Source: Muricea muricata (lineage: Eukaryota > Cnidaria > Anthozoa > Malacalcyonacea > Plexauridae). From it: a DNA stretch of 64,000 bases. A program made the translations under genes and the position numbers. Of the stretch, positions 1-64,000 are shown one piece after another. The notes beneath the pieces are model-generated. The model ran no database searches. It was not told where the DNA came from and was given only the letters and a program-made list of their open reading frames with translations. Each line of letters starts with the position of its first letter. Within the stretch, counting starts at the first letter, position 1. The stretch covers positions 87,932,103 to 87,996,102 of the forward strand of contig OY979716.1 of NCBI GenBank assembly GCA_963855995.1, in the 5' to 3' direction.

Positions 1-146
1 TTATCTTCGCTAGTAGAAGTCTTTCTCTTCAGCTTGATGTTTGTTTTTTTAAGTGAATTTATTTCTTGCTGCAGATTTTTTATTGTGTCCATATGTTCCT
101 TAATGGGGGACACGGGTGAAAAACCCCTTTACACCTGAGGACTTAC

Positions 147-306
147 CTTTGTCCAATTCTTTAAAAGCAAATTGTTGGTGAACAACGTCTCTAGCTATTC
201 GCACACAATAAATTTTCTTCGGCATGTTGTGAAAACTTGATCTGTAATCAGATGTTGCGCCTGTGACACCTTTTATCATCTGCCGAACAGTTTCTTCACT
301 GGGTGC
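147..306 (-). pseudogene. 3' half of an unrecognised exon split by BEL/Pao
   Basis: Minus-strand coding-like sequence. If the element at 307-10677 and one copy of its 5-bp duplication are removed, the frame runs straight on from the block at 10678-10800 (ASLK joined to APSEETVRQMIKG), so the retrotransposon landed inside an exon. The visible peptide includes SSFHNMPKKIYCVRIARD. The exon ends at 147, where AAAG|GTAAGT on the minus strand is a good splice donor. Bases 1-100 in another frame could encode a Lys-rich helical stretch (EHMDTIKNLQQEINSLKK), possibly a later exon. I do not recognise the protein. It may be host, or the gene of an older element. Confidence 0.5.
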
Positions 307-507
307 TGTTCGGAAATGGGATTGATATTGCCAGTAGATGACATCACCGACCACGCCACCGGAAGTGCAAGCTAAGCATGTTTCTAAGTATTTGGGAAAA
401 TTGTGAAAATATACAACAGCATTGTGATTTTAAGCAAAAATATATTGTTTTAAACCTTTTATTGTGACTTGTGGGATACATATCCTTGGAGGCAGGAATC
501 CCCAACA
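307..507 (+). repeat. 5' LTR of BEL/Pao element
   Basis: About 201 bp, TGTTCGG...CCCAACA. It matches 10455-10677 over its full length, with a gap of about 20 bases near the 5' end and scattered substitutions. The short length suits some BEL/Pao families. The divergence between the LTRs fits the decay seen in the coding region. Confidence 0.9.
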
Positions 508-528
508 CTTGGAACCTCCGATGGGACT
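508..528 (+). promoter_or_regulatory. putative primer binding site
   Basis: Position only: the stretch starting CTTGGAACCTCC directly follows the LTR end and contains a TGG as expected for pairing with a tRNA 3' CCA. I did not identify the tRNA. Confidence 0.3.
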
Positions 529-633
529 TTAGAGCTTGGTGAGCATACAAAAACAATGAATATTGTGATTTTAATTGTCCTCTGTCGAATTCTAGTTTGA
601 GATTAAAGCCTTGCCGTGCGAATATTGTCGACA

Positions 634-1840
634 ATGGAGGTCGCTGAAGGGAAATTAAAGACAAAACACACTCAATTAAACATAACAAATAGAACAAAGC
701 CTATTGTGGATAATGGTCAAGCCGAAGCGATAGAAAGACATCAAAAAACTCTGAGCACTGTGATAAATGAAGTAGATCAACTGCGTATAGAAATCGAAGC
801 CCTCAAAATTACAGAGCAAGTGAAGGAAGAGGATTTAGATGCGTGGAATGCAAATATAGTGACACAAATTGCAAAGGGAGATCAAAGTGTGGAAATCTTG
901 CAAGAGTGGCTCAATAGTCGAAAGACAGAACGCGAAAAGTACGAGAGAGAAGAGCAGATTAAATTCGAAGTAAAATTACAAAAGACCAAAGCTAAATTCA
1001 AGGCAGAACACGAGGGAAATCAAAACAGTTCTCCCAATACTCATAGTGAAACGACAAATATTCAAGTGAAATTACCTAAATTAGTCATCACCAAATTTAA
1101 CGAGACATTTACTGACTGGAATAGATTTTGGGGACAATTTACAGAGTCAATCGACAAATCCAGTTTGCCAGCAATTACAAAGTTTTCATACTTGAGAGAA
1201 CTGTTAGATGACAAGGTCAGGAAAGCTGTAGAAGCCCTGCCATACTCTGCAGAAGGCTATAACAGAGCAGTAGCAATCCTTAAAGAGCGGTACGGAAAAG
1301 AATGCGAGATTGTCAAGGCATACGTAAAGGAAATATTCAAGCTTCCTCCAGTTCTGACAGCCAATGTGAGGAAGATTCATGAGTTCTGGAAGAAACTAAC
1401 ACAGTGTGAAATCACTCCAGACTATGAATAAACTTTCTCAAGTAGACGGTGCAGTAGCTATGACTCTAGACAAATTGCCAGCTATCAGAGGTGATCTCGT
1501 TCGTACTGGCCCTGACTGGGAGAAATAAGACTTCATACAGCTTACAGAGGCTCTTCGACTTTGGACGAGAAGGAACCCAATCACTGAGAATGCCAATTCC
1601 AAAGACAAGGACCGAAGACAGGACAAAACGAGTCGGAATTACCGCACTCATCAAGGGATGGGGACTTCGCATACATGTGTATATTGCAATGCTGCAGATC
1701 ATAAATCGACCACCTGCCGAACCGTTAAAACATCAGAAGAACGCAGGAGAATCCTAGCAAATAAAAAACTTTGTTTCAACTGTACTGGACCCTCCCACCA
1801 AGCAGCGGAATGTAAAAGTACCGTGACATGTTACAACTGT
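634..1840 (+). pseudogene. gag: BEL/Pao gag, 5' part
   Basis: Starts at ATG 634, just after the LTR leader. The N-terminal 130 residues are charged and helical. They are followed by a DUF1759-like capsid region with the family signature KLPKLVITKFNETFTDWNRFW, then TKFSYLRELL, and a region ending near 1431. A frame change near 1432 leads into a segment reading LSQVDGAVAMTLDKLPAIRG. This ends in zinc knuckles CVYCNAADHKSTTC and CFNCTGPSHQAAEC and the start of a third (CYNC), which is cut at 1840 by the nested transposon. At least two frame breaks make it non-functional. Confidence 0.85.
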
Positions 1841-2165
1841 ATGGTGGCCCATTGACGCCATAGTAGTTTTTACAAAATTGTCATGTTTTTTCCTAGATAA
1901 ATATAAAATATGACGATGATTTTTTATTTTTTTTTAAATAATTATTTATTATATTACTTCTTTAAATTATATTTTAGTGATATTTTTTTATTATTCTTTT
2001 TTTATTTTTTTCTTGTTTTTATTTATTTTTATTTTAGTTCTACTGCATTTATTTAAAAAAATAAAAATGTGCGCCATGGCCCATCAACGCCATAGCAATA
2101 TTTATAAAGAATAAAAAATCATGCTACATGGCCCATTGACGCCATAGACCATAAGGCCTTTCGGG
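1841..2165 (+). repeat. left terminal inverted repeat, alpha-kinase transposon copy 1
   Basis: Pairs as reverse complement with 6062-6388. The centre is very AT-rich. Three copies of a motif close to TGGCCCATTGACGCCAT lie at 1841-1863, 2075-2095 and 2128-2148. They are likely transposase-binding sites, judged only by repetition in both ends. Confidence 0.93.
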
Positions 2166-2299
2166 ATTGGTTAAGAAGTTCATTGATATCAAGTGGAAAC
2201 ACTGCAATCTGTCTCGAGCTCGTGGTCATCGCTATCAGAATCAAACTATTTTGCTTAAATTTACATATATTTTCATCGTATTATAAGTATATTTTTGTT

Positions 2300-3548
2300 A
2301 TGTTGAAGAGAAGACCTGCTTGGGATAACTATAAAGAGAAGGTAGCGAAGAAGAGAATGCGGAAAAAAGAAGAAAAAGCAGCAACTGGTCCAAAAGGGGG
2401 GCTGACTGTTCAGCGTTTGTCGGCAAACGTGGAGGGCAAATGCCAAAAGTATTCACGCATTGGGCCTTTGACGTTAGTTCCCTGTGAGAAAGAACTGACA
2501 GTAGAAAACATCAAAGCTGCATGTAAGGCACACTTCAACACGGAATTGGAATGTGATGTTCTTGCTGGGGAACGTGGTCCTTCCTTTACCGAGTCAGGAC
2601 AAATCCAGAACTGGAAAGTTTTGCATGTGCGCTTCGTGGAAATTCTCGAACACAAACAACGAACAAACAGTCAACACACCACAGTGAGCCAACTGCCAGA
2701 AGTCCCCCCAAAAGCTCGTTCCAAAATTCGCACTCAAGGCAAACAACATCTGTCAGTGTCAGACCGTCACCATCTGTTGTGCGTTCAGTGTCACTAAGTC
2801 AGATGCTCAAATTGGGAAAAGTCATCGTCCCAGATATTGATGTGGTAACTCTTCGGCTTGAAGAGTTTTGCATCTCAAGAATGGAGTGGTTGGAACCTTT
2901 TGAGGTGTCGCTTTCACTGGAAAGAAAACCCTTTGCTAATGGGGCATTCTGTGAAGCGTTTTTGGCAAAATCCATTGCTGGTATGCCCAAAGGAAAGTAT
3001 GTCCTCAAGAAGTATTTGGAGCCAGAAAAAAAGGAATCGAGACACTGTTTAAATCAATTGAGCTCCATACACAAAAGTCAGTTCAACTAAATGCCCTAGC
3101 TCGTAATTTTGCTCAGAGTATGGCTTCTGAGATCCAGGCTGCAGAATTTGGAGAAACGTTTAGTTATGGTAAGGTCTACTATTCTTCTCTAAATGACGAA
3201 CCTGTAACCTTAGAGAATCACCTTGATAGTGTTTTCGAGAAGTTCATCCACAATACTGGTGAGTTATGTGTGATGCCTGCAGATGCTAGTGAACTAAGCC
3301 TTAAAGCTGAGACATTTGCTCATTATACATTCCAGAAATCTAACCAACAACTTATGGTCACTGACATTCAAGGTGTCAATTATTCCCTGTGTGATGCAGA
3401 AATTGCAACGGCTGAGCTGGAGGACCCTGAAGACCAATCAATTCGTTTCTGCACTGGTAATATGTCAGATGCAGCAATTAGATCCTTTTTTACATTCCAT
3501 AAATGCAACATATACTGTGAGATGCTAAAACTTTCAAAGCAACAATAA
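2300..3548 (+). pseudogene. alpha-kinase (MHCK/EF2K-type) gene inside the transposon
   Basis: Start ATG at 2300, just inside the left inverted repeat. A basic N-terminal tail is followed by a region shared with the second copy (KCQKYSRIGPLTLVPCEKEL; CDVLAGERGPS). From about 2790 comes an alpha-kinase domain: a glycine-loop-like ANGAFCEAFLAK, the probable ATP-binding Lys in YVLKKYLEPE, FAHYTFQKSNQQLMVTDIQG (zinc-ligand His and the DxQG motif), GNMSDAAIRSFF, and the zinc-binding tail FHKCNIYC (His-x-Cys-x3-Cys). Two frame changes, near 2740 and at an A-run near 3027, break the reading frame; an unseen intron could explain the first. The family phosphorylates Ser/Thr on helical targets (EF-2, myosin heavy chain). 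A role in transposition is unknown. Confidence 0.88.
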
Positions 3549-3927
3549 ACCAACTTTAAATTAATGTGGATTGTATAGCGTGTTTTCATGTATGGTTAAT
3601 TATTCCCATATTTGGTGTTCATTATCCGCTGTGTTGAACATCAGTACTTCGAAGTCAGACACCAACATGGCCGCTGTAACACCACATGAAAATAGCCTAT
3701 ATATCCTGTATATTGATAAGAGACTGAAAACTGACTCCATGATCATATAATCATATGTTTTGTTATTTGTTTTGCCAGTTGTCTAATCACTTTATTCCAT
3801 TACCATTTTGTAGTGTTTATAAATTAATAATATAAATATGTTATTTTGTAAGTGGAGTTTGTTCCCATTCTAGGGAAAACTTTATAAACAAAGTGTAATA
3901 TTTTATCTGACAAAAGATCAAACTGGG
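3549..3927. other. intergenic space between convergent genes
   Basis: Non-coding spacer between the stop of the alpha-kinase gene and the stop of the minus-strand integrase gene. AT-rich with AATAAA-like words for both strands. No other structure seen. Confidence 0.6.
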
Positions 3928-6046
3928 TTATGTCCAAATGTGATCTTTTAAATATAAATATGCATTGGAAGCCTGGGCTGGCTTAATGTCCTCTGTATTT
4001 GGGATGTGTCTTTGGCATTCTTGGCGAAAATCTTCATCTAAAAAGTCATCATTAGCATCCAGTACATGAGAAAACTCAGCCACTTCTGGTAGTTGCTGAT
4101 CGGTTACAGGAATACCACACTTTTCCGCACCATGTTGCTCTGGACATGTGTATATATGTTCTGGCACACCAGTAGGAAGCTCCTTGCCCTTTTGTTTTCT
4201 CACTCAATGATTATTCCACACTGATACCCTGAACACATCAAATTCCTTTTGTACCACAGGAATATAGACATACGCTAGAATGTTTCTGCAAATAAAAAGT
4301 GCCAGGGTTTTAGTTAAAGTAATTTGCTTAACAACTGTGTGTCCTACAATCATATTTCGATCAATACAGAGTTCAAATTAGTCAAGAAAAAAACAATGTG
4401 CAATAATGTGGCTTTGATATTTTGCACATTGACTGGAAAGTGATGTGCAATTTCCACTATCTGGTCCAAAATCATGTGCAAATGGTGCACTTCTAATAAA
4501 TTTCTCATCTAAGAACTCATTTTGGGCTTAGTTGAATTGGTAATTACATTAAGGAGTGGAGCAGTAGTGCATGCACAAGCTTGCTCTTCAGAAGTGATTA
4601 TCATTCCTGCATTCCAAAAGTCTAATTAGTGCATAAAATTCGATATATTGTAGATGCATGCATATATATTAATTTACTTGGATCTATGACACTTGATGGA
4701 GATCATGCATTGTGGGTTAGAAATTGCAACATTTCATGAATAGTATATAGCAAAAGTATACCTTTCAGTTTCATTGCTTGGATCATAATAGCCATCTTCA
4801 AGCAAAGATTTTAATTGCTCCTTGAAGTAGCCTTTCATTCTGTGTGATAACTCTCTCCACCATCTCTCGATCTTGTTTTCCGTGGAGGGCCCATATAGAA
4901 CACAGCCATCTTCGTTCTCCACATCGCCATGCTGTGCTCGTAAATAACTGTGGATAGTACACATCACACCTGTTTCTGTTCCCCTATCCACAAGTATTCT
5001 TGAGGGTAACACTATAAAATACAGAAAATGTTACACTTATTTTTGTACAATAATGTCAATATGATATGATTGTGCTCAAAAAGGGTGCTAAAACAATGCC
5101 TGTGAATGATTATTTCAAATGCTACTCAAAATGCATTTAGGACTCAAAACAAGGTACAATACATCCAAGATGGCTCAGAGCAGCCAACATTAAAAGCTAA
5201 CTTGTTTCTATGTTATATAAATGTTTTTTGGTTGTTGATTTTAACGGGAGCATATTCGAGGGAGAGTCATACTCGATGCTTAATAAAGGGTATAATAATA
5301 ATCTAAATTGAAGAACCTTAAGAATTTTAAAGATAAAGGCAAATATTATATTACCTCTACTTTGGAATAGATAGTCGAAGTAGAATCTGCCAACAATGCT
5401 TGGATTATTGTTAGAAGACCATACTCTCAAGAAGTTTACTCTGCTGCTGAAAGTATCCTGGGCACCATAGATGCACAGTGGGAATACAGACTTTTGAAAA
5501 CCACACAGTTTATCATGCCCATCAAGTGACATTGTAAAATCAGCTCCCTAGATAAGAAAATCGTCACATTTATTAATATAATGTTTAGTGCAACAAAATA
5601 TGCAACATTTATACGCTTACAGTCGATGTGAATGCTTCTTTCCTTCGTTTGCGTTTTGGTTGTCCCACACCACCTCTGTCTTGTAAACCTTGAGGGTTGA
5701 CATCGACCATCGCGTCATACACAACGTTTCTAGGTACATTCAATGTGTGTACTTCACGAATTTTCTTGTGTAAAGCACGATAGCCTAGGAATCTTCCTGG
5801 CCCATTCATCTCTTTTTCCACAGCACATGTGACATCGTCAATATTTGTGTCGTACTCGATGTATTTTATACCAAAATGATGCAGGCGACGTGAGAAAGTC
5901 CTTACACTCCACGCATACATCGGATACTTTACTTTTAACAAATCCACAATTTCTGTTTGATGCAAATTCTGGCCTACATATGCTTTGAGGTCGTCTTTTA
6001 ACTCCATATTGCCTTCCCATTCATTATTCCTTATCCGAGTCGCCAT
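3928..6046 (-). pseudogene. integrase-like DDE transposase, four exons (copy 1)
   Basis: Exons by GT-AG borders: 6046-5621, 5547-5355, 5011-4762, 4285-3928. Exon 1 starts at ATG 6046 and has a helix-turn-helix-like region (SVRTFSRRLHHFGI, MNGPGRFLGYRALHKKI). Exon 2 opens the RNase H fold with catalytic Asp in MSLDGHDKLCGF. Exon 3 has the second Asp in LVDRGTETGVM and the Glu in GPSTENKIERWWREL. Exon 4 is the C-terminal region. An in-frame TGA at 4206-4204 lies where the second copy has an Arg codon; CGA to TGA is a typical CpG decay. Otherwise the frame is open. The family is the integrase-core type known from fish and invertebrate genomes. The gene converges on the alpha-kinase gene. Confidence 0.88.
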
Positions 6047-6061
6047 GTTGGAATATCATGC

Positions 6062-6388
6062 CCGAAAGGCCTTATGGTCTATGGCGTCTCTGGGCCATGT
6101 AGCATGATTTTTTATCCTTTATAAATATTGTTATGGTGTCGATGGGCCATGGCGCACATTTTTATTTTTTTAAATAAATGCAGTAGAACTAAAATAAAAA
6201 TAAATAAAAAAAAACAAGAAAAAAATAAAAAAAGAATATAAAAAAATATCACTAAAATATAATTTAAAGAAGTAATATAATAAATAATTATTTAAAAAAA
6301 AATAAAAAATCATCGTCATATTTTATATTTATCTTGGAAAAAACATGACAATTTCGTAAAAACTACTATAGCGTCAATGAGCCACCAT
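6062..6388 (-). repeat. right terminal inverted repeat, alpha-kinase transposon copy 1
   Basis: Reverse complement of 1841-2165. It carries the same three motif copies in inverse order, at 6080-6100, 6131-6151 and 6366-6388. The integrase gene starts only 16 bases inside it, so the repeat probably also serves as promoter. Confidence 0.93.
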
Positions 6389-7239
6389 ACAACTGTGCTA
6401 GAAGACACCACACCTCAATCTGTGAAAATCCAAAGAAACCTGAGGGGTGAATGTCAGCCCATAGGGCAGGGGAAAACCAAGTTATTTATCCTGTTGTGGT
6501 TATCGAAGTCGATGGAATAAAGACACGAGCGCTACTTGACACCGGCTCGGGGAGCTGCTATGCTTCAGCCAAACTTATGGACGCTCTGAACAAGAAACCG
6601 AAGGAAATCCAAACAAAACGGATTGAAATTATGCTCGGCTCAACAACAACCAGAGTTAAAATCTACCCTGCAACTATCAAGGGAGCTGATGGTCAGTTTA
6701 CAATGGAAGTCGAAAGTCCATAAGCCATATCTGATGGAAATTGATAATCCTCGGTATGAAGAGCTGCTGAGCAAGTATAACCATTTAAAGGGTGTGAAGA
6801 TAGATGATCTTGATGACAAACCACACCTTCCTATACATGTAGTTCTCGAAGTGAACGAGTATGCCAATATTAAGACAACAGCAGCGCCACGAGTTGGGAA
6901 ACCCGGACAACCCATTGCTGAATGTACTCGCCTTGGTTGGGTGTTAATGTCGCCTGGTAGAGAGGATGTGACAAGCCCACTTCTGCTAACTCGATCAGTC
7001 AGCACAGACTATGAGCAGCTGTGCTCCTTGGATGTGCTTGGACTTGCTGACAAACCAGAGAACGATCAAGAAACTGTATACCAGGAATTCAAAGAGCAAC
7101 TTCAACGGAACGAGGCTGGTTGGTATGAGACAAAGTTGCCTTTGAAGGCCAACCACCCAGAATTGCCAACAAACGAAAGCGAGCAGCCGAAGAAGATTAC
7201 AGCAACTTGTCAAACGGCTCGAGCGAGATGGGAATTATG
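6389..7239 (+). pseudogene. pol: BEL/Pao gag end, aspartic protease and DUF1758-type region
   Basis: Begins with the rest of the third zinc knuckle (RRHHTSIC). A retroviral-type aspartic protease follows, with the catalytic loop LLDTGSGSCYAS near 6533-6570 after VIYPVVVIEVDG. A frame change near 6715 leads to the linker typical of BEL/Pao polyproteins, including HLPIHVVLEVNEYANI and TRLGWVLMSPG. It converts the polyprotein to mature parts. Broken by frameshift. Confidence 0.8.
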
Positions 7240-8254
7240 AAGACTATGACAGCATAATTCAGGAGCAGCTTCAGAGCGGTGTTTTAAAGAGCACATACAG
7301 AACCCAAGGGCAAGGAATACTACATACCACATAAAGGAGTTGCTAAGAAAGATGCGGAAAGTACAAAGATGCGGGTGGTCTACGATGCGTCTGCGTGGGA
7401 AAATGTGAAGCATCCCTCCCTGAACGACTGCTTGCACCCAGGACCATTTCTACAAAACATACTTTGGAACATTCTAATAAGATCACGATTCCTTCCGGTC
7501 CTGTTGACAGGTGACCTGCAGAAAGCATTTCTGCAAATTAGAATAAAGGAAGAAGAGAGAGACTCCTTACGGTTCCACTGGAGAGCGCCTGGCAGTACCG
7601 AAACTCGAATATACCGTTTTATGAGCCTTGTTCGAGCTAACCTCATCCCCTTTCCTTCTCGCAGGAGTCCTCAACCAACACTTAGAACTGTGGGAACGCC
7701 AGTATCCTGAGATTGTTAAAGAGATTCGTGATGGCCTGTATGTGGACGACCTCATGGCGGGTGGTGCAACAGTTGATGATGTGCAAACAAAGAAAGCCAC
7801 AGCCATTGAAGTTTTCCAGGACGCATCCTTCACGCTTCACAAATGGCACTCAAATGAGAGAGAACTCGAAGCCAGCAGTAATCCACCAGCAGATGATGAG
7901 TTAACCTATGCCAAGCAGCAATTAGGAGAGAGCCGACCGGGGACAAAGCTTTTGGGACTAGCGTGGGACAAGGATAAAGACACCTTCAAAGTTGGTTTGC
8001 ACAAAGATGAAACTATTTCTACAAAACGGAACGCTCTGTCTCAACTGGCAAAGATCCATGACCCCCTGGGACTGGCCTCACCAACAACTTTGCAAGGGAA
8101 AATTCTCTATCGTGAGATGTGCGAGATCAACATAGCGTGGGACAGTGAACTTCCAGCTGAATTGAAAAAACAATGGATCAAGTGGTACTCAAAACTGCCA
8201 AGTTACATCAAAGTTAAGCGAGCTCTGGCACCATATCAACAACCAATCTTAGAA
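7240..8254 (+). pseudogene. pol: BEL/Pao reverse transcriptase
   Basis: Segments read KMRVVYDASAWENVKHPSLN, then LLTGDLQKAFLQIRI with the first catalytic Asp, then after a frame change near 7625 SSPFLLAGVLNQHL and the active-site box LYVDDLMAGG near 7737-7766. The connection domain has HKWHSNERELE and HDPLGLASPTTLQGK, a BEL/Pao hallmark. At least two frame changes disable it. Confidence 0.85.
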
Positions 8255-9050
8255 ATTGTGTTGCATGCATACGGAGATGCGAGCACTCGGGGAAATAGCG
8301 CAGTAATCTACGCGGTCGTTAGGCAGGAAAATGGGACAACTCAAGGACTCGTCTGCTTTAATCTCAGTTGGCAAAGCGGAATTTAACCATTCCTGGCTCG
8401 AGTTAGTGGCTAACCATATGGCAATCAATCTTGCAACCAATATTCAACTGGCCATCAATCTATACCCAGTGTCGGTACATTGTTAGCTCGACTCGACTGT
8501 GGCACTATACTGGATACGTGGCCAGGGGGAGTACCGGCAGTTCGTTGCGAACAGGGTACACAAGATACAGCAGCATCAGAACGTCAAGTGGCATCACGTG
8601 CCGACCACCGAAAACCCCACAGATTTGGGCAGCCGCGGCCGAAACGTTGATCATCATCTGCCATGGAACCAAGGTCCAAGTTGGCTGAGCGAAGAAACTG
8701 AATGGCGACCAGACATAATCATAGAGCCCAACGCAGATTCCAATGCGGAGTTAAAGGTGACTCGAAGCGTCCTTGCTGCAACAGCACAAGTCCATGATGA
8801 TTTTGACCAACTTCTTGATGCTCACGAAGTGCACAAAGTCCTGCGAATTTGTGCATGGATTCAGAGGTTTATCAGCAACTGTAGGTCCCAAGCTGGAGAC
8901 CGGCAAGATGGTCCACTAAATGCAATCGAGATTGAACAACAGAGACTTTGGTGGACCAAGCGAGCACGACTAGAATGCCAAGAAAGACTGCTTCAAACAA
9001 GACCAGCTCCAACCGAATCTGCAGCTAAACAGCAAAGATATATTTGAATG
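8255..9050 (+). pseudogene. pol: BEL/Pao RNase H and connection to integrase
   Basis: RNase H-type start HAYGDASTRGNSAVIYAV near 8260. After frame changes near 8385 and 8490 comes ALYWIRGQGEYRQFVANRV with HVPTTENPTDLGSRG, the usual BEL/Pao end of RNase H. A linker to a stop at about 9047 follows. Broken by at least two frame changes. Confidence 0.8.
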
Positions 9051-9165
9051 CAGAGGGTGAATTGAGGGAGAGTTCCCTATCTACCTGCCAGATAGTCATC
9101 CATTTACGTACGGAATTGTTTGATAAGCGCATCCATCGACATTACACGGCGGTGTCTCGCTGACA

Positions 9166-10304
9166 ATGGCAAAGGTATGGGACGTCTATTGGGTTCCCAG
9201 ATTGCGTTGCTTAGTCAAGAAAGTGAGAAGTGCCTGCTGGGGTTGCAAGAGATTTAGAGCCCAAGCATACCAATCCCCACCCCCAGGAAACCTTCTAAGC
9301 ACAAGGACACAAGGGTCTGCGCCATTCCAAGTAATCGGGGTGGACTTTGCAGGCCCAATTTACTACCAGTCAAAACCCGGAACTGAAAGCAAGGCATATC
9401 TGGCCTTGTATGCATGCAGCCTGACAAGAGCGTTATATATAGATTTATTGAAGTCATTGGAAGCAACCGAATTCATCATAAGCCTCAAACGGTTTATTGC
9501 ATGCCGAGGCAGACCAAAACTTATATACTCGGACAATGGTTCGACATTCAAGGCCACCAAGAAATGGCTCCGGCAAGTGCAGAAAGATGAGCGACTTAAT
9601 GATTACCTGGCTGGCCTTAACATCAAGTGGCAATTTAACTTGAGTCGTGCTCCTTGGTGGGGAGGCCAATTTGATTGTCTAATTGGCCTTTTCAAAAACG
9701 CCTTCTACAAGACTGTAGGGAATCGCGCATTAAGATGGATGGAACTCGAAAAGAGGTATCTGTAGAGGTATCTCTTAATAATAGGCCTCTGAGTTACGTA
9801 GAGGAGGACGTCCAACTACCACTGCTAACCCCTAACTCGATGTTAACCATTAATCCTAATCACCTACCTGAGCTGAAGGCTTAGCAGGTTGACGAAGCAG
9901 ATTTACGGAAGCGAGCCAAACATTTTAAGAAATGTAAAGAGGCTGTATGGAATCGTTGGACAAGAGAGTATATCAGAAGTCTTCGTGAGCAACATCGTCG
10001 CGCTGGAGGAAAACAAACGCCATACCCGAGCGTAGGAGAAGTAGTGATCATCAAGAGCGAAAAGAAGAACCGGAATACGTGGAGACTAATCATTGTCACT
10101 GAATTGGTAAAGAGAAGAGATGGAATCACAAGAGATGCAAAGTTAAGAGTTGGTACTGGCAACCTTGAACATGCCCTGCAACACCTGTGTCCCCCTGCGA
10201 TTGGCAACAACCACCTCAACTTGACCAAATGCACCCATGTTTCAACCAAGACCAAAAAGAGATGCAGCGGTGGCGACGGAAGTGCAGATTCAACAAACAG
10301 CTGA
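9166..10304 (+). pseudogene. pol: BEL/Pao integrase and C-terminal DUF5641-like region
   Basis: Zinc-binding part CWGCKRFRAQAY, then the core with Asp in IGVDFAGPIYY and Asp in KLIYSDNGSTFKA. The place of the catalytic Glu reads GGQFDCLIGLFK instead of the usual GGxFERLIG, so Glu appears to be Asp. A frame change near 9745 leads to VSLNNRPLSYVEED. After a stop near 9882 the C-terminal domain continues (AVWNRWTREYIRSLREQHRR; VGEVVIIKSEKKNR) to 10304. Dead copy. Confidence 0.85.
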
Positions 10305-10440
10305 AGAAGAAAACGATTACTAAACGAACTGTTTGAGACTAATAACTAAATTTTCTAGAGTTGATATTTGACATTGGCTATTATGTTGCAACTTGTATGT
10401 CAGACGTATATACTGTAACATGCATATCACTCCGTGGATA

Positions 10441-10454
10441 TGCATAGGGGAGTG
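10441..10454 (+). other. polypurine tract
   Basis: The run around ATAGGGGAGTG directly precedes the 3' LTR, as expected for the plus-strand primer. Confidence 0.5.
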
Positions 10455-10677
10455 TGTCGGGAAATAGGATTGATATGCCCAGTGGACTTTGGATATTACC
10501 GGTAGCTGACATCACCGACCACGCCTCGAAAGTGCAAGCTAAGCATGTTTCTAAGTATTTGGGAAAATTGTGAAAATATACAACAGCATTGTGATTTTAA
10601 GCAAAAATATATTGTTTTAAACCTTTTATTGTGACTTGTTGTGGGATACATATCCTTGGAGGCGGGAATCCCCAACA
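10455..10677 (+). repeat. 3' LTR of BEL/Pao element
   Basis: About 223 bp, TGTCGGG...CCCAACA, similar to 307-507. It ends exactly at the duplicated GGTGC (10678-10682). Confidence 0.9.
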
Positions 10678-11545
10678 GGTGCTTTGAGGCTGGCAGTTTG
10701 AATATAATCCAATGCCTTTGGTAGAACAAAGACAATTGAACGCATGCTGTGCATGCCCCTGACGTCTGCTCGCATCAACTCTTTGACCTATGAAAGTAAA
10801 CATGTTTACAATTTTTTCTTAATGTATGCTTTGTAATCAACATCCAGAGAGTTTTCTTAAACAAATGAAATGTTTTGCCTTAGATGTTTCCATTTCCAGT
10901 ATTTCAATGGCTTCTATGGATAATTTAAGGACACCGTCGATTGAGGTGTCAACCATAACCGTTAGGTCATAAAACGAAAGACGTATGGCAAGAACTGAGT
11001 TTTGAAAAAAATATCCAGTGCTTGTTTGCACAGAACGGACTCATCATCAACCAATTCAACAATCTATTAAAAAAAAACGTGTTGTGCTAATAAAATAATA
11101 CCACGTAGTATAAATCTCCTCCTCCACAATTTTTTATGTTCGGTATCACAAATGTTTGCTATTTGACGGACTAACCTTGCGAGAAAAAAGTCTATACGCT
11201 GAATAACTATTTGGAAGTCTTTTTACTAAACCACCAAGGTCTTTGAAAAATGTGACGTGATCATCAACGTTTTCGTTAGTCAAACTCTCACCCATATGAA
11301 TGACATCTGAGTGAGTGTTGGCAAATGAAAACATTCAACGTCTTTTGTCCAAAAACGTTGACGGCTCTTAATTGCCATTGGTCAACAGTTTTTGAAAACA
11401 AATTGGTGCCGTTCTTTCAAAGGACCTAAAACGATTTTGATCTAAAATAAGATTTGAAGATCATTACTATAAGGTGTTTGATTTTTAGCCTTTTCATCTT
11501 TCATTATAAGCAAACAGGTTGCCGGTCTTGTCAACAAAAAATAGC
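10678..11545 (-). pseudogene. 5' exons of the unrecognised gene split by BEL/Pao
   Basis: Minus-strand blocks that look like exons: about 11545-11340 (VDKTGNLFAYNE; several stops), 11340-11175 (HSDVIHMGESLTNENVDDHV to YSAYRLFSRK, then a GT donor), about 11070-10885 after an AATAG acceptor (IVELVDDESVLCKQALDIF, frame change at a T-run, LSFYDLTVMVDTSIDGVL), and 10805-10678 (KELMRADVRGMHSMRSIVFV), which continues at 306 beyond the BEL insertion. Frame changes show decay. No domain recognised. It could be a host gene relic or part of another element. Confidence 0.4.
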
Positions 11546-11556
11546 GTGATATATGG

Positions 11557-11631
11557 ATGATTCTATCATGTCATCAGTCCATGTCACTCCGGAGTAACAT
11601 GAGATGCCCATGCGCATTTGCTGATCAGTGC
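11557..11631 (+). repeat. left inverted terminal repeat of DIRS element
   Basis: 11557-11605 is the near-perfect reverse complement of 16029-16077 and centres on the palindrome ACTCCGGAGT. 11601-11631 also pairs with 16225-16254 in the following fold-back repeat, so end sequences recur on the right side, as in the split and inverted ends of DIRS elements. Confidence 0.7.
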
Positions 11632-11798
11632 TAAGCATTTTGCTGCGAAGTCATTTTCAACAGTGAGAATCTTCAAAACAATCTAAATTTTTACGAACAT
11701 CGAGGTAAATATTCTCGTTTTGTCGATTGGGAAAGCAAGCCGTACAATGTAAGTATTATATTTTCTGATTATTGTTTCATTTTAGGGATATTTCAGCT

Positions 11799-13247
11799 AT
11801 GAATATGGATGAGCAAAATCCGTCACCCACGACCACGCCGGCATGCACTGTTAACCTTTCAGGTGAAAGCTCACGCGATAATGCCGAGCCAAACATAACT
11901 GGTGCCTTGAATAATCTTGATAAAAAGTTGGGAAATTTGACTGATTTGCTCATATAAATATTTGAACAGAAGGAAACTTCTGTCAGTTCTGTTGAAGGAC
12001 GAGTTGCTTTGGATGTAGAGCCTGGGCAAGACCAGAGTGCCCGAAGCAGAACATGAAAAAATCCAAATCGATTTCAACCTTTACAAGGCGAGCACCCAAC
12101 GGGCATAAAACGTCAAATGAATTCACACATTTCGTCTCAAGGGGACGAGCGCCCAACAGGCACAAAAAGTACAAAACAACAAAATAAGCCGTTAACAGGT
12201 GAGCACCCAACGGGTAGAAAATAACCAAGTGCGTCAGAGGACGAGCCTTTATAAGGCGAGCGCCCCACGGGCAGGAATAAAACATCAGAAGTCTCTGACT
12301 CTGAGGCTGACTCAGATGATGATTCTGACAGTCCACAATGGAAACAAGCTTCCCGACCTCATACCGAGGATGAAAACAGCACTTATGCTGGAGACAGTGC
12401 GGATGAGAAGGCAGATCTGATCGAACTGTCTGCCACCCCCAGAAAAACTGACAAAGGAAAAAGGGCAACCCTATCTGGAGACAATTCAAAGCTCTTAGAT
12501 GATTTGGCAAAGTCATTTTCAGAGGAAGATGAGTCAACCAGCCCAGATGTTGAGCCCAAGTTGGCTGATATTACCATGAAACAATGGGGGAAAAAGTTGA
12601 CCCCTGAGAAGCTTAAGAGTATTACTGATAAATATCATCGCCCAGCTAACTGCACAAGTATGACAGGAATCAAGTGTAATCCTGAAATATAGAGCCAATT
12701 AGGCTCTACAAAAAAGAGAAATGACATACAACTATTTAACATTCAACAAGTTGTTCTCAAGGCAGCATCTGCAACTTTGCAAACCACAAATGCCTTAGCT
12801 ACTTCTAAATCATCAGAAGATCACATCCAGTTACTTGCACAGTCAGTTGATACTTTGGCTTTACTCACCCATGGTCATACTCAGCTGTCACAGCTTAGAA
12901 GAGATCAGATCGAACCCATATTGAAACATGAGGTCTCCACCATCTGTTCAGCTGCTGTGCAATCAGACAGTCAATGGTTATTTGGCAATGATCTTGCAAA
13001 ATCGCTCAAAGATGCCAAAGAGGCAAACAGCATTACTGCATCATTAAGAAATAACTCTTACAAGCCTTATTTCCTCAACAAAAGCCCAGCAAGATCAAAC
13101 AAGAACATGTCTTACAAAGGTACGCAAAAGGATTTTTTATGGATAAGCCAGCAGAAACCTTTTCAGAAAAGGAAAAGGTCTTGGACTAAAGGAAAAGGTC
13201 TTGGACTAAAGGCAAGACGGACAGCTCAAAGTAATCGAAAAAGTTAA
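11799..13247 (+). pseudogene. gag: DIRS gag-like ORF1
   Basis: One frame with several in-frame stops runs from ATG 11799. It starts MNMDEQNPSPTTTP, is hydrophilic and acidic (SEADSDDDSDSPQ; SFSEEDESTSPD), and then has helical KASATLQTTNALATSK and LRRDQIEPILKHE, typical of DIRS ORF1. The basic tail has a 20-bp direct duplication (13171-13210). It would be the structural nucleic-acid-binding protein. Stops near 11955, 12054 and 12690 disable it. Confidence 0.65.
12084..12290 (+). repeat. four degenerate ~58-bp repeats in DIRS gag
   Basis: Cores at 12084-12103, 12143-12162, 12198-12217 and 12254-12273 share GCGAGCRCCCAACGGGC. In frame they encode GE(H/R)PTG four times. This is a local expansion inside ORF1. 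Confidence 0.75.
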
Positions 13248-13264
13248 AACAATTACACACTTCA

Positions 13265-14505
13265 TTGAGTGATTTTATTGATTTTGTTCCATCAGTTTTG
13301 TCACATTTTGAGCAAGCATGTGAAAAATTTAAAGCTGGTCAAGTAGCTAATCACTTGGTACACTGGACAAAAATTACCAGTGACAAAGAAATTCTTTCAA
13401 ATGTATCAGGAGGGAGTATAGAGTTAACAGACACACCTATCCAGCATAGCTTTAATGTGCGAAAGTTTCAACCTCATGAATACCCCATAATGGATGGGGA
13501 AATAGCCAAGTTACTGGTAAAAGGTGTAACAACTAAAGTAGCTAATGCTGCACCTGGCCAAATCGTTTCTAGTATATTCTTGCACCCTAAGAAAGATGGG
13601 TCTCACAGTCTCATTTTGAATTTAAATTAATACTAATGTGGCTCACCACCATTTCAAAATGGATTGTATTCAAACAATTGCCAAGTTAGTAACACCAAAT
13701 TGTTTCAAGGCATCATTAGATTTGAAGGATGCCTATTATTCTCTCCCCATTAGAACAGCTGATCGAAAATTTCTACGCTTTATGTGGAGGGGAGAATTGT
13801 ATGAGTTTACATGCCTTCCAAATGGACTAGCCTCTGCACCTAGACAGTTTACAAAAACTCTAAAACCTGCTCTAGCAACATTGCACAAACAAGGGCATAT
13901 TTCAGTGGCGCATATAGATGATTGTTATCTACAAAGCCAGACTTATGAACAGTGTGTTGGTAATGTAATAGATACAATAGTATTGCTTGACAGTTTAGGC
14001 TGGGTTATTCTCCTGCGTAAATCCATCCTTATACCAACCCAAGAAATCGTCACGTTAGGATTTGATAAACTCCGTATCCATGTCTATTCATCTGACTGCT
14101 GACAAGACCAACGATCAAAGCAGGCTTGTGAAAGTCTTTCAAAATCAAGTAGGCCACTGACCATAAGCGAGGTGGCTTCGGTTATAGGTAAAATAGTGGC
14201 CAGTTTTCCTGGGGTCACATATGGCCCATTGTACTACAGAGATTTAGAGAAAACCAAAAGCAGTGCTTTGAAAGTGACAACGGCGACTTTGACGAAAAAA
14301 TGTCATTGCCACTGTTAGCAAAAAAGGAATTACAGTGGTGGGTCAACAATGTTGAAACTGCCTTTAAGAAGTTAGTACAAGATGTCCCGTTACATCAAAT
14401 TACTATTGATGCCTCCCTTCTTGGATGGGGGGCAGAATGTAGTGGGGTATCATCTGGGGGCACTGGACTGAGATAGAAGCCACAAATCACATAAATTTCC
14501 TAGAA
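13265..14505 (+). pseudogene. DIRS reverse transcriptase
   Basis: Reads FQPHEYPIMDGEIAKLL, SSIFLHPKKDGSHSLILNLN, then after a frame change near 13630 the fingers/palm SLDLKDAYYSLPI, TCLPNGLASAPRQFT and the active-site motif AHIDDCYL, the IDD form usual in DIRS enzymes. Then comes LGWVILLRKS. From 14104 the connection region reads RPLTISEVASVIGKIVASFP and GPLYYRDLEKTK, followed by frame breaks. The enzyme would copy element RNA to DNA. Confidence 0.85.
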
Positions 14506-15207
14506 ATGCTTGCCATGTTCTTCGGTTTGCAAACGTTTGCCAAGGATAAAAAGAATACCCATATACGAATAAGGTGTGACAACACTGCAGCAGTGAACAT
14601 TATTAACAATATGGGTACAAGTCATTCAGATGAATGCAACAAATTGGCTAAAACAATTTGGGAGTGGTGCATTAGCAAGAGCATATGGATCAGTTTGGCG
14701 CATATTCCGGGCAAACAAAATTTTACAGCGGATTTTGAGTCACAGAGGAACCAAAGGGAATCAGAATGGATGTTAAACAATTCCTTGCTTTCTGTTGCTT
14801 TAGAAAGCCTCAAGTTTGCACCCGAAATTCACTTGTTTGCCAGTCGCATAAATGCGCAATTTCATAAATATGTTTCTTATCGGCCAGATCCACATGCTTT
14901 TGCCATCGATTCATTTACTCTAAATTGGGGTGAGTTAATGTTTTATGCTTTTCCTCCTTTCAGTTTAATAGCAGCTGTTTTATCAAAGATAGAGAACGAG
15001 GGAGGAGAGGGGATTTGTGTGTTACCGGATTGGTCAAGTCAAAGTCGGTACGCCAAGGCGTTTCAAATGATGGGAAAACCACCGGTGCGTCTCAAAGCCA
15101 GCCCAGACCTACTCAGACTGCCGAGCCATTCAATGGAACAACATCCAATATGGACAAAACTGAATCTTTTGGTGTGCCTCTTATCAAGAGAGCTTAGAGA
15201 GATATGA
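14506..15207 (+). pseudogene. DIRS RNase H and linker
   Basis: Open frame of 233 codons. RNase H residues are visible in FLEMLAMFFGLQTFA, IRCDNTAAVNIINNMGT and HIPGKQNFTADFESQ. A region typical of the DIRS polyprotein follows (HLFASRINAQFHKYVSYRPD; CVLPDWSSQSRYAKAF). It joins the RT upstream through a degraded segment and ends two bases before the recombinase frame. Confidence 0.8.
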
Positions 15208-15208
15208 T

Positions 15209-15760
15209 TTGTCATCGAGTGCTCAAGAAATATTGATGGCTTCATGGACATCAGGTACTTCAAAACAGTATCAAAGTTATTTAAATAGATGGAAGAGTTA
15301 TTGCCAGGAACATAATGTGGATTTATTTAACCCGGATCTAAAGTACCCAATTGAGTTTCTCGTTTCATTATATAAAATCGGACTGGGCTATAGTGCCATA
15401 AACACTGCCCGTTTGGCATTGTCAACCATACTGATATGTAAAGACGGATATAAATTTGGAGAGCACCCTTTAGTGTGTCGATACATGAAGGGTGTATTTG
15501 AACTAAAACTGGCTTTACTGAAATATTCAGAAATCTGGGACGTGAAACTTGTATTGGACTATTTGAAAACATTTACAGACCGTTCAACTTTGTCGATCAA
15601 GGAACTAACTTTAAAGCTCACCATGTTATTGGGCCTTACAACGGGACAGCGACGCCAGATAATTCATAAAATAAGTGTAAATTGCATACAAGAACTACCT
15701 GATAGATACAGGATTACCATTGATGAAAAACTAAAACAGACTAAACCTAGCAAACATTAG
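15209..15760 (+). pseudogene. tyrosine recombinase of DIRS element, C-terminus lost
   Basis: N-terminal core-binding-like half (ASWTSGTSKQYQSYLNRW, KYPIEFLVSLYKIGLG, MKGVFELK) and the start of the catalytic half with Arg in LGLTTGQRRQIIH. The later His-x-x-Arg and Tyr motifs are missing: the frame stops at 15760 and the following sequence yields only short in-frame pieces (LDLRTFHEDQG). The enzyme would integrate circular DNA; this copy cannot. Confidence 0.78.
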
Positions 15761-16028
15761 AAACCTTTAGATTTGCGCACTTTTCACGAAGACCAAGGCA
15801 TGTGTGTGTTTCGTCATTCGCTAAATTTTATGATAAACCTGTTGAGTTTAATTAGAAAAATTTTGGGAACACTCTTTTAGGACAATGAGTGATCTATTTT
15901 AGTTTATTGGTTATCAAGGGTAACATAATGGTACCGGTTAGTAATGGTAAAATAAAGTTTAACATTATGACATGAATTTGTTGAAGTGAACACAAAAATT
16001 AGTGGGACTCGTCGTACAGGACTTTGAA
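15761..16028. other. DIRS 3' non-coding part
   Basis: AT-rich remainder between the truncated recombinase and the right inverted repeat. No gene seen. Confidence 0.5.
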
Positions 16029-16287
16029 ATCTCATGTTACTCCGGAGTGACATGGACTGATGAAATGATAGAATTGAAAAATTAAACGAGACTTACCTGG
16101 AAGTCGATGTTTGATTGGAATTCTATCTTGTCATCAGTACAGAACGAAGGAGTCACATGCCCTGAAATCCCCTTCCCTCCCATCTCCTTCGTTCTTTGGT
16201 TTTTCCTGTATTTCTCACGATGAATACTGATCAGCAAATGCGCATGCGCATCTCATGTGACTCCTTCGTTCCGGACTGATGACAAGA
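16029..16287. repeat. DIRS right inverted repeat and left half of fold-back repeat
   Basis: 16029-16077 is the right inverted repeat. 16065-16160 is an arm whose reverse complement lies at 16250-16287 plus 19774-19842: ACTTACCTGGAAGTCGA and GATTGGAATTCTATCTTGTC recur inverted, around GGAGTCACATG. The loop holds CCTTCCCTCCC. The right arm is split by the hAT element at 16288-19773. Confidence 0.7.
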
Positions 16288-16320
16288 CAGGGCATGAAAT
16301 AACGGCCGGACATCGGACAA

Positions 16321-16390
16321 TGTCCGAGCAAATGTGGCAGTTGTCCGCGCTATTCACTATTAGAACGGGCATTATGTCCGAGCAAATTTG
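16321..16390 (+). promoter_or_regulatory. subterminal hAT repeats, left end
   Basis: TGTCCGAGCAAA occurs at 16321 and 16375, with GGACAATGTCC and TTGTCCGCG nearby. The right end has GTCTGAGCAA (19685), AGTCCGAGCAAA (19706) and TGCTCGGACT (19726). Such subterminal clusters are the known kind of binding site for hAT transposases; the role here is inferred. Confidence 0.5.
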
Positions 16391-16849
16391 AAATATACGA
16401 ATTGATTCTTTTTCCTCCCGGAAGAGTTCATAATGGGAACCCTTTAAACCAACACTCACACGAATTTTGTAAAGCTTTGGAAGGCCAGCATTTCAGAAGC
16501 GTTTCACTCACACAGCAGCCATATTGACATCAGAGCGAGGTTAACAGGCTTCGACATTACAAATATTTGTCATGAAGTTCAGTCTATGGTTACCGCTGAC
16601 CTGTCGATCCGACCTACTCGTGGTGGGATGTAAGTGATGCGAACAGCATGGACATGCACGAATAGGTATGGACAAAAGAAAGCAGTCAAGATTAACAGCA
16701 TTTTTTCAACATCAAATGAAGCAGGTCCTTCAAAGAAAAGAGGAGTTTCTAATAAGGGTAACAGAAAGCTGTCTGTTTCCTCGGCAGCAGCCTGGAAAGA
16801 AACGCTCTCGCTCAACATTCGGGTCAAGATTGGCTGATCATTAACTCAG

Positions 16850-19053
16850 CAAATGGAGAGGATGTGGACTCCCTGAACTGCCTCGTTTCTAAAAGATTTT
16901 CAATGGAGCTGTCGGGAATCAAGTCCTTTTCAACAACATGGGCCTTTTCAGGCAGTGGAAACCTCAAAATAAGTAACGCGAAAGATCATGCTACTGGTGA
17001 GGCGCACAAGCGTGCGATGGAATTATTCCGAAGAGAGCAAGGATTGGGCGTGAGTGAAAGAACAGAGCTATCTCAGCACCTGCGAGGGCAGGGTCAAACC
17101 AGTTTCCTGTCGAGTGTGTCTTCGATGACGGAAAGAGATAAACTGTTAACTAAGAAGAAGTTCGAGGTAGCGTACTTCATGGCTAAGGAGGAGTTACCCA
17201 TGAAAAAGTACCCAAAACTTTTAGCTTTGGAGGAAATGCATGGGGTGGAATTAGGCACAGCCTACAGAAATGAAAACGACGGGGCAACATTTGTTGACTT
17301 CATCGGTGAGGCCATTTCAAAAGAGCATTCTGATGATGTCAATAAATCCAACTTTTACTCTGTTTTAATTGATAGCTCAGTTATGGAACAGGAAGCTGTT
17401 TTTATTCTCCATTTCGACCCCAAGCCAACCGGTGGTGGTAAGGTGCAGATTAAACTTACCTTTGCGAGACTAGTTGAGCCAGAAACAACAACAGCAGAAG
17501 GGATAAAGAAGGTAATCATTGATACATTTAAAGCTGTTGGTATCAATGATTTTGAGATTAAGCTTATAGGTAAGTTAACAGTTGTTCAAAAATAACTAAC
17601 CGTTGACATCAAAGCCAAATTAAGAATCCAATTCTCTCAGGTTTTGGAGCTGACGGCGCAACAGTTAATAGAGGCGACAAAAATGGTGTCAAGCAATTGC
17701 TGCAGGAAGATGTGGAATGGCTGGTGTTTGGGTGGTGCATGAGTCATCGTTTGGAGTTGGCCCTCCTTGCAGGGGGGATCAAACCAAAACGGGCATCAGG
17801 TAGCTAAACGAAGCACACATTTTAATCGGAAGCATTTCTGAATATTAGTGGCAAAATGTGCGTATTAGATTGCTCTCAGTTGCGTTTACTTAACAGTCGC
17901 CATCCTTTTCCCTCATTAGGAACACGCTGGGTCAGTCACAAAGTCGAGGCTCTAAAAGTAGCAGTTGATAATTATGGAGTGTACATCCAGCATCTGGAAA
18001 ATATGGCCGAGGATAATAGTTTCAAAGCAACAGATCGTGCTAAGTTCAGAGGGTACCTTCGGAAATGGAAAACCTCAAGAATGCCAATCCTGATGAGCAT
18101 GTTCCTGGATATTTTGCAGCCAGCAAAGTTTCTATCTTTGGCGTTCCAAGACGATGAAATCGATCCTGTGAAATCGTCGCAAGCCCTCCAAGATGCCCAG
18201 AGCCACCTGTCCAAGTTGGAGAGAAAGTTGTTCCAGAACTTACCTCATGTTAAGTTCTTCCTGTCGAAAGTTAAGAGCAATGACGAGGGTCAACATGAGT
18301 ACCAAGATGTTATTTTCACTGACTTTGAAGAATCCAAAAGAAGAGCCATCGATCTGAAAGGCAACCTCGTCGAGTTGGTGAGTACTTCCATAAGCGAACG
18401 GCTGGAGAAATCAACTGAAAATTTCGAGCAGCATGCTGCCGTCATCCTCAATACAGAATGCTGGCCTAAAGTGTCACAGAAAGAAGACGAGGCAGACGAC
18501 GAATTTGCAGATGGATTGATGGAAGAGGTGTACGAGAGGTTTGCAAAACCCTTGAAAAATGCTGGCTTTTCTGGTACTTTGCCTGATTTACTTCAGCAGT
18601 GGCATTCCGTTATCGCATACACAAAGAAGTATCTGGCCTCTGACACCACGAATTACCTAGTTGTTTGGTACCGCATCTTTAACAGTTCCTTAGCCAATCA
18701 GTGGAAACTTGTACTTCTTGTCGTCGAGCTCTTATTCTGTATTCCCGTTTCCAACGCTAAAGTGGAGCACCTCTTCTCACTTATGAAACGCATGAAAACA
18801 GATGGGAGGTCATCTCTGGGAAATGAACAGTCTTCTAAAGACCCAGTGTGAAGGGGTACCATTGAAGCAGTTTGAAGCATCATCTGCCATAGAACTTTGG
18901 GCTAATGCAAAGGTTCGGCGTCCTGATCAACACCCCGGGAAGAAGTACAAGAAGAGGCAGTCCAAAAAGGCAAAGCCAATCTTGTCTATGAGTGACAGCA
19001 AGGAGGAGGAAACCCTCGATAGTCCCAGTGATAGTGAGGCATACATTCAATAG
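16850..19053 (+). pseudogene. hAT transposase of element 1
   Basis: Exon borders: a first long exon ends near 17568 (GT after FEIKLI), then about 17640-17811 after a CAG acceptor, then from 17921 after TTAG. Features in order: zinc-finger-like TTWAFSGSGNLKISNAKDHATG, KKKFEVAYFMAKEELPMKKY, first RNase H region FYSVLIDSSVMEQEAVFIL, GFGADGATVNRGDKNGV, WCMSHRLELAL (the hAT CxxH block), GTRWVSHKVEALK, and the C-terminal dimer domain SNAKVEHLFSLMKRMKTD. A frame change near 18838 precedes the tail with ELWANAKVRRP. One frame change and unclear 5' coding sequence suggest an inactive copy. Family: ZNF862-like hAT. Confidence 0.85.
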
Positions 19054-19773
19054 ATACTCTTAGAATCTTTCTTAATAAATATGTGTTGAGTTAATATCCA
19101 GGCAGATTTTAGCCTGCGTGGCCGGCGGTATTGTGTGCGAGCGAATACAGGCTGCGCGCACGTCCCCCCGCACCAAGCGCGATGGGAAGTTGCACATCCC
19201 CCCGCTTCCTATATTCCTATATTAAGCTGTGAGGTCAGGGAACTTCCACCGCAAGGGTCAAGACCACAAAGCTGCCATGTTGTAACGTCACCTCGTCGCT
19301 ACCGAAAGAAAACACAAGTAAAACTAAACAGTTATTGGGTCCTTGGCTGGGTTATTTTCTTTAGCGTATTAATGTCTTTCCTTCATTACACCCTCTTCGT
19401 TTCCATCGATGTCGACCTAATTGAATGCAACAAAATGTCGAACTAGCCGTTAAGTAAAAAACCTCGTATAAACGAACATTGACTTGTGTAAGTTGCTCTG
19501 CTCCATTCCTATTGACATCACAATGATCACGGAACTGTTGCAACTGGGACTCAAAATAAGAAAATATGATCGCGGAAGGTTAAATATAGATAAATGAATG
19601 CATGTGATAACCGTAGTGTTACGCTTGTTGTCAAATATGAGATGAGATAAGCGGTAATTGTGGCAATTTTACATGATTTTGCGATGTCTGAGCAACTCGT
19701 CTTCAAGTCCGAGCAAAGCCTAGCATGCTCGGACTCGTGTCCGACTTTGTATGAATAGTTATTTCACGCCCTG
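19054..19773 (+). other. 3' non-coding part of hAT element 1
   Basis: Holds the transposon's 3' flank and right terminal repeat. 19125-19320 is GC-richer than its surroundings. Subterminal motifs at 19685-19735. No gene seen. Confidence 0.5.
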
Positions 19774-19842
19774 CAAGATAGAATTCCAATCAAACGTCGA
19801 CTTCCAGGTAAGTCTCGTTTAATTCTTCAATTATGTGACAAC
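19774..19842 (-). repeat. right arm of fold-back repeat beyond hAT 1
   Basis: Reverse complement of about 16075-16140 (GAATTCCAATCAAACGTCGA, CCAGGTAAGTCTCGTTTAA). Together with 16250-16287 it forms the second arm. Confidence 0.75.
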
Positions 19843-19960
19843 GCAAAAGTACAAGTATATGCCATTGTTATGTTACAAGCAAATAATTCATAAATAACTT
19901 CAGAGTATATTATGAAACGGGTCAAACTATACCTAAGTGATAAAATAGAATTAGACATTC

Positions 19961-20279
19961 CAAGTGAAGGCTCTTTGTCTGTTTGTTATCTCCTTTGTCT
20001 GTTTGATGTCATCCTCCAGCATGAAGTTCACTGTTAACAGCAAGGACGTTTCAGGCTTCTTGACTCCTCTTTCGTGCGTTTGAGTGCCTATTCCATCAAA
20101 CTCACAAACCAATGGTCTTTTCAAAATGCTTGCATGTGTGGGATCATCCCAACCCAGCGAAATTTTCGTTTTAGTTAAATGTGATACGACAAACTCGGCT
20201 GATGATTGTGACACCATGTGCTTCAATGCAGATTTGCCACTGGTAGTTTCTCCCACAGCCATAGTGACAGGGCAGCAAC
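19961..20279 (-). CDS. exon of unknown P-loop protein
   Basis: Minus-strand frame opened by a CCTTAG acceptor and ending in a stop at about 19961. It encodes CCPVTMAVGETTSGKSALKH, a Walker A box (GETTSGKS), then KISLGWDDPTHASILKRPLV, and ends in a polar tail. Layout and the WDDP motif recall helicase/primase-like P-loop ATPases, but I cannot name the family. It probably belongs with exons at 20876-21202 and 21560-21688, although splice phases do not join simply, so an exon may be missing. Confidence 0.5.
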
Positions 20280-20875
20280 CTAAGGAAGGTTTGTACATGT
20301 ATGTACATGAATAGTTGTTGTGTATAGTATTTATACATATTATATAGATATCTATAAAAAAATCGAGAAACATACCAGCTATTTTTAATATTTTCTTGTA
20401 TTGAAACACAGATATTCCACCAGACAGAAAAACGATAAAAAATTCTGTTTGAAAAAAGTTCTGGCCTCGCACATAAATCTGTGCCAGTTGAATCTACTCA
20501 AACTGCACACTGTTTGCTTGCAAATATTTTTTTATTTTTTGCTGGAATGTGCAGATGGTATCAACTGCAAAAACGGAATCATCTAGTAATACTCCCAGTC
20601 TCCTTCATTAATTACCCCCATTTTGTTCACCTATAGGAAGAACAGTTATTAATTAATTATAGCTGGTTATAAAAAATTCAGACAGTGTGAACAGCCTCAC
20701 ATTAGGAAATTTATCCACCCCCTAATATTTGACAAAACTGAAGTCATGAAACAAACTGCGCGTGCAATGACAAATTACGAGAGTCATGATGATAATACTA
20801 GCTTTCTGAAATACTGGTGTTCAACTGTAAAATGCAAACATAAAACAAGTGTGCTCAAACAAAAATAAGTTTACC

Positions 20876-21202
20876 TGTACTGCTCCATTCAAAACATACA
20901 CTGCAGAATCACAGTCCTCTTCTTCCTCGAACTGCCCTCTGACATCTTCTGGAGTGACTTCCACTACAGCGGCTTCTCCATCAAGGTATTTTTTATTTGA
21001 CTGACGTCCAATGGCTAGAGCAGCTTTGAGCTGTTTTCCACCAGTTCGTGCAAATTCTTGAACCTTTTCCATTGCATAAGTGGCAATCTGTTTGTCGCTT
21101 AGACCTTTCCAATGGACTCCACCTTTTTCGTTGAAGTTTCGGTTGATGGCCACTTTGAACTTTTTTGCCACCTCCATTTCATCAATAGTGACATAGCATT
21201 TC
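20876..21202 (-). CDS. upstream exon of the unknown P-loop gene
   Basis: Bounded by an acceptor (TCTTATAG, 21203-21210) and a donor (CAG|GTAAAC at 20876/20875) on the minus strand. Open throughout: KCYVTIDEMEVAKKF, HWKGLSDKQIATYAMEKVQE, then an acidic EEEEDCDSAVY near the end. No domain recognised. Confidence 0.5.
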
Positions 21203-21559
21203 CTATAAGATTAACAAAAAGCCTTAGTAAAACTCGTGCAACGGCCTTCTTTTGGATCCCTTCATGTATAAACACATCCCTCTGTTTGCATGTGGCACAT
21301 CATAATGTACTGCATAATATCTTTTACCATTGGCTTTTAGGCTCATGCCTGGAAAGTCTACTAAAGGCTTGGACATATGTTGCCTCCATAGTTTAGTGTT
21401 GCATTAAAATACTATTTCTGGTTTCTAGTACAATTGGTGTAACTGGTCATATATTGTCAAACAAATTATATACTTAAATGGAAACTCCATCATTCCTGTG
21501 CACTGTTACAATGTAGCCATTAAAAATGCATCAAGTCTCTTTCTTCAAATTTTACTAAA

Positions 21560-21688
21560 AGCCTTAATTTGAAAATAAAAGTTTGAAATGCATTTGTAAC
21601 GATTTGTATCAGTTTTGACATGAAGTGCTCTAGATCCAGCTTGGTCTTTCCTCACAGAAATTCCTTTAATTGGTGATGATCCAGACAT
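21560..21688 (-). CDS. possible first exon of the unknown P-loop gene
   Basis: ATG at 21688 in good context (AAAATG) opens MSGSSPIKGISVRKDQAGSR. The frame stays open for about 43 codons. The splice donor could not be set with confidence. Direction and spacing fit the two exons downstream. Confidence 0.35.
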
Positions 21689-21699
21689 TTTCAGCTACT

Positions 21700-22091
21700 G
21701 AAGAAAAGATTTAGTTAAATTTTTTTTGCAATAATACATGCATCTATCTATGACAAAACATTTATGCACTTACTGATAATTGTCGTCGAGGTCAAATACG
21801 ATGTATGGCCATTTTCGATGTTATGAGCATTCACTTGAACTTTGCATGAAATTTAAATAGAAGGCCTTCTGAATGAATCTTTTGTTTAGGAGGCCAAACA
21901 AAGAAATAATGCCGGAAAAAACAACTTTTTTTTCGGCTGTGACATTTATTCACAAAATAAAGGTAAGGTGATTTTAAGAATAAGACTTACACTCAGCAAC
22001 TGACAGAATTATGAGCAGGAGTTTCTAAGGGGTGGTTGAAATGAAAGGTTTATAGTTAAGAGAGTGATAAGTTGGGTCATTCCGAGGACAC
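21700..22091. other. AT-rich non-coding stretch
   Basis: No gene or clear repeat seen. Confidence 0.4.
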
Positions 22092-22570
22092 GGTGTAATA
22101 CTTATGTCATATTCATATAATTAGCATTTTGGTTCCGCGGATACGCTGTAACGATTACATCAAACACAATATTACAATCTTTTTGGTTCCACAGGCACGG
22201 TGTTCCCCTTTTATCATAGTTAATGTTATAATTTTGCTTCCACGGGAAAAGTGTAACGCCTCAAACACAATAATATTATAATTTTGGTTCTGCTGGCACA
22301 GTGTAACGCTTATATCATAGTCAATATCATAATTATTATCATTTTGGTCCCGCGGGCACGGTGTAATGCTTATATCACATTCAATATTATAATTATTGTC
22401 ATTTTGGTTCCGCGGGCGCGGTGTAGCGCTTATATCACAGTCAATATTATAATTATTGTCATTTTGGTTTCGCAGGCACAGTGTAACGCTTATATCACAG
22501 TCAATGTTATAATTATCATTATTTTGGTCCCGCGGGCACGGTGTATAGCGATTATATCAGTCAATATTAT
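22092..22570. repeat. 60-bp minisatellite
   Basis: About eight degenerate units of 60 bp. The last five are regular, each with a GGTTCCGCGGGCACGGTGTA-like block and CTTATATCA. An open frame across part of it is only the repeat read in frame. Confidence 0.9.
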
Positions 22571-23154
22571 AAATAAACTTTGGAAAAGTTAATTATGTTT
22601 TGAAGTTGCGCCAAAAAAATCACCTCGGCAGCAACGGTAAGCCAATTAGAAAAGTAATCCCTTTTTCCTGACAAACCTAAGGAATTCACACCATGATTTG
22701 AAAGCAAGACAACTTTCAAAAAGACAAAAAACAGGCAATTTCAGCAAGTCGTCCTAATAATTGCAATTACACAAAGAAACTATACATACCCTAGTGGTCT
22801 AGCACAGATAACCTTAAGACTGGATATTTGATAAATTCCAACTGTAGTGTTTCTGAAACATTATTCGACACATCATGTGTCTTTAATACCTATTGTATTT
22901 TTATACATGCAAAAGCATCATCTTTTAGTGTATTTAATACAGAAGCATAAGGCCTTAATTTTACAATCACCTTTACTCGCAAAGGTTACACGAGCATGGC
23001 ATGCCCAAAAAATATTAAAAAAATGATCGGTTTATTTCATGCATGGTATATTGTATGGAACTGCTTGGCACAGTTCTTGCATGTCATAACTTCTATTTTG
23101 CATACTTTCCCATCATCGCTGTTCATGGTCTTGGATATGCGAGCAAGTAACCAA
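22571..23154. other. non-coding stretch
   Basis: Nothing recognised beyond AT-rich sequence. Confidence 0.4.
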
Positions 23155-24849
23155 TCATTCCTTGGGACGTTTTTTCTCCCTAGAAGGACGAGAGCGCCTT
23201 CTTTTAGGTTGGGTAGAGCAATTTCCTACTTTTGTCTTTGTTTTAATGTTGGCATGAACTCCCACCTCCATCACAATTATAAGCAGTTGGCTAAGTATTG
23301 TACTTGACTCCACTGTTTTGTGTAAAGGTCTTGAGGAACAAAGTTTCCAGGAGTCGGTTTTCTGGGTTAGAAGAGTAGATGGTGTGAGAATTTCGGGTGC
23401 GGAAGGGTTGTTGGAGACTGGCATCAGTGGCCTGTTGTTCACAGTAGCTGCCACTTCCGCCATCAGTGTGGATAGCACTTTGTGGGTGAGCCGAGTTGGT
23501 TTCATTTCGGTGAACATCGCATCTAAGATCCGATGACAATTTCCAATCATACATTCCCACACTCCTCCCATATGAGAAGCATGCGGAGGGTTGAAGATCC
23601 ACTTAAACCCTTGTGCATTGAGGTATGCCTCTAACAATTTTTGATCCATCTTCTTTAGGGTTGCCTCTAATTCGTTATGCATGCCAGTGAAGTTGGTTCT
23701 GCTGTCTGAACGAATCTGACCGACTGGTCCCCTCATAGCCGTGAAGCGGTGGAGAGCGTTAATGAAGCCACAAGTATCCATGCTTTCTATCAGTTCTGTA
23801 TGGGTAGCTCTGTGCAACAAGCAAGTAAAGATGACTGCCTATCATTTACTATGTGCGTGTCCCTCTAGCATGCCATCACCTCCCATGGCCCAAACACATC
23901 ACGTCCAACATAGGTGAACGTAGGGGACAGGGTAATGCGTTCGATAGGAAGGTCTGCCATTTTTTCGTGATGAAGTTTCCCTCAGAGTTTCTTACATTTC
24001 AAACATTGGTGGATAACTCGATGAGGAGGCGCTTTCCGCCAACGATACACAATGCTTTACTTCTAACATTGCCATGGGTGAAATGACGGCCTTGGTGTTT
24101 GACATCTTTATGGCAATTTTTGACCAGGAGATTTGTCACTGGTGTTTACCAGGTAGAACGAGCAGATGCCACTCTTCGTATGGGAGGTTTGCCTGCCCTT
24201 CACGTCTACCTATACATAAAAGACCTTCGCCGTTGACGATTGGGCTGAGTTTCAGCAATGGCGACATTTTTGGTAGTCTTTCTAGGCAACCGATTTGTTC
24301 ATGGAATGATTAATTTTGTACATTCCTAATGGTCGGTGTCTGTGTGTGTTTCCTTCCTTTGACGACAGTAGTGGGTGGGGTCATTTCTCTTTCTGGGTGG
24401 TTGACGGCTAACTCTGGTATTATAATGGTGTTGATGCTTCTTCAGAGCAAACAGGATTATGTTCAATACTGTGCTCACCAGCTTTGACCACTGTGAGAAG
24501 CATAGGAAACATGCTTTTCCAAGGTTTCGATTAACTACGGGTTTTGTATCGGTTACCACATGGTTATCTCAGGACAAAGTTCTGGATCCTTTTCAGGTGG
24601 CTCGAAGGACAAAGCATCCACTTGGGGGAACTTTGGGTTTGCAAAAACGTTGTACTGGCTAACCAAGTAGAATCCATGAGGTGGCAGGCTTTCATGGATC
24701 TGGTTGCCACATCTGCCGGATTAAGGTCAGTCGCGACATACCTCCATTAATCAGGACGAGATGATCGTCTAATTTGCTGAACACACACATACACGTAAAA
24801 TCAGCGTGTCTCATTAAGGATGTACTCCAATACGACCTTGCTGTCGGCA
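23155..24849 (-). pseudogene. pol: BEL/Pao element 2: RNase H end and integrase fragment
   Basis: Minus strand. 24849-24560 includes WRYVATDLNPADVATRSM (end of RNase H). 24560-23830 is a degraded linker and integrase N-terminal part (SQWSKLVSTVLNIILF; HQGRHFTHGNVRSKALCIVGGK). 23820-23155 is an open integrase core: ATHTELIESMDTCGFINALH, Asp in QIRSDSRTNF, FNPPHASHMGGVWECMIG with the Glu kept, and VNNRPLMPVS. The inner part of the RNase H is separated by the insert at 24850-26100. Several breaks; no LTR seen. Confidence 0.85.
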
Positions 24850-26100
24850 GAGGTGGATTTAGGGGAGGGGTGGACAGGGGTGCGCACCGCTATTGGCCTT
24901 GATCAACAGGGGTGCAAGGGGGGGGGGGGGGGTGCAAAAATTAGTATTACTATAATTGCAGAAATTCCATCATTATAAGTATTCAACATTGAAAAGAGAA
25001 TTTAAAAGACCGTTAAACACCAATCAAAAACACTCAAATAAGGCTACTCATCGAGAGTTATCATTAAGGGGGTCCAATAAAAAAAAATAATTTCAAAATT
25101 CATCGATTTTCAAAAAATTTTACAAAATATTGTTAACGGCGTTCTCTAAACATGTCCAAAATTTCAAACAACAAAATGAATTATAAACGGAGAAAATCAG
25201 CAAATTCTACACCGTGTTAGGGTAAAACCATGATTTTACCCAGAGCAAATAATGGTATGCAATTGGTTTACTCTATTGTGTCCTTTTCCATCGCATTGTT
25301 CGATTGTTATTCTAATGCATGCAAAAACTTTAAAGTCGTTTTTCTCAAATTGCCGTAAACCACCAATTGCCATTATTGCATGCGCAATATCTCAAGAAGT
25401 ATGTAAGCTATTGACTTCAAACTTTCAGTGTGTGTTCTGTGTTACATTCTCTTGGAGATGAACCAGAATCATAAAAATATTTGCAATAGCATGCAAGTTA
25501 TGATAGTCAGTATCATCTCGATAATATCTGGTTTCAATATTTTGCCCGCAAAAAATTTATTTTTGCCTCAATCACCATAGTTCTGGTTCATCTCCAAGAG
25601 CATGTGATATACTATTAAAATAAAGTTATTTTAGATTTTTATCATTCATAGTTGTTGAGATATCATGTTTACAAATATATGGATTTTTCACCAACAGGAA
25701 GTAATTAAAATGGTAACCATGGCAATGGTAACTTTGAAAACTTATTTTTATGTTTGTGGTACCATGTCCTAACACCTGACCAAAGATGAACTGCATAGTA
25801 TTAAAACACACAAAAATTCTTTTTTTACTATTGGACCCCCTTAAACAAAACTTTAAACTTGCATTATTTCATATTGAAAATCAACATTTGTCGCCATTTC
25901 AACTTTTCAAAAATGTACGAATGGCCAGACTTACATGAAAATGAGTAAATGACACAAGGTGCTTAGCTCATAAAATATGGTATAATTTCAAAGGTTTTTC
26001 CTTTTTTCCAAGTCAAACTGGAAATGGTATTTTCGGGGTTATAATTTTCAAAATTTGCCCTAGGGTGCTTCCACCTTGGCTGTTTGACTCACCGGCACCC
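24850..26100. other. insert splitting BEL/Pao element 2
   Basis: Non-coding block between the two RNase H halves of the BEL/Pao fragment. It includes a G homopolymer run near 24919-24932 and the TTAA MITE at 25068-25840. Its own ends (24850 GAGGTGGATTTAGGGG; right end near CCGGCACCCCTTT) are not convincingly inverted. Confidence 0.5.
25068..25840. mobile_element. 773-bp MITE with TTAA target duplication
   Basis: Perfect 12-bp ends GGGGGTCCAATA / TATTGGACCCCC, flanked by TTAA at 25064-25067 and 25841-25844. TTAA points to a piggyBac or Kolobok-type mobiliser. Inside, TCTTGGAGATGAACCAGAA (near 25449) recurs inverted near 25583. No coding capacity. Confidence 0.85.
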
Positions 26101-26374
26101 CTTTAAAAAAACGCTACTTGATCCACTCCAGGCTGTCGGTATAGTAGGTGACAGAGTGTGGTGTTATTGCCAACTCATCCGTAACTAGCTCAGTGATCTC
26201 AATCCCAGGTTTTGCAGCACAAAGTTCTAAGTGAGGAAGTGTCATGGCGTGCATTGCAGCCAACTTACCTTTGCCAAACAGGAAGGAAACTTGGACTTGG
26301 CCATCATGTGTCTCCAATAAGATTTTCACTTTGCCAAAATAACTTTGCATAACCTCGTTTAGTATAACAAGCAC
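26101..26374 (-). pseudogene. pol: BEL/Pao element 2: RNase H start
   Basis: Minus strand: FLFGKGKLAAMHAMTLPHLE, LCAAKPGIEITELV, then VTYYTDSLEWIK. This matches the BEL/Pao segment that precedes the piece at 24849 and shows that 24850-26100 is a later insert. Confidence 0.75.
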
Positions 26375-26383
26375 ACCAGTACA

Positions 26384-26575
26384 AGTGACTCTGGATTGGC
26401 TTTATCCATTCAAGGACAGTTTCATAACCTTCCTCTTTACCTAACTTTTCTAGCTTTTTAGTGACTTTGATACATGCCATATATCAAAAAAATTGGAAAA
26501 GAGGGTATGTTGCCTTTAGCCACTTTGCTATACCTCTATGCCCATCAGATATGAATGTTCTGATTGTTACTCCTG
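26384..26575 (-). pseudogene. Kolobok-like transposase fragment
   Basis: Minus strand: TIRTFISDGHRGIAKWLKA, a frame interruption, YMACIKVTKKLEKLGKEEGY, WIKPIQSHLYWC. This resembles the region around the second catalytic Asp and HDVWHxxK of the transposase at 27349-31564, but is clearly another family. Confidence 0.55.
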
Positions 26576-26581
26576 AATTAG

Positions 26582-26971
26582 TTAGGAAATTAGCAATAGC
26601 TCAATTTCACTGTATTGATGTTGAATATCTTGGAGTATGTGCTCCAGTGGAAACTGTTCCTTTACTATCTTGACAAATAGTTTGCTGGTGCTGGTCTGTA
26701 CATTGCTCGAATTCGATGGGCTGTACCAAATGATATTTCTAGTTCTGATTCTTCTATTACAATTTTCTTGCTTCTCGTATTTCAATTCATGGTTGTATCC
26801 ACTTTTTTTCAGTGCTTTCTGATGCAGTGGTTTTGTGTTATTAAATGCTTCTTCATTGCCTGAGATTTCTGTCAGTCTTGTACGTTTTTTATAATTACAG
26901 GTGGGTGGTTTGACTTTGCATGAATATACGACATATGTTGGGATGATAAAGAAATTTTCAATTATGGTCAA
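26582..26971 (-). pseudogene. Penelope-like element fragment
   Basis: Minus-strand frame with RIRTRNIIWYSPSNSSNVQT and TSKLFVKIVKEQFPLEH, the block between reverse transcriptase and GIY-YIG nuclease in Penelope-like elements. Only about 100 codons remain. Confidence 0.6.
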
Positions 26972-27077
26972 GCCCTGTCACCTAACCTCACTGTTAGCAT
27001 TACAACGAATATGTTTGAATTAATTGATTTTCTAATCACTGACATTGTGTATGTATGTGTTGTATGTGTAACGGCCA

Positions 27078-27174
27078 TCAAAGACTGCTACCAGAGATAT
27101 CAGACAGGAACTGGTACCACTTGGCAAAGCTCTTGTACGAGGAACATTCAAGCAAGTTGCCAGTTTGCCTTTAA
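27078..27174 (+). pseudogene. DUF6589-type gene, exon 5' part
   Basis: Reads TATRDIRQELVPLGKALVRG then TFKQVASLPL up to the TTAA where the Kolobok element inserted; it resumes at 34565. The motif LVPLGKALVRGTFKQ is characteristic of DUF6589-type proteins. Earlier exons are not visible in the window. Confidence 0.7.
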
Positions 27175-27295
27175 AGCTGGGTTAAAGTCGCATCTGCGCA
27201 TGTGCGAGTTTTTTGTTTATGTGAGTCTCACGGAAGCGGAAGTGAAGATAGCGCAACTGCAAATTATCATCTTCTCTTCCGGTCTTGAGTCAGTC
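27175..27295 (+). repeat. left inverted repeat of Kolobok element
   Basis: Near-perfect reverse complement of 34444-34564. It lies 53 bp before the transposase start, so it must contain or adjoin its promoter. Confidence 0.95.
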
Positions 27296-27348
27296 ACTCA
27301 CTCAGTCAAGCAACCGCGAGACCAAATACCTGCTAGTCTGTACTAGTG

Positions 27349-30300
27349 ATGGCTGAATCTTCTACTGCTTCGACTGATGCCAGCGATTCGAGAAAAGCGC
27401 AAACTAAGAAAAGGGATGCGACCAAGGTGTATCTACTTGGCGCTTTTGCTCAATGGAGAGCCTTCAAGAGCGACAACAATTTTAAATCAGACGGAGAAAT
27501 GGCATCATTTCTCCTGGAGAGTTATGCCAAGAAAAGTGACACGCGGTAAGCCTATTATTATCGGATCTAAACTATATATCGGATAACTCGACGTTTTATT
27601 TGATTCCAAATGATTTTGCGCTGCTTTTAGAGAGGTAAGAGACTCAGACAGTGAATACAATGGAGTCATTATCTGGTGAACAAAGTATACACAGCGACGA
27701 CATTGCTCCTTTCAATTCGCCAGGTATTATTTCATCTATTGTATTAGCAAGCTTAGTAACTAGATATTTTATACTTCTACTGCATGAATTTTATGTATTT
27801 GAAACATTTTTCATCGTTTTATTAGCTATTTCTTCTTCAACACCAGTTGGTGGTCACTGGGCAACAGCCATTAGCCAAGAGGCCTCGTCAGGGCTGTCAG
27901 GTACAGCAGATAAAATAAATTGTGATCTTCTATATCTTTTATTTGAGTTACAGTTTGTTCGATTTGTATTTTAGAGTTTACGCAAGCGTCAACTCCAAAA
28001 CATACCCCATCTAGCAGAAGGGCATTGATTCCTGCTGACAAAAGTTCGCCATTGTCTACGATATCCCGCAGGTTTGTATCCTGTTGTCAATATACTGCTC
28101 TAATAATTTGCATAAACTGCTTGCTGCTTGAACATTTGCGTACGAATAAATTTCTTTAGTGTCTCTTTCATGTATAAATATATTTACTTTAGATCAGCTC
28201 GAGCTCGCGATCCGTTCGAAGAGTCCTTCACAACGTTGACCGCGAGTGAACAAGATTCTCAGAGTGAATCAGATGATGATGATGTTACAATTATCCCACA
28301 GCCTAGTCCAATTGATGAAACTACCGTGTAAGTTATTTTTCTGGTAAAAAAATGTTAGGCAATTTGCATAAAGTATAATTAATTTTAAAACTTCCTCGGT
28401 ACTTGCTGTTATAAAGTCTCAGTAAATATACCACTACTGTAGATGATAGACTGATAGTATATATCTCAGCATACCCGATCAATTCTTGGGGTCTTGTTGT
28501 AAGATAATGTTAACTTAGAAATGACATTCAATTGCGTATAAAAACCTTAGATGTATGTATGTATTATATGGTAAAGAGTGTTATTGAAATATACTATAGT
28601 GCTAACAGTCATATATTTTTGTTGGCAGCATGAATGAAGAATATAATTTTGTTGTTGGTGGCCATGACGATGATGGGGAGACTATCCAGGAATCCGTAGA
28701 AACACCAGTACAGTATATGACATCAGATGATGCTATTAAAAGTGAAAAATGCATTGTCTTCACTGATGTGCTGATGTCATTAATAACATCCATGTATGGG
28801 ACTGTGTGTAAAAGACAAGGATGTGACCGTGCCCTTGGGTACAAAAAAAAATATGTGGGTACTTGTCTTGTGGTGTCTTGGGGGTGCAATGCTGGTCATG
28901 CTGGAGGGAGATGGGCAGCTCAACCAACATGTGAAGGGGTCAGAGCTGGTAATCTTATCTTGGCTTCTTTGCTGTTCTCAGGGAATTCATACCAGAAAAT
29001 AGGAATGATGTTCAAATTCTGTAACATACAGTATTTCAGTCATACACTGTTTTACCAGTATCAGAATTTGTTCATTGCTCCTGCAGTTAAGGATTTCTGG
29101 GAGCAGCAAAAGAAGAAGCTATGTGATGAAAGATCGGGTAAAGACATCATACTGAGTGGAGATGGCAGAAATGACTCACCTGGTCACTCCGCGCAGTACT
29201 GCACCTATAGTTTGGCAGATATGAAGGACAAAGCAATCCTCGAAATGACCATTGTTGATGTAAGACAGGCAGCTGGAAAGAGCAACAACATGGAAAGGAT
29301 TGGTTTTGAAAAGGGCATGGACAAGTTGCTTACATCGACAATGGAGATAAAGGAAGTTGTGACAGATGGCCATCTTGAAATTGGGGCATTAATGAGTTAG
29401 TTCACATGTTGTTTTCTTGTAGTACAGTACAGCCTTTCCCCAAAAAGGCTACCCTTTGAAGTCAAGTGCTATTGATACATGTCAGAATTTACATGATCTT
29501 GCATGTTGGAAATTATATGGCTTATGTTATTTGAGAGTTATAGCTTAAGTCATGAAATTTTCAATGCTACATGTTGCACTATCACTCGACTTTATAGGGA
29601 AGCCATTTGTGGAACTTGTAGGCTTTATTTCATCATTTGTAAAATTTATTTCATATTGATTGTAGAACAGGCTGACAAATTCAAGGACATAACACACCAG
29701 CATGATGTTTGGCATGGGGGAAAGAATCTAGCCAAGAAAATTAATGCAGTATGTTTGCATAATTTATAGATTGTAGTGAGATTTTCAATTGAAAGGAATG
29801 CCATGCAATTTATGTTCTCATTTTCTGCACCTAATTTTGTATCTGCTGTAGGCTGCAAAGTCCAAATGCAATGACGATCTCGTGTTCTGGGCACCATCAG
29901 TGAGAAATCACTTCTGGTACTGTTCAAAAAATTGTAATGCTGATGCTAAACAATTCAAGGTAAAAATACAATTTAAATTACCTATATTTACTTTTCTTAT
30001 CTTCGCAGGCAATTCAGATTTTATACTTTTCCATAGTTCAATAAACAGGGCTACATCTGTTTTTGTAAGGTTGCCGAAATAAATCTGTTACTAAATCAGA
30101 CAGACTGTAAACTACCGGTAGGCTATCATAATTATATCTTTGAACTTTTAGGATATGTGGATTGGTTTACTTCACCATGTGGTAAACGAACACGAATGGA
30201 TGTTGGAAGAGGGTGTAAATGGTGGTGAATGTCCACACGAGCCCCTGGGTGATGATGAACGCAACAAGCCCTGGCTAAAGAAGGAGTCACCAGCACATAA

Positions 30301-31564
30301 AGCGTTGACCAAAATTGTGATGGATAAAAGATTCTTAAACACAATTCCATATTATGTTAATTTCAGGTACATTTTGTTTATTATGATTTTTGCAATTCTT
30401 AAATTTTGTAAAAAAAATGCTATACACTGCATCCAAGAATATGCAAATCAGTTTTTTTGTTGGATTGAATTCATTTTTTCAACGAAGTTTATGAAATTTT
30501 GGATATATTATGGAAACACTATTGTATGTGCATGAGTGGAAATTGAGGTTCTTATTTACGGATAAGTGCCGAGCAACTCTCGATGGACCTCATGGCTGGT
30601 CAAGAGGATGGTGTGATGAAAAAGCATTATGTCCACAGTGTATCAGGAAGTGGTGGAGTTATGTTTTGGGCTGCGATCATCCACAATTGTATTGTCTGTA
30701 TTGACATAATGTACATGAAATTTCATAACACTCGTTTCAAAATTGTACGAAACACAGCTTTAAAATGCATTTGCATATAGTTCTTGGATGCAGTGTAATG
30801 TTTGATTTTGTAAAAGTAAACCAAACGTGTATGTAATGCATGTGAATAATACAACCTTGTTTTTTTTTTTACTTTTTAGGCATACTGGTTTTCTGGAATC
30901 TTTTCATAACCATATTTTGATGTATGCCTCAAAGCGGCACTCTTACACGTAAGTTGTAAGGTACTAGTAGAAGTAAACTGAAAGGCTTAGTAGTAGAAAA
31001 TACTAGTAAATAGTATTAGTAATTACTAATAGTAAGAAGCTAAGCCATTGTCCTTTACATATCTGCAGGTTCCTAGCCTATACAATGCGAAACCAACTTG
31101 CTGCGATTGACTTTAATTATCATCGAGGAAGGAAAGCAGCTCTTACAGCAGATGGTCACCCAAGGTAGTGTATTATTTAACTGTTTACTTTCTATCATAT
31201 TATATAATAATTACAGCGTTACCAATTACAGTGACATATGTTACCATAGACTGTATTAATGTAAAATTCAATAAAAGTACTGTTGGCTCACGTAAATTTG
31301 CTTAATATTTTAAGATTTGAGCGGCAATTTAGTAAGAGGATAAAACGTTGGTATCCAGTCAAGGTTTTGGAACCTAAAAATTATGCTTACATACCAGCAC
31401 TTATGAAAATGGTTTTCATGCAGAAAGGAAGATCAAATACACCTGTGAGTGCCAGAGTTGGTATGTCGAGTGATGATCCCAGGCAAATAGCTCCAAATAT
31501 TTCAGCAGTCCCTCCACCTTCAGTGCAAGTGCTTGTTGACTCTCACACATCAAGATTTGTTTAA
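27349..31564 (+). CDS. Kolobok transposase, ~12 exons
   Basis: Start ATG 27349. Exons by GT-AG: 27349-27545, a possible exon near 27660-27721, 27847-27900, 27975-28071, 28193-28327, 28629-29395, 29666-29748, 29852-29959, 30152-30366, 30880-30948, 31069-31164, 31315-31564. The N-terminus has a small domain with AFAQWRAFKSDNNF and MASFLLESYAKK, then acidic linkers (SESDDDD). The large exon has a zinc-finger-like CKRQGCDRALGYKKKYVGTC and a catalytic Asp in ILSGDGRNDSPGHSAQYCTY. The second Asp is in VVTDGHLEIGAL, joined by splicing to KQADKFKDITHQHDVWHGGK. Later exons carry VRNHFWYCSKNC and FLESFHNHILMYASKR. No stop was found except the final TAA. Cut-and-paste DDE enzyme. Confidence 0.88.
30525..30700 (+). 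pseudogene. Tc1/mariner transposase fragment in an intron
   Basis: Inside the intron 30367-30879: FLFTDKCRATLDGPHGWSRG in one frame, then SGSGGVMFWAAIIHN after a frame change. These are the Tc1/mariner DE-region and the GGVMFWA block. A short relic. Confidence 0.65.
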
Positions 31565-32499
31565 CTTGTCGAACATGTATTTTAAATTACTTTGGGTAGA
31601 TGGAGCTCATTAGCCATGGAAGGCAGTCCATCTAGGAGAAGGAAAACTCTGATTTCAAACCCCCGGGTCCTGTAAATGACCAGGCTGTCCATGTCGGATT
31701 ATTCTTTATCAACTATATTTCTCAAAAATGTCATTGAAAACTATTAATTAAAATCATATGTCCTAAATGTTTCAGAAAAAAGTTCTTAGAAAGTTTCCTA
31801 AACTGCTCAGCAATGACACAGTTTAAAACATAAACAGTTTTTCTTCATCTCAGATATGGATGAGAAATAAGGGTAAAGACTGCTATCCTAGACATGCTGA
31901 TGAGCTCTGACATTGAGCGAAACAGCCTAATTCTAGCCATATTACAAAAAAATACATAATTGATTAACCACCCAACTGTATTGAAGGTTGGCAATTGTCA
32001 AATGTGCAATATGCGCGACAAAAGAATGATGAAATAATCACAGTTTTACATGCAAATGTAAAAGATACACTCTAAATGCTATAGTTGTAATCTTCCAAAG
32101 CTGCTGTGTTGATCTTATTTAAAACTATATTTTACTCATCATTCGTTGGGCGCTCATATTGCACATTTGACTATTGTCAATGTCAACGTTAATACATTAG
32201 CAATACGTTATGTGAGTGTGCATATTTTTAACTATGTTTAACCCTTCAAACCAAAATGTTAAAACTACTTCTGGTTAAGTTTCATAATTTTGAATAAAAT
32301 GCAAATTGTGCAAGTCCTATAAGCACAATAGCAAAGACTTATCATGTTTAATACTGTTGTCATAAAAACATGCAAGCTCAATAACTTATTACATATGGTA
32401 GAACCACCTAGAAATTGTCAAAATGTAAAATATTTTTACCTAAAATGTATACAAATTACACAACAAAATTTCTGCAGCATTAATTAATGTAAAATTGTC
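31565..32499. other. spacer between convergent Kolobok genes, with small inverted repeat
   Basis: Non-coding. 31989-32018 (CAATTGTCAAATGTGCAATA) pairs with 32147-32176 in inverse orientation, giving a MITE-like unit of about 190 bp. Polyadenylation-like AATAAA words lie on both strands. Nothing else seen. Confidence 0.55.
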
Positions 32500-34355
32500 C
32501 TAAAGCCTTGCAGGTCTATATCCTGTATAAATTCCATTTGGAGAAGGGTAACGAGCACGTATTTCTCTAACACAGCAACTTGGAACAACCCTTCGGTTGC
32601 CTTTTCCTAAGTGCCCATATTGCCACAAAATATATTGTCGGTATGCAGCATGCCTGAAGTTTTCATTGTTTCTCACATTATTCAATGCCAACATATCTTC
32701 TCGAAACCTCATAGCAATATCAAGGACATTTGCGTCCAAGATAATTTGTAAAAACAAAGCATTTGTTGTTATGCAAGGACGCACCGCTGTTGTACAACAC
32801 TTGTTTTCTGCTTGTGTTGGCATTACTATACAATGCCCACACTTACACCAATCTGGAACATCATTTGGTAATGGTGGGTCAGGAGGTTGCCCATCACCTG
32901 CCATTATTTCCCCCTGAACAATATCAGCAAATGCTGCAGGTTGCCTCCTCAAAAGTTCCACTGCAAGCCTTCTGAGGGCATCTATTTCCAGACCATTCAC
33001 CAAGTCCTAAAACACAAAAATGTACACACATGCTGTAATCAGTATGTCTCAAGAGCATTTAAGATTGGCTGTAAGTGTAACATAGAAATCTAGTGTATAT
33101 ATATTTATGCATACCACTATTTGGTTTTCATGGTTTGCTTGATTTTGTGCAGCACCTTCTGCTGCTTGTAATCCTCCTCTTCTGCGACCTCTTCTGCGAC
33201 CTCTTCCGCTACCTCTTCCGCGACCTCTTCCGCGACCTCTTCCGCGACCTCTTCCGCGACCTCTTCCACGACCTCTTCCACTTCCCCCAACTTCTGTTTC
33301 TTCATCACTTCCATGCCTTTCTCCTCGACTACTGCTTCTTGCTCTTCCACGTCCTCTTCCACGCCCTCTCCCACGTCCTCTCCCACGTCCTCTTCCACGC
33401 CCACTCCCACCTTCTGTTGCTTCATCACTTTCATGCCCTCTTTCTTCACCACTACCTCTAGCCCTTCGTTGTCCTCTTGTACGTCCTCTTTCTTGGACCA
33501 CAGTTGTCTCCTCATATGGCCCATCAGATTCATCTTGTCCAGACTCATGCAAGAACTCATCATCCTGAGAAGTGAAAAAATGCATTAACTTTATAGATCA
33601 CACAAAAACGTTGAACCACACTGTTGGCAATACACATTGTATCAAAAAAATTCTGGTAGTTATGTCTTGAATATACTGTATGATGTGGGATTTTTATGTT
33701 CTAAAATAATCCTGTGACATTTCTTGGCAATGCGACACTTTGAACCATAATATAGTATATAAAAACCATAATATATGCCATATATCCTAATACACATATC
33801 TATGCCATATATCCTAATACCGTAGTAGATTTACAATGAATATTCATGCAGTATTCATGTAATATCACCCATATGCTAATATTATACGAATTTTATGCAA
33901 ATCTCAACAGATCGATTGCAGTGTATTCAAGTCAAATAAACGTCGAAAGAACGACTGAAATTTTTTCCATGTTTTACAGTTGTTTGTAAACGGAGACGTG
34001 AGAAATTCAATGCCTTTGTGTGGTTGGTTCAGTTGTCTACGAGCTAACTTCATGAAAAAGCGTTAATTATACATTAATATACGAACACACTTACTGATGA
34101 ATCGTCGCTATCGCTTTCTTGGACTCTTCGATTATTTAAACACATGTCAGAGTTCCCATTGTGGCACACACTCGAACAATAATTGCTTAGACTCCGGCAC
34201 GGGCAAAAATTTCTCCCTCGTTCACGAAGACAATTTCCACGACAAGAACAAGTTGTATTGTTGTCAAAATAAGAATCCGACGCAAGCTGTTCCATTTGAT
34301 CGATTTCTAGATCTTCAAGCGTACTATTTAAAGCTTCGTCCAACGCTTCTGCCAT
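32500..34355 (-). CDS. Cys-rich / RG-rich / P2RX7 C-terminal-domain protein
   Basis: Three exons, minus strand: 34355-34095, 33564-33115, 33006-32500, all open with good GT-AG borders. Exon 1, from ATG 34355, has an acidic start and a CXC-like cysteine cluster ([18 protein letters not shown], then [13 protein letters not shown]). Exon 2 encodes long Arg-Gly repeats plus acidic pieces. Exon 3 encodes the P2X7-receptor C-terminal (ballast) domain: [54 protein letters not shown] and GIYTGYRP. No membrane segment or P2X channel part is present. In vertebrate P2X7 this domain binds zinc and guanine nucleotide; here it is a stand-alone transposon protein, probably nucleic-acid-associated by its RG and Cys-rich parts. 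Confidence 0.87.
33165..33450 (-). repeat. Arg-Gly coding microsatellite
   Basis: Hexamer-like repeats of GGAAGAGGTCGC/GGACGTGGAAGA type in two blocks, encoding RG repeats in exon 2. The opposite strand and other frames give long spurious open frames. Confidence 0.85.
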
Positions 34356-34443
34356 GCTTTCAAGTCAGATAGTAATAAAAAGCCTCCCAAACACAAGCTG
34401 TCCACTTTGTAACTCGATTCGCGTTTATTACGCTCTGTTGACA

Positions 34444-34564
34444 GACTGACTCAAGACCGGAAGAAAAGATGATGATTTGCAGTTGCGCTATCTTCACTTC
34501 CGCTTCCGTGAGACTCACATAAACAAAAAACTCGCACATGCGCAGATGCGACTTTAACCCAGCT
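34444..34564 (-). repeat. right inverted repeat of Kolobok element
   Basis: Partner of 27175-27295. It lies 88 bp upstream of the accessory gene start, so both genes start near an identical end and may share regulation. Confidence 0.95.
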
Positions 34565-36765
34565 TTAAGTGTGTAGCTCTAAGAATAGAATTTGTGAGAC
34601 TTGTTATAAATGCAATGGTGAAGGAAATAATTAAGCTATGTTTCAGAAAACATCCTTCAATTTCCCGAGATACTTCACCACAAGCATTGATTAAGTTGAG
34701 AATTGAGGATGTGTGTGAAGCATGGTCAGTCAAAGCTCCAATCTTTTATGATTTTCTCAAATCTGCAGCTATTTCTTCAAAAAGATCAGATGTTGCTCAG
34801 CCAGTACACCATCCAAGTGTTGCAGTTGCTGGTGCAGTATTGCTACAAAAAAGGTGTAAAGAAATGAATGCAATCCAGCATCTCATTAGTATGATAATTA
34901 AGTTTAGCACTATCGGGTGAGAGAAACTGTTCCATTACAGATACTACTGTAGCTTGCAAAGTTACAGTTCAATGCTTGATTTTTCTATGTCCACTAGAGT
35001 GTTAAAAGTTGCAATTAGAGTTGGGATTTATCATAAGCAGCCCATTAAATGTTGCAAATAAAATATTATACAACCCACCCTGTCAACATTTCCTGTGAGA
35101 GGAAATTTGAGTACCTGGAAAAAACCCACAGCTGAGCTGAAGTGCTGAACATTGATATTATACTGGTACTCTTCTCACATGAGGACTAGATTTCAGTCAT
35201 GTTCAGAATTCTCTGCTGAGGACTAAACCTACAAGTGGAAAAGACTGAAGCCAGTTACAGTCGTCAATTTGTATTGTCCTAAGAAGTTGAACAGAGCAAA
35301 TTTTAATGATTGATGAATTACATAATTAGTAAAAACATATTCTGAATAATAATGCCATCTGGTAAACTCAAGATACGAGTTATTAAATAGAACAATCATG
35401 TAATTATATATAATTAGTCAACTCACAACTGTTGAGTTTTATGCAATTTAAAATTTTTAAGTGATGTTAAAATATTGAAGTGAAGTAATATTGAGAAAAA
35501 AATGAAATGTATTGAGAAAAAAATGAAACATAATATTGTATTTTATACATAAGTGATTGATAATGAGTAAGTTCATTTCCAAAATAATATTTTTTGATCT
35601 TTAGACAATGTTCAGTAGGCTGAATTGTATGAGATTGGTTCTGTCCAACTCAAGCATGTTGAGGCATCTAGAGGAAATGACTAAATTGCAAGATGAAAAG
35701 ATCACAGACTGGAAAACTAGTGTGAGTTCAAGAGGCAAGGAAATTCAATTTCTAAAATCAAAGATATCTCAAATACAAAAAGTAATTAAAACAGAAGAAA
35801 AGGTGTCATCAACTAACATGGATTCTGATAAAAGCCCAAGCACATCTTTAAACACTGACACAAGTCCTTCAAAACGTGTAGAAGCCACATGTGAACCTGA
35901 TACATCCACAGCCAATACTTTTCAAGCATCTGACACCTTAAAAGATACATCAGGAACTAAAAACTTGGATTCCTTAAAATCTGATGTTAAAAAGGCTTCT
36001 TCAAGACTTGAGCAGTTGATGTGTGAAGATAAGGGGGTGCATTTTGTCATTGACAACATTGACATACGTCAAAATGTTCAAAACATGACTGAAGAGAATC
36101 GGAATGTCGACTGTCATTGGGTGAATGCGAACATAGTTTTTAATCGTGTTTCAGGAAACAATTTGATTGACAGTGGCTGCACCCAAAATGTCATGGATGT
36201 TGACAATTCGGAAGTTCTGCCAACCATCAAAGAACACTTGGCATTTCACAAAAAAGCAAATATCCACATCGAACGGACCCTTGTAAAACGTATCCCATGT
36301 TTACAACATTTATATGAGCATGTTTCATGGCATATTGCACATCCACATACAGAAGAAATGAAGAAGACAAAAAGAAAGGTATTGGTACCAATTTTACTAT
36401 TATTATGTACCCACTGAATGAGTGTTTACCTGTTCACCTGCAATACATAAATTCTGAGATATTTTGTTTTTGATTACCTTTTAATAAAAATGCTAATTGG
36501 TACGCTTCATCTTTCATATAGTTACAACTTGGAATTTACTTTAAAGATGAGAATACTAATAATGGCATTGTCGAAGTTCTTGAGCTACTACAGCAGTACC
36601 TCTGTACAATGACTAACCCAGAAGACCCTGATGATATTGAGTATGAATGTCAAGGTCTCATTGGTGATCAATGCCAGGTTGTCAAGACAGAATGGGTATA
36701 ACACACTAGAAAAACTTGAAGGCTTCAATTTTGGAATTGCAGACTGGCACACTAAGATGAAGTGT
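34565..36765 (+). pseudogene. DUF6589-type gene, middle part
   Basis: 34569-34920 continues the exon cut by Kolobok (VRLVINAMVKEIIKLCFRKH, IEDVCEAWSVKAPIFYDFLK). About 34930-35604 is a non-coding intron. The exon ~35605-36378 has HLEEMTKLQDEKITDWKT, a Ser/Thr-rich insert, and FVIDNIDIRQNVQNMTEENR (probable first acidic site). After an intron, 36522-36765 has LQLGIYFKDENTNNGIVEVL, LIGDQCQVV, then after a frame change LEGFNFGIADWHTKMK. The order matches DUF6589 proteins, whose (V/I)DN and GDQ motifs suggest an RNase H-fold transposase. It stops where a LINE fragment begins. Confidence 0.7.
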
Positions 36766-36767
36766 TA

Positions 36768-37258
36768 CATTAAACTTTATTAAATTCGCCATACAAAAAT
36801 ACAATTAAAATAAAACACAAACAAAATAATAGATGGCGAGGAGACCTCAAGAAACCACTGGGCTTATCTAGCATTAGTCAATTAGTCTAAATGCAATATT
36901 TCACTCAAAAGCTAGCATATGTGCACGACGTATAAAGATTATCTTAACAGTAATTCTATCATATGTTTTTTAAAGGAGGAAAGACTAGACAAATCCTTTA
37001 TATGTAATGGCAAAGCATTCCAAATTTTAGAACCTTGAAAAAGTATAGTAAATTGTTTTAAATTGGTTCGACAAGCGTGAGGACGATAATTCTCAGCAGT
37101 TCTTGTATTGTAGTTGTGGACCTCGTTGTTAGTAATAAATAAGTTCAGAAGACTTGGCGGTAACATTAAGTTTTTATAACAAAACATAAACCTAGCAACA
37201 TAAAGTGAATTAACTTTAAAAATATCTAGTATACCTAATTGAGTAAATAGCGGATCAG
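36768..37258 (-). pseudogene. LINE 3' fragment
   Basis: Minus strand, 5'-truncated: FTQLGILDIFKVNSLYVARF, VHNYNTRTAENYRPHACRTN, FQGSKIWNALPLHIKDLSSL, then a 3' UTR ending with AATAAAGTTTAATGTAA at 36768. This is the C-terminal end of a CR1/L2-like reverse transcriptase. It lies exactly between the DUF6589 piece and the left part of alpha-kinase transposon copy 2 and may have replaced that transposon's outer end. Confidence 0.75.
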
Positions 37259-37273
37259 AATGAGCACGGAATT

Positions 37274-37347
37274 CTGAATGTATTTTAATTTTTTTAAATT
37301 TAAATTTAAAAATACTTTAGTTCTACGTGGCCCAGCGCTGCCAAATG
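37274..37347 (+). repeat. left inverted repeat (partial), copy 2
   Basis: Pairs with 42047-42150. Contains the motif TGGCCCAGCGCTGCCAAAT, comparable to TGGCCCATTGACGCCAT in copy 1, and an AT-rich core with TTAGTTCTAC, also found in copy 1 (GTAGAACTAAA). Confidence 0.8.
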
Positions 37348-37435
37348 CTAAAAAATTTAAAAAATAATTCATTAGACATGCAGTAAGTGGGACATGCGTT
37401 TACGTACTGCATAATTTAATAAATTATAGCCAATA

Positions 37436-40300
37436 ATGGCGGGTTTTTGGAAAAACGATCAGAAACTAGAACACGATTTAAAGAAATACGTTTCATAAGA
37501 AAAGACTACAGTGCATATAAGTGGAGTTTGAGAACTCTGGGTCGAAGGTTGAGACATTTTGGTATTCATTATATTGATTCTAATATGCCTCTCGAAGTCG
37601 CTAGGGAAGCCGCTGAGAAAGAACTTGATGGCCCTGGTGCAATGCTTGGTTATAGGGCCATGACCCTAAAGATTTGGCAAAAGTATGATGTTAAAGTGCC
37701 TAGAGCGCTTGTTCACGATTTGATGTTCGAGCTCGATCCTGATGGTTTAGCTAGAAGAGCTCCAGGCGCCAAGGCGAAAAAAGCTAAAGGCCACTTTGTT
37801 ACTATTGGTCCAAACTGGACATATTCCATGGATGGACACGATAAGATGATGGGCTTTCAGAGTTCGGCCTTTCCCATTGCAATATATGGGTGCATTGATA
37901 CTGCCAGCCGGAAATTAATTTGGCTCAAAGTTTGGACAACAAATTCAAACCCATTGTTTGTTGGCAAGTGGTACCTACAATCATTGTTGGAGACTGGTAT
38001 ATTGCCAAACTATATTCGCCTAGATAAGGGAACTGAAACCACAACTATGAGTACTATTCAGGCATACCTCAGAAGCCAACAAGACGACCTGGAAGATCCA
38101 ACTGATTGCACACCCAAGTTCTTAATGCTTTTCTTTATTTATATATAAAGCTTTTATGATATTTCTTTCCTTTTTTGGACTAAAAAATACTTTGATTCAC
38201 TAATTGAAAATTGATTGTTAGATTGAAAGATGGTGGAGGGAGCTACATGAACGGTTGGAGAAGTACTTCAAAATTGGTCTAAACTGGTTAAAAGAAGAAT
38301 GTCACTACAACCCACAAGATGAGATAGACAGGTCAAATTAAATGTAATAAGTTAAACTTAATTGATATACAGCTGCATTTTAAATCATTTTATGTATTAT
38401 TCAACAGGTCATTGCTTTTGTACATTATGATCCCCATGATGCGAAGGGAACTCGATGAATTTCGCCAAACAATATGGAATAACCTCCGCATTCGTGAACA
38501 GAAAGACACACTCATGGCTGATGGCATTCCAAACCATATTTTTGAATTCCCTGAAAAATATGAAATGGAAAACAAAGGTCTCAGTATGTTATTTTACCTG
38601 GGAAAACTTCCATGTGATATTTTACTAAATGTCCAAATAGGCTGGTTCCTAACTTTTCTATATTTTAGCTACATGGATCTAAATATTAAACATAGAGGAA
38701 TTGAAGCTAGTGTACATTATGAGTATGGTGCACAGCTGTCTTTTATTTATTAGACCAATTTCCCTGTCCAATATTTAAAGTCCCCCCCCCCCTCTGTTTG
38801 CCTAGTAAATTTGTAATTTTATTAATTGCCCTCCTATAGGTTTTAAAGTGACCACCCAAGATCGTCAAGAAGTAGCTGAATTATCAGGAGTCCTTGATGC
38901 CCCAGATGATTTTTTATCAGCAGAATTGCTACCCTACTGCTATCTATCAGCAACCATGTGTTGTTATTAGCGAAACTTGAGCTTTATGGGGTTACTGGTT
39001 TAGCTTTTAATTTATTCAAATCTTACTTTGCTGAACGTTTACAGGTATGTTCTGTAAACGGTAAACTTTCAAATCCAAGAATAGTAAATTGTGGAGTACC
39101 ACAAGGATCGATTCTTGGCCCACTTCTATTCTTAGTTTACATCAATGATTTGCCAAACTGTCTACAGTTTACATCTGCTCTACTGTTTGCAGATGACACG
39201 AATATAGCAGTAAGTGGTAAATCAATTGAGGAAATGGAGCGGACCATCAATCTTGATCTTCTTAATGTCAAGGAGTGGCTTTCAGCAAACAAACTCAGTC
39301 TGAATATTGTTAAAACTGAATATCTTTTGATTGGCTCTCCCCATAATATAAAACATTTGAGTTCAGAACCGAATGTTTGCATTGGCAATGAATCGATAGA
39401 AAGAGTTCAAGCGACAAAAGCTCTTGGAGTCCAATTAGACGAACATCTAGCATTTAACAGTCACGTCGATCATATTTCCAGTAAAATTTCTGCTGGTATA
39501 AGTGCATTAAAAAGAATTAAAGAATATATGGATCAAGAGACTTTGAAATCGGTCTACTATGCATTAGTCCAGCCTCATTTTGATTACTGCTGTGAAGTTT
39601 GGGATTCAATTGATGCGACCCTTTCAAATCGATTACAGAAGCTTCACAATAGAAGTGCCAGAATCATAATGAGCAAAAATGAGCATGGTCAGTCAAGTCT
39701 GGCCCTTGGTCTTCTTGGATGGAAAACCCTGGAAGAACAGAGGGCTCAGAGTACAGCTAGACTAATGTATAAGGTTTTGCATAATATGGCACCAACAAAG
39801 TTAAATGAGATTTTTAATACGTCTAATACTGTTCATGGCCATGATTTACGAGGATCTAATTCCACTCTCTTCCTTCCGCGTCCAAGAACTGAATATCTTA
39901 AAAAAAGCATCAGTTTTAGAGGCCCAAAAATATGGAATTCTTTGTCCGAACAAGCTAGAAATAGCGAATCTCTGTCTATATTTAATGCTAACATCTCTAG
40001 CTAATGCCAGCCTGTTCAACAATAATATATGATTGTATTAATGTAGTAATTTATTGATTTTGTACATGTTTCTAATTGTGTATATTTATAGTTGTATCAC
40101 GTCCCACTTGGAAATCAACATTCAGTTGAAGTGGCTAACATGTTGAAATAAAGTTTTAATAATAATAATAATAATTACGCACATTACTTTCGGCTATATT
40201 GCCAGAGCCAGAAAAAACCCAGTGCATTGAATTTGTTCAAAAGTATTTGTTACTCAAGCAAGGTTATGCAGATTCACTGAGACCATCAGAAGTAGAATAA
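37436..40300 (+). pseudogene. integrase-like DDE transposase (copy 2), split by LINE
   Basis: ATG 37436 (MAGFWKNDQKLEHDLKKY), then a small deletion or frame change near 37495 relative to copy 1. The main exon runs to about 38120 with WSLRTLGRRLRHFGIHYID, ELDGPGAMLGYRAMTLKIW, Asp in YSMDGHDKMMGFQ and Asp in IRLDKGTETTTM. Further exons: 38222-38331 (IERWWRELHERLEKYF with the Glu), 38408-38577 (MMRRELDEFRQTIWNNLRIR), 38840-38950. After the LINE the C-terminus resumes at about 40177-40300 (LPEPEKTQCIEFVQKYLL, stop). The catalytic triad is present. Confidence 0.85.
38951..40174 (+). mobile_element. 5'-truncated CR1/L2-like LINE, ORF2 end intact
   Basis: 348 open codons: reverse transcriptase with GVPQGSILGPLLFLVYINDL and the active site LLFADDTNIA, then the thumb and C-terminal part (VQPHFDYCCEVWD, SARIIMSKNEHGQSS, FRGPKIWNSLSEQAR). 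The 3' end has AATAAAG and an (AAT)n tail at 40150-40174, usual for such LINEs. Being unbroken it is the youngest insert here. It cut the last exon of the integrase gene. Confidence 0.88.
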
Positions 40301-40515
40301 TGAATATCAACAATTAACATGTCAGCCATTATATATAATAAATTTGAACAAATTAAATAACATTTTAGAAACACAAAATTATACATATATTTTTTTAGGA
40401 TGCATGCATACATGCATGCAGAAACAGAACATCAGGATAGTTTCTATTTCACTAAAGACCAACTGTTTGTTTTTGAGTCCCAAAAGCTCTTACATTGGAC
40501 TTTTTTATGTGCCAA

Positions 40516-41901
40516 TCAGTCCTTTACTTCTTCTGGGATTAGACCAAGAAGATTACAAAATACACTACATTCGTGAGATGTAAAGAAATGAATGTAGGCT
40601 TCAGTTGATAGATTCCCAGCACAGAATAGTAGATGGTGATCATCATCATATATGGTTCTTACTGTGGCAATTTCTGGATCCGTTAAATCATATCCCCCTC
40701 CTTGTGTGTCAACCAATAACAGCTTCTTGTTTGACTTTACAAATGAAAAATGAACAAGGCTTTCGGCTTTCCCTTGTTTCTCAGTGTCACTGTTTCGTGA
40801 AAGGGAGCCATCACTGTTCACATACTTTTGGAAGGTACCAGATGCAAACTGTTCTATAGTTACAATTTCGTTTGTGGACAAAATCTTCCCCAAAAAAGCA
40901 TCAACATACCTGAAACACTTGCCATACACATTTTTATTCCCATCTTTTTCCACTTTTGATGCAATTTGTGACGCAAAGTTATCTGCCAATGCTTGCATCT
41001 GAATTGACTTACGTGCATGATCTTCTTGGGTTTCATTTACTGTGGCAATGAGCTCAATTGTTTTGGGCAAGAAGCGTTTAACAACCTAGGTTTTGTCCTC
41101 AAAATTAGGTGACTTCGACGTAGCTCTGTACGCTGCTCTAAACCCACCATCTGCAAATGCCTCCTTTTCAATGGTAAAATGTGCAGATACTGGTGGTGAC
41201 CACACCATATCAGAAATGCTAAACTTTGAAACTTCGATAATTTCTTGCTATGTTTCGGTGGCTGTAATAGCGTGTCCAAGTTTCATCATGGTTGTAACAC
41301 TCAGACTTTTTGGAACGTTAGGAGGAGCTCGAAACGAAACTTCTAATTTACGTTTTACACCAAGGGCACTAGTCGAATGTGGCACAGGAAGTTGTTTAGG
41401 ACGTATAGATGATGTCGATGCTTCACATTGGGCAGGGCTAGACGTAAATCTGTAACTGCGAGTATTGCTGGTAATGATACTGTCCACCTCGCTCTCTGCA
41501 ACAACAAATTTAATATGGATTAGCTTGAGGTTAGGTAGTTGCAAAATCCTTGTACACGAAGGGCCACGTTCGGTTGCAAGTACGTCACATGACATACCTT
41601 TGGGTCATTTCTTGAAATGGCTGTTGCAAGCGGTAATGATATTGGGAATGGTTACTTCATCAAACACGAATGGTACAAACTCTTGTGGCCCAGTTCTCTC
41701 GTACTTTTTAGCCTTTCCAGCAGCTTCGGTAGCTAGAGGTTGTGCGGTGATTTCTTTATTTTCTAAGATACTCGAACCACCAGCATTACCAGCATTTTTG
41801 CTTGTCTGCCCGCTTTTTGTGTTTTTTTGCTTTGTGGCAACATTTGTCTGTTTTCGTTTTATTTCATTTGCAAACTTTTTCCACTTACTGATTTCAGACA
41901 T
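40516..41901 (-). pseudogene. alpha-kinase gene (copy 2)
   Basis: ATG at 41901 (MSEISKWKKFANEIKRKQ). The shared N-terminal region KAKKYERTGPQEFVPFVFDE is followed by an in-frame TGA (41607-41605), then CDVLATERGPS. After a degraded stretch (AFADGGF glycine-loop region, VVKRFLP with the Lys) comes an open C-terminal part: ESLVHFSFVKSNKKLLLVD with TQGGGYDLTDPEIATV, FCAGNLSTEAYIHFFTSHEC and CSVFCNLLGL. The zinc-binding His-x-Cys-x3-Cys pattern and the DPEI motif are kept, so the C-lobe resembles functional alpha-kinases more than copy 1 does. Confidence 0.86.
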
Positions 41902-42046
41902 TGCAAATTTTAAAATACAAATAAACAGATAAACGAGATGAATTTGTAATGCATCAGTGATGGCGACTGCTGTACTTGTTTCGTGCACTTACGCGATAGT
42001 AGTTAGACATTTTAGTTCAATAATAAAGGTATGTGAAATCATTAGT

Positions 42047-42207
42047 ATTTGGCAGCACTGGGCCACATAGAACTAAAGTATTTTTAAATTTAAATTAAAA
42101 ACTGAGTTTTTTTTAAAATTTAAATTAAAAAAAAATTAAAATACATTCAGTTAAGGATAACTTATTTGTTTTTATTTCTAACATAATTTGGCACCCCTGG
42201 GCCATCA
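42047..42207 (-). repeat. right inverted repeat, copy 2
   Basis: Holds two motif copies, ATTTGGCAGCACTGGGCCAC (42047-42066) and TTTGGCACCCCTGGGCCATC (within 42185-42207), separated by AT-rich sequence. This spacing mirrors copy 1, where the outermost motif lies at the very end. Confidence 0.75.
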
Positions 42208-42850
42208 TAGACATGTTCAATTACAATGTCTGTCTTGCACGGTATGCATTGCTTTGCAAAGAATTGTATGATGCAATTCAGAAAGGAGATGGTGGAAGAA
42301 TTTTCACATGCTGGAAGTTTTTGTTGGTGCATTTCAGAGCAGATATTAAATGAAGCACCAAATATGCCTTCGAAGCACTTTACTACATTCTGCAAACAAT
42401 CTCATTGTTATCTCCAAGACAAGCTTACCGTCTGAAGTGGAACCGTTCTGTGAAGGGTAAATATATGAATGTTCCACTAGACCTTGACCTACAACATGAC
42501 AACAGAATGGTAATTGAAGCTATTAAGAAGTTAGGTGGCAATGTAAATGAAAAATCTGTAAGTAGAATTGTTAAAGCCCAAGCAATTGCATGTGATATGT
42601 TGCAATCATTTGATAAAACAATGCATGTGATCAGAAGGTCTGGTAAGCACTTCAAATCATTTGACGAGAAGGATTTCAAAAAAATTCTTGCCAATCTTGT
42701 CAAAGAGGAAGCTTCTATTGAGGAAGGAAGGAAGGCATTATGCATACTTTAGCAACTGTAAAAAAAGCAATTTGGATGATCTTGATGTTCATAAGATGCA
42801 TCAATGGGTCAATGAACACAAGAAAAAAATAGATGGTGGACACAGGTAGT
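42208..42850 (+). pseudogene. DUF6589-type gene, C-terminal part
   Basis: Resumes after copy 2: DMFNYNVCLARYALLCKELY, WKFLLVHFRADIK, then QAYRLKWNRSVKGKYMNVPL, DLDLQHDNRMVIEAIKKLGG, SGKHFKSFDEKDFKKILANL and finally FSNCKKSNLDDLDVHKMHQW with a frame change near 42750. PLDLxxEHDN and KxLGxNxxE are the C-terminal signature of DUF6589 proteins. About 100 residues between DWHTKMK (36765) and here are missing. Confidence 0.72.
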
Positions 42851-43457
42851 AATTATTGGAACCACAACGTATTTAATAAAATACAAATCAACAGTAACTC
42901 TGAACATGTAAAAGCTCTTGAAGCCAAGACAGGAAAATTGATATACCCTGGAGTTTAGTTTTTTGTCTTTGTATGACAGGAAGCCAATAGCTTTCCTGGG
43001 TGGTTTGCCAATGCAGTGTAAACTTGCATGGCCCTTTCAGCCTTCTAAATTAATGGACCTTGTGCCCATTTTTGTTTTTCACTATCTGTTGTGATGACAA
43101 CCATGTAGTCATTTGAAATGTTATTCAGAGTTACTGCTGTTTTGTGTTCTATGGGTGATGATTTGTACGAGGTATCCATTTTTTCTTAATCATCTGATAG
43201 TGTAAGACTTATGCTTACATTTAGAATACATGGAGCAGTGGCTAAACATGTTCATATTGGTTATGCAGTTCAATATTTCTTTTAATAGTGGGATAAATAT
43301 ATTTATACATGTAATTGTGCTAGCATCAAATTATAATGCAAGAAATTGCAATTACATTGATCTAAAATTCAAATATTACATTTTTTTACTGTTAAAATGT
43401 AAATATATGTATAGGTCTACTATTCATTATAAATGTTATTGTACTGAGTAATACATG
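42851..43457. other. spacer between DUF6589 and RecQ genes
   Basis: Non-coding, AT-rich. No repeat seen. Confidence 0.5.
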
Positions 43458-45588
43458 CTAATCAGTTTCAGGCCGTTCTTGACCTATGTTCTCAATGTAA
43501 CTTATATCAAAAGATGACATACCAGCATCACTATAATCCATTACATTCATCCAATCATCTGTTTCATTGAAGACTTCCTCCCATTCATTTTCCTCTTCTG
43601 CTTCAAGATCTACTGCATCCAAATTATTGAAACTCATCTCAGGGACATCATCAACATCATCAAAAATCTCCCTTATCAGAGAAGAGCCTTGTATGCATGT
43701 TCTTTCCTCCATATCTCAACATACTGCATGATGCCATCTAATGTAAACAGTTGTTGAATATTGTTCAAAATTTGATTTATTTGAAAACTAGAGAATGTGC
43801 AAAAAATGCTTTTGCATGTGGTGAAATGCTGTTTCCACTGTGTCCGGAAAAATTCTCTAATATAGGTAACATCAGTTAAGAATGAGTTTTTCTTTCAACT
43901 GGTCATGCTGTTTGGCAGTAACTGTTCTTTTGACAACTGGTGTGGGAACAGGTAATTTTGTTGGAAATATATCTTCAATGACTGCACACCCTTCCAGATT
44001 ACAATCACAAGATTCAGCACACAAATCACAACATTGATGTTTATGTTTGACATTTTGACTCAACAACATTTCCTCTTCAGTTACATCAAAAAATTTGAGA
44101 AGGAATTTTCTTCGACAAGAGTCTCTTATGAGCTTTGTGAACTCTTTCATCTCCTTACTCACATATTGAAGCATCCTACTAAAATACAAGATTATAAGAT
44201 CTTCTATCTTCTCCATCACAGCCACATCTCCCACTCTCCTGCATGTAAAATTCAATATTTTTTGATGGACCAAAATTTAATTGTACGCACACCTTTACAA
44301 TCCATTCCCATCCCAAATGCGATCGTGCAAATGAGACATCGTACAATTCCATCTACATTTGATAATGAATCAATAATATTTTCTTTGACTCGATCAGGAG
44401 TTGTGGGATGAAGCATTTCAACCAATCTCTTTCTGCAGTCTGTTTTGTCTGGGTGAGCCCATTGCCCAATTTCTTCTAACAGTATGGAATACAACACATG
44501 GCATTGTTTAATAGTTTGACAGTATATTATTACACGAGGGGTAGAAATGCCTTTTGCCTTCAATTCATCAGCGAGCCATTTAAAATAAAGAGCAACTGGA
44601 ATGTTCTTATCCATCATCCAAACATAGTACTTTACATTTACTTTGTTAGTTGAAACTGTTATTGTTACAGGGTTTCTCATGGCCAAAGACTTGATAATAA
44701 TTTCTTTAGTACGCTTAACGGCAGTTGCATTGAGTGCCATCATTGGAGTACCACTTTGAAGTATGCTTCTGATTTCATCAATGCAAGCATGCCACTTCCT
44801 GAATGCTTTTCTGGAATTCTGTCCACCACTACCATAACTCCATTGTTATAAAAATGGAAAAAAAAACAAATGAGTTTTTAAAATTACATGCATAATGTGA
44901 TTGTGGTAAAAAATAAATGTCCAGTGAAAGGAAATCTAATATGTTCTTTGTAAGTTTGCATGGTGAGTTTATGTTTGTGTAAATACATGAAAACACTTAT
45001 ATTATTTAAGATACATGTATACAATACTTCAACAAGTTCATTAACTAAAAAAACACCAAATATATTCATATTAACAATAAATAAGGAATACATATTACAC
45101 ATACTGACGTACCAATGAGTTATACAATGGGCTTTGTCAACCACAATGCCAAAAATTCTCTCTTTGTAAACTAGAGATGAAAATAATTCTCTTCTCAAGC
45201 CATCGGCAAGTAGAGATTCAGGAGATGTCTAGACAAACGTGTAATTTCCTGACATCAACTTCGGATCATGTTTATCTGCCTTGGATAAACATACTGAAGA
45301 TATTTCTAAAGAGTTCAAGAAATTGACCAGTTCTTGCATCAAAGCAACTAGTGGACTCATAACAACTGTTATAGGACAGGATCATATGCCCAATTGCTCA
45401 ATAACAAACGGGAACATTTGATAAATAAATGATTTCCCGAATCCAGTAGGCAGGCTAACAAACACGTCTTTCCTGTTAATAAAATTATAAAGTGATTACA
45501 CTTGCTCTTTCTTTACGTCTTCAACTCCAACACGTCTTTTATTTCTATCAACATTCAAATATTCATCGTAGTCTATCATGGAAGCCAT
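43458..45588 (-). pseudogene. RecQ-type helicase gene of the DUF6589 element
   Basis: Start near ATG 45588 (MASMIDYDEYLNVDRNKRRV). Then Walker A in VFVSLPTGFGKSFIYQMFPF, MSPLVALMQELVNFLNSLEI, a DEAH-box equivalent in IFGIVVDKAHCITHW, WHACIDEIRSILQSGTPMMA with ALNATA, RVIIYCQTIKQCHVLYSILL, CTIAFGMGMDCKGV, and motif VI as YMQESGRCGCDGE. In motif VI the usual QExGRAGRD arginine is changed. A Cys-rich zinc region (HQCCDLCAESCDC) and an acidic tail (43712-43458) follow. DExH has become DKAH, and stops and frame changes occur (after EQLGI, near 45245, near 44150). Dead copy of a RecQ-like 3'-5' helicase. Confidence 0.78.
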
Positions 45589-45784
45589 TTTCTACTCTTT
45601 GTCTGTATGCTTGCAGCAAAATTAGTATGCAAATTAATTCAAGGTATCAAATTTCAAAGGGCCAATCAGAAAGTGCCGCCAGTATTCTGGCGGTGGCTGG
45701 AACACAAAATGTGTTGATTGATTGCAGACTGTCGTCCACCTTCCAGGGGGGGGGTGAACACAGTCTGCAATGCAGACTATCTTC

Positions 45785-46009
45785 CCAGGTAATACTTATG
45801 GGAGATTTCAATGTTAATCGGGTTGATGAGGTAGAACAAAGATCATTGTACAACATTATGATTAATGAAAATTGTCTCAAGCAACTTATACCTAGCTGTA
45901 CAACAGATAATGGAACGTTGATTGATCATCTGTATACAAATTTAAGTGAAGACGTCTAGGCAGGTACTCTTGAAACTTACTTTAGTGATCACAAAGCAAT
46001 TTGGGCTTC
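45785..46009 (+). pseudogene. endonuclease-domain fragment of a LINE or Helentron
   Basis: Reads QVILMGDFNVNRVDEVEQRS, QLIPSCTTDNGTLIDHLYTN, one stop, then LETYFSDHKAIWAS. This is the C-terminal half of an exonuclease/endonuclease/phosphatase domain. It is cut at 46010 by a MITE. Upstream, GATTGCAGACTG and its inverse flank a G-run (45720-45775). Confidence 0.6.
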
Positions 46010-46699
46010 ATAGTCAGGGAGGCAGAGGTCATTTTACCTACCTTCTCGAGGGACAAATCCATTTTGCTCTTAAATTGTTTGTTACATGCCTGATATAACA
46101 ATTCTGAATGTTGTTTGGCCCACTTTATCTTGTGGGCTTCGATCAACATGTTTTTCTTCAGTTTTATTATAAAACTATTATGCGGTCAAAAACAGCAAAC
46201 TTTCAAGTTCATTCATTTGAAAAATGACTTGTATCATTAGAAAGCTTATAAAAAACAACATATAAGACATCATTACGGACACCCTGGTTTTCAAGCTGTT
46301 TTCGAGTTATTGCTGCTTCAAAACCGGAAAATGTCCCAAAAAGACGCTAATTTCCTGGGCACTAGCCTGAAAATAGGTTTTCGAACGCTCATAACTCAAC
46401 AAAAATGTGGAAAATAAAAGTAACCATAATGTGTTATAAGTAGTTTTTTATTACCTTTTCGATAACGTAAGTGGTTTTTCCTAGAAATAAGTCCGAAATT
46501 TTGCCTTTTTTGACAATAATATAGTTTTATAGAAAATTTAAGAAAAAACGTGTTGGCTGGAGCCCACAAGAAAAATTGGGCCAAACAACATTCAGAATTG
46601 TTATATTAGGCATGTAACAGACAATTTAAGAGCAGAATGAAATTGTCCCTCGATATGGTAAGTAGACATGTATTTTTGTACCTCTGCCTCCCTGACTAT
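46010..46699. mobile_element. 690-bp MITE with ~155-bp inverted repeats
   Basis: Ends ATAGTCAGGGAGGCAGAGGT and its inverse. The arms (46010-46172 and 46540-46699) share AACAATTCTGAATGTTGTTT and GCTCTTAAATTGT. The middle has no gene. No clear target duplication. Confidence 0.82.
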
Positions 46700-46978
46700 C
46701 AGTTAAGGTAAGAAAGTAATGAGAGCAAACATATGAATAACAAGTTAAAAAGAGAAACATAATTGATTGAAACGGTACAGATATAACCATAGTATGGACA
46801 TGGTTAGATAATAGGCCAATATTTATTGGCCTGCCTCTGATTAATATAAAAGGTGAGCATCTTTGAATATACAATGATTTTTCTCTTTCAATTTTATTCA
46901 CTTTTTTTTTCTTTCAGGCTCCGGCAGCGTATTTCTAAATTAATCACATCACATCAAAGCTAACCTGAAACTTTTCAG
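46700..46978. other. non-coding stretch
   Basis: Nothing recognised; ends with a CTTTTCAG splice-acceptor-like word. Confidence 0.35.
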
Positions 46979-47660
46979 GTAAATATAATAATACCTTTAA
47001 TGCTGATATGATATTTGTATTCAATATGCACATATGTAACCCTAATTGTGCGTTCATTTGTATTTAACCAGTTATTGCTTTTATAGGTCAGCTACAGTCA
47101 CAAAATTTATCTATCTACGTAAAATTATACTTGTTGCTTGAAAACATTTGGATCGATGTGATACCAAATGAATGAATCAATGGAGTTATCGATATACCCG
47201 GCCCTCGACTGATATTTACATTAAAGATTTTGGGGTAAATATAATAGTACATTTGATGCTAATACGATATTCGTACTCAATACACAGGTGGATCTAATCC
47301 TATTTGTGCCTTCATTTGTGTGTAATAACCTGTTGTTGCTTTTTATAGGTCAACTACAGTCGCAAAACGTATCTCTATGTACAATAATGCTTGTTGCTTG
47401 AAAACAATTGGATCAGTGCCATACGAATTTGATGAAATGATCCTAATGCAATAATCAATATGTCCGGCCATCCACTGATATTTACATCAAAAATTTTGAG
47501 GTAAATATAATAATGCCTTTAATGCGAATAAATTGTATTCGTATTCAATACGCACGTACCTGATCACAGTCGTGCATTTATTTGTATTTAATAACCTGTT
47601 GCTTTTTATAGGCCAGCTACAATCACCCAACTTATCTCTCTATGTACAATTATGCTTGTA
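46979..47660. repeat. three tandem ~260-bp units with splice-site-like borders
   Basis: GGTAAATATAATA starts units at 46979, 47234 and 47500 (spacing 255 and 266). Each unit runs through ATTGTGCGTTCATTTGT-like sequence to TTTTTATAGGTCAGCTACA, then CTTGTTGCTTGAAAACA. GTAAATA (donor-like) and TTTTATAG (acceptor-like) recur at fixed places, so the array resembles duplicated exon-intron units. The last unit can read GQLQSPNLSLYVQLCLYI. Confidence 0.7.
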
Positions 47661-49066
47661 TATATTGCGAATGATGGGATTCAATAATAACTCGTCTGAT
47701 TCTGAGACTGACAAACGAGATAACTGTCAATAAACTATGCAAACAACCTTCCATCGCTTTGGCATTAATGATCTTGTACCATTGTATCCAACCAATTGAT
47801 GATAATACAGATATTGTCAATTAAACAAATTCATTCATACCAGATTTATCGTATCATTTGGAAAGCTATCTACATCATGCTTACCGATACTTGTAAAAGA
47901 CGAAGCAACTACATGCTAAACATTTCAAGAATGGGCCACCCAAGCAAGCCGTGCGTTCATACTGGATGTAATTTTCTTAAAGCCAAGTTATTCCATACAC
48001 GAAAGGACGACAAAATTATGAAGGCTTTTGTTGAACAACATATGTGACAAACAGTTTACGTATATCAAATTATAGTAGCTGATTAATGATACGAAACGTA
48101 AAAAGTCTGAAAGCTTCTATTCTTCAAATCCAAACTTTATGTATTTTGATGTGTGCCGGCATCCTGGAACCTTGCTCCTTTCTTGCGTGTTAAATTGTTA
48201 GTATTGTATTGTGCAACATGTAATTTATGTCTTTGTGTTTACTTCTTCCGTTTTCTTTCATTTCTCTATATTCTCTCTCTTTTATATATTCTCTCTCTTG
48301 TAAAAAATAGTGTATATGTGTAAATCACACTCTTAAAATTGATATTAGCTATGATTATGTAGAACCGTTCTCTACATAGTGTACTTCATATGATCTAATT
48401 CGTGTATATACTTTGTCCAACGTATATATTTACTGGCGTGCACCTTTTGTTTGGAGAGTGCATTAATACATTGTGGTGTAGCTGAACTACAAAAACTTTA
48501 ATTCCTTATACCTTATGCGGAGGTTTTTTGTACCGAATCTAGACTAGCATGCACCTATTTCAAAAAAAAGTCCTTTGGTATACATCAAACATAGCATTGC
48601 AATTAGCCTGGGTTGGAGCATAACCTGCAAAATAGCAATCATGCAGCGTGATTAACATGGTCACAATGCTTTGCAATGTACAATTATAATGTGGAGTGTC
48701 TTGGCTTACTTTGCTGAGGCTACCCACATGTACGCTACACGTACCCATTTTTTTGTTTATTCTGGATTATAAGTATAGTCCAGCTGTTATCGTCCAAAAG
48801 ACCTTAAATTGTGCAAATTGATGATAAAAGCATGAAACTTCAACACATTGTTAATGACCCTAAAAATAACATGTTCCGATATCATGCCAATCCAAATAGG
48901 CCCTAGGATAGGAGAGCCACGGATGAGCGGAATTTCTAAGCATGGAAACGAGGCTAAAGTTATATCTTCCTCTGAAACAAAATTGGTCTTGGCAATTTTT
49001 TAATTGAACTTTGTAGTATGAACAATTGAGTAATACAAATGACAAATTTGACAGATTGGTATCCAT
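47661..49066. other. long stretch without recognised genes
   Basis: AT-rich, with CT-rich low complexity at 48240-48300. Only short open frames without recognisable content. Confidence 0.45.
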
Positions 49067-51090
49067 ACATTTGGGTACCGTGTGGCAAACAATAATTAAT
49101 TCAGATATTCTTTGTTTTTGACATGGAAACTTGTTTATTGCAGTTCTACATTATTTAGTTGACTTATTTACAGAGCAGCTTTGCATTGATAAGGTGTCAC
49201 GTGACCATTTTTATTTTTAACTTTGGGTACCCCCTGTGGTGAACAAAAAAAATTAAAACTCTTTCATATATCCTAATATACGTAATTTTGAAAAAAAACA
49301 AAAGCAAAAAACAAGTAAAGCTTTTCAGTACATAAATCTCTTAAAACTGAGATTCAAAGTTATTCGTACCAGTGGAGTCCAGGTCTCTCATGGTTTCCAA
49401 GATGGCAGCCCTGACTGCATTCCAGGCCCCTCTACTGAGATGTGGCAGGATATTTTGACGTAAATTTTATCTCGCACGCTAATTTTGGCGGCGTTACGGC
49501 AATCCCCCACCGTGAAATGAAAGGAAAAATGGCCGCCAGGCAGATTTTGAGGTAGGTGAAAATAGATTTATGAACAATTCATGTTTGATTACAGACTTTA
49601 GACTTACCGTATTGAAATATTCAATTTAAATACTATAAAGTCTATCTATAAATATAGTTCGCACGTTTGTACATACACTAAAGTCTGTAGATACCTTGGA
49701 GTCTGCAGTCGTAGATTTTTGTGATTTGTTGCTACATTATGTTTATGAATCATTCATGTATTAAGTTTAGTAAGTTACATTTCTAAATCAACATTTGAAA
49801 TGAACTTCACCTTTCAAAAGTATCTATGTATTTTATTTACTCGTAACTTTCGGGTCTCGAATGACAAGTTTTCCAAAGAAATCACAATGTTAATAAACAA
49901 CAGTGAATTAATACGATGTATTTTGCTCGCTACTCGCATTTTAAATCACTACAAGAACAATTTATATTCTTTTTGTAAACAAGACACGCCCCCGTACACG
50001 CCCCCGTACGATGTGACATATTAATTCCTTGCATTTCCGATTCATTACATTACTTCCGGAGAATTTCATACTTTATATACATTTGGGTACCGTGTGGCAA
50101 ACAATAATTAATTCAGATATTCTTTGTTTTTGACATGGAAACTTGTTTATTGCAGTTCTACATTATTTAGTTGACTTATTTACAGAGCAGCTTTGCATTG
50201 ATAAGGTGTCACGTGACCATTTTTATTTTTAACTTTGGGTACCCCCTGTGGTGAACAAAAAAAATTAAAACTCTTTCATATATCCTAATATACGTAATTT
50301 TGAAAAAAAACAAAAGCAAAAAACAAGTAAAGCTTTTCAGTACATAAATCTCTTAAAACTGAGATTCAAAGTTATTCGTACCAGTGGAGTCCAGGTCTCT
50401 CATGGTTTCCAAGATGGCAGCCCTGACTGCATTCCAGGCCCCTCTACTGAGATGTGGCAGGATATTTTGACGTAAATTTTATCTCGCACGCTAATTTTGG
50501 CGGCGTTACGGCAATCCCCCACCGTGAAATGAAAGGAAAAATGGCCGCCAGGCAGATTTTGAGGTAGGTGAAAATAGATTTATGAACAATTCATGTTTGA
50601 TTACAGACTTTAGACTTACCGTATTGAAATATTCAATTTAAATACTATAAAGTCTATCTATAAATATAGTTCGCACGTTTGTACATACACTAAAGTCTGT
50701 AGATACCTTGGAGTCTGCAGTCGTAGATTTTTGTGATTTGTTGCTACATTATGTTTATGAATCATTCATGTATTAAGTTTAGTAAGTTACATTTCTAAAT
50801 CAACATTTGAAATGAACTTCACCTTTCAAAAGTATCTATGTATTTTATTTACTCGTAACTTTCGGGTCTCGAATGACAAGTTTTCCAAAGAAATCACAAT
50901 GTTAATAAACAACAGTGAATTAATACGATGTATTTTGCTCGCTACTCGCATTTTAAATCACTACAAGAACAATTTATATTCTTTTTGTAAACAAGACACG
51001 CCCCCGTACACGCCCCCGTACGATGTGACATATTAATTCCTTGCATTTCCGATTCATTACATTACTTCCGGAGAATTTCATACTTTATAT
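49067..51090. repeat. perfect tandem duplication of 1012 bp
   Basis: 49067-50078 and 50079-51090 appear identical by eye over the full length. Each copy includes a non-AT-rich segment with CCAAGATGGCAGCCC and AAAAATGGCCGCCAGG followed by TTTTGAG|GTAGGTG, which looks like a promoter-proximal YY1-like site and a short first exon (MAARQILR). Identical small open frames at 49800-50024 and 50812-51036 are not convincing genes. Confidence 0.9.
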
Positions 51091-51755
51091 CACAGTAGAA
51101 TTTAGTCGCACTAATTTATTATATTTAATGGACAATAGACTATACCTACAATGACGTCATTTAGTAGTTAAGCGAGTAAAATTATTTGCATATGGCAATA
51201 TAATTTAAGTAATAAAAAAGTTATTTGTGGAATAAATATGTTAAATTATTTGTTTCATTTAATGTTCTGGCCAGATTACCCAGATAGGAACCTAAAAACA
51301 ATTTAACAGCATAGCCATTTTTAACCTGACAAAGTCAGGCCCTTTCCTTCATTTGCTAGGATTTGACTGGTAGTGAGCGCGAATGAAGGAGGGCCTGATA
51401 CAATTCTTTACCTGGCCGCATGTAAGAAGCCAGATTCTGGCTTTCTCGTCTGATTGGCTGATTGAACAAAGAAACGTAAAGCTCGATTCTGATTGGTTCG
51501 TGTACAAGGTGAGCAGGCAAGTATGTTTTCTGTTTACATATGGCGACCTTTGTAGATTATCGTCAGCTCATAGACTTCTCTTTTAAAAAATATTTAAATC
51601 ACTTCAAAGTGAGACACCAGCTGAAGATGCATGAGTAATCATTATGTATGTATTTTCAACCTGATGAAAATATTCACAACGTGGTATTTAGAACGACATT
51701 TTTGAATATATTTTTATACGCAGTCAGCACACCATATTTTATACATACTCCACGC
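51091..51755. other. non-coding stretch with hairpin and CCAAT-like boxes
   Basis: GTCAGGCCCTTTCCTTCATT (51336-51355) pairs with AATGAAGGAGGGCCTGA (51383-51399). Downstream, GATTGGCTGATTG and GATTGGTTCG are inverted CCAAT boxes. It could be a promoter or a small element end. 51748-51755 is the hAT 2 target duplication. Confidence 0.45.
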
Positions 51756-54700
51756 CAGGCCTTGCAAAATCGCCTGCCCGACGTCCCGGGGCAGGCAAAA
51801 TTTCTGTCGGGCAACCAAAATCTCCAGATTGACGTCCCGAAGGGCAACCAGAATTTTTTAGGTACCACGATATTAAAGACCCACATTTATACAATATGTA
51901 GTTGTTAATATTTAGTAAATCAAGCTGTGCATGTGAAAAGATGGTCGATTGGTTTGAACTTTGAAGTGTATTAATTGAACTTCACAAAATTGATCGGAAA
52001 AATTGTAAAATTACAATTTTCGCGTTCTCTAGTTCGTTGGCGCGTTTACCACGAGTTGCCAAATTCAAATCAGGCGTCCTGCGAGATAAAGTCAAACAAC
52101 ATGGCTGCTGCAAATATTACACTAATACGGGATTGATATTATAATGAGTTTATTGAGATACTTTAAATCTGCATCAACTGACAATGATGCGCCAGGTGGT
52201 GATGATCCAGGCGTGGGAGGTAAGAGAGGACAAAGCGAAACATCAGCCACAGGTAAGAAAGACTACGAAAATAAAAAGAGAAAACGGCAATTTGTCCCAT
52301 CTTGGTCGAAGGAATTTCCTTGGCTTGATTTCAATAAAGAAAAAAACGTAATGGTTTTTCGCGTTTGCAACGCGTTTTCCCAACAGCCAGACAAAGAAAG
52401 CCCGTTTTATCTTGGAACAAGTACTTTTAGAAAGAGTTCTATTAAAACTCATGCTACATCAAAGGCCCACGCAAAGTGTGAACTTGCAAAGAGAGCTAGA
52501 GAAACTCCACGAAGCACACCAATGGCACAAACAGTTGCTACAATGAACAAGGACAATTTTGAAGTTCTGAAAAAATTGTTTCGTACCGCATACTATGTTG
52601 CAAAAGAGGAAATTGCAATGGCCAAGTTCTCAAGTTTATGTAAGCTGCAAATAAGCAATGGGGTTAATATGAATAACACGTATTTGAATGACCATGCATG
52701 TCGTAACTTTATTAGAGCCATGGCGCATGTACATAGATTAGATACAAGTCAGATTGAAAAGAGCAGGTTTTTGCCTGTACTTTCAGATGGAAGTACAGAC
52801 AATAGTGTTATTGAACAAGAACTTGTCTATGTTAGGTTTCTGTGCAATGGGAAGCCCCAGACCAAAATGATCAAAATCGTAGATCTTAAGCATGCACATG
52901 CAGTTGGTATTCTAAATGCTATTGACGGGGCTGTTAAAGACGTTGGTATTACATTGGAGATATGGCGCAGCAAAGTTGTTTGTGCTAACTTTGATGGAGC
53001 TAGTGTAATGATGGGAGAGATAAATGGAGTTGCCGGTCAACTGAAGCGCCGTGTTCCACATATTGTTGTTCTGCATTGTGTGGCACATAAACTGGAACTG
53101 GCTGTACTTGATGCAGTTAAAGGAGTTGCCTACCTCCAGAAGTTTGATGATACATTAAAGGCAGTTTTCAAAATGTATTATCGTTCTCCGAAGAAAAGAA
53201 GAGAACTGAAGGAAGTAGGAGAAATCGTGGAAGAAAAGGTTTGTGTAAACAAAGCTTGTCATAAATACATTATTAAGCATTTTCAAATTACCTACTGTCC
53301 TTCTATCATTTTGATTATGGTGATCACTCAATAATGGCAAATATAAATATTTAATCTATTTATATTATTTAAATTTATTAATAATATAATTTATTTTTTT
53401 GTTTACAGGTGGCTTACTTTAGCAAGCTTAAATCCACAAGATGGCTGCCAAGCCGTTTTAGAAGTTTGGTAGCAATTGAGAAAAATTATGCAGCAACTAT
53501 AATGCACTTAGACAACCTTGCAAGTGGACAATTGCCTGACGTAAAGGCTGATGACGCAGCCAAGGCAAAAGGTCTACTTCTTGAGATGCAAACATTGAGA
53601 TTTGTAAAATTCATGAATTTCATGATTGACTATAGTGCTGTTCTATCTGAATGCAGCAAGAACTTTCAGTATGAAGATATCTTCGTCACTCGTGTCAAGC
53701 AGATGATCCAGTCAACTACAGCCAAACTACTAAAGTTAAAGACAAAACCTGGGAAATACACAAAGAACCTCAATGAGCTTCTTTCAGGTGATGGGTCTTA
53801 ATTTATAAACTTGAAAATTTACATTTATTCATTTATTCATTCATTCATTCAATAAACAACTCTACTTGGCACTCTTACTTGTCAGTTTTCTTGGTAGTTG
53901 GTAGTCTGTGTTAGAAAGTAATAAATACAGTCGGTCTAATCTTGTAGATTTTATTACAGGTGATGATAATCTGACCTACAAAGGAGTGACACTTACAAGA
54001 CAAAAAAGACCTGTCCGTACAATTGCACAACAAGTTCCTGGCAATGTTCCTGTTGAAATTGAGGAGCCAGATTTCACTTGAAGTTAATTGAAGATACGGT
54101 GGCTTATCTTGACACTCGCTTTGAAAACCTGGATAAAAAACCATTGTCTTGTTTTGAAATATTTGACATATCCAAGTTGCCATATGATCGAGAGGATGTG
54201 GCAATCTATGGTGACAAGGAGGTTGATGATCTAATTGGACACTTTTCAGATGTTTTGACAGAAGAAGAAATCAGAGAAATTCCAAATCAGTGGCCTGACT
54301 TCAAAATTTGGATGGCAGGACACAGAGGCAGAAGTCATCTTCTTGATTTGTACAGTGATTTGATCAAAGAAAATCCACAGCATTTACAGCACATACTTGT
54401 TCTGGTTCAATTGTTGTTGACCCTCAGTCCTTCCGCTGCATCTTGCGAAAGGGGATTCTCATGCATGAACCGAGTGAAGAATTCCCAAAAAACCTGTTTG
54501 CATAATGATATTTTGAATGACTTGATGCAACTATCAGCCAATGGGTGTGAAGTGGACGAATACCCGCCTGATAAAGCAGTGGAACATTGGTTTTTCTCAG
54601 GGAAAGGTACAAGGCACCTATCTCACAAAATAACACAGAGAAGTAGAAAGGGAAGGTCAATGGACGAGGAGACAGATCTGTCAGAAAACTCAGAGGAGAT

Positions 54701-54964
54701 TCCTGTACAAGAAGACAGTTCTTCAGAAGGAGCTTCTTTAGATACTGTTTTGGAATAGCTGAACTGTATCCAACATACTGATGACATTGTAAATAACATT
54801 GTGTTTTAACTTTGACAATAATAAATGTTGGTTCGTTAGTGTTACGATAAATTTTCGACTTATTAATAATTGAGGTGGGCAACTTAGAAATGGCTTTGGG
54901 CAACCAAATTTTGGCTGTCACCTGCCCAAGGACAACAATGTTTTTTCAAATTTTGCGAGGCCTG
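51756..54964 (+). mobile_element. hAT element 2 (ZNF862-like), nearly intact
   Basis: Ends CAGGCCTTGCAAAAT and its inverse ATTTTGCGAGGCCTG. The 8-bp sequence CTCCACGC is duplicated at 51748-51755 and 54965-54972. 3209 bp with one spliced transposase gene. Repeated GGGCAACCAAAAT / GGGCAACCAAATTT words lie near both ends (51813, 54897), likely subterminal sites. Confidence 0.94.
52144..54758 (+). CDS. hAT transposase of element 2
   Basis: Exons: 52144-53239, 53414-53789, 53961-54758. N-terminus MSLLRYFKSASTDNDAPG, then a zinc-finger-like region SWSKEFPWLDFNKEKNVMVF with CNAF and TSKAHAKC, in which the expected first Cys appears as Phe. Then come AYYVAKEEIAMAKFSSLCKL, RNase H first region FLPVLSDGSTDNSVIEQELV, VCANFDGASVMMGEINGV, LHCVAHKLELAVLDAVKGVA, KSTRWLPSRFRSLVAIEKNY, and the C-terminal dimer domain LSPSAASCERGFSCMNRVK. 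One frame change near 54080 (PDFT then stop versus HLKLIEDTV) interrupts exon 3 unless spliced. Same ZNF862-like branch as element 1 but a different family. Confidence 0.86.
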
Positions 54965-54972
54965 CTCCACGC

Positions 54973-55800
54973 TACAGGTTTATTAAAGCATATACTTTTT
55001 GTATTTTCGTGTGAAACTTCGCAAAAATGTAGGGAAAACTACAGCGATTTGTTTGATGTACTGGTATTTTGAAACATATACATACGTCTTGATAGAGAAA
55101 ATGTCGCCGAATATATTGTTATGTATATAATACAATTTCTTAAAATTTGCTTCTTTACAAGGAAGTAAATAACTTTTTTATGTAATTATTGTTAACAAAT
55201 CAGTAATATAATACCACAATACCATTTTTTTGTCTAAATTCCTTGTAACATTCGTCAAAGGTTATTATTTTCTGTAAATTAGCACTTCCAAATGATTACT
55301 AAGTGGGTGGCATACAGCTATGTCAAGAATTGTGTCAGGCTTTATTTTTCTTGTCTTCTCGCCCACCGCCTCCGCCCGCAACTTGCCAAGTGTAGCAAAA
55401 GGCAAGAAAAATAAAGACTGACACTCAGGTTAAGCCATTTTTAAATAGTTTTACTCACTTAATTAAAATGACATCATTATGGGTAAGGCCTATTGGTATG
55501 TTAGACTAAACTTAGATAAATGTAAGAACTACAAAATCTATCACAACAGCTAAAAAGATCATTTAAACATTAATGAAAAATTCAAAGATTGGTTACCATT
55601 TACCAAATGTTCTAAAAGTTTGTGATTTTGTATATAAATGTGTTATGTGTAAGACTTTAAAAACTAGAACAAAAACATAGATAATTACTTGTATTGTAAT
55701 TCTAATGAGTTTCCTAACCATCTCTGCAGATGTTAAGATGTTCTTTTTAGCTGTTGTGATAGATTTCGGGGGTTTTTTCTTAAATCCATGTTTTGTGTAA
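54973..55800. other. non-coding stretch with 95-bp hairpin
   Basis: GTGTCAGGCTTTATTTTTCT (55334-55353) pairs with AGAAAAATAAAGACTGACAC around a GC-rich loop (CGCCCACCGCCTCCGCCCGC). The rest is AT-rich with no gene. Confidence 0.55.
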
Positions 55801-55877
55801 CATGCAAATTGTCTATTGCGATATCAACATATCTTGATTTAGAAACAATTGTTCTGACCCATAATCAATCATCAACA

Positions 55878-58800
55878 ATGACCTCTTGTTGCGTTTGTCA
55901 ACTGGAGTCATCACATGCTTATTCATGCTCATCATGTCAACAAAATGTACATGTCATCTGTGGGAAAATTAATGGTGAAGAAGGCTGGGGCTGTTCAATA
56001 CTTTGTAATAACTGTGCAGCAGAGCCACCTGCAAAGAAAACATCCTCTTGGAGCATTGCGTATCCATCTAGTTCACAAGAGCTAAAGCACAAAGTTTCAA
56101 ATCCCAAAAAGCAAACTGAAAAAAATGACTGGAAAAGCTATTGTGTATGCCTAACATGCTTCGAAAATGTTATAGAACCAAATATCTATGTTATGAGTAG
56201 AAGGGACACCTCTACAAAGAATAGGCATGTTTTGCGACGACACCCTGAATCAACATTGTCTCAAATTAGAATTTGTAAACTTTGATGCAAATGGTAAAGA
56301 AATCTGTACTGCCAGGGAAAAGTATTTTGCAATCAGTAACAATAGTGTATGTAAGAAAAACAGTTCTAAAACTCAGGGAACATTGTTCAATTTCTGTTCA
56401 GCTTATCCTGTTCAACAAGAGCTACCCCAGGTTTATCCAGAACAAAAAAAGGATACAAACAGAAGCAATGAAATAAAGTATAGTGAACCAACAGGTCCAA
56501 CAAGAGTCATGCCAACTGTTCAGGAATGTGTAGATGAAAAGGATGACAACGTCACGTGCCATGGTTTAGAGGAAGAGATAGCATTTACCGAACCAACAAC
56601 AGGTGGGAAACTTGCTAGTGCCGATTGCAAAAGTTCAGTTCCATATCATAGTCATTCTTGTAGATGTGAGCAGAATACAAGCTTATTGAATTCCAAAATG
56701 GATGCATTAATTAAAACAGTGAGGGAGTTAAAAATCAAAACATCTAGGCCGGCTCCAGCTAAACCTGTTGTTTCATCATACCTTGGTCTTCAAAACAACA
56801 AAGTGATAGACTGGAAGAACATAAATAACATCATAAACTTGACACAATCAATTCCAGAAATAAAATTCTATGGTGGAAATAATGAGAAGAGTCCTTCCAT
56901 TTTGAGATGCGAAAATTCTTTCAGCTGCTTTCAAGCAGGTTGACAGGGATAAATCCTGCAGCAGATCCACGGAAAACTTTGCTCAGAGGAATAGGAAAAT
57001 ACGCAGGATCATTGTCATCTGGGCTTCTTTTATCTTCAGAGAAAACAGAGTGTACAATCAAGGGAGGTAATAATTACTGGTATGGAATAAAAAATGCAAT
57101 CAAACAACATATTTCATGCGACGGAGAACATTCTCAACTTCACTTTGAGGCTCTCCAGTATGCAGCAACACTGAAAAAGAGGAGGTCTAGAGGATTGGAA
57201 GTAACCAAAAACCTAATATGAATAGCATTGTCTGTGGTGAAGTCAAAATCAGCAGCTCAGCAATTTGAACACGAAATTGCAGCACATATTGCTACCGGGA
57301 GTAATGTGGGTGATCTAGGTCATAGCAGAAACCACTTCAATGAAATCCTGTCTGCGATCAACGTGTGGCTTGATAAACAAACAGCCAAACAAATTGCAAA
57401 ACCATTGCCTTCAACAGGCTTCCAACCTCATTTCTATGTTTCTTGTGATAAAAGCACTCCTCATCGGATTTCCAACCACGCCATCAAGATATGTCCACTT
57501 GTTAGTGGGAAGCGTGTTGCAATTCCGGTGAATGCTCCTGAAGTGTATTCAGTAGATTCACTGAATGCAGACGGTGTTTCTGGGGGATGTGCCGATCAGC
57601 TTGCAAAACAAGTCGTCAAAGCCATTAAAGAAGCTTACGGTGATTCTGAAAGCTTCAATCTAAAAGCAGTTTGGCAAGGTACCTGTTGTGACAGGCACTA
57701 TCAAGCTGATGGATTTAAGACTGCAGTTTATCAAGAGCTTGGTATCCCGATTGATCCTGAGTTTTCAGTGGTAGTTTGGGACCAATCGCATTGGATAAAT
57801 CTTGCCATACTCGATATCAAAGATGGAAAGATTGGTTCAGCATCTGACTTCCTGGCATCTCTTGTGAAGAGGTCGAAGAAAAGCCATTCAACATTCCAAA
57901 GAGGAAAGATGCTCAGCAATGTTATAGCACTCGCACATTCTGAGAACCTTGAGCTAAAGATGACAAGAGGCAATTGTGCTGCAAGAATTTGGTCATCGCA
58001 ATACAAGGAATTCAACCCCATCATTCAGAGCTACAAAGCCTGTACAGCTGCCTTCAGAAGCTATGACTACAATGAAATGAAAGAATACAACATTCTTGGC
58101 ACTGACTTTGTGCTAGATCTATGTTGTATATGTGATTCCATGAAAAGCGTTGTCGACTTGATAATTGCTGTTCAAGGATTGTGCTGCCCATGCTGGAAAA
58201 TATGCGTATGGTGGCCTTGTGTGAAAGAATTGTTGGAAAGAAGCACATTGAGGAAATAATGGGAGGAACCTTCAAGAGCCAGGAATTGGTGAAAGAATGG
58301 AAACTAGTTTCTCAAGATGAAACCCACTGCTATTGGGAAGCAAGAGACATTGATGATTGTCAGGCAAGCTTTAAGATATTTGTCGAAGATTCATTGGAAT
58401 CGTTGAGCACAAGATACGATCTATGTGTGCCAGCCATGTGCGAAATGTTAACGTGTCTTGATTTAGAGAATATCATCACTTTGCTATGTGGTGAAAGGCG
58501 ACATGGCAAACCATCCATAAATGAAGGAGATCTTGAAGAATATGGGGTGGAAGGATTCAAGTCGTTTATAAGTCATGTATGAGACATGGCACATGTGAAA
58601 TTGGCCATAGAAGATGGTACCGTTGATCTTAACCCTCGCCTAAGTCATACTCTGCACAAAAAATTAAAGCCAGTACTTAAAGATATACTGTGGCAACAAA
58701 GAGAAATCATAATCAATTGGTTTGACTACGTCCCATCTGTGGCCAGTAAGAAAATCGAACCTCTGTCTTCCGTTATTTCTAAAGATAGTGGCAATCTTTC

Positions 58801-59300
58801 TTCCATGTAGAAAGCTTCGAGTAAGTCGTCTCAGTCGTTTGTCACTACGAGATTTCGTATGCAATTCACGAAAGATGAGAAGATATACACAGTCCAGTTT
58901 AATGAGCCTGCAGTGTATTTGTCGTTGTATACAGATGAAACGGTGTATTCCAAACTTTCCAAACAAAGAAATTTGTCTGGTCATCGATATTGCGCTGGCA
59001 AAAGGAGGCCCTGAAGCAATCGTGGAGTCTTTCTACTCTTTGATGAAGTGTCACAAGAAAGCTGGTAGTCAAAATAACGAAACCCTTTCCTTGCAAACAA
59101 AGTTAGACTGGAGCTTGCCTGGGCCATTGGAAGCAGATCGCATGGTTAAAGAAGTTGCCACACTTTACCTGGACGGAGACAAGAAGAGAGGGCTGAAGTC
59201 TCATTTATTACCTATTACTGGGGACAAATGTGTGTATAAGACAAGCAAAGTTATTGACAGAATTGAAAGTTCTGACATTAAGTTGCCATATGTTTTGTAG
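55878..59300 (+). pseudogene. divergent hAT-like transposase gene with N-terminal zinc fingers
   Basis: Start at ATG 55878. A PHD/RING-like treble-clef finger CCVCQLESSHAYSCSSCQQN with HVICG and CNNC, then a BED-like finger YCVCLTCFENVIEP to RHVLRRHPE, and a long linker with frame changes at about 56270, 56930 and 57220. The core at 57228-58259 has FQPHFYVSCDKSTPHRISNH (likely first Asp), DRHYQADGFKTAVYQELGIP and VVWDQSHWINLAILDIKDG, comparable to the hAT CxxH-LNLA block. The C-terminal part reads GGPEAIVESFYSLMKCHKKA, like the hAT dimer domain, to 59300. I assign hAT-like by order of motifs only; the family is unusual. No terminal repeats found. Confidence 0.55.
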
Positions 59301-60519
59301 AACTTGAAAACTGCAAGTCTGCAACCACAAATTGTTGCGTTCATAGATACAGTACTATCTACGTGATGTTTAATTTATCAACAGCGACAAACAGGTCCTT
59401 CAGGTGCTGGTTGTATTAAAGGTGTTTAACAAAGTCAGCTGAATAATTAGTCATGCCATGCAAATTTTAAATCATTATCATTAATATTTATTTCTTTAGA
59501 ATTTAATTGTTACAGACGAAATTACTTGCATAGCGTCACCAAATTGTCAGGCTGGCTTTGCTACTGGTGGGTGGTCGAAAATATAAAACCAGTTTATACT
59601 GTTGAGATAACAAACTGAAATTTACCAACCTAAAAAGAACAATTTATAAAACTAAATATTTAGTATGCTTCTCAAAATTCACTTATCGAACCGCTTAAAG
59701 ATAGGTTATAGGACGTTCCTTCTGCGCATTGGTCCTGCTCATAAAAACCTGGAGCCACAGATGTAAACCTTGTCTAAATTTTTCACCTTTCAGACTTTTT
59801 GTGAATAAAAACACTGGTTTGCATTTATTTACGAGCAAAGCAAAGTAGAACAGTGTCAGGTATTTAATTAGTAAATTATACTTTACAAATATATCAGTCC
59901 AAAATGTAAACATGTGGACATGTTCTGTTCTGTTTTGTTAGCTTCTTGTGAAATCCATTGTTAATTGTTTTTGCAGTCTGTGAAAACGAATATATATGGA
60001 TGTTGCCTCCCCCCAAGTATTGACTTTTCGCAGTCACTGATACATTTTGTAAGTTGTGATTGACTGACTGTCCGCCTGACACAATTCTGTCGACGGTAAT
60101 AGGCTACCACTAACAGCATTGTTGGTGTGCAAAATGCCATTGGGGTTAGTCACTCAGAGCCCCCAATCTGGCTGCCCGCTTATTTCCTTTCAGATTTTTG
60201 CGCCTGTGGCAGTGTGACGATGGCGCATGGCACGTATAGCTCTACACTCTGCAGCCTTCTTTATTAGATTGTCACTGAGTCATTAACAATCATTGGAGTG
60301 CTTTTTTGTGAAGCTGAAGTTCTGACGTAAATATTTGGCAGGGGAAAAAAGGTGGAATGCAGTAAGGATGGCAGCTCACTTACAGTCCTTTCAGGTAAGT
60401 GTCTTTTCCAATTTTACCCAAACTTTTAAGTTATTTCTTTGTGTTTCTGAAGAGACCACACCCCTTAATATCAAATAAGTTGCATAAGTTATAAAATTTG
60501 TTGTTTATCTGCCACGTAA
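59301..60519. other. stretch without clear gene; possible first exon at 60368
   Basis: Mostly non-coding. ATGGCAGCTCACTTACAG (60368) runs to TTTCAG|GTAAGTG, a good donor, and may be the first exon of the next gene, but the phase does not fit simply. Confidence 0.35.
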
Positions 60520-60539
60520 ATGAAATATTTGACCAATGT

Positions 60540-61300
60540 GTACTTTCATACTCTAGCATTTCTAGTTGATCAAAATGGTTGGAAAAAGTGCATCATATGT
60601 CAGAAAACCACCAGGGAGAGTCTACAATGCCCTGCAAACTCAAAAAGAAAGGATGCTGGTGCTGGTTATATTTTTTTTATGAATGACATCAACAAATTCA
60701 AAAAGATTGAGACTCAATTACCAATAGATAGGTTCCCTGAGGAAGATAATGACAGAATCAACCAGTTACTGTTACAAATGAAAGCATCATGGCATAAATC
60801 ATGTAGAGATCTTTACAACAACACGAAGCTACAGCAAGCTAAGAAACGTAAGTTATCTGCAGTTGAACAAGAAGAAAGTAAAGATGAAGATAAAACATCA
60901 AATGAAAAGCTTCCTTATACTCCTGTAAAATCCAGACGATCAAGTTCTTTACTTTCACCCCTCAAAGCCAGTGCTTTTTCTGTGGAGAATGTGATAGTCC
61001 TGCAAATTTGCATTCTGCATCAACACTTGATGTCGTCAAAATAGTAAAAGAGAGTGTGCAGCTTTATTAAATGATAACATGCTTATCGCTAAACTGCCAG
61101 CTGGTGATTTAATTGCCATTGAGGCAAGATACCACACAAGGCGCCTAGTTGGTATGTATAACAGGGCAAGGCCATTTAAAGTTCAAAAGTCAGAAATTGC
61201 TAATGAACCATCAATGGATCTGGTGCTGCTTTCGTCCTGTTGTAAAAGAAAAAATATTCAAGTTATCTGTGCAGCTGTATTCTTAGAATCTGCAATCTAG
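60540..61300 (+). pseudogene. TE-type Cys/His-rich gene fragment
   Basis: FLVDQNGWKKCIICQKTTRE to LQCPANSKRK, then LLLQMKASWHKSCRDLYNN and KLQQAKKRK form a C-C...H-C zinc module. After frame changes come QCFFCGECDSPANLHSASTL and NDNMLIAKLPAGDLIAIEAR with YHTRRLVGMYNRAR. This N-terminal layout (two Cys/His modules, then GDLIAIEAKYH) occurs in many multicopy invertebrate and fish genes of transposon origin. The catalytic part is absent, so it is a fragment. Confidence 0.55.
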
Positions 61301-62178
61301 ATCAAAACTGGAATCATTTGAGAAGAAACCTTTGTAATAAGCCTGTTGACACAAATCTACTGCAAAACTAATGCTACAATGCTCAAGATGGCGGCTGCAC
61401 TAAAACTCACTCTTATTACTTTTATAATTTTTGATGTTAAGAAAGCATCTTTTACCGCAGCAAATTCTGTTTGTTATTCGTTCCCGGGGAAGAAGTACAA
61501 GATGTACCAGATATGTGAATAATTTAATCGCTATGGATATATAAAAGTGAGAAGAGAATCTGTCTTTCTCATACTTGTGCACTTAGCATTTTACTTATTC
61601 TGACTTGTGATGTTGAATTATGTCCTGGTCCAAAATGCTTTGTTTGTGCTAAGATTACACGAAAGAATCAAAGGTCTACTGATTGTTGTAACTGTGGTAA
61701 AGCCTTACATTTGAAATGTGCGTTTGATAAGATAGTAAGCGATCAAGATAAATTTTATTGTCAGCAATGTGTACACGATCAGGAACAAAGTTTGAATGAT
61801 AGTTCAAGCTCAAATGCTTGTAACAGTGTTTGGAATGCTGAACGATTTTCTGAATACGAAGGGACTAGCTCTGTTTCATCAAAACATGAATGGCTTGCTA
61901 GGTAAACTAGATAACCTCAGATTAATGCTACATGAGTCCAAGAGAAAGATTGATATTCTGGGACTGGCTGAAACTCACTGGTGATGAAGAAATTGCGATT
62001 GATGGCTATATGTTTATATTTAAGGGCAGGAAAAGCGGCCCAGGCGGTGGGGTGCGTTGTTATATTAACAATAATCTACAATGGCAATGGTGAAGATCTT
62101 GAATTTGATACTATTGAAAGAATATGGCTTGAGCTACTTATTAAAAATTCAAAATCACTCTTGGTGTTTGTTGTTTAC

Positions 62179-62333
62179 TAGTGGTGTAGCCAGCGTCGAT
62201 AATTGGAGGGGCGAATATCCATGTATAATGTTTTGCATAATTTATTTCTTTTGAAATCGATTGTTTTTAAGGTCTGTGAACACAAATATACGAATATTGG
62301 CCCCTCCAATTTTCGAAGCTGGCTACGCCACTG
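62179..62333. mobile_element. 155-bp hAT-type MITE
   Basis: The right end is CAGTGGCGTAGCCAGC (inverse) and the left end TAGTGGTGTAGCCAGC, with GGAGGGGC inner parts also paired. TTGTTTAC is duplicated at 62171-62178 and 62334-62341. Removing it rejoins LLVFVVY to RPPNTSEY of the LINE endonuclease. Confidence 0.92.
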
Positions 62334-62379
62334 TTGTTTACCGACCCCCAAATACATCAGAATACCTTAGCCCTGAGTT

Positions 62380-62430
62380 TAATGATATGCTTAATGATAT
62401 GCTTAATGATATGCTTAATGATATGTTAAG
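62380..62430 (+). repeat. 12-bp tandem repeat in LINE
   Basis: AATGATATGCTT about four times, encoding NDML repeats inside the endonuclease region. Confidence 0.9.
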
Positions 62431-63189
62431 TACTTGTTTGATTGAAAATAAGGAAACTATCATCCTTGGAGACATTAATTGTGATATTTGAATAGACTGA
62501 AGATTAAAGAATTCAAAGATGTTCTCTTGGGGCACGGTTTTAAACAGGTTATAACAATGCCAACAAGAATAACAAGAGAGTCGAGTACATTGATTGACAT
62601 AATTGCTACAACCCACAAACAAAACCTATTTAAACACATAACATATTCAAGTTGCATAAGTGACCAAGAATTAACTGGTGCAATTAGGAAAATAAACTGT
62701 TCTAAATTTGTGCCAAGAAAAATTCGCACGCGAAATTTTGCTCATTTTGATATTAACAAAGATCTTAAAAATGCCTCTTGGTATCAAGTACATAACATAA
62801 ACTAACCCTAATACTGCCTGGAATAAATTTAAGCAGATTTCAGTATCTTTGGTTGAAAAGCAAGTTCGCAGACGAAATTGCCCTTGGCTGACACATGAGA
62901 TAAAAAGAAATATGAATGATCGAGATTACTATCTACGAAAGGCGAGGGAGAACTGGTCGGGAGACAGACTGGTCAAGCTTTCGTAGACCAAGAAATCAAT
63001 GCACCAGACTAATTCGACATATTAAGGCTAATTATGCGAGAAATATCTTTGCCGAAAATAGCAACAATCCAAAAAGCTTCTAGAAACAGGTCAAAAAAAT
63101 TTATCCGACAAAACCTACTATTAATAATTTATCTAAATCTTTTGGGATAGATGGAAAAGTGACGTCTGTCATGGATTTGGTTGCAATTA

Positions 63190-63342
63190 ATTATGCGGGT
63201 ATTAATTATCACGGACGCGGTTTCATGCGCTTTTTATAATTTATGCTAGATTTATTCTAGAACGTTGTTGTTGACAAGTTGAGCAGATTTGCTGCATGTA
63301 TTTTAGACTATTTTTCCAAGCTATATTAAATAATTTACGACA
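63190..63342 (+). repeat. probable 5' LTR of BEL/Pao element 3
   Basis: The right boundary is supported by ...TTTACGACA followed by ATTGGTCCTTTTGAGCCGG, a primer-site-like leader common in BEL/Pao elements. The left boundary is uncertain because the second LTR is outside the window. Confidence 0.4.
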
Positions 63343-63374
63343 ATTGGTCCTTTTGAGCCGGATATTTTGCTACG

Positions 63375-64000
63375 ATGAGCGTCGATCTTGGAAAAAGAAA
63401 GAAAATAAGAGAAGGTCACAGGGCTTTTACGAGGAAATTGTTCGATAGTGCAAATGATTTGTTGCAGAATTTCGATGGGTCACAAAGCCAAGAAGACCGC
63501 ATACAACGGTTGATCGTGAAGTATCAGGAAAAGCTGACAACATTGAAGGAACTGGACGATGGTATCTTATTATTGGTCGCTGATAAACATATCGAGAACG
63601 AAATCAAAGAATCCGAAGCTATTCGCAGCGAAGTACAAGAGATTTTACTAAAGTTAGAGCGTTGTTTATCTAATATAAACAAAGATGGCGAACAGGGCTC
63701 TGCTGGAAGCCCAAGTGTAAACATAACTAGCATGGCCAGTGGTGTAAGTAGTGTTAGTTCATCGAAACTGCCATAGCTAACATTAAAAACCTTTAGTGGA
63801 GATCCAAAACGATGGCAAGAATGGTGGGAGTGCTTCAAAGTCGCTATTGACGAAAATAGCAAGCTAAGCGAGATTGAAAAGTTTACGTGTTTACGAAGTT
63901 TGGTCGAAGGGAATGCAGAAAGTGCGATTGCAGGTCTGCCACTGACGTCGGCGAACTACAAGGGAGCTTTAGAAATACTACAAACTAGATTCGCCCAGAA
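63375..64000 (+). pseudogene. gag: BEL/Pao element 3 gag, partial
   Basis: ATG 63375 (MSVDLGKRKKIREGHRAFTR). A helical N-terminal part ends SSVSSSKLP. An in-frame TAG (63774-63776) is followed by the DUF1759 capsid region in the same frame: LTLKTFSGDPKRWQEWWECF, FTCLRSLVEGNAESAIAGLP, ANYKGALEILQTRFAQ to the window end. A single Lys (AAG) to TAG change explains the stop, as KLPKL is the family motif. Otherwise the frame is unbroken, so this element is younger than the other two BEL/Pao copies. Confidence 0.85.

Follow-up and report, generated by a model that had tools for sequence, protein, structure and literature searches.

An IS3EU-type DNA transposon carrying an alpha-kinase gene opposite its transposase in a cnidarian genome

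In the stretch of Muricea muricata DNA analysed here (64,000 nucleotides, called the window throughout), we identified a two-gene DNA transposon in which an alpha-kinase gene faces the gene of an integrase-type transposase, and in many families of this one animal genome the alpha-kinase is the regular partner of the transposase. The ends of the element, its target duplication and its transposase mark it as an IS3EU transposon. In our view, the window holds a decayed copy of a two-gene IS3EU element whose kinase is probably an old, selected accessory gene of the lineage, inherited together with the transposase and favoured as a nuclear regulator. The pair raises a sharp and testable question, namely what a cut-and-paste transposon gains from a protein kinase.

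The element (Table 1) starts with TATGGTGGCC and ends with GAGCCACCATA, and its two arms (1838-2165 and 6061-6391) are 95.5% identical over 332 aligned columns, forming inverted repeats of ~327 bp, in line with the ~325 bp of the original prediction, which had also placed exact boundaries at 1841 and 6388 and proposed an 8-bp duplication. Exact ends are indeed present, but the duplication is one of 6 bp: the 8-base repetition around the element, ACAACTGT, includes the terminal T and A of the element itself, and 6 bp is the better reading because this is the length found in related copies with TATGG..CCATA ends, so that the ends of the element are 1840 and 6389, each one base outside those first proposed. 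Among 16 fetched loci with inverted repeats, for which TAYGG/CCRTA ends only were considered, exact duplications adjoin TATGG..CCATA in 12 (6 bp in 11 and 7 bp in one), and the same rule yielded none in the remaining four. An 8-bp duplication would have pointed to a hAT, P or Zisupton-type element, which is ruled out by the integrase-type transposase and by the 6-bp (once 7-bp) duplications of the relatives.

The site before insertion is represented by an uninterrupted relative in the same genome (L029, C3:3211343-3211943). Its alignment with the left flank (94%) reaches the final base of that flank, its alignment with the right flank (96%) sets in directly at the opening base, and the two share exactly the 6 bases of the target. 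Translated by eye, the printed bases of this relative across the site read CYNCARRHHTSIC, which we take to be a knuckle-like gag motif, and since both flanks are joined there over the 6-bp target, the earlier proposal that a gag zinc knuckle is restored on removal of the element is borne out.

Table 1. Position of the features of the window, with the evidence for each.
Feature	Position	Strand	Evidence
IS3EU-type element with alpha-kinase gene	1840-6389		ends TATGGTGG..CCACCATA
Target site duplication CAACTG, left copy	1834..1839	.	flank comparison; empty site L029
Left terminal inverted repeat, start TATGGTGGCC	1840..2165	+	95.5% to right arm
Terminal copy of TGGCC-N7-GCCA	1845..1860	+	motif search; candidate transposase site
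Subterminal copy of TGGCC-N7-GCCA	2077..2092	+	motif search
Subterminal copy of TGGCC-N7-GCCA	2129..2144	+	motif search
Alpha-kinase gene, three frame pieces (2300-2797, 2779-3090, about 3027-3548)	2300..3548	+	translations, PF02816, P0035 alignment
N-terminal part: basic tail (by eye) and predicted ubiquitin-like (beta-grasp) domain	2300..2656	+	AlphaFold model
Most of the alpha-kinase catalytic domain	3072..3545	+	PF02816, 2e-24
Transposase exon 4, limits by eye; one in-frame stop near 4204	3928..4285	-	translations
Transposase exon 3, boundaries estimated by eye; LVDRGTE holds the second D, STENKIE the E	4762..5011	-	rva_4, 1.2e-6
Transposase exon 2, boundaries estimated by eye; SLDGHDK holds the first catalytic D	5355..5547	-	translations
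Transposase exon 1, coding for the N-terminal region; splice donor placed by eye	5621..6046	-	translations
Right terminal inverted repeat, terminus CCACCATA	6061..6389	-	arm alignment
Subterminal copy of TGGCC-N7-GCCA, right arm	6082..6097	-	motif search
Target site duplication CAACTG, right copy	6390..6395	.	flank comparison; empty site L029
Second, more decayed two-gene relic	37292..42209	.	transposase pieces from 37447 (+), kinase 40519-41829 (-)

In addition, the ends carry a repeated motif, TGGCC-N7-GCCA, which is a plausible transposase site. In several families, among them those of L014, L015 and L024 and that of the window, it stands at the terminus and recurs within the inverted repeats; in other families it was found at the end only or inside only, and six loci have one copy between the repeats.

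The kinase gene, which the original prediction had recognised by its domain, belongs to the Alpha_kinase family PF02816 at the profile level (87.1 bits, against a curated cut-off of 21.3), in a frame broken by two frameshifts in the window copy and kept open in intact relatives. One of these relatives (P0035, 424 aa) can be aligned with the entire window kinase in pieces that are 76-91% identical, and the catalytic part is 84% identical to a Dendronephthya protein, which would fit a cnidarian, perhaps octocoral, host. The intact frames code for 412-429 aa, arranged as a basic tail, a probable ubiquitin-like fold, for which the structural model gives moderate support, and the alpha-kinase domain. 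This last domain shares its fold with the catalytic domains of TRPM7 (ChaK; 1ia9, E 1e-17) and myosin heavy chain kinase A, and the lysine, DxQG and zinc-ligand positions align; in contrast, these two are cellular kinases that are not transposon-borne, and the profile match spans the kinase part only. In a set of 61 relatives picked as close to full-length, the residues that align with the catalytic and zinc positions of TRPM7 (1ia9) either never vary or show conservation of at least 90%.

Convergent with the kinase gene, and ~380 bases from it on the opposite strand, lies the transposase gene, in which we predict four exons by eye. Its nature as a spliced gene of the DDE integrase type, as first proposed, is supported by a match to the Pfam family rva_4 'Integrase core domain' (4737-5012, reverse strand) and by a DD35E arrangement, with 35 residues between the second D and the E as read from the translation. 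Informal inspection of exon 1 revealed no HHCC zinc domain ahead of the catalytic core by eye, and no Pfam family was reported for it. Because the kinase frame is broken twice and the last transposase exon contains an in-frame stop, the window copy is probably defective and inactive.

In order to determine how regular the pair is, we turned to the window's own assembly (453 Mb). A PF02816 search, in which 150 of 182 candidates were scored, gave 142 matches and, after merging of fragments, 133 loci, and a search with exon 1 of the transposase of a kinase-bearing locus (L012), in which 150 of 560 candidates were scored, contributed 150 places, or 147 after merging. Transposase exon 1 lies downstream and convergent, within 10 kb, at 85 of the 133 kinase loci (8 of them in two tandem arrays and so not independent insertions), compared with a mean of 0.46 and a maximum of 5 convergent pairs in 1000 trials of random shifts, for which contigs other than C1-C3 were taken as 12 Mb. 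At one further kinase locus the exon is near but not convergent, and at 47 none was found. Seen from the transposase side, a kinase is present at 85 of the 147 merged places, the remainder including weak matches and paired inverted fragments.

The ends of the elements provide a second count. The terminal pattern TATGGTGGCC-N7-GCCA has 98 occurrences on one strand and 96 on the other (0 and 0 for the reversed-pattern control), and in a sample of 100 of these 194 places, all on C1, 68 could be paired, with ends no more than 15 kb apart, into 34 elements, leaving 32 unpaired. Both genes are present in 27 of the 34 (8 of these being tandem duplicates from two arrays, not independent insertions), the transposase only in three, the kinase only in one and neither in three; 68 transposase places on C1 were used for this count, and the omitted weak or duplicate matches all lie outside the 34 elements. 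In the window's own family, all four two-ended copies contain kinase and transposase places. The two-gene DNA transposon proposed from the window is thereby confirmed, copies that lack the kinase being a minority of the delimited elements examined. The kinase does not accompany rva_4 (PF24764) genes in general: the single-exon members of this family in the same genome are distant integrase-type relatives of the transposase (~33% identity in one example), and for two of their 150 best matches a kinase is present at a distance of up to 10 kb, in neither case as a convergent partner, as counted with 135 of the 142 kinase matches, the omitted 7 lying no more than 2 kb from those used.

Alpha-kinases are normally cellular signalling enzymes, and three of the 20 best PF02816 matches (L009, L010 and L019) look cellular by sequence, lacking both the transposase and inverted repeats, so that one could suppose a host alpha-kinase caught once by the insertion in the window. 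The other 17 of these fetched loci resemble the window kinase, and 16 of them have the transposase downstream on the opposite strand, the exception being L022, with neither transposase nor inverted repeats in the fetched stretch. The three cellular kinases fall outside the group formed by those of the transposons (support 0.86), and this result, together with the 85 convergent pairs and the four two-ended copies of the window's family, rules out a single chance capture and makes this explanation vanishingly improbable.

A different matter is whether the kinase is a mere passenger that brings no benefit to transposition, as the delimited copies with transposase only or with neither gene could indicate, since in these the ends may have moved without a kinase in cis. 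We consider this very unlikely, because the kinase recurs in ten families and its active site is conserved, whereas a passenger would decay. Furthermore, the kinases of four families keep full frames at 40-50% identity, and the differences between the L012-L015 kinases (0.41/0.31/0.62 for the three codon positions) are fewest at second and most frequent at third positions, which we give as a codon-position pattern and not as a formal dN/dS, the families being near saturation and the two copies of one family (L021 and L023) differing too little. Between these two copies the pattern is absent, as one would expect of changes that arose once the element had inserted.

Kinase and transposase have also diverged in a correlated manner, the distances of the two proteins giving a Mantel r of 0.56 (p 1e-4) over ten representative families and an r of 0.95 over all 18 loci. 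In a wider profile search (7988 candidates scored; 120 of 140 matches listed), relatives of the whole kinase were found in Paramuricea, Dendronephthya, Acropora, Exaiptasia, Actinia, Actinostola and Clytia, only cnidarians appearing among the listed matches that bear a species name, which are a minority. For the transposase, relatives were found in part of these cnidarian genera and also in the molluscs Lottia and Patella and the tunicate Ciona. Linkage of the two genes in other genomes is hinted at by gene numbers and equally long contigs rather than by a map: P0129 gene13470 and P0009 gene13471 have adjacent numbers, and Exaiptasia LOC110237035 and LOC110237033 are on equally long contigs, as are a Dendronephthya pair and one more. 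In viral contigs, queries P0001 and alignment A3 gave 2 and 39 pattern-matching stretches, respectively, none coding for a kinase relative. Cnidarian relatives of the transposon kinase are annotated as TRPM6, eEF2K, ALPK1 or myosin heavy chain kinase, and several such entries should be read with the warning that they are relatives of a transposon kinase.

The IS3EU superfamily is well established and is characterised by TA..TA ends and, in most cases, duplications of 6 bp, according to the accessible text of PMC10045372, and the window element combines a 6-bp duplication with TATGG..CCATA ends (also in the 12 related loci), inverted repeats of >30 bp and an integrase-like DDE transposase. The original prediction knew of no described family with an alpha-kinase as second gene; the pairing is, however, in print for fungal IS3EU elements, whose TET/JBP-bearing members in rust fungi and Tuber have, in the available part of the account (Kojima 2025, PMC12730594), transposase and alpha-kinase genes of opposite orientation with the TET gene in between; the window element is thus a member of a kind already on record. 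Common to both are 6-bp duplications, inverted repeats of >30 bp, TAYGG..CCRTA ends and the opposed gene pair, found here in the window and at 85 loci, whereas the window element has an animal, cnidarian host and no TET/JBP gene between its two genes, because so few bases separate them. Among the open-access papers listed, this was the only one seen to link an alpha-kinase to a transposon. With IS3EU/GingerRoot elements the window element shares the TA..TA ends, the usual 6-bp duplications and a DDD/E transposase with the first D 100-300 residues in, but the word kinase does not occur in the main text available for these (PMC10045372). Styx of Zymoseptoria, which is related to IS3EU, likewise combines an IS3EU-type transposase with further genes, described in the accessible text as coding for GATA, CCHC and DUF3577 proteins and not for a kinase (PMC10853768). 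The alpha-kinase expansion reported in rust fungi, in the parts available of PMC4469406 and PMC5295586, may derive from the same transposon source. What the present analysis contributes beyond this is an animal example, a measure, within one genome, of how regularly the two genes are paired, their correlated divergence, the domain predicted at the kinase N-terminus and a number of cnidarian kinases that are likely misnamed.

Integrase-type transposases bind the ends of their element, excise it and insert it elsewhere, here presumably with a 6-bp stagger. By analogy with the superfamily, the DD35E transposase would bind the element ends, perhaps via TGGCC-N7-GCCA, excise the element and join it to a 6-bp staggered target. 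For the kinase, the original prediction had named the transposase, host chromatin or translation as what it could modify. It could work in the nucleus, given its basic tail, dock through its probable ubiquitin-like domain and phosphorylate either the complex that carries out transposition or the chromatin of the element, thereby allowing expression or transposition; we put forward this specific form tentatively, as a fair possibility that is somewhat less likely than not. A precedent for an alpha-kinase on chromatin is the cleaved kinase fragment of TRPM7, which moves into the nucleus and has been linked to phosphorylation of histone H3 at Ser10 in the available text of PMC8128914, an analogy that is no evidence for the transposon kinase. 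According to the accessible part of a 2012 meeting report (PMC3520738), transposons of the cut-and-paste type code for one or two conserved proteins, and proteins of host origin carried by transposons may have a regulatory part in transposition.

The kinase might instead act on host physiology, through translation like eEF2K or through stress or immune signalling, and render germ cells permissive for transposition. eEF2K is itself an alpha-kinase, and it is matched by the profile of the transposon kinase (7shq, 4.6e-24) and by fold (9pcq, rank 6, E 4e-16), close behind TRPM7 and myosin heavy chain kinase A. The fold ranks do not discriminate, and a role centred on the transposon agrees slightly better with the basic N-terminus and with the correlated divergence of the transposase, a soft argument that leaves us regarding the host-directed role as rather unlikely. 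It is also conceivable, if quite unlikely, that the kinase would be an anti-silencing enzyme, opening the chromatin of the element by histone phosphorylation in the manner of the nuclear TRPM7 kinase fragment, and a standard partner in the IS3EU lineage since before the cnidarian families diverged and possibly since before the split of animals and fungi. If so, the same strategy would have been carried a step further in the fungal relatives, where a TET/JBP demethylase gene has been added between transposase and kinase.

The window also contains a second, more decayed relic of this two-gene kind, for which a left end was sought and not found, and a right end, CCATCATA, was recognised by eye at 42209.

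The retrotransposon that the window element interrupts is a decayed one of BEL/Pao type, with the element inside its gag region, and the window holds a further relic whose transposase and kinase are separated by a LINE reverse transcriptase-like ORF, identified by eye (38958-40004). Taking the window and 12 loci together, 12 of the 13 target duplications start with C or G, and as many finish with C or G (raw counts; examples are CAACTG, CACCAG, and GTTCTG), and C/G at both termini may reflect a target preference.

Contig C1, which makes up 27% of the window's assembly, holds 104 of the 133 alpha-kinase loci listed for this assembly and 91 of its 150 best matches to rva_4 (PF24764, integrase core domain), an unusual richness in elements of this kind. 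Two-gene elements recur there every ~11.48 kb within two arrays, five at 49.70-49.75 Mb and three at 50.08-50.11 Mb, and these arrays are probably tandem segmental duplications with the transposon inside.

Among the matches listed for transposase exon 1 in the assembly, we identified 11 places where two copies lie in inverted orientation, 0.8-3.1 kb apart, with no kinase found at any of them from the coordinates of the listed kinase and transposase matches. These pairs possibly represent a foldback-type non-autonomous derivative, in which each arm contains exon 1.

Coordinates of features in the window and in its assembly (G000)
Feature	Location	Details
BEL/Pao-type retrotransposon, decayed	window 616-9765	profile matches DUF1759 5e-20, Peptidase_A17 1e-23
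Two-gene relic, same kind as the 1840-6389 element, more decayed	window 37292-42209	
Inverted exon 1 pair	G000:C7:8839029-8840615	
Inverted exon 1 pair	G000:C2:7032642-7034187	
Inverted exon 1 pair	G000:C3:32997164-32998745	
rva_4 gene unlike the window's transposase (locus L030)	G000:C4:8687000-8696000	single exon, 518-residue frame

Neither a window-type kinase match nor long inverted repeats were found at L030, whose rva_4 gene belongs to a family with 1177 first-look candidates and adjoins a 496-residue ORF that is HECT-like by eye.

The proteins P0019, P0027, P0031, P0072, P0074, and P0093, matched in searches with the transposon kinase, are its full or partial relatives, and the names that cnidarian annotations give among them (TRPM6, myosin heavy chain kinase, alpha-protein kinase 1, and eEF2K) are probably misnamings.
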